Source: Thermoplasmata archaeon
GTDB lineage: Archaea > Thermoplasmatota > Thermoplasmata > Methanomassiliicoccales > Methanomethylophilaceae
Assembly (NCBI GenBank): GCA_015063245.1
Contig: SUSV01000007.1
Span: 1 to 64,000 of the forward strand
Length of the DNA stretch: 64,000 bases
Direction of reading: 5' to 3'
A model generated the notes under the pieces. It worked only from the letters and a program-made list of their open reading frames with translations, was not told the DNA's origin and searched no databases. Positions within the stretch are counted from its first letter, which is position 1; each line of letters starts with the position of its first letter. Made by a program: the position numbers and the translations under genes. Positions 1-64,000 of this stretch are shown here, one piece after another.

Positions 1-69
1 ATGATGAGTTTGATAGAAGCCGGATGTAAGTATCGAGGTTCGCCGAGATATTCAGTCCTGGCTTACTAA
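1..69 (+). CDS. C-terminal tail of a truncated upstream CDS (frame open from base 1 to TAA at 67-69)
   Basis: Open frame ...SLIEAGCKYRGSPRYSVLAY*; too short to identify. Confidence 0.35.
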   Translation: MMSLIEAGCKYRGSPRYSVLAY

Positions 70-168
70 AGTTATTTGACGTCGCTGGAGTGTGATCTAG
101 CAGTTAAACAGGTTTCGTATGAAATTTCTCATCTTTACTTTTTTATTCATTATTCATATCATGCCAAT

Positions 169-807
169 ATGATTCATCTCATCCAACCGTGTTATCCGTT
201 CGATTCGAATTCATATCTCATTACCGGTGATAGGAATTTTCTTATCGATGCAGGAACCGGATTGAACTCGGAGTATCTTTCCGATTCTGTAAGAAGGATC
301 ATCGGTACAGATGGGGTCTTGGATGGGATTCTCCTTACGCATTGTCATGCCGATCATATAGGTGGGGTTCCGTATTTGGTCCAGGTTTTCGGATGCAAAG
401 TCTATGCTGGCTATGCTGATGCAGAGGCTATACGCCTTGCTGATGACAGATATACGCTCGCCAGTGATTTCGATCTGATGATTCCTTCCATCCCTGTTGA
501 GGATCTTCATCAAGATGACATTATCGATATCGGAGAGCACAGATTTCGTGTGATAGAGACGCCAGGCCATACGAAGGGCGGAGTCTGCTTTTATGATGAG
601 ATCTCCCAGTCATTATTCTCCGGAGATACGGTCTTCACCAATGGTGTAGGGCGTACAGACTTCGACGGAGGATCCGTAACGGCTTTAAGAAATTCTATAA
701 AATACTTGATAGCTATGGCCGTGAAGGATATGTATCCTGGGCATGGCCATCCGACTAACGATGGTCATGCAGCGATCATGAGAGGACTACAAGTAGTAGG
801 TGATTAA
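169..807 (+). CDS. MBL-fold metallo-hydrolase (glyoxalase II-like)
   Basis: THCHADHIGG motif, GHTKGGVC, SGDTVF, PGHGHPT; likely start at Met169 (MIHLIQPCYPFDSNSYLI). Confidence 0.85.
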   Translation: MIHLIQPCYPFDSNSYLITGDRNFLIDAGTGLNSEYLSDSVRRIIGTDGVLDGILLTHCHADHIGGVPYLVQVFGCKVYAGYADAEAIRLADDRYTLASDFDLMIPSIPVEDLHQDDIIDIGEHRFRVIETPGHTKGGVCFYDEISQSLFSGDTVFTNGVGRTDFDGGSVTALRNSIKYLIAMAVKDMYPGHGHPTNDGHAAIMRGLQVVGD

Positions 808-1446
808 GTGAAGGTAATCAAGTGTGACTATTCGAACGGTTTCGGAGATCAGTGCGAAGAAGCTGTAAAGGAAGCAGCCGAAGCCATCTGTGCAGGTAAG
901 CTTGTTGTTTACCCTACAGAGACTGTTTATGGCATCGGAGCCGACATCTACAATGAGACTGCTGTGAAGAACCTCTACCTGACTAAGAAGAGGCCTTTCG
1001 ACATGCCCCTTTCAGTCGCTGTATCCGATATCAAGATGCTAGAGAAGGTAGCTGTCCTCAACGAGAACGCGGACAAGCTGGCCAAGGCATTCTTCCCCGG
1101 ACCTCTCACCATCATCGTCAAGAAGCAGCCCAGCGTCCCCGACATCGTCACATCCTCATCTCAGAAGGTCGGTATCCGTATCCCTGATAACAGGTTCGCT
1201 CTTGAGCTCATAAAGCGCACCGGGCCGATCATCACGACCTCGGCCAATCTTCATTCGCATCCCGATGCCATCAATGTCGATGCAGCCATCAAGGATTTCG
1301 ATTCAGCTGTCGATGTGTACATCGATGCCGGTGCGTGTAACCTCGGTAAGCCCTCCACTATCGTATGGCTGATGGACGATCAGTTTGAGATCATCCGTCA
1401 GGGAGCGATATCCGAAAAACAGATCATGGAAGTCTTAGAATGCTGA
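808..1446 (+). CDS. Sua5/YciO/YrdC-type L-threonylcarbamoyladenylate synthase
   Basis: GTG start; VVYPTETVYGIGAD, KKRPFDMPLSV, FFPGPLTIIVK, ITTSANLH motifs. Confidence 0.85.
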   Translation: MKVIKCDYSNGFGDQCEEAVKEAAEAICAGKLVVYPTETVYGIGADIYNETAVKNLYLTKKRPFDMPLSVAVSDIKMLEKVAVLNENADKLAKAFFPGPLTIIVKKQPSVPDIVTSSSQKVGIRIPDNRFALELIKRTGPIITTSANLHSHPDAINVDAAIKDFDSAVDVYIDAGACNLGKPSTIVWLMDDQFEIIRQGAISEKQIMEVLEC

Positions 1447-2330
1447 GTCCTGAAGATTTAGAGAAGCTTCGTAAAGCAGGAAGGGTCTCCGCAGAGGCCA
1501 GGGAATTGGGCCTCTCCATGTGCGAGCCCGGAGTGAAGCTCTACGATGTCGCACAGGAGGTCGAAGGATACATCCGCAAGCACGGATGCAAGCTGGCATT
1601 CCCCTGCAATATCAGCAGGAATGAGATTGCGGCACATTACACCCCCAGCTGTACGGATGCGTCTGTATTCGAGATTGGGGACATCGTGAAGATCGATTGC
1701 GGGGGGATCCTCGACGGTTACATCGGAGATACCGCAGGTACTGTAGAGGTCGGATCCCGCAGCCATACGGACCTCGTCGAGATCAGCAAGACCGCAAGGA
1801 ACACGGTCGCCGAGTTCATCGGAGAGGGGGTCCCGCTCTGTGAGATCGGACGTGCAGTCGAGATGACGATGCACAAGGCCGGATTCAACCCTATTGTCAA
1901 CCTTTGCGGGCATCAGATCGCACAGAACAACCTGCATGCAGGATTCTCTGTTCCCAACTACGATAACGGGGACGATTACAAGCTCGAATCGGGAACGATC
2001 GTCGCCATCGAGCCTTTTGCCACAGATGGTAAGGGACAGATCAAGAACGGCAAGCCGGGAAACATCGTCCGCATACTCAGGGAGAGGCCTCTGGCCGATC
2101 CGAAGGACCAGGAATTCTTCGAGTACGTCAAGGAGGAATTCTTCCAGCAGCCGTTCTGTGCCAGGAGCTGCGATTTCCCCGATGCGGAGAAGCGCGTCAA
2201 GAGTCTCATCCGCCACGGTATCCTTTCGAGCTATGCAGAGCTCGTGGAGGTGTCCGGAGGTCTCGTTTCTCAGCACGAATATACCTTCTACATAGACGGT
2301 AAACGCGGTGAGGTTACCACCCTCCCGTAA
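1440..2330 (+). CDS. map: Methionine aminopeptidase, type II
   Basis: FPCNISRNEIAAHYTPS, IVKIDCGGILDGYIGDTA, NLCGHQI, VAIEPFATDGKG metal-binding motifs. Confidence 0.92.
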   Translation: MLSPEDLEKLRKAGRVSAEARELGLSMCEPGVKLYDVAQEVEGYIRKHGCKLAFPCNISRNEIAAHYTPSCTDASVFEIGDIVKIDCGGILDGYIGDTAGTVEVGSRSHTDLVEISKTARNTVAEFIGEGVPLCEIGRAVEMTMHKAGFNPIVNLCGHQIAQNNLHAGFSVPNYDNGDDYKLESGTIVAIEPFATDGKGQIKNGKPGNIVRILRERPLADPKDQEFFEYVKEEFFQQPFCARSCDFPDAEKRVKSLIRHGILSSYAELVEVSGGLVSQHEYTFYIDGKRGEVTTLP

Positions 2331-2364
2331 ACATTTTAATGAAACTTCCCTTACACCCGCATAA

Positions 2365-2449
2365 GCTGAAGTTGCCAAGCCTGGTCAAAGGCGAGGGACT
2401 CAAGATCCCTTCTCGTAGGAGTTCGCCGGTTCGAATCCGGTCTTCAGCA
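2365..2449 (+). tRNA. tRNA-Leu (anticodon CAA); CCA encoded at 2450-2452
   Basis: Acceptor GCTGAAG/CTTCAGC, anticodon loop CTCAAGA, long class II variable arm, T-loop TTCGAAT. Confidence 0.9.
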
Positions 2450-2538
2450 CCATACTTTTCTTCAGACCATTCTGGATTAGCAGAAGTATTCATACCCTAG
2501 GTTTCGTACAATCGATCAAAAGAATGGAAAAGGTTTGA

Positions 2539-2558
2539 GAGGTGTCTTGCGACACCTC
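2539..2558 (-). terminator. Hairpin terminator downstream of the Rh/Amt transporter
   Basis: Perfect GAGGTGTC-TTGC-GACACCTC inverted repeat just 3' of the 2573 stop. Confidence 0.6.
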
Positions 2559-2572
2559 TATGGATTATGATC

Positions 2573-3832
2573 TCAGAGCTTAGCGATCTCGTCAGGGCAC
2601 TCGGTCCTGATGAAGTCGTAATCATCGCTGAACATCTCCATCTCCTTGCCCTTGGTGAGCTTCATGATGATTCCAGTGATGAATCCGCCTACGAGTGAGA
2701 TTGCGAAGACGATGACAGCCATGGCGATGGTTGCAACAGCCTTTGCAGTCGCATCATCGAAGGGTGCCGCTGTACTCTCTCCGCAGACCAGGATGAGGAT
2801 GGTACAGAGGATTGCTCCGGTCCATCCAGCCATTCCGTGGAGGTTGTGAACTCCCATGACATCCAGAACTCCGAGTTTGCCGCACAGTTTGGGCTGGAGG
2901 TAGATGAAACAGAGAGCGGATACGATTCCTGCGATGATACCGACGATCAGGGCAACCCAAGGTCCGATGAGGACGAGAGGTGCTCCGATTGCGACGGGTC
3001 CTGCGAGCATCGCGTATGTGTATGTGAGAGGGTTGACCTTCTTCTGGCATACCATACATACGACGTATGCACTGACGACTGATCCGATTCCTGCCATGTA
3101 ACAGGTCATGATTCCCCACATGAACTGGTCTGCAGGGAGGAATGCACAAACGAATGTAGGCCAGAGGACCCAAAGGACCATACTGGCGAGCCAGACGAAT
3201 GATACGCTGTGTGTGGTGACGTTCATAGGCTCGTTGAATGCCTCTTTGACCCTGAGGGCGAGACATACACCAAGTCCGAAGTATGCTGCGCACATGTGGA
3301 CCATGATCGATCCACCGGTATCGAGTGCTGTTGTGTCCATGATCTCGAATGAAAGGACCATCCACTCAACTGCACAGTATACGACTGCGAACGCGATTCC
3401 TCCGAGGAAGTACTGCCACTGTTTGACAGTTCCAAGGAAGACTCCGATAGCGATGACATATGTGATAGCGCAGATAACTGCACCGAGCATAAGGTCCTGT
3501 CCCCACTCTGTTGCGAAGATCGCTTCATCGTAGTAAGGCCAGAACTCGTGGATTCCGCAGTATACAAGGTAGCTTGATGCTGCAGACAGGAGAACTGCAA
3601 GGCAGACTCCCCATTCGAATTTCTTGATGAAGATCATCAGGAATGCAACCATCATCAGCATGAACCAAACGCCGATGTTCTTGAAGAACTTCAAGGCTTC
3701 ATCCCCGACATCACCATGGGAAATGTAGTCTGTTGTAGCATCGAGGGGCTGTATGAATACAACCGACAGGATACCCATCAGGGCTACACTCAGCACCATG
3801 GCTAGTGCCAAGATTTTCTTGTTGTTAATCAT
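2573..3832 (-). CDS. Ammonium transporter family, Rh-type character
   Basis: Multi-TM; DTGGSIMVHMCAAYFGLGV and DVMGVHNLHGMAGWTGAI resemble Rh-family signatures more than classic AmtB (DTFGVHGVGG). Confidence 0.85.
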   Translation of the reverse strand: MINNKKILALAMVLSVALMGILSVVFIQPLDATTDYISHGDVGDEALKFFKNIGVWFMLMMVAFLMIFIKKFEWGVCLAVLLSAASSYLVYCGIHEFWPYYDEAIFATEWGQDLMLGAVICAITYVIAIGVFLGTVKQWQYFLGGIAFAVVYCAVEWMVLSFEIMDTTALDTGGSIMVHMCAAYFGLGVCLALRVKEAFNEPMNVTTHSVSFVWLASMVLWVLWPTFVCAFLPADQFMWGIMTCYMAGIGSVVSAYVVCMVCQKKVNPLTYTYAMLAGPVAIGAPLVLIGPWVALIVGIIAGIVSALCFIYLQPKLCGKLGVLDVMGVHNLHGMAGWTGAILCTILILVCGESTAAPFDDATAKAVATIAMAVIVFAISLVGGFITGIIMKLTKGKEMEMFSDDYDFIRTECPDEIAKL

Positions 3833-3840
3833 TTTTTACA

Positions 3841-4065
3841 CCTTTGATTTTTCAAAGGATCAAGAGTGTCCTGTTAGCCGACTTTCGTCATCGCTTACCG
3901 GTCTTTTCCCTAAACCGGAGTGGGTAGACGGGGATTCAGATTCTAGGCTCCGTCAGCTAGTCGGATCCGAACCTTTCATCCCGCCAGCGATGATACTGGC
4001 ACATCAGCCAGTATCAGCTAACGTTCATCACTCTTTGTTCCTTTCCTTTGTAGGTCCTACCCGGA
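3841..4065 (-). promoter_or_regulatory. Candidate structured 5' leader (riboswitch-like) of the Rh/Amt transporter
   Basis: Nested helices (4044-4050/3853-3859; 4029-4035/3862-3868; 4017-4022/3873-3878; hairpin 3992-4015; 3898-3902/3914-3918; GNRA hairpin 3880-3889). SD-sequestering hairpin 3841-3858. TATA-like ATAAATAT upstream at ~4086-4094. Confidence 0.6.
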
Positions 4066-4350
4066 AAAAGAATTGAATCCTACGATATTTATGCATTTCT
4101 AATTTTATCTAATTTAGTTTTAACTAAATTAATAATATTATTATTTTAATCCCTTGTTATTAATAATCAAAATCGATTAAAATCATCAATATAGCCAGCA
4201 TGTTCAGAACTTATGATGTAATAATATTGATAAATCAACTTTTTCTGTTGAATTAAGTTGCGATTTTTTGACAATTTTTTCTTGAAAATTAATAATCGTT
4301 GGATGTAACTTGTACACAAATGATCTGATAGAAAAAAGGTAAAGGGTTTG

Positions 4351-4370
4351 GTGCCCGGTTGCCCGGGCAC
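4351..4370 (-). terminator. Terminator downstream of mtmB
   Basis: Minus-strand GTGCCCGG-GCAA-CCGGGCAC followed by a T-rich stretch. Confidence 0.65.
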
Positions 4371-4393
4371 AGGTGACAGTTAGACCTCCAGAA

Positions 4394-5833
4394 TCAGTAT
4401 CTGTAGTTCTTGGGGTCGTCGTATCCGCCGTACATGACACCGGTGTTGTAGGGGGTGATCTGGAATCCCCAGTCGGCCATGCGGGCGAGTGCCTTGTCGT
4501 AGACCTCGAGGTACTCCTTGGTGGGCCTGACGGTCTTGACGTCGTAGCACTCCTGGAAGGTCTTTCCGAGGTCAGCGGAGGTGTACTGAGGCTGGTACCA
4601 GTCAACCATCTTCTGAAGGATCTCGTTAACCTCAGGGATCTTCATTCCGGCTGTCTGAGCTGCTGCCTCTCCCATGACACGGGCCTCCATTCCGGTGGTC
4701 TTGTCCTGGACAACTCCCTTTGCGACTGCGGATCCGGAGAGGAGCTCTCTTCCGGAAGCGGTGTCACAGATTGCCTGTGCTGCTGTCTCGATCAGTCCCA
4801 TCTCTGTGCAGGGTCCTGCGACAGGGTAGTACTGGTTTGCCAGAAGGAGGTCGGTGTTGTTGTCGATTGCCGCACATGCGTGTCCTGCAACCTGGAGGGT
4901 CTCCTTAGCCATGGTTGTTCCCCACCTGATGTGGATAGGTCCGTCGAGGTGGAAGTTACCGGAGAAGAGTCCGAAGGATGCGAGTGTTGTTGCGACATCA
5001 CAGATTGCTGTCTCCTCGAGGTTACCGCAGTATCCACCGAAGATAGGCATCTGCTCGATCATGATGACATCTCCAGAGATGGTCCATCCTGCGAGCATGT
5101 TGAGTCCGGTCATATCCATCTTCAGCTCGTTGAGCTGTGAGCACTCGTGGGCGTCTGTGATCCTGTGTCCTGCGTTGGGGCAGTCTGCGACGAGACGTGC
5201 TGCCTCGGACAGAGGTGTCTCAGGTCCCTATACTCCGAGTCCGGGCCTCTGGGCTCTGATCCTTGCTTCCTTGGTTGCCCTGAGCTCCTGCATTGTAGCA
5301 CGAATCTCGTAGGGTGTCTTTGACTTTGCGGGCTTGCCCTCGACAGTGGTCATGACTCCGTTAACGAGGTCGTCAACGATTCCCTCCTGTGCGTAGGACT
5401 GCATGATCTGGACGAAGACGTCCTCAGAGATAGGGGATCCGGTAGGTCCTCCCTGGATGACGGGCTTGATAGGTGCGTTTCCGTGACGGGGGTAGAACCT
5501 TGCGACATCTCTTCCCTCTCCGAGAATGATCTTTTTGGGTGCCCTCTTGATTCCCTCCCAGATTTCCTCTTCCGTGAACTTCATGACACGGCCGAGGTCC
5601 TGGCAGTAGAATCCGCAGGTGCACAGCATGTCGAGACCAGCCTGGAACAGGTTGTTCTTTGTCTCGTTGTCCTCGGGGACGAATGCTCCGCCGAAGTCGA
5701 GCTTGTACTTCTCCTTCATTGCGGTTGCGGTCTCAGGGATGATTTTGTAATCCCAGTCTGCCTCAGGTGTCTTCTTTCCCTTGATGAATCTCTCGTAGAC
5801 ATCAGTGATTGTCAAGAATCTTGTTGCTGCCAT
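4394..5833 (-). CDS. mtmB: Monomethylamine methyltransferase MtmB, pyrrolysine protein (in-frame TAG at 5228-5230, residue 202)
   Basis: ORFs 5228-5833 and 4394-5119 are in one frame separated only by TAG: ...RAQRPGLGV-O-GPETPLSEAARLVADCPNAGHRITDAHECSQLNELKMDMTGLNM...; matches the MtmB family including Pyl202. Confidence 0.95.
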
Positions 5834-5860
5834 TTTTAATCACCTAGATTTTTATCAAGT

Positions 5861-6499
5861 TCAGTTTCCGGTGAGTTTGTCAACGAGTCCGATGATCTCG
5901 TTTGCGGTCTCAGAGTATCCGTCTGCTCCGATCTCGTCGCACCACTCTTTGGAACAGGGTGCTCCTCCGAAGATTGCCTTGTAAGGGGCCTCCATCTCTT
6001 TGATGGTCTCGACGATCTCTCTCTGGGACTCGAGTGTGGTTGTCATGAGTGCAGATCCACCGCAAACCTGTGCGTTGTTCTCCTCTGCAGCGTCCATGAA
6101 GTCCATAGCGGATGCATCGGGTCCGAGGTCGATAACGTTGTATCCAGCTCCCCTGAGCATTGCACAGCAGACGTTCTTTCCGATCTCGTGGATGTCTCCC
6201 TCGACGGTTCCCATGACGACGGTTCCCTTGAGGTTTCCGGATCCGGCTTCCATGAGGGGCTTGAGGATGTTGAGTGCTGCTTCCATTGTCTTGGATGCTG
6301 CAACGACCTGGGGCAGGTAGATCTCAGCCTTGTCGAACCTGACTCCAATCGTCTCCATTCCCTTTCCGAGTCCGCTTCCGATGATCTCTCCGATATCCAT
6401 CTTAGCATCGATTGCCTTCTGGGTTGCTTCCTGGGCAAGTTTGATGTTCCATGTCTCGACCGCTGTCTTAAGATCAGCGAGAATCTGTTCGTTTGCCAT
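5861..6499 (-). CDS. mtmC: Monomethylamine corrinoid protein MtmC
   Basis: GTVEGDIHEIGKNVCCAMLRGAGYNVIDLG cobalamin-binding (DxHxxG) motif; directly upstream of mtmB. Confidence 0.93.
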   Translation of the reverse strand: MANEQILADLKTAVETWNIKLAQEATQKAIDAKMDIGEIIGSGLGKGMETIGVRFDKAEIYLPQVVAASKTMEAALNILKPLMEAGSGNLKGTVVMGTVEGDIHEIGKNVCCAMLRGAGYNVIDLGPDASAMDFMDAAEENNAQVCGGSALMTTTLESQREIVETIKEMEAPYKAIFGGAPCSKEWCDEIGADGYSETANEIIGLVDKLTGN

Positions 6500-6552
6500 T
6501 TATTTTCCTCCTTAGATTAGGTTTCCCTACTCTGATTATGAAACCAGTCCAT

Positions 6553-6566
6553 GAGTATATATAGAT
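6553..6566 (-). promoter_or_regulatory. TATA box of the mtmCB operon
   Basis: TCTATATATACTC on the minus strand ~50 nt upstream of the mtmC ATG; SD AAGGAGG before mtmC. Confidence 0.5.
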
Positions 6567-6932
6567 TTTCATTAAAAATTTGGGACGATAGAAGTAGAAA
6601 AATGATTTTCAGCGTATTTTGGCTGTTTTTGTTGGCGGATATGTATGGATGGATGCAATATCCATATTTTTGACTAGCCAGCAGTTTGGAATGTACATAT
6701 TCGGACATGTAAAATATCTCATCCAATCATTAAAACAACGCGGTCAAAGAAATCGATTTACAGGATTAACATCTGGTTGTATGGATACATCCATCTGTAT
6801 CCACCCCCATTTTTTACATATATAAAGTTAACTATAAGCAAAAAAGATGCCTTTATAAATTTTTTGTTTTGTCGCGTCTACCCAGCACTTTATATTGAGG
6901 ACTCCTCATTTATGTTGGATGTATAATTCAAC

Positions 6933-7016
6933 TGATTTTCCTACACTGCCGTATTCCGGGCCCGAGCATAGGCTGCTGTAGGCATGGGGTTATGACGGCA
7001 GTTTTCCTGAGAATCA
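6933..7016 (+). ncRNA. Candidate structured non-coding RNA
   Basis: TGATTTTC(6933-6940)/GAGAATCA(7009-7016) and CTGCCGT(6946-6952)/ACGGCAG(6995-7001) stacked across an internal loop; TATA-like CTTTATATTG at ~6888; no ORF. Confidence 0.4.
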
Positions 7017-7204
7017 TGCGGAGTTAACTTGTCTATTACTAATAAAGGCAGTTTATCTTCCCATAATATTATAAGTAAAAGGCGCATCGGGTCGCTTACG
7101 TAAACTCAGGACCCACTCTCCAACGAGTGAAAACTGAGAGCTCTTTCCGGAAGGAAGAGAGCTTGAGCAAATCCCTTCGGGGATCATTTACGGAGGAATG
7201 AAAA

Positions 7205-7678
7205 ATGGCCAAAGCGAAGAAAGACTCGCAGCAGACCGAGGATGAGAACTTCAACTACATCGTCCGTATCGTCAACTCCGATATCGACGGTCAGAAGAGA
7301 ACAGTCATCGGTCTCCAGAGCATCAAAGGAGTCGGAAAGAGGGTCGCACAGATCGTCGCCAAGAAAGCAGGCGTCGACCCCACAGTCAAGATGGGATCCC
7401 TCCCCGAAGAGAAAGTCAAAGAGATCGAAGCACTCGTCAAATCCTACGTCGAGTACGCCCCCACATGGGCAATCAACAGGCAGATGGATTACGAGACCGG
7501 AGCTGACATGCACCTTTTCGGTCAGGACCTCGAGATCATCCAGAAAGAGGATGTCAACAGAATGAAGATGATCCGCTGCTACCGCGGAATCAGGCACGAG
7601 GGACACCACAAGGTAAGGGGTCAGAGGACTCGTTCGAACGGCAGACACGGACTCACAATGGGAGTCTCCAAGAAATGA
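7205..7678 (+). CDS. rps13: Ribosomal protein S13 (archaeal uS13)
   Basis: IVRIVNSDIDGQKRTVIGLQSIKGVGKR...; C-terminal YRGIRHEGHHKVRGQRTRSNGRHG. Confidence 0.95.
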   Translation: MAKAKKDSQQTEDENFNYIVRIVNSDIDGQKRTVIGLQSIKGVGKRVAQIVAKKAGVDPTVKMGSLPEEKVKEIEALVKSYVEYAPTWAINRQMDYETGADMHLFGQDLEIIQKEDVNRMKMIRCYRGIRHEGHHKVRGQRTRSNGRHGLTMGVSKK

Positions 7679-7689
7679 AGGTGGTTTAA

Positions 7690-8337
7690 ATGGGAGATCC
7701 TAAATTTTCAAGGAAGACATATGATACCCCCTCACATCCCTGGCAGGGAGAGAGGATTAAGGCAGAGGTCGAAGTCGTCAACGCATTCGGTCTCAAGAAC
7801 AAGACAGAGGTTTGGAAGGCAGAGACAACCCTCAGGAACCTGAGGAAGCAGTCAAGGGACCTTCAGGCACGCTTGAGGACCGGAGATGCACAGGCAAAGG
7901 TCGAGGCAGACGCCCTTCTCGCAAAGTGCGGAAGGCTCGGATTCCTCCCCGCAGACGCCACCCTGAACGACATCCTTACACTCAAGGATGAGGACGTTCT
8001 CTCACGCCGTCTCCAGACAATCGTCTACGAGAAGGGACTGTCCAGCACAATCAAGCAGGCCAGGCAGATGATCACTCACGGACACATCTTCGTGAACGGA
8101 CACAAGGTCACCGTTCCCGGATACATCGTCACAAGGAAAGAGGAGTCCTCGATCGAGTACAACCCCTCCTCGCCCTTCACAGACGAGATGCACCCCATGA
8201 GGATCTCGGCAGAGCAGGCAGCCGCCAACGCAGCAGTCAAGGCAAAGGCCCAGGCTGAGGCAGAGGCAGCAGCGGCCGCAGCAGCCAAGGCAGATGCAGA
8301 GGAAGCTGGAATCACAATTGAGGATGGTGAGCAGTGA
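7690..8337 (+). CDS. rps4: Ribosomal protein S4 (uS4)
   Basis: S4 domain [42 protein letters not shown]; operon position. Confidence 0.95.
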
Positions 8338-8723
8338 TGACCGCAAAATGGGGAATCGCTAACATCTTTGCTAGCTACAACAACGTCATGATCACACTGA
8401 CTGACATCACCGGAGCAGAGACCGTCGCTAAGGTCACCGGTGGAATGGTCGTCAAACAGGCGAAGGACCAGTCCTCACCTTACGCAGCACAGAAGGCAGC
8501 CGAGAAGATTGCCGAGGTCGCTAAGGAGAGGGAGTACGTCGGTATCCACGTCAGGGTACGCGCACCCGGAGGAAACAAGTCCGTTTCACCTGGACCCGGT
8601 GCACAGGCTGCGATCCGTGCTCTCACAAGGGCAGGACTCAAGATCGGCCGCATCGAGGACGTCACACCCATACCCCACGACGGAACCAAGAAGAAGGGCG
8701 GACGCAGAGGACGCAGGGTCTGA
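8334..8723 (+). CDS. rps11: Ribosomal protein S11 (uS11)
   Basis: [32 protein letters not shown]...; [18 protein letters not shown]. Confidence 0.96.
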
Positions 8724-8735
8724 GGAGGATATCCC

Positions 8736-9590
8736 ATGGCTACCATGGAGATCGAGATCATCGAGATGGCTGACACGAAGGCAAAGTTCTTGCTCAAGAA
8801 CACCTCGCCGGCCATGGCCAACGCACTCAGGAGGACGCTTCTGTCCGACATCCCCAAGATGGCGATCGACAAGGTCGAGTTCCTTACAGGAAAGATCGAG
8901 GGAGATGACGGAAAGGAGTATGAGAGCATTACGCCCCTGTTCGAGGAGATCATCGCTCACAGACTCGGAATGCTTCCGGTCCCGACCGACCTGGACCTCT
9001 TCGTGCCCCAGGACGAGTGTTCCTGCGGCGGAGAGGGATGTCCTAGCTGTACTATCATGTACAGCATCAGGAAGACAGGTCCGGCCACAGTCTATTCGTC
9101 CGACCTGCAGCCTCTCGGCGGACCCAACAGCGACAAGCTGAGGATCGTCGACGAGTTCATTCCCATCGTGGAGCTCACTCCCGAGCAGGGTATCTACGTG
9201 TATGCTACCGCCATCATGGGAACTGCAAGGAAGCATGTGAAGTGGCAGGTCTGCAACGGTGTCGGATACAGCTACATGCCCGTCATCGAGATCGACCCCA
9301 AGCACGCCTCCGACGAGGAAGTGCTCGCATGCGCGGATATCTGTCCCGAAGGCCTCGAGGTCAAGGGCGGAAAGCTGGTCGTGAAGAGTGCGCTCCAGTG
9401 CGGATTGTGCAAGGGATGTATCGAGAAGATCAGCGACATCGACGGTATCAACGTCACCTGGGATGACAGCAACTTCATCTTCAAGTACGAGACCGACGGT
9501 TCCATGACCGCACAGAAGGCCCTTGACGTCGCACTCGATGTCCTCGCCAAAGAGGCGAAGACATTCGCGGACGAGATCGAGGCTCTCTGA
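8736..9590 (+). CDS. rpoD: DNA-directed RNA polymerase subunit D, with Fe-S cluster Cys motifs
   Basis: ALRRTLLSDIPKMAIDKVEF, EIIAHRLGMLPVPTDL; ferredoxin-like CADICP...CGLCKGC. Confidence 0.94.
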   Translation: MATMEIEIIEMADTKAKFLLKNTSPAMANALRRTLLSDIPKMAIDKVEFLTGKIEGDDGKEYESITPLFEEIIAHRLGMLPVPTDLDLFVPQDECSCGGEGCPSCTIMYSIRKTGPATVYSSDLQPLGGPNSDKLRIVDEFIPIVELTPEQGIYVYATAIMGTARKHVKWQVCNGVGYSYMPVIEIDPKHASDEEVLACADICPEGLEVKGGKLVVKSALQCGLCKGCIEKISDIDGINVTWDDSNFIFKYETDGSMTAQKALDVALDVLAKEAKTFADEIEAL

Positions 9591-9603
9591 AAGAAACATT
9601 TCA

Positions 9604-9621
9604 CCCCTCCTTCGGGAGGGG
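9604..9621. terminator. Hairpin between convergent rpoD and polC
   Basis: CCCCTCC-TTCG-GGAGGGG. Confidence 0.55.
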
Positions 9622-9659
9622 ATCATATTTCTATAATCTTTAATAATAAAATAAAGGGC

Positions 9660-12600
9660 TCAGAAGAAGTCGGACAGCTTGCACTTCTTGACCTTGTCGT
9701 TGTTGAACACGGAGTTCATGTTCATCTCGATGATCTCGATCCTTTCCCTGGTGTAGGAATCGAGCCCGTATTTCTCCCCGATGTTCTTGGATATCTCAAG
9801 GTACTTCTTGACCGACGCCTCATGGACGGTGAGGTTCAGAGGGTTGTTGCACTTGTAGCATAAGCCGCTGATGGTCATCCTGCGGTACTTCTCTCCGCAT
9901 TTGGTGCATCTGACGCTCTGTGTGGAGAAGCTTCTGAGGTTTCCGAGCATGTCCGGCATGAAATGCTTGTTCAGGACACGTACGGCCACGTCCTTCTCAT
10001 CCACTGCACGGAGCTTCTTCCCGAGCATGAGCTGGGCGTTCATCTTATCCATCATGGATTCCAAGGTCGTGTATGCCGAATACTTCGGACCGTTGGAGAT
10101 GTCATTGGTGTCATGGGTGAATCCCATACCCTCATACTGCTTCTCGGTACCGATACGGGATGCGATGAGGTCCATCTTCTTTTCGATCTCCTTCGGCTCC
10201 TTCATGGCCATCGCAGCCTCATAGAGCTCGATGGGATACTCCCTGAGGCAGTCCACGTTATGGGCCTCCTTATCGATCTCGTTGGGGTCCAGTCTTGTCG
10301 TAAGGACCAGAGGCGCATCCATGAGTCCTCCCCTCCTGTCGGGAAGGAAGCTCCTCGAGAAGTTCAGAAGGGCATCAAGGCCGAGCATCAGACAATCCTC
10401 GTCCCCGTCGCAGTTCCTCCTCTTGGCCGCATGGAAGAACGGGTGTCCGTAGCATCCGCGGACATCCGCATATCCGATGACACGGCATAAGATGCATCCG
10501 GATGTATGGGGTGCAAGACCGAATACGATGTTCCCGATGAGGTCGGTCCTGTTCTTGACATTGTAGTAGCGGGGGAGATGATAGAGCATCTCGAGCTCGT
10601 CATCCAGATACTTTGCGACCTTTACCAGGTAATCGCCGCAATCCTTGGCGGGAACGACGTCCTGGACCTTCAGCTCGCAGATCTGCTCGGGATCGACCAA
10701 GGGATCGCCGTTCCAGTCTGTAAGGTATCCGAGCTCATGCGCCTTCGCTATCGATAGGCCGATCTCCCTGGGTTTGAAATGGGTCAGCGGGATATCGGTC
10801 ATATCGAAACGGACTGTACCGTCCTTGAAGACGGAGATCCCGTTCATGCTCCTCAGGATACCCTTCTCCAGCGTCTCCACGGTCTTGGTCTTGGAGATGA
10901 GCGTATCGACACATTTGATGTCCGGGGGGCTGGTGATGCCCAGATATTTGCATGCCGCCTCCAGTTCCCCGCTGAGGTCTATGTCGAAATCGGCCGGTCC
11001 CGGGTCGCCGAACTGATTCTGCCTGGGGGTGTATATCGTGTGTTTTCCGCACAGTCTGCACCAGTTGCGGAACGTGTATGACTTGCACTCGGGACACTGT
11101 CTCCAAGCGACCGTCTCCTTGATCTTGGGTGTCTCGCCGGCATATCTGGTGAGCCCCTTCTTCAGGATGCTGATGGCGGCGTTGATCTCCTTTCCGGCCT
11201 CCGCATCCTTCCCTACCGGGAAGACGCAGTGGAGCTTGGGTGTGAGCTCACGCTCCTTCGCTTTCTCCGGGCGCCCCATCCTCGTACCGACACGGGTCAT
11301 CGCCCTTGCGCGGACCTCGTATCCGGCAGCCTTGGATATCGCTTCCAGGGTGTTATATCCCTCGAGCTCCGGGCCTGCCTCCAGCTTCCCTCCGTCGTGT
11401 CTTATGCCCATGCAGTCCAGCATGGGTTCGGAGTACCTCTCGTCGATGACGACCCTCTTGTTCACGACCCTGTGAGGCACACAGAGGTTCTGGAGGACCC
11501 TCTTGGATTCGGGTTCGACATCCACGATCAGGTTCCTTCCGTCGAACTCGCCTGCAGCGAGGATCTGCTTCCTGAGCAGCTTTATGTCGTCCAACGGTAC
11601 GTCGGACCAGAATATGTTGAACTTGGGATGGAGCGGAACACCCATCTGAGCGCACATCTCCTTGGCACGCTGGTATGTGGGGTCCAGCCAGTCTGCAGGC
11701 AGATCGCCTTTCTTCTTGATCTCCAGCTTATGCCATTCGATCGGATATCCGCAGGGGACCAGCGTGTGGTTGTTCTCGCAGAACTCTCCGAACGGGACGA
11801 GGATCTCCCCGTTATCGAGGATCTCCGCGATGTTATCCCTGATGGCAAGGACATCCTCCTTGGTCTGGCAGTAGACGACATCCCCGTTCCTGAGAAGGAC
11901 AGTCGGACCTTCGAGGATATCGCAGGGCGTCACGACGCATGCCTTTCCAGGCCTCTCGATCTTCAGCTGTGTGCCTATCGCCATGAAATCGTCCATGACA
12001 TACATGCTGGCGGTGCTGTATGCGAGGGATGCGAGCCCCGATGTCCTCGCCCTTCCGTATCTGAGTCTGAATCCTCCGACCCTGCATGGGTGTCCGAAGA
12101 TCGGACGTCCGGCCACGATGTCCCTGAGATACTTGTCGAGGGGCTGCACCTTCTTCTCGACAGGCTTGTCATCCGCTTTCTTCTCGGGCTCTTTGGCCTT
12201 GTGCGCATCGAGGTATTGGCCGATGAACTCCCATCCGGGAATCTGCAGCTTGTCAACGTGCTTCTTGAGCTTAGCAGCCTTCTGGCACATACCTTCGGCT
12301 ATGACCAGGACCGCTCCTCCCCTGACACGGTTGGTGTCGATCCTGGGGAGGTCCCTGAATCCCGAGATCTCGATCTGCTCGGTACCCTCTCCGTCGACGC
12401 ATATGGGGCAGTTCCTGACGATGAGGTCGATCTCCTGGGAGGTCGGCGAGTACTGGAGATGCTGACATTGCTTGTACAGCGGGATCTCCTCATCGAACCT
12501 CGCGATCTCGGCATCGGTCGCGATGTATCTTCCTATTCCCAATTCCGTCCTCACGACGTCCGCTATCAGAACGCTCATGGCCTGAGCGGTTCCTCCTGCG

Positions 12601-13055
12601 GCACGGATGGGGCCTGCGAACAGCAGGTCAACATAGGACGAACCGTCATCGTTCTTCCTGATCCTGGTCTCCGCGATACCTTCGAGAGGTGCGACCAGGA
12701 TACCCTCCGTCAGAACGGCAAGACCGACCCTTGTGGCCCTATCGAGAGCCTGCTCCAGGCTGTCCGCGGGCCATTTGGCGACCTCCTTCGCTGTGAGAAG
12801 GCAGGCGACCTCACGGTTTCCCGCCTCGAGAGTCTTCTGCCTGATGACCTCGGCCACACCTTTGACATTGTAATCCTTCAGAAGCTCCTCGCAGCGTGAT
12901 GCAAGATCCTCCGCCTGAGGGACATCCACATAATCCTCCGGATCGAAACCCATGGACCTGGCCTTCGCAGCCAGCTCATAGATCTCATCCTTCTTCGCGT
13001 TAAGCTCTGAGAAGTATTTCGCCATCTCCGGGCTGTACACCGGTCCGGCCATCAT
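9660..13055 (-). CDS. polC: DNA polymerase II (PolD) large subunit DP2; no intein apparent
   Basis: Likely start MMAGPVYSPEMAKYFSELNAKKDEIYELA at 13055. AGPIRAAGGTAQAMSVLIADVVR, FRLRYGRARTSGLASLAYSTASMYVMDDFMAIGTQLKIERPGK, DGDEDCLMLGLDALLNFSRSFLPDRRGGLMDAPLVL. Confidence 0.95.
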   Translation of the reverse strand: MMAGPVYSPEMAKYFSELNAKKDEIYELAAKARSMGFDPEDYVDVPQAEDLASRCEELLKDYNVKGVAEVIRQKTLEAGNREVACLLTAKEVAKWPADSLEQALDRATRVGLAVLTEGILVAPLEGIAETRIRKNDDGSSYVDLLFAGPIRAAGGTAQAMSVLIADVVRTELGIGRYIATDAEIARFDEEIPLYKQCQHLQYSPTSQEIDLIVRNCPICVDGEGTEQIEISGFRDLPRIDTNRVRGGAVLVIAEGMCQKAAKLKKHVDKLQIPGWEFIGQYLDAHKAKEPEKKADDKPVEKKVQPLDKYLRDIVAGRPIFGHPCRVGGFRLRYGRARTSGLASLAYSTASMYVMDDFMAIGTQLKIERPGKACVVTPCDILEGPTVLLRNGDVVYCQTKEDVLAIRDNIAEILDNGEILVPFGEFCENNHTLVPCGYPIEWHKLEIKKKGDLPADWLDPTYQRAKEMCAQMGVPLHPKFNIFWSDVPLDDIKLLRKQILAAGEFDGRNLIVDVEPESKRVLQNLCVPHRVVNKRVVIDERYSEPMLDCMGIRHDGGKLEAGPELEGYNTLEAISKAAGYEVRARAMTRVGTRMGRPEKAKERELTPKLHCVFPVGKDAEAGKEINAAISILKKGLTRYAGETPKIKETVAWRQCPECKSYTFRNWCRLCGKHTIYTPRQNQFGDPGPADFDIDLSGELEAACKYLGITSPPDIKCVDTLISKTKTVETLEKGILRSMNGISVFKDGTVRFDMTDIPLTHFKPREIGLSIAKAHELGYLTDWNGDPLVDPEQICELKVQDVVPAKDCGDYLVKVAKYLDDELEMLYHLPRYYNVKNRTDLIGNIVFGLAPHTSGCILCRVIGYADVRGCYGHPFFHAAKRRNCDGDEDCLMLGLDALLNFSRSFLPDRRGGLMDAPLVLTTRLDPNEIDKEAHNVDCLREYPIELYEAAMAMKEPKEIEKKMDLIASRIGTEKQYEGMGFTHDTNDISNGPKYSAYTTLESMMDKMNAQLMLGKKLRAVDEKDVAVRVLNKHFMPDMLGNLRSFSTQSVRCTKCGEKYRRMTISGLCYKCNNPLNLTVHEASVKKYLEISKNIGEKYGLDSYTRERIEIIEMNMNSVFNNDKVKKCKLSDFF

Positions 13056-14050
13056 TCCACTTCCGCTTCGACCGCTTTCCTGCGGCTGATCTCCCTCATT
13101 TCCTTGATGACGGTCTCGGTGAGGACATCCATGTTCTCCCCGCTCTGAGCGGAGAAGAAGAGCCTGCCGTTGCCTGTCTTGAGTATGTCGGATTTGCTCT
13201 CGGCGACGATGATCGTGACGTTCTCGAAATTGTCCTGGATGTTCTTCAGGAGCTTCTCCTGCACATCCAGCTTGAACCCGCATGTCTCCGACGGGTCGAT
13301 GACGAAGAGCATGACATCCGTCAGGTACCTAAGCGCGAGCACGGCCTGCTTCTCAATATCGTTCCTCTTGTCGAACTCCCTGTCCAGGAGTCCGGGCGTG
13401 TCGACTATCTGATATTTGCGCCAATCATCCTGGACGTGGCCCACGATGATTCCCTTCGTCGTGAACGGGTAGGGGGCGATCTCGGGTTCCGCCGTGGACA
13501 TGACCGTCACCAGGTTGCTCTTTCCCACATTGGGGAATCCTGCGACGACGATGGTTGGCACGGCGGGATCGATCGCCGGCAGCTTCCTGAACTTGTTCTT
13601 GGCATCCTGGAGGAACAGGAGGTCGTCCGATATCCTGTCGACGTAGGAGTTCAGCCTGCCGTAGAATCCTCTTCTGGTGGCCTCGATTATCTCTGGGTCC
13701 TTCGTGCGCCTGATCTCTCTCAAGGTATCGTTCTTGAGCTTCTCGGATTTGGTGGCGCACCAGTTGACGGCTCCGAGGGCCTTCTTGTATCTGTCGACCC
13801 CGATGACGATGTCGACCAGCTCGGGGAAGAAGTCCTGCTCCTTCTCCATCCTCGGGAACCTGTCCACATAGCCGGTGAGCGCGGTGACCACGATGTCGCC
13901 CGCGGCGGTGACCTTCGCCAAAGCCGTCTTCTTGCGGGTGTCCAGCGTATTGGTGCCGTTCTTGTAGATCTTGGATGCCCTGTGGAATGCCTTCTCCATG
14001 AGCTCTTCGGATGTCAGGACAGTGGGTATCTTGAAGTCTATTCCGGCCAT
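13052..14050 (-). CDS. NOG1-family GTPase
   Basis: GFPNVGKSNLVT, DTPGLLDRE, DPSETCG motifs; start at 14050 (MAGIDFKIPTVL). Confidence 0.88.
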   Translation of the reverse strand: MAGIDFKIPTVLTSEELMEKAFHRASKIYKNGTNTLDTRKKTALAKVTAAGDIVVTALTGYVDRFPRMEKEQDFFPELVDIVIGVDRYKKALGAVNWCATKSEKLKNDTLREIRRTKDPEIIEATRRGFYGRLNSYVDRISDDLLFLQDAKNKFRKLPAIDPAVPTIVVAGFPNVGKSNLVTVMSTAEPEIAPYPFTTKGIIVGHVQDDWRKYQIVDTPGLLDREFDKRNDIEKQAVLALRYLTDVMLFVIDPSETCGFKLDVQEKLLKNIQDNFENVTIIVAESKSDILKTGNGRLFFSAQSGENMDVLTETVIKEMREISRRKAVEAEVE

Positions 14051-14122
14051 GGATACAGGGAACCTCTCCGTATTAATAAAGGATATCACGCGATTATATG
14101 GCGCAGGCGCGCGCATGTGCAT

Positions 14123-17100
14123 TCATGTCCATTCGATGTTCATGCGTATGAGCCAGAAGTCATGTTCCATGCCTGATTTGGGAGACATCCTCGCAGGGAT
14201 TATGAGCGTCGGGCAGTCGATGACCCTGATGCCGCATTCGATCCCCGGCTTCCCCGTATCCTTTCCGTAGATCTCGGTCAGGGCGGACATGTTCACACGG
14301 AACGTCACCCCGAAATCGACCTTGGGAAGCTCCTCCTCGATGGATCTCGCCAGGATCGCGGGATACTGCAACCTGGAATCTATCGTAACCTCCAGGTCGA
14401 TGTTGTCTGTGAACATCGATACGGGGTTGATCCTGTACGGGTTCTTGATGGACAGCGCCATCTCCTCGACCTGCCCTGCGATGTACTTCAGGACATCCTC
14501 CACCAGGTCGGAACCGCATCTCAGGGCCAGCCTTATGCCCACCGCGGCCGATGATGAAGCGTCCTTGACATCCACTTTCAGGAATATGGAGGCCTCCACC
14601 AGGCATCCGGCTATCTTCTTGATCACCCGGTTCACCGCGGATTTGATGATCTCCTCCATCACCATACGGAGGGATTCAGTGTCCGTGACCGCATCCACCT
14701 TCTCGAAGGCATCCTTCACAGACTCCACCATAATCTCCTTCGCCACCTCCGCGGCCAGTATCTTTGAAGACAGGTACGAGCCGTTGGATCTGCCCTGCGT
14801 GCCTTCCTTGAACTCCCATTGGCTGGAGCCGTCATAGGACCTCTGCCATGTCTTGCTGTCGTCGGAGTTGTCCTTGTGCGTGCCTGTCTTGTCAACCACC
14901 ACACCCTCGGTGTCCTTCAGGGTGAGCCCTTCCCCGTTCTTGGTGAGCTTCCCGGAGTTGTTGACCATCGAGAATGTGGGGGTGATGACCAGATACTCCC
15001 CCGGTGCGATGCTCCCCGACAGGACCATCTTCTTCTTCGCACGGTCCGATGAGGCCACAAGGGTGTATCCGGTCAGGTCTATGCTCTCGCCCGAGTTGTT
15101 CAGCAGCTCCACCCATTCCGTGCCCGTATCGCTGCCCGGGGGGTTGGTCTCGTACTCGTTGATCACCAGCCCGGTCGCCATCGGCGCCGTGTATTTGATG
15201 CTGATCCCGGCATCGAAACCGACATTCACTCCCAAGGTGGGCAGCGGGATGTTGCTGATCATCTCTCCGATGCCCGGTATCCTGCTCAGCGTGAGCCCTA
15301 TCTCGTTGTAGTCCTCGAGATCGGGGATGACAGCGGATATCTCGACCTTGTCGATCTCCGCGGAGATGGTCACGAGATGCTTGCTCCCTTTCATCATGGG
15401 ATCCAGACCCAGCTTGACCTTCCAATCATCGGATTGCAATGTCGCTTTGCCTGTAAGGAAGATGTTGTTCCCGTTGATCTCCCCTCTGCATTTCACATAC
15501 AGCGTCCCTTCCACCATCAGGCCCGCCAGAGGGCCCTTCACCGTTAATGCGAGTATGTTCTTGGTCGTGGAGTACAGTGATACGAGGTCCAGCTTCAGTT
15601 CGACGGTGTACCCCATGTATTCGAATCCTACCCTCTGCTCAACGAGGTTGAGCCTGAAGAACAGGTCGATCATTGTCTTGGCGAACATCTCCTCCAGGTT
15701 CCTCTCGACCCATCCGCGGACCTTCTCCAGAGGATTGAACATCCTCTCCACGATCCTGTTGACCGCCTCGGTGACGTAATGCGAGAGCTCCATCACGCAT
15801 CTTCCGAGGATGTCGGTGACATCCATGATTATGCCTATCATCTCGCGGATGGGCTCCATCAGGGGCGAGAAGAAGTTCAGGAGTATCCCCCATATGTCGT
15901 CGCCGATCGTATTGCTGGCACTGTATTTCACGCCCATCAATGCCCAAGCGCTGGCCACGCTGATCTCGAGATGGATGCTGTTGGACAGGGTGCCTTTGAA
16001 TTCCGATGTGGAGGGTTTCCCCATGGCAGAGGACAGGGAACCGTTCCCCTCGACACGGTAGTCGATGATGTCGCTCATGTCCACAGAGAATGTGGTGGTG
16101 TATGCCGCGGTGCTGTCATTGAAGAGGGATGTGAGATGGCTGCATCTGCTCTTCACCAGCTCCGGCTGCATCACCACAGGGTCGTTGCTGTATGAGAAGC
16201 TCAGATGCTCCCTTGTCATGTTCCCAGCCTCGTCGGCGAGGAGGAAGAAGTCCGTGTCCGGCATCGGGAACGTTCCGGAATAGGGGCCGAGGGCCATGCT
16301 TGCCGTGATCTCCGTTATGAAATCCCTGGTACGGTCCTCGACCATGTTCATCATGGGGGTGTTTCTTAGCCCGAAGGACACGATCCCGGACATGGTGTCC
16401 AGAAAGGCGTTCTTCTTGCCCTCCACGCTCCTGAGGACATCGTAGACGGAGATGTCGGTGTAGAAGGCGGACCTGTATCTATGCAGCGCGGCATCAATCT
16501 CGGGGGATGCCAGGAGCTCATCGATATCATCGCGGCCTCCTGCCTGGAGCTTTATGGCATCCTCGATCCTCTTGCGAAGCACATCGGAGCCGTTAAGGGA
16601 TTCTGCATGGTGCATGACGCAGTCAGCTATGGCGGAGTAGAACGGATCGAAGACCTTCTGTTCGTTGATCACGTCGGCAAGCGACCTCTCGTAATCTTTG
16701 CCGAACTCGACGGACATCCTGTCGAGCGCCGATGTCAGCGAATCGAGGAAGGAGACGTCGTCGTACGGATCAAGCTCGACCATCATCATGCCCGACATGT
16801 TCTCGAACGTCCTCTCGGCGGCAGAGTTCAGGATATATCTGATGTCGTCCTTGATGTAGTTGTGCCCTGCGGAGTAGTGGGTGTTGAACTTCTTGATCCA
16901 GCTTTGATCCAGAACATCCTTCCTGGGATTATCAACGGTGACGGTGATGTCGCCCACGGCGACCGTGGTGGTGCCCGACCCGGGGTAGCGGTACGTCCTC
17001 GGATCCACTCCGTTGCGTTTCATCACATCCTTGATGTAATCTGCAGCACTGAAGGGGTCGTCCCCGCTGACGAACCTTACCAGGGCATCGATGGCTACCT

Positions 17101-18040
17101 TCAGCGACCTGTATGCCGTCTCGCTCCTTTCGGTGAAGAAGTCGAGGCACAGGTAGTCATACCATTTGATCACCGCATCGTCGATGACGGACATCAGGAT
17201 TTGACCGTAGAATGCCGAGCCGTCTAGGTACAGCCTGTCCCCCTGCATGGCATCCGCAAGGTCCATCGTATCGTGGACTATGCCGTCGTCAGGGTCTCTG
17301 AAACACAGCAACCCGCACATCCCAAGAGCATTCTCGTATGCATTGAGGACATCCTCTCTCGTCAGGATAGAATCGGTACCAAGTTCCCCATACTGGCTCT
17401 TTGCTCCGAATCCGTTCAGGACACGGGTCTGGGCAAGCGTCTGGAGCTCATAGGTCATCATCTGCGACAAGGATATCCCGCGGCCTTCGACCATCCTTTC
17501 GAACATCGAGCTCTGCTCTGCGGCCAGCGGCAGCGCGTAGCTCCCGTCGGTCGATATCATGAGGTCCTTCTCCGCCTTCCCGTAATCTGAAGATGCGGTG
17601 ACGCTGAGGGTCCCCACTCCCCGCAGGTATGAGGGGATCCTCCCTCCGGTTACAGGCCCGTCCGAGACGATGTCCATGGGGTCGGCGACCAGGTTCAGGC
17701 TTCTCGACCTAAGATCGACGAGGGTCTTTCCCGATCTTATCGGGAACCGGTAGTCTATCCAATCATCGGCACGCTGTCTGAAGACCTCCGCCCGTTCGTC
17801 CAAAGTTCCCAGGGAGGGGTCGCGGGACACGTCGAGCACGATGGACCCCAGCTCCTGATTGACGTAGGACTGTACATCGAACAGCGATGCCTCCAGGCTG
17901 TACTTGCCGGACTCCGTATCCCTCACGCCCTTCTCCGACCTCGCATGCTCTGTAACGACAGCTCCCGCAACCGATGCGAGGAGGAGTATCGTCACCGCTA
18001 TCAATGCGAACGGCATGTTCCCGCGTCTGTTCCCGATCAT
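14123..18040 (-). CDS. Large membrane-anchored surface protein with an embedded lamin-tail (LTD)-like domain
   Basis: N-terminal hydrophobic segment MPFALIAVTILLLASVAGAVV; internal GLVINEYETNPPGSDTGTEWVELLNNSGESIDLTGYTL LTD-like motif. Confidence 0.65.
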   Translation of the reverse strand: MIGNRRGNMPFALIAVTILLLASVAGAVVTEHARSEKGVRDTESGKYSLEASLFDVQSYVNQELGSIVLDVSRDPSLGTLDERAEVFRQRADDWIDYRFPIRSGKTLVDLRSRSLNLVADPMDIVSDGPVTGGRIPSYLRGVGTLSVTASSDYGKAEKDLMISTDGSYALPLAAEQSSMFERMVEGRGISLSQMMTYELQTLAQTRVLNGFGAKSQYGELGTDSILTREDVLNAYENALGMCGLLCFRDPDDGIVHDTMDLADAMQGDRLYLDGSAFYGQILMSVIDDAVIKWYDYLCLDFFTERSETAYRSLKVAIDALVRFVSGDDPFSAADYIKDVMKRNGVDPRTYRYPGSGTTTVAVGDITVTVDNPRKDVLDQSWIKKFNTHYSAGHNYIKDDIRYILNSAAERTFENMSGMMMVELDPYDDVSFLDSLTSALDRMSVEFGKDYERSLADVINEQKVFDPFYSAIADCVMHHAESLNGSDVLRKRIEDAIKLQAGGRDDIDELLASPEIDAALHRYRSAFYTDISVYDVLRSVEGKKNAFLDTMSGIVSFGLRNTPMMNMVEDRTRDFITEITASMALGPYSGTFPMPDTDFFLLADEAGNMTREHLSFSYSNDPVVMQPELVKSRCSHLTSLFNDSTAAYTTTFSVDMSDIIDYRVEGNGSLSSAMGKPSTSEFKGTLSNSIHLEISVASAWALMGVKYSASNTIGDDIWGILLNFFSPLMEPIREMIGIIMDVTDILGRCVMELSHYVTEAVNRIVERMFNPLEKVRGWVERNLEEMFAKTMIDLFFRLNLVEQRVGFEYMGYTVELKLDLVSLYSTTKNILALTVKGPLAGLMVEGTLYVKCRGEINGNNIFLTGKATLQSDDWKVKLGLDPMMKGSKHLVTISAEIDKVEISAVIPDLEDYNEIGLTLSRIPGIGEMISNIPLPTLGVNVGFDAGISIKYTAPMATGLVINEYETNPPGSDTGTEWVELLNNSGESIDLTGYTLVASSDRAKKKMVLSGSIAPGEYLVITPTFSMVNNSGKLTKNGEGLTLKDTEGVVVDKTGTHKDNSDDSKTWQRSYDGSSQWEFKEGTQGRSNGSYLSSKILAAEVAKEIMVESVKDAFEKVDAVTDTESLRMVMEEIIKSAVNRVIKKIAGCLVEASIFLKVDVKDASSSAAVGIRLALRCGSDLVEDVLKYIAGQVEEMALSIKNPYRINPVSMFTDNIDLEVTIDSRLQYPAILARSIEEELPKVDFGVTFRVNMSALTEIYGKDTGKPGIECGIRVIDCPTLIIPARMSPKSGMEHDFWLIRMNIEWT

Positions 18041-18206
18041 ACATGCCTTTTTCCTCAGCGGGTATTAAACGCAGACTGTTGCAATTCAATTGACTCCTGC
18101 TCTGGATACCGCTCCCAGCTGTCGGATTACGCGAAATATCTCGTTAACTCGCGCGCGTGTATAGGTTCTTGTTTTATACCATCACGTCATCGTCCAAACG
18201 GGTACT

Positions 18207-19838
18207 ATGACATTAACGTCAGTTGAATACACGGCACAGAAGGGCCTTCCCAAAAAGACCCGTTCTATCTGTCCGGAATGTGGAAAGATCATCGAGGCCA
18301 ACATCTTCGAGAAAGACGGCATGGTGATGATGGAGAAGGAATGTCCCGATCACGGCCGCTTCAGCGATAAGATCTGGACCGATGTGGAACTCTACCTCAA
18401 GGCTGAGAAGTTCGCAGCCGACGGAATAGGAATCCACAATTCGATGAATGAGACTATCAAGGACAACGACGACGTCGCCAACGTAGTCATCGACGGAGAG
18501 AGGTTCGACATGCTCTCCTGTACGATGATCGCCAACGTCGATCTCACCAACAGGTGCAACATGCACTGCCCCATATGTTTCGCCAACGCGAACGACCAGG
18601 GATATGTGTACGAGCCCACATTCGACGAGGTGCACAAGATGCTCGTCGCGCTCAGGTCCGAGAAGCCCATCGCAAACACAGCCGTTCAGTTCGCTGGCGG
18701 AGAGCCCACTGTCCATCCCAGGTTCATAGACATCGTCGCAGACGCGAAGAAGCTCGGTTTCGCTCAGGTGCAGGTAGCAACCAACGGATTGGAGTTCGCA
18801 TACCACTATGACTTCCTCAAGGCTGCGAAGCTCGCAGGCCTCAACACCATCTACCTCCAGTTCGACGGATTGGATGACGAGATCTACCTCAGGGTCAGAG
18901 GAAGGAAGATGTGGACCAACAAGCAAAAGGTCATCGAGAACTGCAGGAAGCTCAACGAGGAGGGACTCCACAGCCCGTCCATCGTTCTAGTCCCCGTCAT
19001 CATCAACGGTGTCAACGACAACCTTGTGGGGGACATAATCAATTTCGCATTCGAGAACTCCGATGTCATCAGAGGAGTCAACTTCCAGCCAGTCGCATTC
19101 ACCGGCAGGGTCACGAAGGAGGAGCTCGAGTCAGGAAGGTTCACGCTCACGGACCTGGTCGACAGGGTGGAGAAGCAGACAGGATACGCCACGAAGGACG
19201 ATTGGTACCCCGTCCCCGTCGTAGCCCCCATCTCCAAGTTCGCCTCGATCTACCTAGGTCATACCAAAGTAACATTCACAACTCACCCCCACTGCGGATT
19301 GGCGACATACCTCTTCCAGAACGATAAGGGCGAGGTAGTCCCGTTCCCCAGGTTCATCGACATCGAGAGGTTCGCTCTCGAGCTGAACAAGATCTCCGAC
19401 AGGATGGAGAATGCCAAGTTCAAGAAGCTGTATGCGATGAAGCTCGTCAAGCTCCTCAACAGCTGCATAGATGAGAGCAAGATGCCCGAGGGACTCACCA
19501 AGAAGAAGTTCGTCAACATGATGAAGGGTGTCATGGGAAGCGATTCGAAGACCGCCCTCGCGAACTTCTCATGGAAGATGATGCTCGTGGCCGGAATGCA
19601 CTTCCAGGACAGCTACAACTACGATCTCGAGAGGGTCAGGCGCTGCGGTGTCCACTACATCACCCCCGACTGCCGTCTCTACCCATTCTGCGCGTACAAC
19701 AGCGGGCCTGAGTTCCGCAGGGAGATCGAGGCCAAGTTCTCCATCCCCCTCGAGGAGTGGAAGAAGCTCCATAAGGAGGAGGCCGACAAGATCGACGCCG
19801 CGCTTATCGTCCCTATCGACGAAAGAGGACCGGAGTGA
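18207..19838 (+). CDS. Radical SAM protein, Tes-like (tetraether lipid synthase / MJ0619 family)
   Basis: DLTNRCNMHCPICFANAND, QFAGGEPTVHP; N-terminal CPECGK zinc-ribbon-like; Cys-rich C terminus. Confidence 0.75.
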   Translation: MTLTSVEYTAQKGLPKKTRSICPECGKIIEANIFEKDGMVMMEKECPDHGRFSDKIWTDVELYLKAEKFAADGIGIHNSMNETIKDNDDVANVVIDGERFDMLSCTMIANVDLTNRCNMHCPICFANANDQGYVYEPTFDEVHKMLVALRSEKPIANTAVQFAGGEPTVHPRFIDIVADAKKLGFAQVQVATNGLEFAYHYDFLKAAKLAGLNTIYLQFDGLDDEIYLRVRGRKMWTNKQKVIENCRKLNEEGLHSPSIVLVPVIINGVNDNLVGDIINFAFENSDVIRGVNFQPVAFTGRVTKEELESGRFTLTDLVDRVEKQTGYATKDDWYPVPVVAPISKFASIYLGHTKVTFTTHPHCGLATYLFQNDKGEVVPFPRFIDIERFALELNKISDRMENAKFKKLYAMKLVKLLNSCIDESKMPEGLTKKKFVNMMKGVMGSDSKTALANFSWKMMLVAGMHFQDSYNYDLERVRRCGVHYITPDCRLYPFCAYNSGPEFRREIEAKFSIPLEEWKKLHKEEADKIDAALIVPIDERGPE

Positions 19839-19843
19839 ACAAC

Positions 19844-20011
19844 ATGATAACAGTTAACGTAGACAAATGCCTCCACTGCGGTGGATGCGTGGGATCATGT
19901 CCCAAGAACGCCATATTCCTCAACGACTTCGTTCTGGAATTCAACAACGACTGCATCAACTGCGGGATCTGCGTGAGGCTCTGCCCCGTAGGCGCACTTT
20001 CGAAGGAGTGA
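19844..20011 (+). CDS. Small 2[4Fe-4S] ferredoxin, 55 aa (absent from the ORF track)
   Basis: MITVNVDKCLHCGGCVGSCPKNAIFLNDFVLEFNNDCINCGICVRLCPVGALSKE; two CxxCxxCxxxCP motifs. Confidence 0.9.
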   Translation: MITVNVDKCLHCGGCVGSCPKNAIFLNDFVLEFNNDCINCGICVRLCPVGALSKE

Positions 20012-20016
20012 GAAGC

Positions 20017-21207
20017 ATGAAGACATACACATGTGACGTCGTGATCGTCGGAGCGGGACCCGCAGGAAGCATGGCGGCCAAGTTCTGTGCCCTCGGAGGC
20101 ATGGACACCATCCTCCTCGAGAAGAAGGCCGAGATCGGAGCACCCCTCAGGTGCGCCGAGGGAGTCTCCAAGGCATGGCTGGACGAGTGCGGTATCGAGG
20201 CCGACCCTACCTGGATTAGGGCGGACATGAAGGGAGCCATCATCAAATCGGTGAAGGGAACGACATATCAGCTGGACGAGTCCAAGGCCGGGAACGAGGT
20301 CGGATACGTCCTCGAGAGGCACCTCTTCGACAAGGCGCTCGCAAAGGACGCCGCCAACGCAGGCGCCAAGATCATGATGAGGACCTCCTGTACCGGAGTC
20401 ATCCGCGAGGACGGGAAGCTCGTCGGCATCAAGGCCAAGAGCATGGGAGAGGAGATCGAGATCCGTGCCAAGGTCATCGTCGGTGCGGACGGATACGAGT
20501 CCCAGGTCGGAAGGTGGGCCGGAATCGACACCACCCTCAAGCTATCCGATATCGACTCATGCATCCAGTACAGGATGTGCAACATCGACATCACCCCCGA
20601 CTACTGCGAGTTCGTCATCGGATCATGCGCACCCGGAGGATACATCTGGGTCTTCCCCAAGGGAGAGAAGGTCGCCAACGTCGGAATCGGTGTCGCCGGA
20701 CAGCTGTGCAACAAAGGTGCTGACGCCAAGTACTACCTCGATAAATGGATCGCCGAGGACCCCAGGTTCAAGAACGGTCAGATCCTCGAGATCATGGGAG
20801 GATTCGTATCCACATGCCCCGGACTCGATTCGGCCGTGGATGACAACATCATCCTCGTCGGAGACGCGGCAAGGATCATCGACCCCATCACAGGCGGAGG
20901 AATCTGCCACGCATGCAGGACCGGAATGTACGCAGGAAAGGTCCTCTCCGAGTGCAACAAGACCGGAGACTTCTCCAAGAAGGCGCTGCAGCCCTACGAG
21001 AAGATGTGGCGCGACAGGATGGAGGACAAGCTCTTCAGGAACTGGATGGCGAAGGAGAAGCTCGCCACCCTCGACGACGATACCATCGACGAGCTCCTGA
21101 GGCTGATCAGCACCGCGGACATCAAGAACGTCACGGTGTACAACCTCCTGAAGGCCATCAAGGACAAGTTCCCCAAGGTCGTAGAAGGCTTCGAAGACCT
21201 CATCTGA
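20017..21207 (+). CDS. Geranylgeranyl reductase family / digeranylgeranylglycerophospholipid reductase
   Basis: VVIVGAGPAGSMAAKFCALGG FAD motif; LRCAEGVSKAWLDE; VGDAARIIDPITGGGICHACRTG. Confidence 0.9.
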   Translation: MKTYTCDVVIVGAGPAGSMAAKFCALGGMDTILLEKKAEIGAPLRCAEGVSKAWLDECGIEADPTWIRADMKGAIIKSVKGTTYQLDESKAGNEVGYVLERHLFDKALAKDAANAGAKIMMRTSCTGVIREDGKLVGIKAKSMGEEIEIRAKVIVGADGYESQVGRWAGIDTTLKLSDIDSCIQYRMCNIDITPDYCEFVIGSCAPGGYIWVFPKGEKVANVGIGVAGQLCNKGADAKYYLDKWIAEDPRFKNGQILEIMGGFVSTCPGLDSAVDDNIILVGDAARIIDPITGGGICHACRTGMYAGKVLSECNKTGDFSKKALQPYEKMWRDRMEDKLFRNWMAKEKLATLDDDTIDELLRLISTADIKNVTVYNLLKAIKDKFPKVVEGFEDLI

Positions 21208-21250
21208 GGCAAAAACAATCGGGGGTTCTCCCCCTTCTCTTTTACCGGTT

Positions 21251-22297
21251 TCACCAACGCATGCCTTTTGTAGCCTTGGGGATGTATCCGTCGAACCTTG
21301 GTCTGTAGAAATCCTCGCTGTCGGGCTCTATTGGGATGTTGTGATACTTGAATGTGTCCGTGTTGCCTGCCGCCCATGCCACAAGCTCGGGCAGGTAAAG
21401 GACGGGCATGCCCCCGGGCTGAGCGTCATACTTCGTGAAGCATTTGGGGCATGCTACGACTATCAGGCATCCGTTGCCGCACTCCTTCTCCCTGTCCGCC
21501 ATCATGAGCTCTGCGAGGGGAGTATCCTTTCCGCAGCATCCCATGTCGTTGTTGACGAACTCGCATCCGAGCGCATCGATGATAGCCAGCATCTCCTTCT
21601 TGATGGGCATGCATGAGCAGCCGGGTTCTACAGCCACCTTGAATCTCCTCTCGAAACGAGGCAGCTTGTCTATGTGGTTGTATAGGAATGTGATCATGTT
21701 GAGGTTCTTCTCGCCGTTCTCGTCGAGGGCCTCGGTGCAGCCTCCGCACAAGGTGACGATGTCCTTGCCGTTGGCGTTGGAGGTCATCTCGACGATCCTG
21801 TCGTGCCTCTCTGTGCTCTGCATCTCTCTGAACTGCGGGGGCCTCAGACAGCATCCCGAGCCCTTCAGTTCGGAGCACGTCACCCCCACTGCCTTGATGG
21901 CCTTCATCGCGGCATATTCGAGGAACGGGGCCTTGCACTCTATCACGCATCCGGGCATGACGTACACGTCGTCGCCGTCCCAGTCCAGCTGAAGATCTGT
22001 ACGGGACGGGTGATCGGTCTTGGGCATAGCATAGCTAGTGTCCTTGTAGACTTGGGATACGTGGAGGTCGTTCTCCAGTGCTTTGAGGTCTCTCATCACT
22101 GTGAACGGGTCCGATCTCCGGCATACCTGGGAGCAGGTTCCGCACAGTACGCACGTGGAGACATCGGTCTCCCCGCCCAGCATGACTTCATGAGGGTCGA
22201 CCCCTCCATACTTGTTCGCAGGGCAGTACGGCGTGCATTTCCCGCAGCTGATGCACTTCTGCATCAGTCTTGCTACTTCATCCTCGATCATTCCCAT
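21251..22297 (-). CDS. HdrC/HdrB-fusion-like (HdrD-type) iron-sulfur oxidoreductase
   Basis: CISCGKCTPYCP and CVLCGTCSQVC 4Fe-4S motifs followed by two Cys-rich (CCG-like) regions GSGCC... and MGCCGKD... Confidence 0.8.
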   Translation of the reverse strand: MGMIEDEVARLMQKCISCGKCTPYCPANKYGGVDPHEVMLGGETDVSTCVLCGTCSQVCRRSDPFTVMRDLKALENDLHVSQVYKDTSYAMPKTDHPSRTDLQLDWDGDDVYVMPGCVIECKAPFLEYAAMKAIKAVGVTCSELKGSGCCLRPPQFREMQSTERHDRIVEMTSNANGKDIVTLCGGCTEALDENGEKNLNMITFLYNHIDKLPRFERRFKVAVEPGCSCMPIKKEMLAIIDALGCEFVNNDMGCCGKDTPLAELMMADREKECGNGCLIVVACPKCFTKYDAQPGGMPVLYLPELVAWAAGNTDTFKYHNIPIEPDSEDFYRPRFDGYIPKATKGMRW

Positions 22298-22302
22298 AGT
22301 CT

Positions 22303-23283
22303 TCAGCCTCGGTTAATCGGAATATCCAGAGGTGTGCCCTTGGCGATGCCGGTCTCCATCCTGACACCTTCGGAGCCGCTCTTGATGATGAACGGCGTGC
22401 CTCCTCTGGCCTCTATAATCTTGGCGACCTTATCAGGGTCGTCGGTGAGTGCCACCATGCATCCTCCGCCCCCGGATCCCGTGAGCTTAGCTCCGTAAGA
22501 GTACGGCAGCGATGCGTTAACCAGTTTGTTGAGTTCGTTGCAGGAGACACCCAGAATGGACAGGAGTTTGTGATCCTGGGTCATCAGTCTTCCCAGCCTC
22601 TCCTTGTCATTCCTTTTCAGGGCCTGATATCCTTCGAGGGTGACGTTCCCCATCTCCTCGATGATCTCTCCCGCGAAACCATTCTTCTGCTTGAATCTCC
22701 TGATCTTCTCCACCTGCGGTCCCGTGGGAGCCTTGATCCCGGTGTTGCCGATGACGAATGACAGGTCCGGGACCTCGATGTCCGTGACCCTCCAGGTCCT
22801 CTCCCCGCGGGATATGGTCCATAGTTCGCTGGGTTCATCCGGTATGTTGATCGCGATCCCTCCGCCGTGAACGCATGCGGACGCATCCATCGGGGAGCCG
22901 TTGCCCTGCGCATAGAGCTCTGCGCCATATGCCTCCTCGACGATGGCGCGCTCTGTCGGGCACTCCCCTCTTTCGGAGTGTATCGCCAAAGCAAGCGCGG
23001 CGGAAAGAGCGGCGGATGAGCCCATCCCGGATCCGGATGGAACCTCGCTCGCTGTCAGGAAGTCGAGGCTGTAGTTCATGCCCCTTGTGAGATAATTGAA
23101 ATGGGGCTGTCTGCGGAGGTCCACCGACTCGCCGTTGAGGGTAGTCCTGCGACTGCGCCTCACGCTGCAAGTTATCCTGCGGTCCGTGGCGAGAACCACT
23201 GCAGGTTTCCCGTATACCACCGAGTGCTCCCCCAGAACCACGAACTTGCCGGGCGCGGAGGCGGTGAACCAATCGCTAGACAT
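22303..23283 (-). CDS. mvk: Mevalonate kinase
   Basis: SAPGKFVVLGEHSVVYGKPAVVLATDRR, PSGSGMGSSAALSAALA, KLTGSGGGGCMVAL. Confidence 0.92.
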   Translation of the reverse strand: MSSDWFTASAPGKFVVLGEHSVVYGKPAVVLATDRRITCSVRRSRRTTLNGESVDLRRQPHFNYLTRGMNYSLDFLTASEVPSGSGMGSSAALSAALALAIHSERGECPTERAIVEEAYGAELYAQGNGSPMDASACVHGGGIAINIPDEPSELWTISRGERTWRVTDIEVPDLSFVIGNTGIKAPTGPQVEKIRRFKQKNGFAGEIIEEMGNVTLEGYQALKRNDKERLGRLMTQDHKLLSILGVSCNELNKLVNASLPYSYGAKLTGSGGGGCMVALTDDPDKVAKIIEARGGTPFIIKSGSEGVRMETGIAKGTPLDIPINRG

Positions 23284-23804
23284 CACTGATTCAATCCGTA
23301 CTTGTTCATCTCTTCCCGGATGGCGTCGTTGGGGTTGCGGCCGTTCAGGATCGGCTGGGGGATGCTCCACCAGCCCTCTTCCATGGCGGAGAGCCTCAAC
23401 TCGAAATCATCATCCGATTCGTTGGGCTTCTGCTCCACCTTCTGGAGCTCCTCCATGACGGCATCCACCAGGTTCACGTTGAATTTCATGTTCACGAGGT
23501 TCATCCCTATGAACGAGTCGAGGCTGACGGCAACCTCCTCCCTGTATTCCGGAGGAAGGCATTCCATTACCATGTCCAGGACGCCGTGGGCGGTCGCCTT
23601 GAAGATGAATGAGATCTTTCCTTCGAGAGGGAGGTCATTGTCGTTCATGGTGTCCTCCATGAGCCTCTTCCCGAACAGGGCCTCCATGGCCACCGCTCTG
23701 TTGGGGTTCTTTCCGAATGAGTACTCGAAGAGGAGTTCCTCGGGGCTCTTCTCGGGTTCGGGGTCTCCGAAGAGACCTGCATTGGGATCCAATTCGTTTG
23801 ACAT
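23283..23804 (-). CDS. Conserved hypothetical protein
   Basis: Complete ORF stop-start overlapped with mevalonate kinase; start MSNELDPNAGLFGDPE. Confidence 0.6.
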   Translation of the reverse strand: MSNELDPNAGLFGDPEPEKSPEELLFEYSFGKNPNRAVAMEALFGKRLMEDTMNDNDLPLEGKISFIFKATAHGVLDMVMECLPPEYREEVAVSLDSFIGMNLVNMKFNVNLVDAVMEELQKVEQKPNESDDDFELRLSAMEEGWWSIPQPILNGRNPNDAIREEMNKYGLNQ

Positions 23805-23809
23805 CTTGA

Positions 23810-24934
23810 TCACCTTAACTTCTTGACTGTTGCTTCCAGGATATCCATTCCTGCATTGATCTTGGTCTCGTCCGCGGCGTATGAGAATCTGAGGTGTCCC
23901 TCTCCGTACTTTCCGAACGCGGAACCGGGGGTGCAGATCAGCCCTGCCTTGATGAGCTCTGCCGCAAGGTCGGCCGATTTCATGTCCATGTCGTATGAGG
24001 GGAATGCGTAGAACGCTCCCTTGGGGGGCTCGATGCTCATGCCGGGGATCTCGTTGATCCTCTTGCAGATGAGGTCCCTTCTGGATTTGTACACCTTCCT
24101 CGCGTTCTCGAGGTAGGGGTCGATGTGGGGAAGGGCATTGAGAATTCCATAGCTGGCGGGCATGTTGGGGCTGGCCACGACGTGGTACTGCATCTTGATC
24201 AGATACTCCATGACCGTCGGGTTGGCGCAGAGGAATCCCATCCTCCAGCCGGTGACGGCCATCATCTTCGAGAAACCGCTGGCGACGATCGCCTTGTCGA
24301 GCTGGTTCATGAAGGAGAGGTGCTTGCCCTCATAGATGAAGGGCTCGTAGACCTCGTCGGCTAGGATCGTGATATCCTTGTCCTCGGCTATGTCGCATAG
24401 CGCCTTGTAGCTCTGCTCGTTGAGGACACCGCCCGTTGGATTGGAGGGGGTCGTGACGACCATCATCCTGGTATTGGGTTTTATCTTCGACTGGATGTCA
24501 TCGATGTCTGGTTGGAAGTCCCCATCCGTCAGCTTGTATTCGGTGTAGCTTCCGCCTGCGAGCTGTGCATGGGGGCCGTAGATGACGAATCCCGGGCTGG
24601 GGACGAGCACATCGTCGCCGGGGTTGATGGTCGACATCGTGATCTCGTAGAGGGCGGACGAACCGCTGGATGTGATCATGATGTTGTCCGCTGTGAGGTC
24701 GCCGTATTTGCTGAACCTCTCGGCCACCGCCTTCCTGAGCTCGGGGATTCCCGCTGTGGGGGCGTACTTGTTGAGCCCCTCTGATGCGGCTTTGTTCATT
24801 CCCTCTATGGCCTCGATGGGCGGAGCGAGATCCGGCTCCCCAAGTCCGAGATTGATGGAGTTGGGTCCTGCCAGGTCGAACATCTTTCTGATACCCGACA
24901 TCGGAATGTCGTTTATCCTCTTGGAGATCTGCAT
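23810..24934 (-). CDS. Class I/II PLP aminotransferase (aspartate aminotransferase-like)
   Basis: NLGLGEPDLAPP, TTPSNPTGGVL, DEVYEPF, SGFSKMMAVTGWRMGF. Confidence 0.92.
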   Translation of the reverse strand: MQISKRINDIPMSGIRKMFDLAGPNSINLGLGEPDLAPPIEAIEGMNKAASEGLNKYAPTAGIPELRKAVAERFSKYGDLTADNIMITSSGSSALYEITMSTINPGDDVLVPSPGFVIYGPHAQLAGGSYTEYKLTDGDFQPDIDDIQSKIKPNTRMMVVTTPSNPTGGVLNEQSYKALCDIAEDKDITILADEVYEPFIYEGKHLSFMNQLDKAIVASGFSKMMAVTGWRMGFLCANPTVMEYLIKMQYHVVASPNMPASYGILNALPHIDPYLENARKVYKSRRDLICKRINEIPGMSIEPPKGAFYAFPSYDMDMKSADLAAELIKAGLICTPGSAFGKYGEGHLRFSYAADETKINAGMDILEATVKKLR

Positions 24935-24999
24935 GAATGCCTGGATGACTTATCCGTTATTTTAGCATATACGCGCGTATACATGCCATATAGAATGGG

Positions 25000-27141
25000 T
25001 CAGAGCTCGAAATCGAAGTCCAGCCTGTGGGATGCGAACTCCTTTATGAGAAGGGAATCGGGGATGAACTTGTCGTATTTCCCGTATCTGAGGAGGTCCT
25101 CGTCATAGATCAGTGATATGGGGTCGTGGCTGTCGATGTATCTGTTGACCTTCCCGATGATCTGATCGGGACTCAGGTTGCTGCGGATGTCGATGTAATA
25201 GGGCTGGAATGCACGGACCTTGTCGGTCCCGATGGTCTTCTGGAGGATCCTCCTCAGAGTGTCGAACTGCTTGGTCCCGATCCAGGGGTACATCCTGTAA
25301 CCGCCCTTCCTTTCAGAGAACATGTCCGTCATGCCGTTGGACCTTGCCAGCTCCCTGCTTGTGAGGAGCCTCTCCCTCGAGGCCTCGTCGATGTAGGGAT
25401 AATCCTCATCGGACTGAAGCACCTCGAGCATCTTCCTCATGATGCGGGTGTGGGTGGGAGGGGTTCCGGACCTCCATGGGTTGCACGCCTCCCCGTCGGC
25501 CTCCACCACCTCGACCGAGGATTTATCGGCTGAGACCTTGACGACCATCCATACATGGCCTGCGAGCTGGATGAGCTCGTCCACCTGCGGGAGGTTCTGT
25601 ATGGAACCGACCGTCTTCCCTTCGGTCTTGACGATGATCTCCTTCTTGGTGGAGAACACGGAGCAGAACTCGCGGTTGAAGACTATCCTCTCCGCATTCG
25701 GTCCGATGAGCAGGGTGTTGTCGTCCATGACCTCGATGTGCCCGAGGTTGACCAGGTTCTTGATCATCAGCCTGTACTGCTCCTTGGTGATGTTACGGAA
25801 CGGATGGAGCGACAGGACATCGGATACGAGGGACGAGAACTTGGCCCCCAGCCCTGCCCTGAGGTATTCCATGGTCTGATGGTAGAGGAGTCCGAAGGGC
25901 ATATCGTCCGTGTCGGCGGGCTCGGTCCAGCCCTCCCTGAGGACCAGTTCGGACATCGCTATGGCCTTCACCAGGCTCATGCAGACCCCGTCGACGGTGG
26001 ACCACCATTCGTTATCATCCTCGTTGCACATCAGGATGAGCTTCTGGCCGTTGCCCCTCCTTCCCGACCTGCCCATCCTCTGGACGAGCCCGGAGCATGT
26101 GAACGGGGCATCTATCTGCACGATCCTGTCGAGATCGCCGACATCTATCCCCAGCTCGAGGGTGACGGTAGCGACGGTGGTGCTCTTGACCGACGGGTCC
26201 TTGAGCCTCGCCTCCGCATTTTTCCTGTATTCCTTCGAGATGCTGCCATGATGGATGGAGACCTCGTCGGGGAAACCCTTCTTCTCCGATACGATCCTGA
26301 GCGACTTGGCTGTCATTTCCGCATCCTGGCGGCTGTTGGTGAACACTATGCAGTTGTATCCATGCGTTTCCTTGAAGAGCTGGAGATAGTATGCCGTGAC
26401 CGCCTTCTTCCTCTCGATATCGCCGGTGCCCTCATCGGGGAGCGGGAAAGCGTTGTAGTGTATGCGGATGTCCCTCCGGTCGATCGAGCCATCGTACACG
26501 ATGCTTACATGCCTGCCCGTATCGCCTTTCAGCCAATCCGCTGCATCTTCCCTGTCAGCGATGGTCGCCGAGAGTCCGATCCTTCTGGGCTCGCAATGAG
26601 CCAGTACCTCAAGTCTCTGGAGGCAGCAGATGAGCTGCATGCCCCTGTCGGAGTCCATGAACGCATGCACTTCGTCGATGATCACGAACCTCAGGTCGTG
26701 GAATAATCTCTCAATCTCCTCCGGTCTGTACGAGATGATGTTCTGAAGCGATTCCGGGGTGATCTGGAGGATCCCGGAGGGGTTTTCGAGGAGCCTGTCC
26801 TTCGAATTCTGGGAGATGTCTCCGTGCCATCCTGTGATACGCAGCTCCGATTCCCCGAGCACCGGACCCATCCTCTCGAACTGGTCGTCGATGAGCGCTT
26901 TCAACGGACCTATGTACAATGCTCCGATGCCGTCTGCAGGGTTGTTGTAAAGGGAGCCGATGACAGGGAACATCGCCGCCTCGGTCTTACCGCTGGATGT
27001 GCCTGCCGATATCAGGATATGGTCATCCGTGGAGTAGAACGATTCGAAGGTCTGCAGCTGGATCTCCCTGAATCCAGACCATCTGCAGGTGTGGATGTAT
27101 TCCTTGATGAACCACGGCAGCTTCTCGAAGTAATCGGTCAT
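25000..27141 (-). CDS. Lhr-like DEAD/DEAH-box (SF2) helicase of a TerB/DUF2791-associated operon
   Basis: SAGTSSGKTEAAMFP, IDEVHAF, GLSATIADRE, VTLELGIDVGDLDRIVQIDAPFTCSGLVQRMGRSGRRG. Confidence 0.92.
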   Translation of the reverse strand: MTDYFEKLPWFIKEYIHTCRWSGFREIQLQTFESFYSTDDHILISAGTSSGKTEAAMFPVIGSLYNNPADGIGALYIGPLKALIDDQFERMGPVLGESELRITGWHGDISQNSKDRLLENPSGILQITPESLQNIISYRPEEIERLFHDLRFVIIDEVHAFMDSDRGMQLICCLQRLEVLAHCEPRRIGLSATIADREDAADWLKGDTGRHVSIVYDGSIDRRDIRIHYNAFPLPDEGTGDIERKKAVTAYYLQLFKETHGYNCIVFTNSRQDAEMTAKSLRIVSEKKGFPDEVSIHHGSISKEYRKNAEARLKDPSVKSTTVATVTLELGIDVGDLDRIVQIDAPFTCSGLVQRMGRSGRRGNGQKLILMCNEDDNEWWSTVDGVCMSLVKAIAMSELVLREGWTEPADTDDMPFGLLYHQTMEYLRAGLGAKFSSLVSDVLSLHPFRNITKEQYRLMIKNLVNLGHIEVMDDNTLLIGPNAERIVFNREFCSVFSTKKEIIVKTEGKTVGSIQNLPQVDELIQLAGHVWMVVKVSADKSSVEVVEADGEACNPWRSGTPPTHTRIMRKMLEVLQSDEDYPYIDEASRERLLTSRELARSNGMTDMFSERKGGYRMYPWIGTKQFDTLRRILQKTIGTDKVRAFQPYYIDIRSNLSPDQIIGKVNRYIDSHDPISLIYDEDLLRYGKYDKFIPDSLLIKEFASHRLDFDFEL

Positions 27142-28451
27142 ACCTCTAGATCCTCGATGATCTCATCGTCGGGGTTCTCGTCAACCTTGATCGCCCTTCC
27201 CTCGATGAGGTCGAGGAAGCTGAGCTCCCTGTTCTGATGCATCGTGTCCAGAAGGCTGATGAGGTCCCTGGTGATCTCTCTGGGGGTGATCATAGTGGAC
27301 GAAACGACGCTGGACATGACTGTCCTAAGATATCTCTCCAGCATCTCGTCGGTGATGCCGGAATCGTATTCGTACCTCTGCTCATGGAGGTTCTTGATCG
27401 TCTTGAGGAGGACGAATATCTCCTCGTTGGTGAGGGGCTTGAGATTGATGATGGGTCCGAGGTAGTTGTCGAAACCGTTCTCGTACCGTCCGGCAACGAG
27501 CCTGGACCTCAAGGCCTCGTAGCTGTAGAGTCCCCTGTTGGGGTCCTCGATGAACTCAGGGGTGCCGCAGACATAGACTGAAAGGTGCTGGGTCTTGCCC
27601 TGCATGATGTCGTTGAACATCGTGAGCAGGCGCTCGTAGTTGTTCGACCTCGATACCTTGTTCTGGAGCTTGTAGAGGACCACGCCCTCGTCTATGAAGA
27701 CGATCATCCCCTTGTATCCGATCCTTCTGACGATGCCCGTCCAGATCTTGGTCATGTCGTACCAGTTGCCGTCATCGATCAGGAGATTGGTACCGAGTTC
27801 CTTCCTGGAATCTCTCTTTATGTCCAGCTCGCCCTTGAACCATCTCACCGCGGTGATGTCGTCCTTGCCGTCGAGGAAGTCGTTCATATAGCTGATGACG
27901 ACCCTCATGAAATCCTGATAGTTCTGAAGGCTCGAAAGGTCGGACATCTGGGCACGCATAGCCTTCTCGATATCCTCTCTGGACGGTTCCGAACCGTTCT
28001 CCTTCTGGAGCCTCTCCTTGGTGTCCAGGATCCATCCCTGAAGGATGGGTTCCATCGCTCCGCCGTCCGGCCTGGCCTTGTAGGCCATGTTCTTTACGAG
28101 CTCCTTGTAGGTGTTGAGCCCCTCTTTCTTGGAACCGGTGAGCCTCCTGTTGATGGCCAGATCCGCATCCATGACGACAAAGCCTCTGTCCATCGCGTAG
28201 TTGCGTATCATCTGCGTCATGAAGCTCTTTCCGTTTCCGAAGCGTCCGGAGATGAATCTGAATGCTCCTCCGCCCTGGTCTGTATCCTCCAGATCGTTGA
28301 CGAACGTCTCCGTCTCCTTCTTCCTTCCTACCGCTATGTACTCCAATCCTCTTCTCGGAACGACTCCCGATGAGAGGGCGTTAATCATTGTCACGAGCGT
28401 CCTTTTCGGTACTGTTGCGGTCATGGAACGGGCCTCTATATTCGGACGCAT
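27138..28451 (-). CDS. P-loop ATPase, DUF2791 / BrxD-like
   Basis: PRRGLEYIAVGRKKE, FISGRFGNGKSFMTQMIRNYAMDRGFVVMDADL Walker A, GMIVFIDEGVVLYKL Walker B; overlaps the helicase start by 4 nt. Confidence 0.75.
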   Translation of the reverse strand: MRPNIEARSMTATVPKRTLVTMINALSSGVVPRRGLEYIAVGRKKETETFVNDLEDTDQGGGAFRFISGRFGNGKSFMTQMIRNYAMDRGFVVMDADLAINRRLTGSKKEGLNTYKELVKNMAYKARPDGGAMEPILQGWILDTKERLQKENGSEPSREDIEKAMRAQMSDLSSLQNYQDFMRVVISYMNDFLDGKDDITAVRWFKGELDIKRDSRKELGTNLLIDDGNWYDMTKIWTGIVRRIGYKGMIVFIDEGVVLYKLQNKVSRSNNYERLLTMFNDIMQGKTQHLSVYVCGTPEFIEDPNRGLYSYEALRSRLVAGRYENGFDNYLGPIINLKPLTNEEIFVLLKTIKNLHEQRYEYDSGITDEMLERYLRTVMSSVVSSTMITPREITRDLISLLDTMHQNRELSFLDLIEGRAIKVDENPDDEIIEDLEV

Positions 28452-28505
28452 CGGCGCGCATATATAAGGTAATAACGTAGGGGCGGGTTCCTTGCGGTGA
28501 TCCGC

Positions 28506-30773
28506 TCAGAGCAAGGACTTCACATCATCGGAATATTCTTCGAAGACCTCTCCGTTCTCCACGATGCTGTCGTTGAGATGCTGCATCGCCTTGTCGTTGA
28601 TGGAGTCCTCCATGCGGGACATGACCATCCCCTTCTCCCTCAGGAAGGAATCGGCCTTGCCCTCGAGGCATGCCTTCAGATAGCCCTTCTGATTTGGTTC
28701 GAGGCTCTCGGAGAGTCCTGCCCATGAGTTCGAAATCTCCTTTACTGGCTCTTCCTTCTCGACTGGCATCTCATGCTCATGTTCGGACTGCTCCGTGGAC
28801 ATCATCCTGGTGACGGCATTGAGTGCCGATTCTGCTCCGGTGACCGCCTCGCGGTCAAGGATCATGCTGTTCGCCCTACCCTTTATCTCGGCGATCTCCT
28901 TGCCCTCGTACCATTCGTTGACGGTCGCCTGCATCAGGTCCTTTCCATCCATGCCGAAGGATGTGAACTTAGCGATCTTTATCGGCTTGCCCGTCCTTTT
29001 GAGACGGACGGCCCCGAAGGCCGCTTTCATGGCCGATTTCAGGGAATCGTCGAACATCGCGTTGTAGATGTAGTTGCTGTAGCTGAAACGGGCCTTCCTG
29101 TTTATCCCGAAGAACTTCAGGTCATCATAGATGTTGATGACGGTGGCCGTCCTCTCGACATCGCAGTATTTGTCGATGGTGGTGTCCTCCCCCTTCAATT
29201 TGGATTGGACCTTCCTGAGGAACGAGAGCGTTATTCCGATGCAGTCCGCATCGAACTCCTTCGTCATCGTCTTGTCGTTGATGCCCGACAGGAACATCAG
29301 CAGGTTCTTGTCGGGGTGGGTGTCCATCCCTTTGATGAACTGCTCCATCACCAGGCATCCGAGCACGTTGGATTCGTACACGGACGGGTCGGGCATCGGG
29401 AGCTTGTGGGTGACGGCGTACTCGAAGCATGTCTTCCCGACGATGCGGTCCTCGCCGAAGTCGCCGTAGTTGTCGTATAGGCTGGTGAGCTGGTTCATCA
29501 TGTCCTGAGGTTCGGCCTTGATGTTGACCAGCTCGCATAGGTACAGCCACAGGTATCCCGTATCGGTCTCCCCGTAGTTGCCTTTCTTGCACTGTTCCCT
29601 CCAGTAGACGTAATACTTCCTCTGCTCCTCCGAGAACGACCTGTAGTCCGGATTGAGGTACCCTGACGGAACGTAGTTCTGCTTCTCCTTTATGTCCACG
29701 TTCCAATTCCTCTCGATATCGTTCTTGAGATGAGGGCTCACATGCTGTTTCTCCGCATTCTCGTCTATGTTGAGCACCGGTTTGGGCTTGTCCGGCGTTC
29801 CGAACTGGGCCTCGAGCGCAGCTCCCATGTCCACCAACGCCCTCTCCTTGGAGGACATCGATATCCTGGTGGTGCCCCTCCAGACCTTAGGTATGCGCTC
29901 GTACTCCTCTGCACCGTCCTTGGCGATCCTGTCCACGATGGCCCTGAACTCCTTGTTGAACGAGGCCGGTGTGGACGGTCCCCTCTCGCCGATCTCCTTG
30001 CACAGGATCTTCCGGGTGTAGGAGAACAGTCCGAGCATGAATTCTCCGAATATCCCGTCGGTGCGGAGCTTCTCATATGTTATCTGATAATCCTTGTCCT
30101 TCCCGTAGGGCAGGTAGAGGAACACCTTGTACAGCTCGGTGGTCATGCCGTCGGAGTACGTCTGCGCCACTCCCTTCCCCGTGTTCTCGTAGAGGAAGCG
30201 GTCGATGGCCGTGAGGCAGTCGTTGAAGAGCGAGACGTGCCTGAGATTGTCAACACCGTCGGCGTGGACCTTGGGGCCGCCGGAAAGATACCATATCAGC
30301 TCCCTCCCGACCCTCCTCACGGGGTATGACAGGATCTCGGATGTAATCATGAACGACCTGACGGAACCCTTCCCCATCCACATGATAGGGAGGTCCATGT
30401 CATGGACGATCGCATAATCGAACATCGTCGCCGCTATGTCCGACTGCGGCATCCCGTGGAGGCGTGTGCTGTCGAACAGGAGCTTCAGCTCCCTCATGCC
30501 CTCGGCCGGGTCCATGTCGGAATTGATGATCTCGCAGATGCGGAGCTTCACGTAGCCCCTGTCCGATTTCAGGCAGTTGCCGCGGGAGAGCTCGTCCCTC
30601 CAATAGAGGTAATACGCCCTCTGCTGGCGGTCCATGACCGAGAAATCCGCGTTCTTGTGATCGCATTTGACATATTCGCATTCCTCTCCGTGTATGTCCT
30701 TGTACTTCTCGAATTGGGACAAAAGTTCGTCGACGTCGTATCCGCGTTTCTCTTCGTATGGATTGAATGCCAT
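28506..30773 (-). CDS. TerB_N (duplicated) / TerB_C-domain protein
   Basis: DRQQRAYYLYWRDELSRGNCLKSDRGYVKLRICEIIN and SEEQRKYYVYWREQCKKGNYGETDTGYLWLYLCELVN repeats; C-term EKGMVMSRMEDSINDKAMQHL... Confidence 0.7.
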   Translation of the reverse strand: MAFNPYEEKRGYDVDELLSQFEKYKDIHGEECEYVKCDHKNADFSVMDRQQRAYYLYWRDELSRGNCLKSDRGYVKLRICEIINSDMDPAEGMRELKLLFDSTRLHGMPQSDIAATMFDYAIVHDMDLPIMWMGKGSVRSFMITSEILSYPVRRVGRELIWYLSGGPKVHADGVDNLRHVSLFNDCLTAIDRFLYENTGKGVAQTYSDGMTTELYKVFLYLPYGKDKDYQITYEKLRTDGIFGEFMLGLFSYTRKILCKEIGERGPSTPASFNKEFRAIVDRIAKDGAEEYERIPKVWRGTTRISMSSKERALVDMGAALEAQFGTPDKPKPVLNIDENAEKQHVSPHLKNDIERNWNVDIKEKQNYVPSGYLNPDYRSFSEEQRKYYVYWREQCKKGNYGETDTGYLWLYLCELVNIKAEPQDMMNQLTSLYDNYGDFGEDRIVGKTCFEYAVTHKLPMPDPSVYESNVLGCLVMEQFIKGMDTHPDKNLLMFLSGINDKTMTKEFDADCIGITLSFLRKVQSKLKGEDTTIDKYCDVERTATVINIYDDLKFFGINRKARFSYSNYIYNAMFDDSLKSAMKAAFGAVRLKRTGKPIKIAKFTSFGMDGKDLMQATVNEWYEGKEIAEIKGRANSMILDREAVTGAESALNAVTRMMSTEQSEHEHEMPVEKEEPVKEISNSWAGLSESLEPNQKGYLKACLEGKADSFLREKGMVMSRMEDSINDKAMQHLNDSIVENGEVFEEYSDDVKSLL

Positions 30774-30869
30774 GTCGTTTCACTCGCCCCTAAGCAATAG
30801 CACGATAAAAAATGGCGTTAATCCGCCTAAAATTTATACGATTCAATCGGTGTTACGTTGCGGGGAAAT

Positions 30870-32357
30870 ATGAAGGTCGGATTTGACAACGATTTGTATC
30901 TGAAGACACAGTCTGAGCACATCAGAGAGCGCATCGACAAGTTCGGCGGGAAGCTCTATCTGGAATTCGGCGGGAAGCTCTTCGACGATTACCACGCATC
31001 CCGCGTTCTTCCCGGATTCATGCCTGACAGCAAGATCAGGATGCTGATGCAGTTCGGACAGGATGCCGAGGCGATCATAGTGATCAATGCCGAGGACATC
31101 GTCAAGAAGAAGATACGCAAGGATTTCAGCGTCGGATACGACCTGGAGGTGCTGAGGCTCGTGGATATGTTCCTCGACAGGGGGATCGGAGTCACAGGTC
31201 TGGTCATCACCCATTTCAACGGGCAGTCCGAGGCGGAGGCCTTCCAGAAGAAGGCGGAGTCCAACGGGCTTAAGGTCTACAGGCACTACCTCATAGACGG
31301 ATACCCCTCCAATGTCAATCTGATCGCATCGGATGAAGGATACGGAAAGAACGACTATGTCCCCACGACAAAACCCCTTGTGATCGTCACCGCTCCCGGA
31401 CCGGGAAGCGGTAAGATGGCAGTATGTCTGTCGCAGCTGTACCATGAGAAGAAGAGGGGCATCCAGGCGGGATACGCCAAGTTCGAGACCTTCCCCATTT
31501 GGAACCTTCCCCTGAAGCACCCCGTGAACATCGCCTACGAGGCCGCCACGGTGGACCTTGGGGATGTCAATATGATCGATCCATACCATCTCGATGCGTA
31601 TGGCGAGACCACTGTCAACTATAACAGGGATATCGAGATCTTCCCTGTGGTGAATGCGATCCTCGAAGGGGTCCTCGGAAGCTCCCCGTACAAGTCCCCC
31701 ACGGACATGGGGGTGAACATGGCGGGCAACTGCATAATCGATGATGAGATCGTCCGTAAAGCGGCGAACTACGAGATCATCAGGCGCTACTATTCGACGC
31801 TCAGGGACCGCAGAGAGGGAAGAGCGACGCCGGAGACCCTGCTCAAATCCGAGATCTACATGAAGAACGCGGACATCACGCCGGAGTACCGCAAGACCGT
31901 CGCAACAGTGAGGAAGGTCATGACAGAGACCGAGAGGCCGGTCGTCGCAGCGGAGCTCGAGGACGGAAGGATAGTCACCGGAAAGGCGACGCCACTGACA
32001 ACCGCTTCCTCATCGATGATGCTGAACATGCTGAAGGAGATGGCAGGCATAGACGACAGCGTCATGCTGATCTCCAAGGAGGTCATCGAATCCGTTCAGA
32101 GGCTCAAGGTCGACAACCTCGGATACAAGAATCCCCGGCTGCACCTGGACGAGCTCCTGATAGCGCTGTCCATCATAGCCAGGACGGATAAGAATGCCGA
32201 GAAGGCGTTCAGGATGCTCCCCAAGCTCAGGGGGTGCGATGTGCATTCATCGGTCATCCTTTCGGTGGTGGACGAGAATGTCTACAAGAAGCTCGGAATG
32301 AACACCTCGAGCGAGCCCGAGCATCAGACGAAGTGTCTGTTCCACGAGAGCTTCTGA
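30870..32357 (+). CDS. DUF1846 family protein
   Basis: FDNDLYLKTQSEHIRERIDKFGGKLYLEFGGKLFDDYHASRVLPGF..., KPLVIVTAPGPGSGKMAVCLSQLYHE. Confidence 0.88.
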   Translation: MKVGFDNDLYLKTQSEHIRERIDKFGGKLYLEFGGKLFDDYHASRVLPGFMPDSKIRMLMQFGQDAEAIIVINAEDIVKKKIRKDFSVGYDLEVLRLVDMFLDRGIGVTGLVITHFNGQSEAEAFQKKAESNGLKVYRHYLIDGYPSNVNLIASDEGYGKNDYVPTTKPLVIVTAPGPGSGKMAVCLSQLYHEKKRGIQAGYAKFETFPIWNLPLKHPVNIAYEAATVDLGDVNMIDPYHLDAYGETTVNYNRDIEIFPVVNAILEGVLGSSPYKSPTDMGVNMAGNCIIDDEIVRKAANYEIIRRYYSTLRDRREGRATPETLLKSEIYMKNADITPEYRKTVATVRKVMTETERPVVAAELEDGRIVTGKATPLTTASSSMMLNMLKEMAGIDDSVMLISKEVIESVQRLKVDNLGYKNPRLHLDELLIALSIIARTDKNAEKAFRMLPKLRGCDVHSSVILSVVDENVYKKLGMNTSSEPEHQTKCLFHESF

Positions 32358-32383
32358 TTCCGGGGTAAAAAGCCGATAATCAA

Positions 32384-32421
32384 TTTGCTGCATCATTTAC
32401 TAGTGAATTTGATGCAGCAAA
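32384..32421. repeat. 12-bp perfect inverted repeat (operator or terminator)
   Basis: TTTGCTGCATCA ... TGATGCAGCAAA with an ACTAGT centre. Confidence 0.7.
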
Positions 32422-32460
32422 AACATAATTATTATATATTGGCTTACAGTAGTTGCAATA

Positions 32461-33492
32461 GTGCACGTTTTCAACTATAATTTCCTCCGCAATGCTTCGG
32501 TGGATGCGGACATACTCAACAGAGCGACGAATCTCGAGAGGATAAGAGGCGGTATGGTACCGCTCAGCGACAGGCTGTCGAGGACATTGGAGAGACGTGC
32601 GGTCCTCATGTCCGTCATCGATTCCAACGATATCGAAGGGATCCGTACCAGCGAAGAAAGGATGATCAAGATCATCAACAACGTGACGGCCCCACGCGGA
32701 CAAGACGAGGAAGAGATAGCAGGATATCGCGATGCGCTGAGGTACATCCATTCGAAACACGGCAGCATAGTGCTGGACAAGAAGGAGATCCTGAACATCT
32801 ATGGTATGCTGATGATGCACACCAATGCCGAACCCGCATTCAAAACAAGGGACAATGTCATCATCGAAAGGGACATCGAAGGGAATGTGGTGATGGTCCA
32901 TCCGACTGTCCCTTCGGAGCAGACGGAGAGATGCATCGATCAGATGCTGTATTCGTTCTGGGAAGCAAGGAACGACGCCGATATCAACAAGCTGCTTCTG
33001 ATCCCATGCTTCATCATGGACTTCCTTAGGATCCATCCTTTCATAGACGGCAATGGACGCATGTCGAGATTGCTTACGATCCTGCTGCTCTACCAGGAAG
33101 GCTACGAGGTATGCAGATACACATCCATCGAATCCAAGATAAACGCCAGCAAGAGCGATTATTACACGGCCCTGGAGGAATCGGAAATCGGCTGGTTCGA
33201 GAACGAATGCGACTACGGGCCCTTCATCAAGCATTTCCTGGACTGCCTGTTCCTATGCTACAGGGAACTGAATCTTACGGCAGGGACCACGATGGGTAGG
33301 AACGGCACAGGGGATTCGATAGAGGTCTTCATGAGGTCCTGCTACATCCACGTCTCCAAGAAGGACATCTGCATGATGTTCCCTGAAGTTTCGGAGACGA
33401 CTGTGGAAAGGGTGCTGAAGAAGATGTGCGATTCCGGGGAAATCATCAAGGTCGGTGAATCCCGCGCCACGAGATACATTGCAAAAAGATGA
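32461..33492 (+). CDS. Fic family protein with C-terminal winged-helix-like region
   Basis: HPFIDGNGRMSRLLTILLLYQ Fic motif; VIDSNDIEGIRTSEE; GTG start, apparently near-leaderless (TATTATATATT ~30 nt upstream). Confidence 0.9.
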   Translation: MHVFNYNFLRNASVDADILNRATNLERIRGGMVPLSDRLSRTLERRAVLMSVIDSNDIEGIRTSEERMIKIINNVTAPRGQDEEEIAGYRDALRYIHSKHGSIVLDKKEILNIYGMLMMHTNAEPAFKTRDNVIIERDIEGNVVMVHPTVPSEQTERCIDQMLYSFWEARNDADINKLLLIPCFIMDFLRIHPFIDGNGRMSRLLTILLLYQEGYEVCRYTSIESKINASKSDYYTALEESEIGWFENECDYGPFIKHFLDCLFLCYRELNLTAGTTMGRNGTGDSIEVFMRSCYIHVSKKDICMMFPEVSETTVERVLKKMCDSGEIIKVGESRATRYIAKR

Positions 33493-33518
33493 GATGGGCG
33501 GGCGTGAGCCCGGTCCCA

Positions 33519-35426
33519 TCAGAAGAGTTTGAAGACGTTCTCAGAGTATCCGAGCATGTCGTCGACGGGCATCCCTGCCATGAGGAGCGCCTGATCAAGC
33601 ATGATCTGGCTCATTGCCTTGGCCTTCTCCTTGTCCTCTTCAAATGCCTTCTTGAGGGCTTCGAACGCGGGGTGGTTGGGATTGATCTCCAGGACGCGCT
33701 TGGCCTTGACACCCTGTTCAGGTGATCCCGGGATGTTGGCGAAGTATTTCTCCATCTCGAACGAGATGTCTCCCTCCGCGCTCAGGCAGACCGCATGCGT
33801 CTTCAGGTTCCTTGAAAGCTTCACGGATTCCACCTTGTCGCCGAGGGCGTCCTTGACGAAGTCCAGCAGGTCCTTGGATTCCTCCTCCTTGGCCTCGGCC
33901 TCCTTCTTCTCCTCCTCGGTCTCCAGGTCCAGGTCGTTGCTGTTGATGTCGCAGAACTCCTTCTCATCGTAGTTCCTGAGCGTGCGGAGAGTGAACTCGT
34001 CCACCTCCTCTGTGAGGCAGATGATGTCGAATCCCTTGTCACGGACCTGTTCGGCCTTGGGCAGCTGCTTCGCCCTTGCCGCGCTCTCCGCCGTGGCGTA
34101 GAAGATCTTGTCCTGACCTTCCTTCATTCCCTCGACGTACTCCTTCAGGGTGATGGGTTTGTCCTTCTCCATCGAATGGAACAGAATCAGGTCCTTCAGC
34201 AGATCCGCCTTGGCTCCCCAGTCGGCGACGATCGCATACTTGAGCTGGAGCCCGAAGTTCTTGTAGAACTCACCGTATGTCTCCCTGTCGTCCTTGAGGA
34301 TCCTCTCGAGCTCGTTCTTGATCTTTTTCTCCAGGTTGCTCCTGATCATCGATAGCTGACGGTCGTGCTGGAGCATCTCCCTCGAGATGTTCAGGGACAG
34401 GTCCGGCGAGTCCACAATACCCCTCACGAACCTGAAGCAGTCTGGCAGCAGGTCCTTGCACTTGTCCATGATCATGACACCGGACGAGTAGAGCTGGAGC
34501 CCGGGCTCGAACTCCCTGCTGTAGAAGTTGTACGGGGCCACCTTGGGGATGAACAGCATCGCCTTGTAGCTGACGGCTCCCTCGGCATTGACGCGGATGA
34601 CGGAGATGGGCTCCTCATAGTCGTGGAACTTCTCCTTGTAGAACGCCTTGCAGTCATCGTCCGAGACGGATGACTTGTCCCTCTGCCAGATCGGGACCAT
34701 GCTGTTGACGACCTTGTCCTCGATGTGTGTCTTCCATTCCTTCTTGGGAGTGCCGTCCTCGTTCTTCTCGCCGGTCTCCTCCATGTCGCCCTCCTCGAGC
34801 TGCATGTGGATAGGCCACCTGACATAATCGGAATACTTCTTGATGAGATCCTCGAGCGTGTACTCGCTCAGATACTGGCTGTAGTTCTCCCCGCCGTCGT
34901 CCTCACGGATGTGCATGATGACGTCGGTTCCGTACGAATCCCTCTCGCATTCCTTGATCGTGTATCCGTCGGCCCCCTCGCTCGTCCATTTCCAGGCCTG
35001 GTCCTGACCGTAGGCCTTGGATATGACTGTGACCTTGTCCGATACGAGGAAGGATGAGTAGAACCCGACTCCGAACTGTCCGATGATATCGACGTCCTTG
35101 CCCTCCTCGATGTTCTTCTTGAAATCGAGCGATCCGCTGTGGGCGATGACTCCGAGGTTGGAATCCATGTCCTCCTTGGTCATTCCGATACCGTTGTCGG
35201 ATACGGTGACTGTTCCGTTCTCCTTGTCGACGGTCACGTCGATGCGGAAGTCGTCCCTGGAGACGGGGACATCGGATTCCGTGATGGATTTGTAATGAAG
35301 CTTGTCGATTGCATCTGATGCGTTGGAGATGATCTCCCTGAGGAAGATCTCCCTGTGGGTGTAGATGGAGTTGATCATCAGGTCGAGAAGCTGTTTGGAT
35401 TCTGCCTTGAATTGTTTCTTAGTCAT
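33519..35426 (-). CDS. htpG: HSP90-family chaperone HtpG
   Basis: LLDLMINSIYTHREIFLREIISNASDAIDKLHY, VSDNGIGMTKEDM, GQFGVGFYSSFLV. Confidence 0.96.
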   Translation of the reverse strand: MTKKQFKAESKQLLDLMINSIYTHREIFLREIISNASDAIDKLHYKSITESDVPVSRDDFRIDVTVDKENGTVTVSDNGIGMTKEDMDSNLGVIAHSGSLDFKKNIEEGKDVDIIGQFGVGFYSSFLVSDKVTVISKAYGQDQAWKWTSEGADGYTIKECERDSYGTDVIMHIREDDGGENYSQYLSEYTLEDLIKKYSDYVRWPIHMQLEEGDMEETGEKNEDGTPKKEWKTHIEDKVVNSMVPIWQRDKSSVSDDDCKAFYKEKFHDYEEPISVIRVNAEGAVSYKAMLFIPKVAPYNFYSREFEPGLQLYSSGVMIMDKCKDLLPDCFRFVRGIVDSPDLSLNISREMLQHDRQLSMIRSNLEKKIKNELERILKDDRETYGEFYKNFGLQLKYAIVADWGAKADLLKDLILFHSMEKDKPITLKEYVEGMKEGQDKIFYATAESAARAKQLPKAEQVRDKGFDIICLTEEVDEFTLRTLRNYDEKEFCDINSNDLDLETEEEKKEAEAKEEESKDLLDFVKDALGDKVESVKLSRNLKTHAVCLSAEGDISFEMEKYFANIPGSPEQGVKAKRVLEINPNHPAFEALKKAFEEDKEKAKAMSQIMLDQALLMAGMPVDDMLGYSENVFKLF

Positions 35427-35486
35427 TTCAAGAACCTCTGATATGAATCGAATTAGTGTTAGAACTTCTATAAGAATATTTCTAAA

Positions 35487-35506
35487 ATGGGATCGATTGA
35501 TCCCAT
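35487..35506 (-). terminator. Hairpin terminator of the DUF362 gene
   Basis: ATGGGATC-GATT-GATCCCAT followed on the minus strand by a T-rich tail. Confidence 0.5.
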
Positions 35507-35536
35507 AAAGGGTTTGAAGGGGATCCCCCCCCCGTT

Positions 35537-36646
35537 TCAGATCTTGATGAGATCGTATGAGCAGTCTCCGAGACCGATCTTCTTCGCGTGCTCGAAGTGT
35601 GACTGCCAGTGGGTTCCCTTGTTGACAACGGCCAGGATGTCCTCAGGCTTCTTGCCCCCGGTCTCTTTGAAAAGGACGCTTCCCTGGAGCATGGGCTGCT
35701 GCTGTGCCAGCTCTATGCAGGCAAGGTCCAGGGCCACGGGGTCGAAGGATGCGAGGAATCCCACATTGGGGATGATCGGCAGGTCGTTGTGGTCGTGGCA
35801 GTCGCATGTCGGGGAGATGTCCGTCATGAGCGTGATGTTGAAGTTGGGCTTGCCGTCGATGATCGCCTTGGTGTACTCGACGATCTTGGCGTTGACGACA
35901 TCCATCTTCTCATCGTACTGCGCATAGATCGCATCGAAGGGACACATCGCGATGCACCTTCCGCATCCGACGCACTTGCTCTCGTCAAGGGACATCTTCT
36001 TGTCCTCCATGCTGAGCGCCTCCTGGGCGCAGACGGGTCTGCACTTCCCGCATCCCTTGCACAGGTCCTTCTTGATCGCAGGCTTGCCCGAGGTGTGGAG
36101 CTCCATCTTGCCTCTGCGGGATGCACATCCCATACCGAGGTTCTTCAGGGCGCCGCCGAATCCAGTGACCTCATGTCCCTTGAAATGGTTCAGTGTGATG
36201 ATGATGTCGGCATCGGCTATGGCACGTCCGATCTTGGCGGTCTTCGTGTATATACCGTCCTTTACAGGCAATTCCACGTCATCCGACCCCTTCAGACCGT
36301 CAGCGATGATGGTGGGACAGCCTGTGGTGACCGAGTTGAATCCGTTGAGCTCGGCGCACTGCATGTGCTCGACGGCGTTCTTCCTCATTCCGACGTACAG
36401 CGTGTTGCAGTCTGTTATGAAGGGCATCCCTCCCTTGGATTTCACGAAATCGGAGATGATCTTCACATACTGGGGCTTGGGGTAAGATAGGTTGCCGTAC
36501 TCCCCGAAGTGGACCTTGATGGCCACGAACTTCTTCTCCATGTCCACCTTGTCGAGGCCGGCCTCCTTCATCAAATTGTAGATCTTGTTGAGGAGTCCGT
36601 TCCCGTCCTTCGTCCTCATGTCTGTGAAATATACCTTGGATGCCAT
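35537..36646 (-). CDS. DUF362 domain protein with 2x[4Fe-4S] ferredoxin
   Basis: MASKVYFTDMRT start; KDLCKGCGKCRPVCAQEAL, SKCVGCGRCIAMCPFDAI; NHFKGHEVTGFGGALKNLGMG. Confidence 0.88.
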   Translation of the reverse strand: MASKVYFTDMRTKDGNGLLNKIYNLMKEAGLDKVDMEKKFVAIKVHFGEYGNLSYPKPQYVKIISDFVKSKGGMPFITDCNTLYVGMRKNAVEHMQCAELNGFNSVTTGCPTIIADGLKGSDDVELPVKDGIYTKTAKIGRAIADADIIITLNHFKGHEVTGFGGALKNLGMGCASRRGKMELHTSGKPAIKKDLCKGCGKCRPVCAQEALSMEDKKMSLDESKCVGCGRCIAMCPFDAIYAQYDEKMDVVNAKIVEYTKAIIDGKPNFNITLMTDISPTCDCHDHNDLPIIPNVGFLASFDPVALDLACIELAQQQPMLQGSVLFKETGGKKPEDILAVVNKGTHWQSHFEHAKKIGLGDCSYDLIKI

Positions 36647-36737
36647 GCAGTCTAATTGTTGAAAGGTTTTAAAAGGAATTGTCGCAAGGCGCAGTACCGA
36701 GAAAATCATAATCTAATACCGCATAGCAAGGGGTGCC

Positions 36738-37436
36738 ATGGACCTATATGAGCACAATCCTGACGAATCCCGCCGTTTCTTCGCTTTCGATATGTTCGGA
36801 ACGCTGGTCAGGAGCAGGCAGAGGGATATGGACGACCTCTTCCGGGTGTTCTACGGATTCTTTCCGGAACAGGCCCCTGAGAGGATCCAGGAGGAGTACG
36901 AGGTATTCTGCAAGGTTTTCGAGCTCACCCATGAACCCAATTCGGAATACACCATCCCCATGCTCATCGACCATCTGAACTGGGTGTTCGGTACCGACAT
37001 CGACAGCCTCGATGCCGAGGAGAGGATGATGAGGGGGACCAAGATGTTCCTGACCATCGACGGGGTCAAGGACACGCTCGGCTACTTCAAGGAGAGGGGC
37101 TACAAAATAGGGGTCCTGAGCAACACCACATACAGGTCATCTGTGGTCAGAGGGGTCCTGGAGGACAACGGGATATCCGATCTTGTGGACTCTGTCGTGA
37201 CCAGTGCGGAGATCGGTTACAAGAAACCCGATCCAAGGGCGTACGATGCCGTCCTTAGGTCCCTGGGCGCGGAGCGTTCCGACTGCTATTTCGCAGGGGA
37301 CAGCAAGGTCAACGACTACTGCGGCCCGTACGGCTTCGGGATGAAGAGGGTGTTCCTCATCGATCCCTGCGGCGATTGCGGGAGGAGGACCACGGTATCG
37401 TCGATATCCGAGATCCCTTCGCTGTTCCGCGATTGA
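36738..37436 (+). CDS. HAD-superfamily hydrolase
   Basis: FDMFGTLV, GVLSNTTYRSS, GYKKPDPRAYD, YFAGDSKVND. Confidence 0.88.
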   Translation: MDLYEHNPDESRRFFAFDMFGTLVRSRQRDMDDLFRVFYGFFPEQAPERIQEEYEVFCKVFELTHEPNSEYTIPMLIDHLNWVFGTDIDSLDAEERMMRGTKMFLTIDGVKDTLGYFKERGYKIGVLSNTTYRSSVVRGVLEDNGISDLVDSVVTSAEIGYKKPDPRAYDAVLRSLGAERSDCYFAGDSKVNDYCGPYGFGMKRVFLIDPCGDCGRRTTVSSISEIPSLFRD

Positions 37437-37463
37437 TTTATCCTTCGAGATGGATGGGGGAGC

Positions 37464-39398
37464 ATGGCCCAGAAGAACATCGCTCACGGCAAGGAGGTGT
37501 GCAGATGGTGCGACCGCTGCGGTACGCTCATCCTCGGCGACTCATGTTCTAGATGCGGTTCAGAGGGCCGTGAGTTCGAGATCAACAGCCCGGGCGACAT
37601 CAGGCCCTGCATGGGCGACAGCATAGGTCTCGTACTGTCATTGTTCAGGGACGCCTTCGGTACGGATGCCCCGCTGAAAGGCAAGGCGCTGTTCTTCAAC
37701 AAGGTCCCGGGAGAGGACCGCACCGATGAGATAGTTGCCAACGGTACTGTTCTGGGCATACTGCGTTTCGACATGCGCACGGACAGGATAGTCCTGGAGA
37801 TCAGACAGCCCGGCGCGGACCTGTTCCGCGATGCTGCGAAGAAGAACATCCTCATCTTCGGAGGCATGTCCGGGCATCTCAAGGGCAAGTCGGTGCCCGG
37901 AAGCAATGTGGTGGACGTCATCGGGGATTTCAAGGCCGGGGAGACGCTCATACTGAAGAAGGGGCAGAAGGTCGGACCGGGCATCGCATTGGCGGACAGC
38001 TCGGACATAAGGGATGCCGAGAAGGCCGCGAAGATACGCGACCTCAACGCCCCGTCGGAGATACCTGAATCCCCCGATGCCGATCTCAGGACCTTCGTCG
38101 AGGTCAACAAGGACCACATAAGGAGGATAAGCAGGCATGCGGTCAAGGAGATCAAGAGGTTCCTCGAGGAGAAGAACACCAAGGGTCTGCCGGTGACCGT
38201 GTCGTTCTCAGGCGGGAAGGATTCGCTGGTAGCATACGGCCTCGCATCCGAAGCTGTCGATGACATAGACCTGATGTATATCGATACAGGCCTGGAGTTC
38301 CCGGAGACCGTCAATTATGTCAGATCATTCGCACTGGAGCACGGCAACAGGCTCCATATCGCGGAAGGTGGGAACGGGTTCTGGGACAACGTGGATACAT
38401 TCGGGCCCCCTGCCAAGGATTTCAGATGGTGCTGCAAGGTCTGCAAGCTCGGGCCCACCACGGACATGATCTCAGACGACTTCCCCGACGGAACGATCAC
38501 CGTCGAAGGTAATCGCTGGCTGGAGTCGTATGCAAGGTCTACGATAGGCTTCGTCACGAAGAATCCCTTCGTTCCCAATCAGATAAATCTCAATCCGATA
38601 CGCGCATGGTGCTCCGCCGAGGTCTGGTGCTACATCCTGAACTTCGGACTGGAGTACAATCCCCTCTATGACAGGGATTTCGAGAGGATAGGCTGCTACC
38701 TCTGCCCGTCATGCCTCTCAAGCGAGTGGAGGAACACCGGCCGCATCCATCCCGATCTGTACGGGGAATGGGAGGGCTACCTTCACAGGTATGCTGAGGA
38801 CAGGGGATTGCCGAAGGAGTATGCCGATATGGGATTCTGGAGGTGGAAGGTCCTTCCGCCCAAGATGATCCAGCTCTCGGAGGAGATGCAGATATCGCTG
38901 AAACCCTCGAAGTCGGCGGGACCTACGATGAAGATGCTCAAGGGGGCCTCGCCCTGCACAGCCGGCGGATACTCGATGGAGGCGGTCGTGAATGTCCAGA
39001 GGTCGAGGGATTTCTCCTATGTGGAGGACGCGCTGAGGACAGCGGGGGAGGTGAAGTACTCGTCGGAGTTCGAGATTGCGCTGCTCAAGACCCCCATGGG
39101 AAGGGCCAAGCTCTTCGGAGGCGGGCAGGTCTCGGTCACAGCGCCGGATGCCAAGAATTCCAAGAAGGTCTTCGAGAAGGCGGTCAAGGCGCTTATCAGG
39201 GCGGAGCTGTGCACGGAGTGCGGCATATGCGAGAAGAAGTGCCCGCGCAAAGCGATCACGATCAAGGGCGGGATGAGGGTCGATCCCAAGAAATGCAACT
39301 CATGCGGAAGGTGCGAGAGCTCCTGCATGGTCGTGCATTACTATGATAAGCTGATGGAATCGGCGGACGATGCGCCCGTCGCATGCAGGAGGCAGTGA
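37464..39398 (+). CDS. PAPS-reductase-family protein with N-terminal zinc ribbon and C-terminal ferredoxin
   Basis: CRWCDRCGTLILGDSCSRCG; PVTVSFSGGKDSLVAYGLA; LCTECGICEKKCPRKAI, KKCNSCGRCESSC. Confidence 0.85.
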   Translation: MAQKNIAHGKEVCRWCDRCGTLILGDSCSRCGSEGREFEINSPGDIRPCMGDSIGLVLSLFRDAFGTDAPLKGKALFFNKVPGEDRTDEIVANGTVLGILRFDMRTDRIVLEIRQPGADLFRDAAKKNILIFGGMSGHLKGKSVPGSNVVDVIGDFKAGETLILKKGQKVGPGIALADSSDIRDAEKAAKIRDLNAPSEIPESPDADLRTFVEVNKDHIRRISRHAVKEIKRFLEEKNTKGLPVTVSFSGGKDSLVAYGLASEAVDDIDLMYIDTGLEFPETVNYVRSFALEHGNRLHIAEGGNGFWDNVDTFGPPAKDFRWCCKVCKLGPTTDMISDDFPDGTITVEGNRWLESYARSTIGFVTKNPFVPNQINLNPIRAWCSAEVWCYILNFGLEYNPLYDRDFERIGCYLCPSCLSSEWRNTGRIHPDLYGEWEGYLHRYAEDRGLPKEYADMGFWRWKVLPPKMIQLSEEMQISLKPSKSAGPTMKMLKGASPCTAGGYSMEAVVNVQRSRDFSYVEDALRTAGEVKYSSEFEIALLKTPMGRAKLFGGGQVSVTAPDAKNSKKVFEKAVKALIRAELCTECGICEKKCPRKAITIKGGMRVDPKKCNSCGRCESSCMVVHYYDKLMESADDAPVACRRQ

Positions 39399-39399
39399 C

Positions 39400-39954
39400 A
39401 TGGTACTGAACGGGATCCCGGCACAGCTGGCACTGAATATGCTGATGGAGGGTAACAGGAGGTTCGTCCTGTCCGGCGGCATCAGCGGGGATTACTCCAA
39501 GGACCGTATGGCGGTCACTGCGGACAAGGGTCAGCATCCCTATGCAGCAATCATCTCGTGCTCGGATTCCCGTGTCGTACCCGAGGCGATATTCTCAGCA
39601 GGGATCGGCGATCTCTTCGTCATCCGCACTGCAGGGAACACGATATGCCCGGGCACCGTAGGGAGCATCGAGTACGCGGTGGACCATCTGGGGTGCAATC
39701 TCGTCGTGGTGCTGGGTCACACGTCATGCGGTGCCGTCGCATCCGCATTGGAGGATATGCACGGAGACAAGGTCAACGTGATACTGGACAAGGTCAGGCA
39801 GGCAGCAGCCGGCGAGACCGACCGTCTCAGGGTCGCGGAGCTCAATGCGATCCAGAGTGCAGAGGAGATACGCAGCGGCATGGATCTCCATGAGAATGTG
39901 GAGATCAGGGCTGCTATGTACGATATCTGCGACGGTTCCGTGCGTTTACTGTGA
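39400..39954 (+). CDS. Beta-carbonic anhydrase
   Basis: IISCSDSRVVPE, VIRTAGNTICPGTVGSIEYAVDHLGCNLVVVLGHTSCGAVASA. Confidence 0.93.
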   Translation: MVLNGIPAQLALNMLMEGNRRFVLSGGISGDYSKDRMAVTADKGQHPYAAIISCSDSRVVPEAIFSAGIGDLFVIRTAGNTICPGTVGSIEYAVDHLGCNLVVVLGHTSCGAVASALEDMHGDKVNVILDKVRQAAAGETDRLRVAELNAIQSAEEIRSGMDLHENVEIRAAMYDICDGSVRLL

Positions 39955-39975
39955 TTCCTACAACTGTGTTTATCC

Positions 39976-40749
39976 ATTTCAGACAAATGCATCGGATGCG
40001 GACAGTGTGTGAAAGTCTGTATCCGCGGACATTTGGCCGTGAACGATTCCAAGAAGGCCGTGGAGGTCGATTCGCCATATTACTGCTTCAAATGCGGACA
40101 CTGCACGTCCGTATGCCCGGTCGGTGCGATAACGCTCAAAGGGACAGAAGAGGGGGATATCGCTCAGGCAGGTGCATTGGCATTCGGAAAGGATGACCTG
40201 ATGGCCCTGTACAGGCAGAGGAGGAGTCAGCGCTGGTTCGACTGCCCCTGTACGAAAGAGGAGATACAGGCGATGATCTCCTCGGCGAAATATGCTCCCA
40301 TGGCGGAGAATTCAAGGAAGGTCGAATTCGCCGTCATCGATAAGAAGTTCGGAGATTTCATGAAGGAATCCGCCGACATCCTCAGGACCCATATCGGAGA
40401 GCATCCCAGGATCAAGCAGTTCGTGGATTATGTCGACGGCGGAATGGAAGGTAAGAACAATCCTTTCACATGGGAAGGGAGACAGCTCATCATCGCATTC
40501 GCAAGATTCCCTATCGATGCAATCATCGCCATGGAGCAGATCGATCTGATGGCATGCACGATGGGTCTCGGAGGATTCCACTCCAGATGGCTCCTGCAGG
40601 CATCAGAGAACGATCCGGAGAGGTTCATGTCGTTCTTCCCTGAGATCGACAAGGAATTGAATGCATTCGCAGTCTATGTCATCGGTCACCCGAGGGTCCG
40701 CTACAGACGCACGGACCTCAGAGACGACCATAAGGTCATATGGGATTGA
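39976..40749 (+). CDS. Ferredoxin-nitroreductase fusion; start uncertain (possible ATT at 39976)
   Basis: In-frame ISDKCIGCGQCVKVCIRGHL...YYCFKCGHCTSVCPVGAI then YRQRRSQRWFDCPCTKEEIQAMI; no ATG/GTG/TTG upstream of the first Cys motif. Confidence 0.75.
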   Translation: MSDKCIGCGQCVKVCIRGHLAVNDSKKAVEVDSPYYCFKCGHCTSVCPVGAITLKGTEEGDIAQAGALAFGKDDLMALYRQRRSQRWFDCPCTKEEIQAMISSAKYAPMAENSRKVEFAVIDKKFGDFMKESADILRTHIGEHPRIKQFVDYVDGGMEGKNNPFTWEGRQLIIAFARFPIDAIIAMEQIDLMACTMGLGGFHSRWLLQASENDPERFMSFFPEIDKELNAFAVYVIGHPRVRYRRTDLRDDHKVIWD

Positions 40750-40812
40750 GCTCGCACAAAGTTTGACAACGATTCAACGATTATTAAATAGTATAACTAT
40801 TTCGTCGGTCTG

Positions 40813-41526
40813 TTGAACAGCAAGGCTCTCATTTTGGCCGTTGCCGTGGCAGCAATCTCCGCGGCGATCCTCTTCGCACTTCCAGCGGAGGCTTTGGATT
40901 CATACAATGAAGAATCCGATGAGGAAAGAGAGCCCTTCATGATGTCCGATCCATTCCGCAACGAGGATTGCCCCAAGCCACTGAGAGGCGACATCGGCAT
41001 GCCCATGCTAAACGACGCTTTCTTTGGAAACCAGGTCCCTCCAGAGCCTATTGGGTCCTTCGATAGTCCCTTCGGACAGGACAAGTTCGCACACTTCGAC
41101 AAGCCTGAGATAGGCCCCATGGTCCCTGGACAGCAGCCCAGATACGAACATGATGCTGAACCCGAAGTTCTCGAGGCCAACCTCGAGCCCATGATCGAAG
41201 GGGACATCAGAAACTTCGACCCCGGTTTCGTAGCGGACGCCATCGATTTCGCGGAGGAACAGGGTATGCACGATGTGGCCGAGAAACTGAGGGCCAAACT
41301 CGCATCCCTGTTAGAGTACTACATGCGCTCTACCTCCAACATCAATTCGGCCAATTCTCGTGCAAGCGGATTGGACGACGAACCTACGGAAGATGCGGAC
41401 ATAGTAGTTATCGAAGAGGATGAAGAGCAGGAAGAGGACGTTCCTTTCTTCGCAGAACCTCTGCCGAGCCTCTACATATCGTTCAACGAACCCTTTGTCC
41501 AGAAATCCCTTCAATTGTCGCTGTGA
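40813..41526 (+). CDS. Secreted, acidic hypothetical protein
   Basis: TTG start; signal peptide-like ALILAVAVAAISAAILFALPAEA; Glu/Asp-rich remainder. Confidence 0.5.
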   Translation: MNSKALILAVAVAAISAAILFALPAEALDSYNEESDEEREPFMMSDPFRNEDCPKPLRGDIGMPMLNDAFFGNQVPPEPIGSFDSPFGQDKFAHFDKPEIGPMVPGQQPRYEHDAEPEVLEANLEPMIEGDIRNFDPGFVADAIDFAEEQGMHDVAEKLRAKLASLLEYYMRSTSNINSANSRASGLDDEPTEDADIVVIEEDEEQEEDVPFFAEPLPSLYISFNEPFVQKSLQLSL

Positions 41527-41600
41527 ACGGGTTACAGTTCTAATTTCGATCCTGTGAAAGGATCCAAAACCCGACAATATACAGCAACAAGTGAATCAGA

Positions 41601-41708
41601 ATGACAACAAAGGATAATGGAACATCAGTCCCCGGAGAAATCAAGGTCATAGCTACCGCTATGTCCGCACACATGTACCCCTCCGAGGTAATCCAGTCGA
41701 CCCAATGA
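41601..41708 (+). CDS. Possible small protein (35 aa)
   Basis: ATG...TGA MTTKDNGTSVPGEIKVIATAMSAHMYPSEVIQSTQ, 4-nt overlap with the downstream ORF. Confidence 0.3.
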   Translation: MTTKDNGTSVPGEIKVIATAMSAHMYPSEVIQSTQ

Positions 41709-42406
41709 GGGATGGGTACATGAGCGACATATTCGACAGCATAATCAGCACCGCGGATGCCATAAGCCCGGTGGAGTTCCTGATCTGTATTGGGTTCGCC
41801 ATCGTAGTGGGATTCGTGATCTCGTTGATGTACATCTACAGGAACAGTCACAGCGACAGCTTCGCTCTGACCGTGGCATTGCTCCCGGCAATCGTCAGCG
41901 TAGTGATAATGGTAGTAAGCGGAGACATCGGAGCAGGAATCGCGATCGCAGGAGCATTCAGCCTGGTAAGGTTCCGTTCCGCACCTGCATCCGCCAAGGA
42001 GATAGCGATCATCTTCCTCGCAATGGCTACTGGTCTGCTCATAGGAATGGGCTTCCTCGCATATGCCGCGATGTTCGCCGCCATCGTGAGTCTGGTGATA
42101 ATCGCAGCCACATACATGAACTTCGGCAAGTCACGCACCAAATCCGCAGACAGGGAGGTCAGGATCACGATCCCCGAGGATCTCGACTACAACTCCGAGA
42201 TAGAAACACTCCTTTCCGAGTACACAAGCTCCTGCGAGCTAGTGTCTGTGAAATCCACGAACATGGGAAGCATGTTCAAACTGAGCTACAAGGTCACTAT
42301 GAACGACGAGAGACAGCAGAAGGAACTGATCGACAAGATCCGCGCAAGGAACGGCAACCTCGAGGTGGCCATACTCCACCAGGAGACCGAGAGGGGAGGA
42401 CTCTGA
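41705..42406 (+). CDS. DUF4956 membrane protein
   Basis: TM segments, GAFSLVRFRSAPASAKEIAIIFLAMATGLLIGMGFL; followed by a VTC-domain gene. Confidence 0.8.
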   Translation: MRDGYMSDIFDSIISTADAISPVEFLICIGFAIVVGFVISLMYIYRNSHSDSFALTVALLPAIVSVVIMVVSGDIGAGIAIAGAFSLVRFRSAPASAKEIAIIFLAMATGLLIGMGFLAYAAMFAAIVSLVIIAATYMNFGKSRTKSADREVRITIPEDLDYNSEIETLLSEYTSSCELVSVKSTNMGSMFKLSYKVTMNDERQQKELIDKIRARNGNLEVAILHQETERGGL

Positions 42407-42419
42407 AGGAGGCTGAAAG

Positions 42420-43301
42420 ATGACGTTCAAGATGGTATTCAAGAGACACGAGATGAAGTATCTGATGGATGCGGAACAGACCAAAGCGGTCTACGAGGCG
42501 CTGAACGAGCACATGGAACTCGACAATTACGGCCACAGCACGATCCGCAACATCTACTTCGATACCGATAGCTACCTGCTGGTACGCCGTTCGATAGAGA
42601 AGCCCCTGTACAAGGAGAAGCTCCGTTTCCGCTGCTATGGCGAGACGGAATCCGACGGAGATGTATTCGTGGAGCTGAAGAAGAAGCACGATTCGGTGGT
42701 ATACAAGCGCCGTCTGACCATGCCCTTGGACAAGGCCATGTCGTGGTTCGAGGGCGGTTCCGAGGATTTTCCCCACACACAGATCGGGGAGGAGATAGAC
42801 TTCTTCAGGAGTCGTTACCCCGGGATCCATCCTGCGATGCTGCTCACGTACGAGCGCGAGGCTTACACGCCCAAGGACGGGAGCGACCTGCGCATCACGA
42901 TAGACAGCAATATCCGGGCCCGCACCGAGGATGTGAGGCTGGATTCCGAACTGGGAGGGCACAGCATCCTTCCGGACGGATACATGCTCATGGAGGTCAA
43001 GACCATGTATGGTCTTCCACGTTGGTTGCTGGATGTGATGAATCATAATGGCCTGTACAAGACATCGTTCAGCAAGTACGGCAGCGCCTACAAGGAGATG
43101 GTCCTGGGCAGGATGCCTGAATGCTTCGCCAGGATTCCCAACGGAATGTCCACGGTGGTGAACTGCAACTTGCCAAGATACGGCAGCGGACCCAAGGATG
43201 CAATCGAAACAGAATCGGAACAACCGATCGCAATCACAATAGACAACACCAGATCCAGCGGGATCGGGAACAACGGGCTGATCGCCCTCAATCAAATGTA
43301 A
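42420..43301 (+). CDS. VTC-domain (polyphosphate polymerase-like) protein
   Basis: KRHEMKYLMDAEQTKAVYEAL, STIRNIYFDTDSYLL, KLRFRCYG, VFVELKKKHDSVVYKRRL, LMEVKTMYGLPRWL. Confidence 0.85.
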   Translation: MTFKMVFKRHEMKYLMDAEQTKAVYEALNEHMELDNYGHSTIRNIYFDTDSYLLVRRSIEKPLYKEKLRFRCYGETESDGDVFVELKKKHDSVVYKRRLTMPLDKAMSWFEGGSEDFPHTQIGEEIDFFRSRYPGIHPAMLLTYEREAYTPKDGSDLRITIDSNIRARTEDVRLDSELGGHSILPDGYMLMEVKTMYGLPRWLLDVMNHNGLYKTSFSKYGSAYKEMVLGRMPECFARIPNGMSTVVNCNLPRYGSGPKDAIETESEQPIAITIDNTRSSGIGNNGLIALNQM

Positions 43302-43324
43302 GATCAGAATCAAAGAGGAATATA

Positions 43325-45145
43325 ATGGACGCAAAGATAATCGGAATAATCGCCATAGCGGCCCTGGTCGCAATCGGCGGGGCAGCGTTCGCCCTGGCAG
43401 GGCCGTCATCGGATAACGACGACTCCGTATCGGGCGGCAGTGCCGAATCGAGGTCAACGGATACAACGATAGACACCGGAGAGGAAACCATCACCGACAT
43501 CACACCCGAGATACAGTCCGGGGAATACCCTTTCACGATCGTATCTGAGAGTGGCACATGCGAATGCGAAATAACAGAGACCAGCGAAGGCTACACCATA
43601 ACATTCAGTGAAATCAACGAAGAAGGAACAACGTACAGCATATCAGGAACACTCAATGGAAACATAGTCATCGAAGCCGGGGACTACGACTTCGAGCTCG
43701 TACTGAACGGAATAACGATCACGACATCCTCCGAAGTACCCATCTACATCGGATCCGGAGAGGATGTGACCATAATAGCGAAGAAGAACACCGTGAACAC
43801 CATCTACGATAACCGTTCCGAAGTGTCCGATGACGACATCTCAGCAAGCGTATACAGCGCCTGTGACCTGAAGATCAAAGGCAACGGAAAGCTGGTCATC
43901 GTTTCGACCAACAACAACGGAATACACTCGAAGGACGACCTGTCCGTCAAGAACCTGACCCTCTACGTCACGGCAGTGGACAACTGTCTGAAGGGTAACG
44001 ACAGCGTGACCATCACATCAGGTAACATAACACTGAACGCAACATCAGGAGATGCGATAAAGACCACCAGCACCGATCTCAGCAGCACCGGCAAGCAGCG
44101 CGGTACCGTCACCATCAACTCCGACGACGGTGACACCGTGCTCACCATCAAGTCCTACTGCGATGGTATCGATGCGGCATTCGATGCGGTCATCGAGGAG
44201 ACGAGCGGAACAGTTTCCGTCGACATCATCGCCGGAACCGGAGCAACCTCCACCGCATCGGTCGTCACAGGTGCACCCCAGGGAAGCGGAGGCCAGGGTG
44301 GCCCCGGAGGATGGGGAGGAATGCCCGGAGGAGACAGCTGGATGCAGGGAGGAGGAAACAGCGAGGGTAACAGGAACGTTACCTCATACTCCTGCAAGGG
44401 AATCAAGGCCTCCAACTCGATCCAGATCAAATCAGGCACAGTCCAGATTGACGCATACGATGATGCACTCCATGCGAACAGCGAGGATACCATGGAATCA
44501 GGAGTGAGACCAACAGGGAACATAATCATCTCCGGAGGTAAGGTCACACTCAACAGCATGGATGACGGAGCTCACGCTGACGGAGCACTCCAGATAACGG
44601 GAGGTACTGTCTCGGTCACCGGCAGCTACGAGGCCCTCGAAGGATACACCATCACCATCTCTGGTGGAAACGTATCGCTCATCTCGACGGATGACGGCGT
44701 GAACGCGCTGGGAGGAGGGTTGAAGCTATCAGGAGGATACCTCTACGTATACGCCGGAGGCGACGGGCTGGACACTAACTACAGTTCCATATCCTTTGAT
44801 GGTACAGATGTGGTGATCGTATCCATCAGCGGCGGTAATTCGGCCATCGATTCCGATTACAGCTACACCTACAGCTCGGGAACCATCCTGGCCATCTGCC
44901 CCAACGGAATGATACAGGAGATAACCGGATCCAATGCGTTCAAATCCTACGGAACACAGAAATCGATGGGAAGCTTGAGCAAGGGCACTGTTGTTACAGC
45001 ATCGGTCAACGGTACTCTGATGGCCGCAGTGGAGATGCCCTCGAGCATGAGCAATGCCGTGGCATTCTACATCGGTTCCAACAGCGCATCGATAACCACA
45101 GGTTCCGCAAACCTGGATGACAACGGTGTGTACATCAGGTCCTGA
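43325..45145 (+). CDS. Secreted repetitive carbohydrate-binding-domain (beta-helix-like) protein
   Basis: N-terminal TM/signal MDAKIIGIIAIAALVAIGGAAFALAG; repeated ISGG.V.L.S.DDG..A units; Gly-rich linker. Confidence 0.7.
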   Translation: MDAKIIGIIAIAALVAIGGAAFALAGPSSDNDDSVSGGSAESRSTDTTIDTGEETITDITPEIQSGEYPFTIVSESGTCECEITETSEGYTITFSEINEEGTTYSISGTLNGNIVIEAGDYDFELVLNGITITTSSEVPIYIGSGEDVTIIAKKNTVNTIYDNRSEVSDDDISASVYSACDLKIKGNGKLVIVSTNNNGIHSKDDLSVKNLTLYVTAVDNCLKGNDSVTITSGNITLNATSGDAIKTTSTDLSSTGKQRGTVTINSDDGDTVLTIKSYCDGIDAAFDAVIEETSGTVSVDIIAGTGATSTASVVTGAPQGSGGQGGPGGWGGMPGGDSWMQGGGNSEGNRNVTSYSCKGIKASNSIQIKSGTVQIDAYDDALHANSEDTMESGVRPTGNIIISGGKVTLNSMDDGAHADGALQITGGTVSVTGSYEALEGYTITISGGNVSLISTDDGVNALGGGLKLSGGYLYVYAGGDGLDTNYSSISFDGTDVVIVSISGGNSAIDSDYSYTYSSGTILAICPNGMIQEITGSNAFKSYGTQKSMGSLSKGTVVTASVNGTLMAAVEMPSSMSNAVAFYIGSNSASITTGSANLDDNGVYIRS

Positions 45146-45153
45146 ACAACCAA

Positions 45154-45173
45154 AGCCTCCCCTCGGGGAGGCT
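45154..45173 (+). terminator. Hairpin terminator
   Basis: AGCCTCCCCTCGGGGAGGCT directly after the stop at 45145. Confidence 0.6.
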
Positions 45174-45249
45174 AAACATTTTCAATCATTCTATCTTATC
45201 AACTGTGTTTCCTACAATCGTTTTATAAAGAGGGCTACTATCCTCAGTC

Positions 45250-45996
45250 ATGGATTGGACATTCGGTCTCGCCCTGCTGGTCGGATTCGCACCCGTTTTC
45301 CTGATGATGGACTGGGTGCTGAAGAACTACACCTATCCGAGGGTCGAGAACCCCTTCTTCAGGGACACCACCTTCTTCGGGATGCTCACGGTCGGTATCG
45401 TCGCAGGCGCAGCTATGTTCATCTTCCTGAGGGTGTTCCAGATCCTGGAGCAGCCCTTGGCCATCATTTACATGATCCTTATGGCCATGGTGGAGCTGAT
45501 GGCCATGGTGGTCATCATGAACCTGAAGAGGTTCCGCGGTAATTCCGATTCGATATTCTACGGATACGGTCTGGGATTGGGAATGGCCGGAGGGATGGCG
45601 ACAGGTTTCGCATACATCCTCTGCATGGTGATCGCCGATCCCGAGATCGAAGCGAATGTGGTGGACCCGTTCACCATCGCAGTCTATGTGATCGGTCTGT
45701 CAGTCTCCATGACCCTCATCTTCGGCTCATGCGGAACCAACATCGGAGAGGGCATTGCAAGGCACATCCCGATGCAGTTCGTACTGCAGGCCGCCATCCC
45801 GCTGGTGGCCTACAACATGCTGCTCGCAGTGCTCTGGACCAGCGAAGGTGTGATGTTCTACGTTCTCATCATCGCGATGGTCGCTGTCGGAGCATTCTAT
45901 TTCCACAAATGCCTGTTCAGGAACCTTCCCAGGATCATCAGGGAGGTCCTCAAGATGAACGGTCAGAAACGCGACGATATCCCCAAGGCCAGATGA
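45250..45996 (+). CDS. Polytopic membrane protein, unknown function
   Basis: Multiple hydrophobic segments; complete ORF. Confidence 0.6.
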   Translation: MDWTFGLALLVGFAPVFLMMDWVLKNYTYPRVENPFFRDTTFFGMLTVGIVAGAAMFIFLRVFQILEQPLAIIYMILMAMVELMAMVVIMNLKRFRGNSDSIFYGYGLGLGMAGGMATGFAYILCMVIADPEIEANVVDPFTIAVYVIGLSVSMTLIFGSCGTNIGEGIARHIPMQFVLQAAIPLVAYNMLLAVLWTSEGVMFYVLIIAMVAVGAFYFHKCLFRNLPRIIREVLKMNGQKRDDIPKAR

Positions 45997-45999
45997 TGT

Positions 46000-46446
46000 T
46001 CATCCTTTGTAACGGCCGTAGCCGACCTCGTAGATGTAACAGCGTTCGAGCATCGATGCAACGTATTTCTCGGCATACTTCTCGCCGACTATCTCCTCGA
46101 TATCCTCTACTGTGAACGTGCCCTTGATCTTGGTGAGGCCTCTGGCGAGTATCTGCATCTTCTCATCGAGGTCCGTGCTGTGCTCGTACTTGTAGATCAT
46201 GGTGGAGTAGGGGTCTGCCTTCTCGATCCTCTTCTTCTTGGCCTTCTCATCCTTCGGGCTCGGTGCCTCGAAGCCTGCTGCCTGCCCTAGAGCCTTCCTT
46301 GCGCTCTCCTGGTCCTTGCATTCGAAGATGAAGACCATCTTGTCCGTTCTCTCGGTGTTCCCGCAGTAGGGGCAGGATGAGCTCTTAGAAGATTTGTCGA
46401 TGACGCGGGCCCTTCCGCATGAGCTGCAGATGGAGATCCCGTACAT
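46000..46446 (-). CDS. Conserved archaeal zinc-ribbon protein
   Basis: CSSCGRARVIDKSSKSSSCPYCGN N-terminal zinc ribbon. Confidence 0.65.
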   Translation of the reverse strand: MYGISICSSCGRARVIDKSSKSSSCPYCGNTERTDKMVFIFECKDQESARKALGQAAGFEAPSPKDEKAKKKRIEKADPYSTMIYKYEHSTDLDEKMQILARGLTKIKGTFTVEDIEEIVGEKYAEKYVASMLERCYIYEVGYGRYKG

Positions 46447-46449
46447 GAC

Positions 46450-46935
46450 TCACCTGTATTCGGCGAAGACGAGCGCGGAGACGCAGCATCCGTAGTTGTC
46501 CATGGGGATCTTGAGCTCCTCGATGGCGAAGTTCACCTCGTTGAACTCCACGCCGCGGATATCGGACATCTCCTTCATCTTGCAGGCGAGGATCTCCTTC
46601 AGCGATTCCCCCGATCCGTGGATGTGACCTTCTGCGACATAACCCCCCTTCCCGTCCTTGCGGTAGGCGTAGGCTATGCCTGCGGCGATGGTCTCCCCCT
46701 CCGTTCCCCTCATCTGTGCCAGCACGCAGTGTGTGACCGCGCCCATGGACATCCCGCAGGGCTCGATGCGTACCGCTCCGATGGGGATGACGGATGATAC
46801 CGATACAAGGTTCTGTTCCCCTATGCCGGCATTGATCAGGGCCTTGTCGAACGCGTTCAGATCGGATGTCGGGCTCACAGCTGAGCTGTGGGTGATGAAG
46901 AATTTGCTAGGGACCAGTTCCATATGGGGCACCAA
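46450..46935 (-). CDS. pdaD: Pyruvoyl-dependent arginine decarboxylase
   Basis: VPSKFFITHSSAVSPTSDLNAFDKALINAGIGEQNLVSVSSVIP, AAGIAYAY. Confidence 0.9.
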   Translation of the reverse strand: MVPHMELVPSKFFITHSSAVSPTSDLNAFDKALINAGIGEQNLVSVSSVIPIGAVRIEPCGMSMGAVTHCVLAQMRGTEGETIAAGIAYAYRKDGKGGYVAEGHIHGSGESLKEILACKMKEMSDIRGVEFNEVNFAIEELKIPMDNYGCCVSALVFAEYR

Positions 46936-46962
46936 CGGTTCTCAATATCTAATAGTATCGGT

Positions 46963-47697
46963 TCATCCGATATACTGAGCCGTGTTGTTCATGTTGTTCT
47001 GAGCCGCCTCGATCTGCTCCTCGATGATGGCAGCCTCCTTCATCAGCTCCTTGGGGCTGGTCTTGAATCCGGGGATGAGCTTCGATATGGGGTCGATGAA
47101 CAGGGCTGCGGAACCTGGATCGGGGACCCCCGGGCTCGCTGGCACCATGATGGATATGATGCTCATGCCCTTGTTGGGGGCGGCATACATCATCACACCA
47201 GTCAGGCCCCGGATCATGCCCTCCTTCATAGGCTCGACCTTGCACTTCTTCATCAGTTTCTCGCCCTCCGGTCCGGCGGCGATGGCCAGTGTCTTAGCCC
47301 CTTCGAACTTGGGCGTACCTTCCATGCTGACGATGATCCTGCATCCTTTCGCCCTCATGTAGTTGAGAACCCTGTTGGTAAGGGCGTAGCAGTCCTCGGG
47401 CTTGGGTGCATATTCGGTCATGCACAGCAGGACATCGTGGCCCCCCTTCCTCTTGTTCTTGTAGGCGAAGAACCTCACGGGAGGCATTGCAGAATATTCC
47501 GAGATCAGGCAGTACGGGGGCATGCTGGGGGATGCCATCCCTGCAACGGGCGTCATCTTCAGGCTCTTGATGTACATGTTGGCCATGATGGAGCTTGTCA
47601 GTCCGACGCTCGGGAACCCTATCACTCCAATCGGGTCATTGAGGTTGACCTCCTCATACGGGATGATCTCTATGTCCATGGGGTACGATAATACCAT
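46963..47697 (-). CDS. PAC2-family (proteasome assembly chaperone-like) protein
   Basis: PIGVIGFPSVGLTSSIMANMYI, GMIRGLTGVMMYAAPNKGM. Confidence 0.8.
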   Translation of the reverse strand: MVLSYPMDIEIIPYEEVNLNDPIGVIGFPSVGLTSSIMANMYIKSLKMTPVAGMASPSMPPYCLISEYSAMPPVRFFAYKNKRKGGHDVLLCMTEYAPKPEDCYALTNRVLNYMRAKGCRIIVSMEGTPKFEGAKTLAIAAGPEGEKLMKKCKVEPMKEGMIRGLTGVMMYAAPNKGMSIISIMVPASPGVPDPGSAALFIDPISKLIPGFKTSPKELMKEAAIIEEQIEAAQNNMNNTAQYIG

Positions 47698-47731
47698 TAA
47701 CCTTTTTAAGAAGTTCTATTTTACACATTAT

Positions 47732-49006
47732 ATGAACGGTCATTCCATCGAGGTCTCAAAGACGGCAGGGGGCATCCCGGTCGTCATCGACAACATCCAA
47801 GGAAGCGAGAGTGCAGCCTTCATGATAGGGGTAGCCACTGGTTCCAGGGACGAGACCAAGGACATCTTCGGACTGTCCCATCTGCTCGAGCATACGGTCT
47901 TCAGGGAGACCAAGACCATGGATTCCTACCAGATGGCGAAGGAGATCGAGGGTGCCGGAGGAGAGCTCAACGCCTTCACCGGAAGGGAGATGACCGCATT
48001 TTACGGAATTACCATCAAGGAGACGGCCGACATCGCCAGGAGGATCGTGGGCGACATCGTGGCCAATCCCCTCATCAACGAGAAGGCCACCGAGCTGGAG
48101 AAGAAGATCGTGCTGCAGGAGCTCAGCATGATAAAGAACGAGCCCGACAGATACATCCACGACCTCTACGAGATGATCCTCTGGAGGGGGCATGAGCTCT
48201 CGCAGGACGAGGGTGGGGACGAGAAGCTCGTCGCCAACATGACCTGCGAGGACCTCAGGAAGTACTACGAGGAGAAGTACCTCATCCCCAATCTCTCCGT
48301 CTATGCAGTGGGTGCCGTCGACCCAGAGGACACCGTCGCATGGGCCGAGAGCACGCTGGATGGAATGGCTGGAGGGAAGAGGAATGTCAGGACCGCGCCT
48401 CCGATGCCCCAGGGCAAATACGAGTTCGTCGCGAACGACTCAGACCACTATCAGGTGGCCATGGGATTCCCGTCATACGGCGCGTCCCATCAGGACCGCA
48501 CCGCGGTGTCGATGCTATCGGCCATCCTCGGGTCCGGAACGAGCTCGAGACTGTTCAACGATGTAAGGGAGAAGAAGGCTCTCGTGTACTCCATCTACAT
48601 GACGGTGGCCCAGAACAGCGATGCGAGCTCCCTCACCACATTCATGTCGTGCACCAAGGACAATGTCGAGGAGGCCATGGAGACGACATCGAAGGTCTTC
48701 GCAGGGCTCCTGGAGAACGGATTGGAGAAGGGCGAGCTCGAGAGGGCGAAAAGGCTCGTGAAAGGAGCGAACGTCAGGGCGATGGAATCGACCGACAACA
48801 GGCTGTACAGGCTGGGGGTCAATCACATGCTCAACGGAAGCACAGAGACTCTGGAGCAGCGTCTCGAGAAGATCGATGCCGTTACAGAGGAGGATGTGAT
48901 GAGGGTCGCCGGGGATCTGCTCAAGTTCGACCGCATGAACACCGTTGTCCTCGGAAAGAACCACCGTGCCCTCAAGAAGTACGATTCCTCGAAGCTCAGC
49001 TTCTGA
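47732..49006 (+). CDS. M16-family zinc metallopeptidase
   Basis: GLSHLLEHTVFRET (HxxEH), GGELNAFTGREMTAFY, LGSGTSSRLFNDVREKKALVYSI. Confidence 0.92.
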   Translation: MNGHSIEVSKTAGGIPVVIDNIQGSESAAFMIGVATGSRDETKDIFGLSHLLEHTVFRETKTMDSYQMAKEIEGAGGELNAFTGREMTAFYGITIKETADIARRIVGDIVANPLINEKATELEKKIVLQELSMIKNEPDRYIHDLYEMILWRGHELSQDEGGDEKLVANMTCEDLRKYYEEKYLIPNLSVYAVGAVDPEDTVAWAESTLDGMAGGKRNVRTAPPMPQGKYEFVANDSDHYQVAMGFPSYGASHQDRTAVSMLSAILGSGTSSRLFNDVREKKALVYSIYMTVAQNSDASSLTTFMSCTKDNVEEAMETTSKVFAGLLENGLEKGELERAKRLVKGANVRAMESTDNRLYRLGVNHMLNGSTETLEQRLEKIDAVTEEDVMRVAGDLLKFDRMNTVVLGKNHRALKKYDSSKLSF

Positions 49007-49481
49007 ACTCCGAGATGAGATGGAGCACCGCGTTCTTGGCGCTCTCGACGCATGCCTCTACCGCAGGCGTCATGGTCTCGGACACCGTTTTGATATCCTC
49101 GACCTCGATGGCGATGTACATGATCCTCTGAGGCATGATGTCGGGGTCCATCTGGCGTCCGATCTTGATCGCAGTCGGCAGGTTCACATCATGGGACGAA
49201 GCCTCGTTGATCTTCTGGTCGAAGTCAGATTCCGAGAATATCATGATGGTGCCAGGGGAATATTCCCCAGTTTGAATCGCATCGACGATTATGGCGAGCT
49301 TGTACCCATGGATGACAGGGAGGATATCGAGTCCGCCTACCGCCTCCTGGTGGCAGTCGACGCCTTCCATGTGGAGGTCCTCGACCATCTGCGACACCCT
49401 GAGGCCCACGGCGTCATCCGACATTATCGGGCTGCCGAGACCTACGACCGCGACATCAGAATCCCTATCGTTCAAACCCAT
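48996..49481 (-). CDS. Hydrogenase maturation protease family (HyaD/HycI-like)
   Basis: VAVVGLGSPIMSDDAVGLRVSQMVED, VDAIQTGEYSPGTI. Confidence 0.82.
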   Translation of the reverse strand: MGLNDRDSDVAVVGLGSPIMSDDAVGLRVSQMVEDLHMEGVDCHQEAVGGLDILPVIHGYKLAIIVDAIQTGEYSPGTIMIFSESDFDQKINEASSHDVNLPTAIKIGRQMDPDIMPQRIMYIAIEVEDIKTVSETMTPAVEACVESAKNAVLHLISEFRS

Positions 49482-49540
49482 GTGATCACTCGGTCATGTG
49501 CCGGCCGATTTATTATGATTGGCTTTGAAGGGGCCGACAG

Positions 49541-49560
49541 TATTATCTTTTAGGGTAACA
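49541..49560. promoter_or_regulatory. Operator-like motif copy 1
   Basis: TATTATCTTTTAGGGTAACA; near-copy of 50378-50397. Confidence 0.55.
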
Positions 49561-49571
49561 CTTAACGGTCC

Positions 49572-50372
49572 GTGGACATATCCATCCAGAACTCCCAGAT
49601 CATCAACGGTAAGACGGTGACCGCACGTCAGATAGAGGCCCTCATGGCGGTCGAGAAGACAGGCAGCCAGACTGCCGCGGCCAGAGCCATCGGGATATCG
49701 GCGCCCGTGCTCCACAAGTACATCGCATGCATAGAGGATGCCGTGGGTGCACCGGTCTTAAAGACGACACCCTCAGGTTCGGTGCTCACCAGCACGGGCA
49801 GGGAGATCATAGATCTGGCACGTTGCACAGAGAACCGCTGCATCATGGACAGGGGGTTCACGATATGCTGCACGCCCGTGACAGAGGATATCATGATGTC
49901 CGTGGTCTCGGCATCCAAGATCCCGGACGCTCACATAATCGTCTCCGACGATCAGTACAATATCCGCATGATGAGGGAGAACAGGGCCGACCTCGCCATC
50001 ATCGACGACCCTCTCTATCTGTTCGATGCGGAGGAGTACATGATGGACGAGATCGGATACCTTGGGATGGTCTATGTCGACAACGGCCCTTCCTTCATCC
50101 GTTACAAGTACGGCGCGCAGAGGGTCGCGTTCATGTATCTAGATTCAATCAAGAAGAAGTACACGATAGATTCCGAGACGTTCTCCCTGCCGGAGCTCCT
50201 CGGCTCCAACAAGAGCTTCTTCATAGACGAGTTCATGCTCACCCGGAGGAACCTCAGGCTCAAGAGCGCCGTCGATCCGAAGATACTACGTCACGCCATC
50301 ACAGCGATCTACCGCGAGGAGGATCCCCGCATTTCCAAGATAATCAAGGCTGTCAAGGCCAGAAAGCTCTGA
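49572..50372 (+). CDS. ModE/LysR-type DNA-binding regulator
   Basis: GTG start; HTH TARQIEALMAVEKTGSQTAAARAIGISAPVLHKYIACIEDAVGAPVL plus ligand-binding-like C-terminus. Confidence 0.75.
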   Translation: MDISIQNSQIINGKTVTARQIEALMAVEKTGSQTAAARAIGISAPVLHKYIACIEDAVGAPVLKTTPSGSVLTSTGREIIDLARCTENRCIMDRGFTICCTPVTEDIMMSVVSASKIPDAHIIVSDDQYNIRMMRENRADLAIIDDPLYLFDAEEYMMDEIGYLGMVYVDNGPSFIRYKYGAQRVAFMYLDSIKKKYTIDSETFSLPELLGSNKSFFIDEFMLTRRNLRLKSAVDPKILRHAITAIYREEDPRISKIIKAVKARKL

Positions 50373-50377
50373 AAGGG

Positions 50378-50397
50378 TATTATCCTTTAGGGTAATA
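50378..50397. promoter_or_regulatory. Operator-like palindrome copy 2, upstream of hdrCB
   Basis: TATTATCCTTTAGGGTAATA (TATTA-YCC-TTTA-GGR-TAATA). Confidence 0.6.
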
Positions 50398-50458
50398 TGG
50401 CACTCCGTTTACCATTCTGTATTATATACGAAGCGAGCGGTCAAGAGTTCCGATTATC

Positions 50459-50941
50459 ATGGTTACACCAAAAGCAGAGATCTCCAAGGAGATCGCGGAC
50501 GCAGCAAAGATGTGCTTCCAGTGTGGAACCTGTACAGCAGGATGCCCTTCCGGAAGGAGGACCTCCTACAGGACCAGGAAGATCATCAGGATGGCACAGC
50601 TCGGACTTAAGGAAGAGATCCTCTCCTCAGACGAGCTCTGGGAGTGCAGCACATGCTACACCTGTGTTGAGAGATGCCCCCGTCAGGTCCCCATCGTCGA
50701 CATCATCATCGACCTCAGGAACATGGCAGTCGCAGAGGGCCACATGAGGCCCCAGCACAAGGGAACAGCCACCAACCTCGTCAAGTACGGACACACCGTC
50801 GACGTCAAAGAGAACATCTCCAAGCTCAGGGTAGACATGGGACTTCCCGAGGTACCCCCCACAGTACTCGCCAACCCCGAAGCAAAGGCACAGCTCGACA
50901 AGATTCTGGAGCTCACCGGCTTCACAAAGATCGTGGAGTGA
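50459..50941 (+). CDS. hdrC: CoB-CoM heterodisulfide reductase subunit C
   Basis: CFQCGTCTAGCPSGRRTSYRTRKIIRMAQLG, CSTCYTCVERCPRQVPIVDIIIDLRN. Confidence 0.93.
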   Translation: MVTPKAEISKEIADAAKMCFQCGTCTAGCPSGRRTSYRTRKIIRMAQLGLKEEILSSDELWECSTCYTCVERCPRQVPIVDIIIDLRNMAVAEGHMRPQHKGTATNLVKYGHTVDVKENISKLRVDMGLPEVPPTVLANPEAKAQLDKILELTGFTKIVE

Positions 50942-50946
50942 TTAAG

Positions 50947-51792
50947 ATGGCAAAATACGCATTTTTCCTCGGATGTATCGCACCCCTCAGATACCCCGGT
51001 ATCGAGAAGTCAACAAGGGTCGTCTGCGAGAAGCTCGGAATCGAGCTCGTCGACCTGAAGGACGCAAGCTGCTGTCCTGCACCCGGAGTCATCAGGGCCT
51101 TCAACAAGAAGACCTGGCTCGCAGCTGCAGCAAGGAACCTCGCCCTCGCAGAGAAAGAGGGACTCGAGATCGTCACAATCTGTAACGGATGCTACGGATC
51201 ACTCTTCGATGCAGCATACGAGCTCGCAGAGGACAAGGAGCTCCTCGCAGAGGTCAACAAGATCCTCGCAGAGATCGGAATGGAGTACAAGGGAACCACA
51301 AAGGTCCACCACTTCGCAGAGGTCCTCTACAACGAGGTCGGAGTCGAGAAGATCAAGGCAGCAGTCACAAAGCCCCTGGAGTACCAGGTCGCGGCATTCT
51401 ACGGATGCCACTTCCTCAAGCCCAGCGAGATCAAGCAGGTCGATGACCCTGAGAACCCCCACATCCTCGATGACCTCATTGAGGCAACAGGCGCAAAGTC
51501 CATGCCCAGGAAGCAGAAGACCCTGTGCTGCGGAGCCGGAGGAGGACTCAAGGCCGCATTCGGTGACGTCGCAAAGAAGTTCACAGAGACCAACCTCGAG
51601 AACATGAAGGAGTCCGGAGCACAGTACATCATCGATGTCTGTCCGTTCTGCCACCTGCAGTTCGACGGAACACAGAAGGACCTCGGATACTCTATCCCCG
51701 TCCTCCACCTTTCACAGCTCCTCGGTCTCTCAATGGGAATGTCCGCGGACGAGCTCGCTCTGTCCACCCACATCACCCCTGTGACACTCTGA
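50947..51792 (+). CDS. hdrB: CoB-CoM heterodisulfide reductase subunit B
   Basis: FFLGCIAPLRYPGIEKSTRVV, LKDASCCPAPGV, YGCHFLKPSE, TLCCGAGGG, VCPFCHLQFD. Confidence 0.95.
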   Translation: MAKYAFFLGCIAPLRYPGIEKSTRVVCEKLGIELVDLKDASCCPAPGVIRAFNKKTWLAAAARNLALAEKEGLEIVTICNGCYGSLFDAAYELAEDKELLAEVNKILAEIGMEYKGTTKVHHFAEVLYNEVGVEKIKAAVTKPLEYQVAAFYGCHFLKPSEIKQVDDPENPHILDDLIEATGAKSMPRKQKTLCCGAGGGLKAAFGDVAKKFTETNLENMKESGAQYIIDVCPFCHLQFDGTQKDLGYSIPVLHLSQLLGLSMGMSADELALSTHITPVTL

Positions 51793-51806
51793 AAGTGAAA
51801 CTCATT

Positions 51807-51824
51807 AGGGAGGGAAACCTCCCT
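51807..51824 (+). terminator. Terminator after hdrB
   Basis: AGGGAGG-GAAA-CCTCCCT then TTTCTATT. Confidence 0.6.
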
Positions 51825-51963
51825 TTCTATTAGATTATCAAATTATCTCGGTATCCGTATAAGTCTAACTTATTTCGAGTTAACTTTTTATATATGCGGT
51901 ACACGAATCGACATATCTTTTAATACAACGATTTAATCGGCAGGTCCAGTAAAAGGTGTCGTT

Positions 51964-52692
51964 ATGGCAAGAGCACAGGCAGCACGTAAGGTTAAGGACA
52001 AGTGGAAGGCAAAGGAGTGGTACAAGGTCCACGCCCCCAAGATGTTCAACGAGGCAGAGATCGGAGACACACCCTCGGCAGATCCCGAGTTTGTTATCGG
52101 ACGTACAGTCGAGGTAACAGTTCAGGATCTCACCGGAGACTTCTCCAAGATGCACATCAAACTCAAGTTCAAGGTCAACGCGGTCGACGGAACAGACGCA
52201 AAGACAGTCTTCGTCGGACACGACCTCACCAGCGATTACGTCAGGAGGCTGACCCGCAGGAGAAAGACAAAGACCGATCACGTCGTCGACTTCTACACCA
52301 AGGACGGATTCAAGTACAGGATCAAGACTATGTCCATCGCCGACAGGCGTATCCAGTCCTCACAGGAAGAGGGAATGAGAGCAATCATCGCAGAGACCCT
52401 GACCAACATGGGTAAGGAGATGACACTCTCCGAGATCGTCAAGGCGATCATCTCCGGTTCACTCTCCAGGGACCTGGCCAAGGCATGCCACGTCGTCATC
52501 CCCATCAAGAGGATCGAGGTCCGCAAGTCCGAGGTTCTCGAGTTCGGAGAGGGAGAGCCCGAGGCAGTCTTCGCACCCGAAGAGATGGTCCAGGCAGAGC
52601 CCGTCAAGGAGGCAGCACCCGCAGAGGATGCAGCCGCCGAGGAAGCACCTGCAGAGGCCGAAGAGGCTCCTGCAGAGGAAGCATCCGAGTGA
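51964..52692 (+). CDS. rps3ae: Ribosomal protein S3Ae (eS1)
   Basis: DKWKAKEWYKVHAPKMFNEAEIGDTP, VFVGHDLTSDYVRRLTRRRKTKTDHV. Confidence 0.95.
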   Translation: MARAQAARKVKDKWKAKEWYKVHAPKMFNEAEIGDTPSADPEFVIGRTVEVTVQDLTGDFSKMHIKLKFKVNAVDGTDAKTVFVGHDLTSDYVRRLTRRRKTKTDHVVDFYTKDGFKYRIKTMSIADRRIQSSQEEGMRAIIAETLTNMGKEMTLSEIVKAIISGSLSRDLAKACHVVIPIKRIEVRKSEVLEFGEGEPEAVFAPEEMVQAEPVKEAAPAEDAAAEEAPAEAEEAPAEEASE

Positions 52693-52700
52693 TTATCAAA

Positions 52701-52720
52701 AGTCCCGGTCCGCCGGGACT
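52701..52720 (+). terminator. Terminator after rps3ae
   Basis: AGTCCCGG-TCCG-CCGGGACT. Confidence 0.6.
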
Positions 52721-52801
52721 CTTCAAACCTTTTCCACATCATCACTTCTATTCAGACTTTACACAAACCCTTATAATGGATGAGTCAATGCCTTGATTAC
52801 T

Positions 52802-52907
52802 GTCGGGGTGGCTCAGCCTGGTGGAGCGTCGGACTCATAGGGTTCTGGTCAATAGGACCTCTTCCAGGGAAATCCGAAGGTCAAGGGTTCGAACCCCTTT
52901 CCCGACA
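52802..52907 (+). tRNA. tRNA with CAU anticodon (elongator Met or Ile2) containing an intron at ~52840-52871
   Basis: Acceptor GTCGGGG/TCCCGAC, T-arm AAGGG-TTCGAAC-CCCTT, anticodon stem TCGGA/TCCGA interrupted by a 32-nt insert after CTCATA; CCA at 52908-52910; TATA at ~52770. Confidence 0.85.
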
Positions 52908-52922
52908 CCATCTCTTCTATCT

Positions 52923-54089
52923 TCAGTTCATCAGGATCGATGCGCACGTCTCGAGGATGTTCGATACGGCTATCCTGTCGGTCAGGAAATATCTGATCTC
53001 CTTGCCGTCGCGTTCGGAGGATACGATTTTGGATTCCCTCAGGATCTTCAGATTATGTGATGCGAGGGATACGGATTCGTTCGTGACCGAAGCAAGCTGC
53101 CTGACGCTCATCTTGCCGCTCATGAGAGCGAGGACAATGCTGATGCGGTTGGGGTCAGATAGGGTCTTCATGATCCTCTCATACCCCGGATTCATCGAAC
53201 TCAGGCTTTTTGTGATCGCTTCGAGATCATCCTCGGAGCATGCCGACCTGGTCGCGTCGTCATAAGGGCTGCTGCTTTGGCTGGGGATACGGGCAATCAG
53301 TGAAAATGACAGAGGGATCTTCATGATACCATCGCGTGTAAGGACGGAGAAAGGTTCCCTGTCCAGAGATTGGATGCGTATATCCGTCACTCCGAGGCCG
53401 AGCAGGATCCCTACATCCCAAGTCGGTCTTCTCTCCATGCTTGCCGGATAGTTGCAGGACAGCTTGCGTATTATGCTGAGATCTACCTTATCGACATTGG
53501 TATGCGCATGCAGGTTGTTGTCCGTACCGTATTTCATCTCGATGAACTTGCTGCGCTTCTTGAAATCATCATCGAACTCATCAAGATACCAGTTGCCGTC
53601 TATTACGATCAGGATCCCTCCGGGTTTGAGCAGATTTATCCATGAATAGTATGCAGTGGTAGGGTCCATGAGGTTCCATACGATATTCTTCGATACGACT
53701 ATGTCGAAATCATTCCTTTCAAGTGGCGGATCGGTGACATCTCCTAGGATGAATTCAATATCCACGCCGGCATCGAGCGCATTCGCCCTGGCATGCTCCA
53801 GCATGTTCTCAGAATTATCTACCGCAATGACGTCATGACCGAGTTTTGCCATCGTGATTGCTGCCCATCCGGCCCCGGTTCCCATGTCCGCAACGCGGAA
53901 TTTCCTGTTGACGCCTATCTGATTGTGCATAATCGTCTTCAGGACATTGGGCTCATGCTCCAGTTCGGCTCTGGTGGCGATGCTGTATCCCTTCGAACGG
54001 GAGTTCCAATACTCGATAGTCTGTTCCTGAACGGTCATAGCCGTCTTGGTCTCAGAACTCGTCTTTTCGATCGTATCGTCGGGACACAT
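52923..54089 (-). CDS. SAM-dependent methyltransferase fused to a C-terminal ArsR-type HTH
   Basis: VADMGTGAGWAAITMAKLGHDVIAVDNS; C-term RIMKTLSDPNRISIVLALMSGKMSVRQLASVTNESVSLASHNLKILRESKIVSSERDGKEIRYFL. Confidence 0.88.
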   Translation of the reverse strand: MCPDDTIEKTSSETKTAMTVQEQTIEYWNSRSKGYSIATRAELEHEPNVLKTIMHNQIGVNRKFRVADMGTGAGWAAITMAKLGHDVIAVDNSENMLEHARANALDAGVDIEFILGDVTDPPLERNDFDIVVSKNIVWNLMDPTTAYYSWINLLKPGGILIVIDGNWYLDEFDDDFKKRSKFIEMKYGTDNNLHAHTNVDKVDLSIIRKLSCNYPASMERRPTWDVGILLGLGVTDIRIQSLDREPFSVLTRDGIMKIPLSFSLIARIPSQSSSPYDDATRSACSEDDLEAITKSLSSMNPGYERIMKTLSDPNRISIVLALMSGKMSVRQLASVTNESVSLASHNLKILRESKIVSSERDGKEIRYFLTDRIAVSNILETCASILMN

Positions 54090-54091
54090 CA

Positions 54092-54110
54092 ATTGGTTCT
54101 ATAATCCAAT
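54092..54110. promoter_or_regulatory. Inverted-repeat operator candidate (methyltransferase-ArsR side)
   Basis: ATTGGTTCTATAATCCAAT (ATTGG-N9-CCAAT). Confidence 0.6.
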
Positions 54111-54230
54111 AACTATATGCACATATCGGCATCAACTGTTACCACTCATATCCATTCATTTGAACAAATTTTCAAGTAATTTTTACCTCCAACGTTAGCT
54201 TTATATTGAATGACTTGAAGTGTGGAAATA

Positions 54231-54249
54231 ATTGGATAATACATCCAAT
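54231..54249. promoter_or_regulatory. Inverted-repeat operator candidate (binding-protein side)
   Basis: ATTGGATAATACATCCAAT; 16/19 identical to the reverse complement of 54092-54110. Confidence 0.65.
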
Positions 54250-54261
54250 AAATGTGATAAT

Positions 54262-55668
54262 ATGGACAAGAAGATTCTGGCTGTAGTAGCAGTCGTCGCC
54301 GTTGTGGCCGTTGTTGCTGCTGTGGTGGTATTCACCGCGAACGGAGATAAGGACGAGGACCTGCCGAACAGCAACAATCTGGAAGGACGTCTCGCAGTTT
54401 TCGGAAACGCGAACAACGACGACTATCTGGACAGCCGTGATGTCGATTATGTTAAACAGATCATAGCAGGAGAGGTCGAACCCATCTACTATGATTGCTA
54501 CAAGAGCTACGGAGGCGCACTTGTCAAGAGATGCCTCGCCGATGCAAATGTAGACGGAAAGATCGATGAGGCCGATGTGAAATGGATCGAGAGGATGGTG
54601 GACCGCGAGAAGAACATGCAGGTCTACTTCTACGATGTCGATGCCGTCATCGGCTCATGCACATACCCTCTGACGACAGCCGCCGTCGGATACAAGAGCA
54701 ACTACGATTCGATGATCATCCTCGGAGCCGTAGACAATGTGAAGTATGTCTGCAACCAGGTCGGTTCCAACGGGGGCAATCACCAGAATGACCAGGGAGT
54801 ATACCACAAATGGTTCACTGTCTTCGACGGAGCAGAGTGTTTCGGAAGCAGGTTCACACCCGATTACGAGGTCTTCGTGAAGGAAGGCAACACACCCCCG
54901 AGCTTCATGCTCTCAGGAACAAGGGCATGGTTCGATCCCAACATGGAGGAGACATGCGCACCCATCGGAATCGATGTCGTACGTCTCCCGTTCTACGAGG
55001 ACAACTGGACCGTTCCCGCAATCATCACTCTCGGATACCTGCTGAACCATGAGAAGCAGGCATACGAATACGCCGAGAAGGCAGATTCGGTCTACCAGAC
55101 CATCGAGGATGCGCTGAAAGACGTACCTCTCAAGGACCGCCCGCTGGTCTTCGCCAGCTACTCGATCAACAGTGTATCCGGTATGCATGGAGGAGTCCAC
55201 GAGCTGGTCACACTGGCCGGAGGACGCACTGTCATCGATGAAGGATATCAGAAGGGAAGCCTCGACGGTGAGGCCATCTATGCCATGGATCCAGATTGGA
55301 TCATCAGTTCCCAGTACTTCGGTTTCATGGAGACATACGAGGATCATGACAGCTGTCAGAAGGCGATGTACACCCAGTATGGTACAACTGACGGAAAGTA
55401 CGAGAAGAACATCGTGATGACCGACGCATACAAGAACGGACGTGTCCTGCTGTTCAACCAGGGTGTCTATATGGGTACCGCCAGCTATGTCGCTTGCGCA
55501 TATCTTGCGAACCACCTGTATCCCGACAAGTTCAATTTCGATGTCGATGCTCTGTTCGAGGATTACCTCAGCAAGTATCACTCGGATTGGAAAGCCGAGG
55601 ATTTCAAGGATATCGATTACCTCGAGCTCCAGACATACCTTGACAAGAAGTCAGAGTTTGGCATCTGA
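54262..55668 (+). CDS. ABC transporter substrate-binding protein (FecB/BtuF-like) with N-terminal dockerin-like repeats
   Basis: TM anchor MDKKILAVVAVVAVVAVVAAVVVFTA; GNANNDDYLDSRDVDYVKQIIAGE and ADANVDGKIDEADVKWIERMV; downstream FecCD permease and ATPase. Confidence 0.8.
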   Translation: MDKKILAVVAVVAVVAVVAAVVVFTANGDKDEDLPNSNNLEGRLAVFGNANNDDYLDSRDVDYVKQIIAGEVEPIYYDCYKSYGGALVKRCLADANVDGKIDEADVKWIERMVDREKNMQVYFYDVDAVIGSCTYPLTTAAVGYKSNYDSMIILGAVDNVKYVCNQVGSNGGNHQNDQGVYHKWFTVFDGAECFGSRFTPDYEVFVKEGNTPPSFMLSGTRAWFDPNMEETCAPIGIDVVRLPFYEDNWTVPAIITLGYLLNHEKQAYEYAEKADSVYQTIEDALKDVPLKDRPLVFASYSINSVSGMHGGVHELVTLAGGRTVIDEGYQKGSLDGEAIYAMDPDWIISSQYFGFMETYEDHDSCQKAMYTQYGTTDGKYEKNIVMTDAYKNGRVLLFNQGVYMGTASYVACAYLANHLYPDKFNFDVDALFEDYLSKYHSDWKAEDFKDIDYLELQTYLDKKSEFGI

Positions 55669-55675
55669 TCAAACC

Positions 55676-55692
55676 AGGGGGCAATGCCCCCT
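55676..55692 (+). terminator. Intercistronic hairpin after the binding-protein gene
   Basis: AGGGGGC-AAT-GCCCCCT. Confidence 0.5.
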
Positions 55693-55705
55693 ATTCTCTG
55701 ATATT

Positions 55706-56455
55706 ATGGCTTTAATCGAGGAAATAAAGTATTATTGGAATCTGCGCAGCTCCGGTTTTTCTGATTCTGTCCTCAATGACATCAGCAAAGGATCAGACGT
55801 ATTGTTCGGAAAGATCAGCGATTATTTCGCAGGGCAGGAGGTCAGGGACATCCTGGATGTCGGATGCGGACCAGGTTTCTTTTCGATGCTGTTCGGTTCC
55901 AAGGGATACAATGTGACAGGCATAGACTACTCGGACAAGATGGTGGAGGAGGCTCGCAGGAACGCCGAAGCAAAAGGCGTCGATGCCAAGTTCTTCATCA
56001 TGGATGCCCAGAACATGGATTTTCCGGATTCATCTTTCGATCTGGTCCTCTCCCGCGATATGTTCTGGTGCCTGGAGAGGCCTGAGGCTGCGTACAGGGA
56101 GATATTGAGGGTCCTCCGTCCCGGAGGCATGGCCATCGTCTCCGACGGCAATTACTATCTCCATCTTTACAACAAGGACTACGCAGAAGCCAAGGAAACG
56201 CTCAGGTCGATGTTCGATAACAAGGATGTTGAGGCAGGTCATGAGTATTTCAACAAGGACAAAGTGGATTTCGGAATCATCGAGAATCTTGCCAAAGAGA
56301 TGCCTCTGAGCCATGAGGTCCGTCCCATGTGGGACGTCGGCACGCTGGCGGCCATAGGATGCGATGATGTCTCGATCCATATCCGCCATGCCTACCCGAA
56401 AGGCGATTCCAGGCTGGTGATGTCCTTCGACATAATCATTCACAAAGGGGATTGA
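55706..56455 (+). CDS. Class I SAM-dependent methyltransferase
   Basis: DILDVGCGPGFFSMLFGSKGYNVTGIDYSDKMVEEA, FDLVLSRDMFWCLERPEAAYREILRVLRPGG. Confidence 0.88.
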   Translation: MALIEEIKYYWNLRSSGFSDSVLNDISKGSDVLFGKISDYFAGQEVRDILDVGCGPGFFSMLFGSKGYNVTGIDYSDKMVEEARRNAEAKGVDAKFFIMDAQNMDFPDSSFDLVLSRDMFWCLERPEAAYREILRVLRPGGMAIVSDGNYYLHLYNKDYAEAKETLRSMFDNKDVEAGHEYFNKDKVDFGIIENLAKEMPLSHEVRPMWDVGTLAAIGCDDVSIHIRHAYPKGDSRLVMSFDIIIHKGD

Positions 56456-56456
56456 G

Positions 56457-57524
56457 ATGGAGATGAATGCAGATCAGAAGATGGTGAAGGACTATCACCG
56501 TTACACTCTGAGGAAGATCATTTTCACAATCCTTTGCGTGGTCGCCATGGTCATCACCTTGGGTTACGCGACCACCATAGGTTCTTCCAGTCTTACGATG
56601 TGGGAGGCATACGAGGGGATATGGAATCACTTCTTCAACAAGGACGAGATCGATGAGGTGACCGATTGGATCCTTTTCGATATCAGACTGCCCCGCATCA
56701 TGACGGGAATGGTAGCAGGTCTGTCGCTCGGAGTGGCAGGTGCCGCGATGCAGAGCATGATGAAGAATCCTCTCGCCGACCCGTATACTACGGGAATCTC
56801 GTCAGGTGCTTCGTTCGGTGCTACCCTTGCGTTGGGTCTCGGCATATCCCTGTTCGGACTGGGAGGGACTGCCGGTCTGGTGATAACGGCATTCATCTTC
56901 TCACTCATTCCAGCGATAGTCATCATCGGCGTATCATCCCTGAGGAACACCTCGGCTGCAACGATGATCCTTGCCGGAATCGCAGTGATGTATCTATTCA
57001 ATGCATGCACCACTCTGATCAAGCTGACGCTCTCGGAGCAATCGCTCTCAGCTGTCTATCAGTGGTCGATCGGAGATCTTTCCGGTTCCACCTGGACATC
57101 ATTCTATGTGATCCTGGTGTTCGCAGTGATAGGTTCGGTAATCCTTATGCTCCTGTCCAAACAGCTCAACATCCTGATCACCGGGGACAAGAACGCGACT
57201 GCTTTGGGCCTGGACGCTCACAAGCTCCGTATAGTGTTGCTAATCCTGATATCCCTCATGGCCGCATCCGTCGTGTGTTTCACAGGAATCATCGGTTTCG
57301 TGGGATTGGTCGCACCTCATATAGTGCGTATCTTCCTTGGTTCGGACAACAGATATCTGATTCCCGCTTCCGCAGCATTCGGAGCGGTGCTCCTGATGGT
57401 GGCCGATCTCATATCGAGGACAATAATCGCCCCCACGTTCCTGCCTGTAGGTGTCATAACCGCGTTCATCGGATGCCCGCTGTTCCTGTATCTGCTGATA
57501 AAGCAGAGGAAATCCCTGTGGTGA
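56457..57524 (+). CDS. FecCD-family ABC transporter permease
   Basis: RLPRIMTGMVAGLSLGVAGAAMQSMMKNPLADPYTTGISSGASFGA; GFVGLVAPHIVR. Confidence 0.93.
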   Translation: MEMNADQKMVKDYHRYTLRKIIFTILCVVAMVITLGYATTIGSSSLTMWEAYEGIWNHFFNKDEIDEVTDWILFDIRLPRIMTGMVAGLSLGVAGAAMQSMMKNPLADPYTTGISSGASFGATLALGLGISLFGLGGTAGLVITAFIFSLIPAIVIIGVSSLRNTSAATMILAGIAVMYLFNACTTLIKLTLSEQSLSAVYQWSIGDLSGSTWTSFYVILVFAVIGSVILMLLSKQLNILITGDKNATALGLDAHKLRIVLLILISLMAASVVCFTGIIGFVGLVAPHIVRIFLGSDNRYLIPASAAFGAVLLMVADLISRTIIAPTFLPVGVITAFIGCPLFLYLLIKQRKSLW

Positions 57525-57528
57525 TGCT

Positions 57529-58317
57529 ATGAAGGTAGAGATGAAAGATCTGGAATTCGGATACAGTTCCGATGTCAAGGTCCTGAAGGGCATCAATTAC
57601 ACTCTGGATGAGCCGGAGTTCATATGCATCATGGGTCCGAACGGTGTCGGCAAATCCACCCTGATCCATTGCATGAACAAGATCCTGAAGCCTTCAAGCG
57701 GATTCGTCTACATCAATGAAAAGGAAGTCAGGGAATACAAACTAAAGGAATTGGCAACCCATATGGGATATGTTCCGAACGCCAGCGAGGATACGTTCCC
57801 GCTGTCGGTGGTGGATACCGTCATGGTGGGTTTGCAGAACGATCACAAGTTCGGCACGAGCGATGAGGACCTCCACAAGGTATACGACGTTCTCAAGCTC
57901 ATGAAGATCCAGCATCTGGCGATGCGTGATTTCAATGAGCTGTCGGCTGGACAGCATCAGAAGGTCATGCTGGCAAGAGGTCTGGTGAGATCGCCTGAGA
58001 TCGTACTGCTGGATGAACCGACATCGAACTTGGATATCAGACATCAGCTCGAGGTCACCAAGGTACTCAGCCAACTGCCCGCCGAGAAGGGGATGCTGAT
58101 AATCATGATCAGTCACGACATCAACATCACGGCGAAATACGCCGATAAGATCATCATGCTCCATGATGGCGGTATCTTCGCTGTAGGTACACCGACAGAG
58201 GTGCTCACCAAAGAGAACATCCGTACCGTGTACGGTGTCGATGCGGATGTCATCGATGTCGACGGAAGGCCCCATGTGATCCTGAAGGAATCGCTGGAGG
58301 ATCCGGAATTCGAATGA
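57529..58317 (+). CDS. ABC transporter ATP-binding protein (FecE/BtuD-like)
   Basis: GPNGVGKSTLIHCMNKIL, ELSAGQHQKVMLARGLVRSPEIVLLDEPTSNLD. Confidence 0.94.
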   Translation: MKVEMKDLEFGYSSDVKVLKGINYTLDEPEFICIMGPNGVGKSTLIHCMNKILKPSSGFVYINEKEVREYKLKELATHMGYVPNASEDTFPLSVVDTVMVGLQNDHKFGTSDEDLHKVYDVLKLMKIQHLAMRDFNELSAGQHQKVMLARGLVRSPEIVLLDEPTSNLDIRHQLEVTKVLSQLPAEKGMLIIMISHDINITAKYADKIIMLHDGGIFAVGTPTEVLTKENIRTVYGVDADVIDVDGRPHVILKESLEDPEFE

Positions 58318-58328
58318 AACGAAACATT

Positions 58329-58344
58329 TCCCGGGAAACCGGGA
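58329..58344 (+). terminator. Terminator after the ABC operon
   Basis: TCCCGG-GAAA-CCGGGA followed by TTCTTTTTCTTTCT. Confidence 0.6.
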
Positions 58345-58402
58345 TTCTTTTTCTTTCTGTCTGCGACAATTTCATTATAACCGACGGCTTTATCGGATTC
58401 AT

Positions 58403-59575
58403 ATGAGGTTGATCATCTATACAGGCAAGGGAGGGGTCGGTAAGACCTCAGCATCCGCCGCTACCGCTTACAGGCTTTCGCAGCTCGGATACCGCACCCT
58501 GTTGATGAGCACGGATTCCGCGCACTCGCTCGGAGATTCCCTCGATATGAACCTGGGGACGGAGATCCGCCACGTTTCAGAGAACTTCGATGCGTTCGAG
58601 ATCGATATCATACATGAGATGAAGACCAAATGGTCAGATATACAGTCGTATGTCGTCGAGTTCATGGTATCGCAGGGGATGGGGAACATCACCGCGGAGG
58701 AGATGGCAATATTCCCGGGCATGGAGATGATCTCGGCGCTGTTCTACGTGGACCAGTTCAACAAGAACGACAGCTACGACGTCATCGTCATGGATACCGC
58801 ACCGACGGGTGAGACGCTGAGGCTGCTCAGTCTTCCGGAGGCCGCCAACTGGTATGTAATGAGGTTCTACGGCACTTTCAAGAAGCTCATGGCATTGGCC
58901 CGCGCCACGTTGGGGAAGGTGTCATCAGTGCCGCTGCCGTCGTCGGAGGTCATGGATTCCATCGACACGCTGAAGGACACATTCCAGAGCGTGAGCGTGA
59001 TATTGGACGACCCGGAGCGCACCACCGTGAGGCTGGTCCTCAACCCGGAGCACATGGTCATTAAGGAGACCATGCGCGCATATACCTATCTCAGCCTGTA
59101 CAACAGGAATGTGGACATGCTCCTCGTGAACAAGGTGCTTCCGGACGACATCCTCGCCACTGAACCGTTCAGGGACAAGGCGGTCGAGCAGCAGGAGCAC
59201 ATGGAGGAGATCCACAACGCGTTCGATCCCATGGAGATCAAGACATGCTCGTTCAGGCATACGGAGCTCAGGGGCATACCGATGCTCGCCGCCATGGCCA
59301 ACGAGATCTACGGGGACTCCGATCCCACGAATGCATTCTCCAAGCAGAGCCCCATGTCTTTCCGCACCGACGGGGATGTTGAGATGCTGGTCATGAAGAT
59401 GCCGTTCGTGGAGGCCGCCGATGTGGAGCTGTTCAGGGTGGATGCGACATCGCTCATGGTCCACGTGGGAAGCCAGAAGCGCAACATCCATCTCCCCGAC
59501 TCGTTGCTTTCCGCACAGATCCTCGGCGCAGATTTCATAGGCGATGAACTCATTATCAAGTTCAAGAGGGAATGA
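58403..59575 (+). CDS. ArsA/GET3-family ATPase
   Basis: YTGKGGVGKTSASAATAYRLSQLGYRTLLMSTDSAHSLGDSL; VMDTAPTGETLRLLSLPE. Confidence 0.9.
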   Translation: MRLIIYTGKGGVGKTSASAATAYRLSQLGYRTLLMSTDSAHSLGDSLDMNLGTEIRHVSENFDAFEIDIIHEMKTKWSDIQSYVVEFMVSQGMGNITAEEMAIFPGMEMISALFYVDQFNKNDSYDVIVMDTAPTGETLRLLSLPEAANWYVMRFYGTFKKLMALARATLGKVSSVPLPSSEVMDSIDTLKDTFQSVSVILDDPERTTVRLVLNPEHMVIKETMRAYTYLSLYNRNVDMLLVNKVLPDDILATEPFRDKAVEQQEHMEEIHNAFDPMEIKTCSFRHTELRGIPMLAAMANEIYGDSDPTNAFSKQSPMSFRTDGDVEMLVMKMPFVEAADVELFRVDATSLMVHVGSQKRNIHLPDSLLSAQILGADFIGDELIIKFKRE

Positions 59576-59979
59576 ACATGGCGACCGACGAGGAGATCGA
59601 CAGTTTCGTTGCTCAGAACAGGGAACTCATCGAGAGGATGATGAGGATCCAGAAGGAAAGCTTCGATGGCATCGAGGCGGACGAATCTGCAAGGGGTGTT
59701 AGGGACGCGGCAAGGCTCGTCAGAGAGAAGAGCGAGGAGTTCTTCAGGAACACCTATGTCACGATAACCAGCCCGGAGGTACAGAAGCATTTCATGACTG
59801 CTAGCATGGAGTTTCTCGCAGGGCTCAACGCCATCGCGGACGCTGCTCCCCTCCCGGATTACGTGAAGGAAGGCATGGACAACGTCAGGAAGGCGGGAAG
59901 GCAGGCATCATGCAGGGTCAACACGGATTGCCCCAACAAGGTGAGAAGGGAGTCCGGACAGGAAGAGAGCGCTGAGTGA
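59572..59979 (+). CDS. Conserved hypothetical protein, coupled to ArsA/GET3
   Basis: 4-nt overlap with the upstream gene; complete ORF. Confidence 0.55.
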   Translation: MNMATDEEIDSFVAQNRELIERMMRIQKESFDGIEADESARGVRDAARLVREKSEEFFRNTYVTITSPEVQKHFMTASMEFLAGLNAIADAAPLPDYVKEGMDNVRKAGRQASCRVNTDCPNKVRRESGQEESAE

Positions 59980-59980
59980 C

Positions 59981-61246
59981 ATGGATATCGAAACAGTCCT
60001 GATGGGAAGGGCCTTCGTCGGCGGGGAGCTCAAATACACGGAGATAGGGATCAGCGAAGGGAAGATCGTAGCCGTGGGAAGCTATGTCTCCGGAGGGGAG
60101 AACAGGGTAGAGCTCGGAACGAGCATGACCGTGCTCCCCGGATTCGTGGACCCCCATGTGCATCTGCGTGATCCCGGCATGACCCAGAAGGAGGATTTCT
60201 CCACAGGTACGCTGGCCGCGGTCTATGCAGGAGTTACCACTGTACTTGATATGCCGAATACGAAGCCGGCGGTTTACAACATGACGACCCTGAACGAGAA
60301 GAAGTCGCATGTCAAGGGAAGGTCCTATGCGGATTACGGGCTGTTCGCGGCCATAACGCCGGATACCAATGCGGCCATGATGTCGAAGTACGTTCCCGGA
60401 TTCAAACTGTTCATGGGCTCTACCACGGGCAACATTCTCCTGAACGACGATGAGGAGCTCATTCCAGCGGTAAGGGCGGCATTGGATACTGGCAAGAGGG
60501 TCAGCGTCCACGCCGAGGACGATTCCCTCATCCTCCATGAACCGGAGAGATGCACAAGGGACCATCTCAGGAACCGCCCCGCAGAGGCGGAGCTCAATGC
60601 GATCAGAAGGCTGGCGAAGAACTTCGCCAACGAGAGGATCAACATCTGCCATGTCACGACCCCGGAGGGTCTGGACCTTGCGAAGAAGGCAGGCTTCACA
60701 ACGGAGATCACCATGCACCATATGATGTTCGAGGTCGACAGGGACAAGGATGCCTTCTACAAGGTGAACCCCCCGCTCCGCGACATCAACACGCGCGATG
60801 CACTGTTCAAGAGGTTCATAGCGGATGAGTTCACGATGTTCGGGACGGACCATGCTCCGCATACGCTTGCCGAGAAGCAGCAGGACTTCGATTCCGCTCC
60901 CGGAGGGATGCCCGGAGTCGAGACGACCATGCCCATAGTCATGAACATGGTGCGCAAGAACATCATCCCGCTGTCGCAGGCCGTCAGGATGGGTGCGGTC
61001 GCACCCGGACAGGCCTTCTCCCTCCCGAAGGGGGAGATCAAGGTAGGCATGGATGCCGATCTCGCCATCTTCGACATGAGGAAGGTCACCGCGATAGATG
61101 CGAAACAGCTCCACAGCAAGTGCGGGCACTCCCAATACGCCGGCAGGGAGGCGATATTCCCCGATACAGTAATAATCAGGGGAGAGGTACAGGTCGAAGG
61201 AGCAGAGTTCTGCGGGGAACGCAGAGGGGTCGATATCTTTGGCTGA
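59981..61246 (+). CDS. pyrC: Dihydroorotase
   Basis: VLPGFVDPHVHLRDPGMTQKEDFSTGT, MFGTDHAPHT, GMDADLAIFD. Confidence 0.92.
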   Translation: MDIETVLMGRAFVGGELKYTEIGISEGKIVAVGSYVSGGENRVELGTSMTVLPGFVDPHVHLRDPGMTQKEDFSTGTLAAVYAGVTTVLDMPNTKPAVYNMTTLNEKKSHVKGRSYADYGLFAAITPDTNAAMMSKYVPGFKLFMGSTTGNILLNDDEELIPAVRAALDTGKRVSVHAEDDSLILHEPERCTRDHLRNRPAEAELNAIRRLAKNFANERINICHVTTPEGLDLAKKAGFTTEITMHHMMFEVDRDKDAFYKVNPPLRDINTRDALFKRFIADEFTMFGTDHAPHTLAEKQQDFDSAPGGMPGVETTMPIVMNMVRKNIIPLSQAVRMGAVAPGQAFSLPKGEIKVGMDADLAIFDMRKVTAIDAKQLHSKCGHSQYAGREAIFPDTVIIRGEVQVEGAEFCGERRGVDIFG

Positions 61247-62354
61247 TTACGAGGTTGACTATTCGGAGATTATGGGGAAGCAGGTATCCTGTCCGGAGGA
61301 GTGCGGTATGTGCTGCCTCTGCCAGCCCGAGGTGCTCCCTGAGGAGCGCCCATTCTTCAAGAAGAACTATCCTCAGTTCCTTGTCAGGACCAAGGGGCCC
61401 CAGCCATATCAGGCATTGGCCCTGAAGAAGGGATGCGGCTCATGCGTGTTCCTGGATAACAGGAGATGCAAGGTCTACGAGCACAGGACCGCATACTGCA
61501 GGCAGTTCCCTTACCACATCTATGCCAGCGACAAGATCAAGGTCGAGCTCGACCTGTCATGCAGGGGCGCATGGTTCGGCAAGGGCAATGACGCGATGAC
61601 CGAGGCCAAGGACCTGATCAAGAGGGCCGAGGGCAGGATAGAGGAGGCATTGGCCGAATCGAAGGAGGTCTACCGCGAATTCTACGCCAACTGCAAGGAG
61701 GCAGGCGTCTATCAGGATCCCTCGATGCTGCGCATGACCGTGTCCGAGAATGTATCGATGTTCACGGATCTGGCATATCTCAGCCGCATAATGGATATGT
61801 CGCAGATCGAGCCTGTGATGGCCCTGTCCGGGATGCGTCCCGAGACGCAGCTCGACATGGACTCGCTGCAGGAGGCGGGGATGGACCTCGCAATGGATTC
61901 GATGTCATCCTCAGACCCGCTCAGCGTACCGGTCTACTGCGACAAGGACTGGAATTGGAACATGTTCATGGCCAAGGGTGGGGAGATCGAGTGGTTCGTC
62001 ATGGATGACGACGGCGAGATGCACAGCAAGGGAAAGGCTGACGCCGCGAAGATCAAGCTCAGGGTGCCCGACGAGGAAGGCACGAAGGTCCTCAGGGACT
62101 ATGTCAACATCCTCAACCAGAGGGACAGCTTCATGGGGAGCGTCTTCTCGATGATGGATCAGAACGGATACGAGGACGATATGACCAACGCCTACTTCGG
62201 AAGCATGGCGGTGACCGTGATGGACCTCCTGTGGAGGATGTCCATGCTGGACCACTTCATGGGGATCGGGAACGGAGCGGAGGGCATGAGGGAGGCCATA
62301 ATCTTCTACGACATGGACCGTCTGGATGCACCCGCGATAGGAGCCTTCGTTTAA
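61239..62354 (+). CDS. YkgJ-like Cys-cluster protein with C-terminal extension
   Basis: CPEECGMCCLCQ, GCGSCVFLDNRRCKVYEHRTAYCRQFPY. Confidence 0.78.
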   Translation: MADYEVDYSEIMGKQVSCPEECGMCCLCQPEVLPEERPFFKKNYPQFLVRTKGPQPYQALALKKGCGSCVFLDNRRCKVYEHRTAYCRQFPYHIYASDKIKVELDLSCRGAWFGKGNDAMTEAKDLIKRAEGRIEEALAESKEVYREFYANCKEAGVYQDPSMLRMTVSENVSMFTDLAYLSRIMDMSQIEPVMALSGMRPETQLDMDSLQEAGMDLAMDSMSSSDPLSVPVYCDKDWNWNMFMAKGGEIEWFVMDDDGEMHSKGKADAAKIKLRVPDEEGTKVLRDYVNILNQRDSFMGSVFSMMDQNGYEDDMTNAYFGSMAVTVMDLLWRMSMLDHFMGIGNGAEGMREAIIFYDMDRLDAPAIGAFV

Positions 62355-62492
62355 TACGCGCGAGTAGATACCTTAAAATACATTTTGTTTATAGGTGTCC
62401 AAAGTTAGCACCCATGGTGGACCTTATGAACGGCCCCTATGAGGTGGGATTGTCCGCGGGGACAATTAAAATCCATAAAGGAGAGATCAAAA

Positions 62493-62666
62493 ATGTCAGG
62501 AGCAGGTACACCCGCACAGGGAAGACACAACAAGTACAAGACACACATCCCCTGCCGCAGGTGCGGAAAGCGCGCTTACCACGTAAGGAAGGGAGTCTGC
62601 GCTTCATGCGGATACGGAAAGACCGCAAAGATGAGAACATACGCTTGGGCTAAACTCCGCGAGTGA
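62493..62666 (+). CDS. rpl37e: Ribosomal protein L37e
   Basis: [54 protein letters not shown]. Confidence 0.93.
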
Positions 62667-62672
62667 TGTAAC

Positions 62673-64000
62673 ATGGCCGGACCGAATCACAGCTGCGGTG
62701 TAGTCGCGATATCAGCTGAATACGACGTAGCGTCCGATTTGTACACGGCCTTGATGATTATCCAACACCGCGGACAGGAAAGCGCGGGAATCTCGGTATA
62801 CAACGGAGCGGCGATCAGGACCGTCAAAGGTCTCGGACTCGTCAACGTTGCCATACCCTCCGATTCCCTTTCTAAATTACCCGGCAAGTCCGGGATAGGC
62901 CACGTCAGATACGCGACATTGGGTGCCAGCGGATACGAGAACACCCAGCCTCTGAATGTGGCGACCAACTTTGGTGACATTTCTATAGCTCACAACGGTG
63001 AGCTCACCAACTATCAGGAGCTCAAAGAGAAGTATATGAAGGAAGGCTGGGTCTTCTTCACGGGATCTGACAGCGAACTCATCCTCAAGCTTCTCGGTAT
63101 GTACCTCGTGGATCACGATCCCATCGAGGCGGTCCACATGCTCATGGACGAGCTCGACGGAGCATACTCCGTGGTCTTCACGATCAACGGAAGGACGTTC
63201 GGATTCAGGGACAGATACGGATTCAGGCCCCTCATCCTCGGAAAGCTCGACGGAGGTTACATCCTCGTCTCGGAGAGCTCCGCAATCGAGGCCCTCAAGG
63301 GAGAGGTCATCAGGGATGTCGAGCCCGGGGAGATATGCGAGATCACGTCCAACGGATACAAGTTCACACCCAGCGAGATCGAGCACCCCCGCGCCCACTG
63401 CATGTTCGAGTGGGTATACTTCGCAAGGCCCGACTCCGTCATCGACGGAAGGACCGTGTACGATGTACGCAGGGAGATCGGTAAGGTCCTCGCCAGGGAA
63501 TGCCCGGCCGATGTCGACTTCGTGATGCCCATCCCCGATTCGGGACGCGCGCATGCGATCGGTTATGCGATCGAGGCAGGAATCCCCTACGAAGAGGGAT
63601 TCATGAAGAACCGTGCCGCCGGAAGGACATTCATCCTTCCCGAGCAGAAGCTCAGGGAGACCGCCGTCTCCATGAAGATGATCCCCATCAGGTCCGCCGT
63701 CAAGGACAAGAAGGTCCTGATCATCGACGACAGTATCGTCAGGGGAACGACGCTCAAGATCCTCATCGGAATGCTGAAGAACGCCGGTGCCAAGGAGGTA
63801 CACGTCCGTATCGGATGCCCGCCTGTCATCGCACCCTGCTTCTACGGCGTCGACATGAAGACGAGGGATCAGTTCATCGCCAACAAGCATACCATCGATG
63901 AGATCCGTGAGATCATCGGTGCGGACAGCCTCGGATACATCAGTCTCGAGGGACTCGTTGAAGCCATCGGATTCAAGGCAGACGACCTGTGCCTGGCATG
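62673..64000 (+). CDS. purF: Amidophosphoribosyltransferase, truncated at the window end (not in the ORF track)
   Basis: CGVVAISAEYD, IQHRGQESAGI, GIGHVRYATLG, ENTQPLN, VLIIDDSIVRGTTLKILI; frame open to base 64000. Confidence 0.94.
   Translation, partial: MAGPNHSCGVVAISAEYDVASDLYTALMIIQHRGQESAGISVYNGAAIRTVKGLGLVNVAIPSDSLSKLPGKSGIGHVRYATLGASGYENTQPLNVATNFGDISIAHNGELTNYQELKEKYMKEGWVFFTGSDSELILKLLGMYLVDHDPIEAVHMLMDELDGAYSVVFTINGRTFGFRDRYGFRPLILGKLDGGYILVSESSAIEALKGEVIRDVEPGEICEITSNGYKFTPSEIEHPRAHCMFEWVYFARPDSVIDGRTVYDVRREIGKVLARECPADVDFVMPIPDSGRAHAIGYAIEAGIPYEEGFMKNRAAGRTFILPEQKLRETAVSMKMIPIRSAVKDKKVLIIDDSIVRGTTLKILIGMLKNAGAKEVHVRIGCPPVIAPCFYGVDMKTRDQFIANKHTIDEIREIIGADSLGYISLEGLVEAIGFKADDLCLA

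Follow-up and report, generated by a model that had tools for sequence, protein, structure and literature searches.

A strongly folded, orphan leader with predicted mutually exclusive pairings at the ribosome-binding site of an Rh-type transporter gene in a methane-making archaeon

We analysed a structured leader of ~230 nt on the minus strand (~4063-3833), 5' of an Rh-type transporter gene, in a 64-kb stretch of the genome of a methane-making archaeon (this whole stretch is called the window below). We give about even chances to this leader being an orphan, lineage-specific cis-regulatory 5' UTR that modulates translation of the transporter gene. Computation showed a predicted fold far above background and two predicted pairings which both exist, exclude each other and have near-equal energy. 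The reading is supported by the z-scores of the core and of the leader, the p-value of the hairpin at the Shine-Dalgarno (SD) site, the near-equal states, the promoter layout and the gene context. It is weakened by the occurrence of the domain in a single genome, a p-value of ~0.05 for the outer helix, similar SD hairpins at several ORFs of the window, nearest orthologs devoid of a structured leader, and the thin support drawn from parallel modules in related genomes.

The transporter product matched Pfam family PF00909 (E 8.8e-35), and its best solved relatives were the bacterial Rh50 and Rh-like proteins 3b9y, 3b9w and 3bhs (E about 1e-43 for Rh50); an Rh/Amt transporter had been proposed downstream of the leader from the sequence alone, and it is of the Rh type according to these closest structures. 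Its natural function would be the uptake of methylamine or ammonia. Genes mtmC and mtmB are located, in this order, immediately upstream of the leader and transporter gene (Table 1). When its TAG was decoded, mtmB gave a single PF05369 match covering 449 of 450 positions, as expected of a pyrrolysine protein. Across the order, inspection by eye placed most homologs of the transporter gene either a short spacer after mtmB or after an mtmC-like gene.

Table 1. Features of the leader and of its neighbourhood (positions in the window)
Feature	Position	Strand	Basis
Rh-type ammonium/methylamine transporter gene, 419 aa	2573..3832	-	PF00909; structure relatives
SD-like AAAGGUG, 6 nt before AUG	3839..3845	-	sequence
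SD-sequestering hairpin CCUUUGA-AAAA-UCAAAGG	3841..3858 (3858-3852/3847-3841)	-	shuffles, ensemble folding
UCCUUUG shared strand (outer helix 3' side or hairpin anti-SD strand)	3853..3859	-	folding
Structured core, 174 nt	3862..4035	-	folding; singleton by covariance model R1
P1 AAGAGTG/CACTCTT, closes core	4035-4029/3868-3862	-	
Four-way junction (P2-P5)	3873..4022	-	folding, co-optimal with MFE or nearly so
P2 GTTAGC/GCTAAC	4022-4017/3878-3873	-	
P3 hairpin TGATACTGGC/GCCAGTATCA, 10 bp	4016-4007/4000-3991	-	
P4 UCGCU/AGCGA	3990-3986/3895-3891	-	
P5 UGAC-GAAA-GUCG (holds GAC-GAAA-GTC hairpin)	3890-3879	-	
Inner long arm GGCGGGAU...AUCCCCGUC	3927..3985	-	folding
CCGGUU...GACCGG arm (CCGGT/ACCGG, 3918-3913/3903-3898)	3898..3918	-	folding
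Two overlapping AAAGGA registers, outer helix 5' strand	4039..4050	-	folding
Outer helix, earlier-named register (CAAAGGA/TCCTTTG)	4050-4044/3859-3853	-	
Short 5' hairpin GUAGGACCUAC	4050..4060	-	folding
TTCTTTTTC tract ending at putative transcription start (~4063)	4064..4072	-	kept in window, G088, G083
TATA-like ATAAATAT, putative promoter	4085..4092	-	layout similar in orthologs G088, G083
mtmB, monomethylamine methyltransferase, one in-frame TAG (pyrrolysine)	4394..5833	-	PF05369
mtmC-like corrinoid protein	5861..6499	-	Pfam

Inspection of the sequence recovered on the minus strand each of the helices named in the sequence-only reading; the hairpin described as 9 bp long (P3) was present, with a length of 10 bp. 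The minimum free energy (MFE) of the 174-nt core (4035-3862) was -70.5 kcal/mol. Versions of the four-way junction P2/P3/P4/P5 were co-optimal with it (-70.5 kcal/mol), and the exact junction, i.e. with zero unpaired junction bases, reached -68.7 kcal/mol. For the 251-nt stretch 4080-3830, the MFE was -88.4 kcal/mol vs -64.5 +/- 4.6 for dinucleotide shuffles (z -5.18; 0 of 200 shuffles equally low). The z-score of the core (~ -5.9 with 25 shuffles) was below those of all 1,420 sliding windows that covered the two strands of the 64-kb stretch, the lowest of which was -5.36; z-scores from 25 shuffles are rough, since that of the runner-up (32311-32484), -5.36, weakened to -3.72 when 200 shuffles were used. 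At a length of 174 nt, no other part of the window thus has so unusual a fold. Elsewhere in the window, the second lowest z-score, with the values just given, belongs to a 12-bp inverted repeat (TTTGCTGCATCA/TGATGCAGCAAA, 32384-32421, plus strand), perhaps an operator or a terminator, situated in the gap that precedes an ORF (32461-33492, plus strand) that reads by eye as Fic-like (HPFIDGNGR).

Just before the start codon, the SD-like AAAGGUG, which matches as complement the CACCU at the 3' end of archaeal 16S rRNA, was said to be buried by a hairpin; this hairpin is present, covers AAAGG of AAAGGUG and stood out against shuffles of the region (p=0.0065). By itself such a hairpin is not rare, because it ranked 6th in stability among the 44 ORFs of the window that have an SD-like site. 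Its anti-SD strand is UCCUUUG (3859-3853) shifted by one base, and the claim that this same segment also closes the outer helix, making the two pairings exclude each other, withstood folding. The register initially named for the outer helix (4050-4044) did not: in ensembles folded from position 4062 on, its probability was at most 0.04 and the second AAAGGA (4044-4039), paired with 3859-3854, was preferred (~0.65-0.75, vs 0.20-0.34 for the SD hairpin), the named register being about 1-2.5 kcal/mol worse than the preferred one. Forcing either state from the inferred start (~4063) on gave -81.2 kcal/mol for the outer helix and -80.6 kcal/mol for the SD hairpin, and -88.4 vs -88.2 kcal/mol when more coding sequence was included, i.e. 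predicted energies within about 1 kcal/mol (0.2-0.6). The 251-nt MFE, which starts at 4080, is misleading in this respect because pyrimidines located before the inferred start site enter a helix. A search for an intrinsic terminator or attenuator (GC-rich hairpin and U-run) returned 0 terminator-like sites, the hairpin being followed by UGUAAAAAA.

These pairings suggest how the leader could act. With the core formed and AAAGGA paired with UCCUUU in the outer helix, UCCUUU would be held and the SD AAAGGUG would be free; on opening of the outer helix, UCCUUU would fold onto the SD and translation would fall. The balance between the two pairings would be regulated by a signal presumably tied to nitrogen or methylamine status, be it a small molecule, a protein, or temperature or ion effects. 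Exclusive pairings at an SD or a terminator, such as riboswitches have, are here predicted at the SD; the complementarity of the outer helix was weak, with p=0.05 against both shuffles of its 5' strand and random 27-mers of the window. The pairings thus appear real as drawn and, as evidence of a switch, are suggestive, not conclusive. The translational switch advanced in the sequence-only reading may therefore be viewed as a reasonable inference from the burial of the SD and the near-equal exclusive states, to which the lack of any leader homolog in the genomes searched and the marginal outer helix are opposed.

The strong fold and the weak outer-helix statistics would also suit a leader that does not switch at all and exerts a constitutive effect (on mRNA stability, or through a low fixed translation rate) or is processed into a small RNA. 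We regard this as somewhat unlikely, as near-equal energies and the sharing of a strand at the SD are what a switch requires, although they are no proof of one.

The regulatory leader that we favour would be transcribed from a promoter shared with orthologs. The closest orthologs of the transporter, G088 and G083 (73 and 75% protein identity, respectively), form one clade with that of the window with full support. In all three genomes, a TTCTTTTT(T)C tract ends ~25 nt downstream of a TATA-like box; in the window, the distance from the centre of the TATA-like site, noticed earlier upstream of the domain, to the end of the T-tract is 25 nt, and about the same spacing was observed in G088 and G083. 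As the promoter layout is the same in these two nearest orthologs, the domain probably lies within the transcript, downstream of the shared promoter. No structured leader precedes the transporter gene in G088 and G083, where the tract is separated from the ATG by only 26 and 24 nt, respectively, vs 231 nt in the window, which points to a lineage-specific domain. The extra ~205 nt would result from an insertion in the window lineage or, less simply, from losses in both G088 and G083.

A rival explanation is an inserted element: a structured sequence of ~205 nt, such as a virus-derived RNA or a non-autonomous mobile one, would have landed between promoter and gene, the SD hairpin being a by-product. 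The collinearity of promoter and gene in the two orthologs and the GC content of the core (0.52), unlike that of its AT-rich flank, are consistent with such an event, which we nevertheless deem unlikely. The multiple copies or flanking repeats of a mobile element were not observed: the own genome holds no second copy of the domain, no direct repeats were found flanking it, and neither phage and plasmid searches with the leader nor two exact scans of viral contigs gave any match.

Relatives of the lineage-specific leader were also sought among known RNA families. At the gathering cut-off of Rfam 15, only tRNAs were detected in the 64-kb window and the leader matched no family, whether riboswitch or non-switch RNA; at E up to 10, the best local match (E 0.6) was a nematode snoRNA far below the cut-off, in agreement with the earlier statement that no TPP, FMN, cobalamin, lysine, glycine or fluoride signature could be recognised. 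Readings as K-turn, hammerhead, HDV, attC or group I/II intron were discarded by eye and through Rfam, conserved residues being missing, and an opposite-strand coding sequence (ORF 3753-4076, plus strand) was rejected for want of a Pfam match.

A covariance model, R1, was built from the one sequence and its structure (self-score 217 bits). Among the genomes scanned (order, 148; class, 400; phylum, 393; genus, 31), which form overlapping sets with the genus set searched apart, it found no credible second copy, and on the transporter loci it retrieved the window's own locus only. Homologous leaders, on which the sequence-only reading had counted for covariation analysis, were thus missing from the order, class, phylum and genus genomes. 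One R1 match in G074 (E 0.015, 16.7 bits, 107 nt of the 174-nt model) was taken as chance because it lies within what looks like coding sequence. BLASTN of the leader against the 148 genomes gave E 0.0015 for the best other match; a recurrent match (leader positions 104-125) was likewise attributed to chance, as it lies in the reading frame AYRDAMERFGSDKPDMRYG, presumably that of an aspartyl-tRNA synthetase. The leader therefore appears as an orphan among the genomes searched. In the literature searched, riboswitches of Methanomassiliicoccales received just two passing mentions.

These results bear on a narrower version of the main reading, namely a new class of metabolite riboswitch. The four-way-junction core would bind a ligand, possibly an ammonium- or methylamine-related compound, glutamine, a corrinoid or another molecule, and stabilise the outer helix, opening the SD, or act in the reverse direction. 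The multi-branched core with its tetraloop and junction, the two exclusive pairings as expression platform, the transporter target and the failure of any Rfam class to fit, even at E up to 10, are in its favour. The aptamers of riboswitches are as a rule conserved between species; no conserved aptamer emerged here, and the domain was found in a single genome across the order, class and phylum samples, which leads us to judge this special case distinctly unlikely.

Among known systems, translational riboswitches that sequester the SD use a shared strand that pairs either with a helix on the aptamer side or with the SD. The leader has this same shared-strand design and differs from them in lacking a known aptamer and in occurring in one genome. 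The crcB/fluoride RNA and other archaeal riboswitches are likewise structured 5' UTRs, some of which control transporters, and do not match the leader in sequence or structure. Like the leader, the glnA and Downstream-peptide RNA motifs (cyanobacterial glutamine riboswitches) precede genes of nitrogen metabolism, and ammonium transporters are among the genes of glnA RNAs (PMC2864571). These motifs are smaller RNAs from cyanobacteria and marine sequences, and the window has no Rfam match to either.

Long, GC-rich leaders also precede Rh/Amt genes in five other genomes of the same genus, at loci L049 (G090), L051 (G097), L061 (G099), L059 (G103) and L076 (G096), where they share a module, B (GGGAWAUC-hairpin-GCCGGAUGUWUCCC), lying 64-146 nt before the ATG in the four measured. 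Among the 148 genomes, the pattern was confined to these five, with one occurrence in each, and a model search returned five matches (E 4e-14 to 3e-7), the next best being at 0.0056; module B is found only before the transporter gene. Three of the loci were scanned against Rfam, with no match. Module B is absent from the leader of the window, and no sequence or structure shared with its core was detected, whereas the gene family, the long structured leader and a helix strand complementary to the SD are common to both: strand UAUCCCC of module B complements GGGGAU, the SD of that same leader, and the idea of exclusive pairings thereby recurs, as seen directly, with different letters. Covariation was thin: the five sequences yielded a single compensatory pair, and 44 of 500 shuffles did equally well, in an alignment for which the variable loops of two of the sequences had been shortened by hand. 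The fold z-scores of these leaders ranged from -0.7 to -4.1 depending on the length folded. In the three genomes read (G090, G097 and G099), mtmC and mtmB lie downstream of the transporter gene on the same strand. Module B is a candidate for a new regulatory RNA of the methylamine gene cluster. The idea that these leaders derive from a decayed mtmC was considered in the same three genomes, and only short matches were found, at the module and near the ATG.

Two further observations were made on transporter loci. The leaders of G097 (L051) and G096 (L076) share a second module, A (GGUUCGAC-[stem-loop]-CGUGUCACCUCC), which holds UCACCUCC, resembling the 3' end of archaeal 16S rRNA and possibly mimicking an anti-SD. 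Beyond these two genomes, the pattern (GGUUCGAC...CGUGUCACC) had one further match in the order, in G123, and its 54 exact matches in viral contigs were put down to chance. At four other loci, i.e. L041 (G098), L045 (G075), L055 (G087) and L060 (G048), mtmC lies just upstream of the transporter gene, and within its coding sequence a pairing can form (GGGGAUA...UAUCCCC or GGAGAU...GUCUCC) whose letters resemble the module-B hairpin; this is possibly a link to the noncoding leaders, or chance.

In its boldest form, which we consider quite improbable, the interpretation would make the core a new archaeal riboswitch class tuned to methylamine/ammonium status, gating translation of the channel beside pyrrolysine-dependent methyltransferase genes; the genus would then use two or more unrelated leader designs on this gene, the core being one of them. 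To our knowledge, few archaeal regulatory RNAs have been described. The five-genome module B constitutes a comparative set that is testable at once. Unrelated folded leaders on one transporter within a genus would point to RNA control having been invented more than once. Should the leader of the window gate an ammonia/methylamine channel whose gene neighbours those for monomethylamine methyltransferase, it would open a direct route to understanding how these methanogens match their uptake of methylamine to its use.
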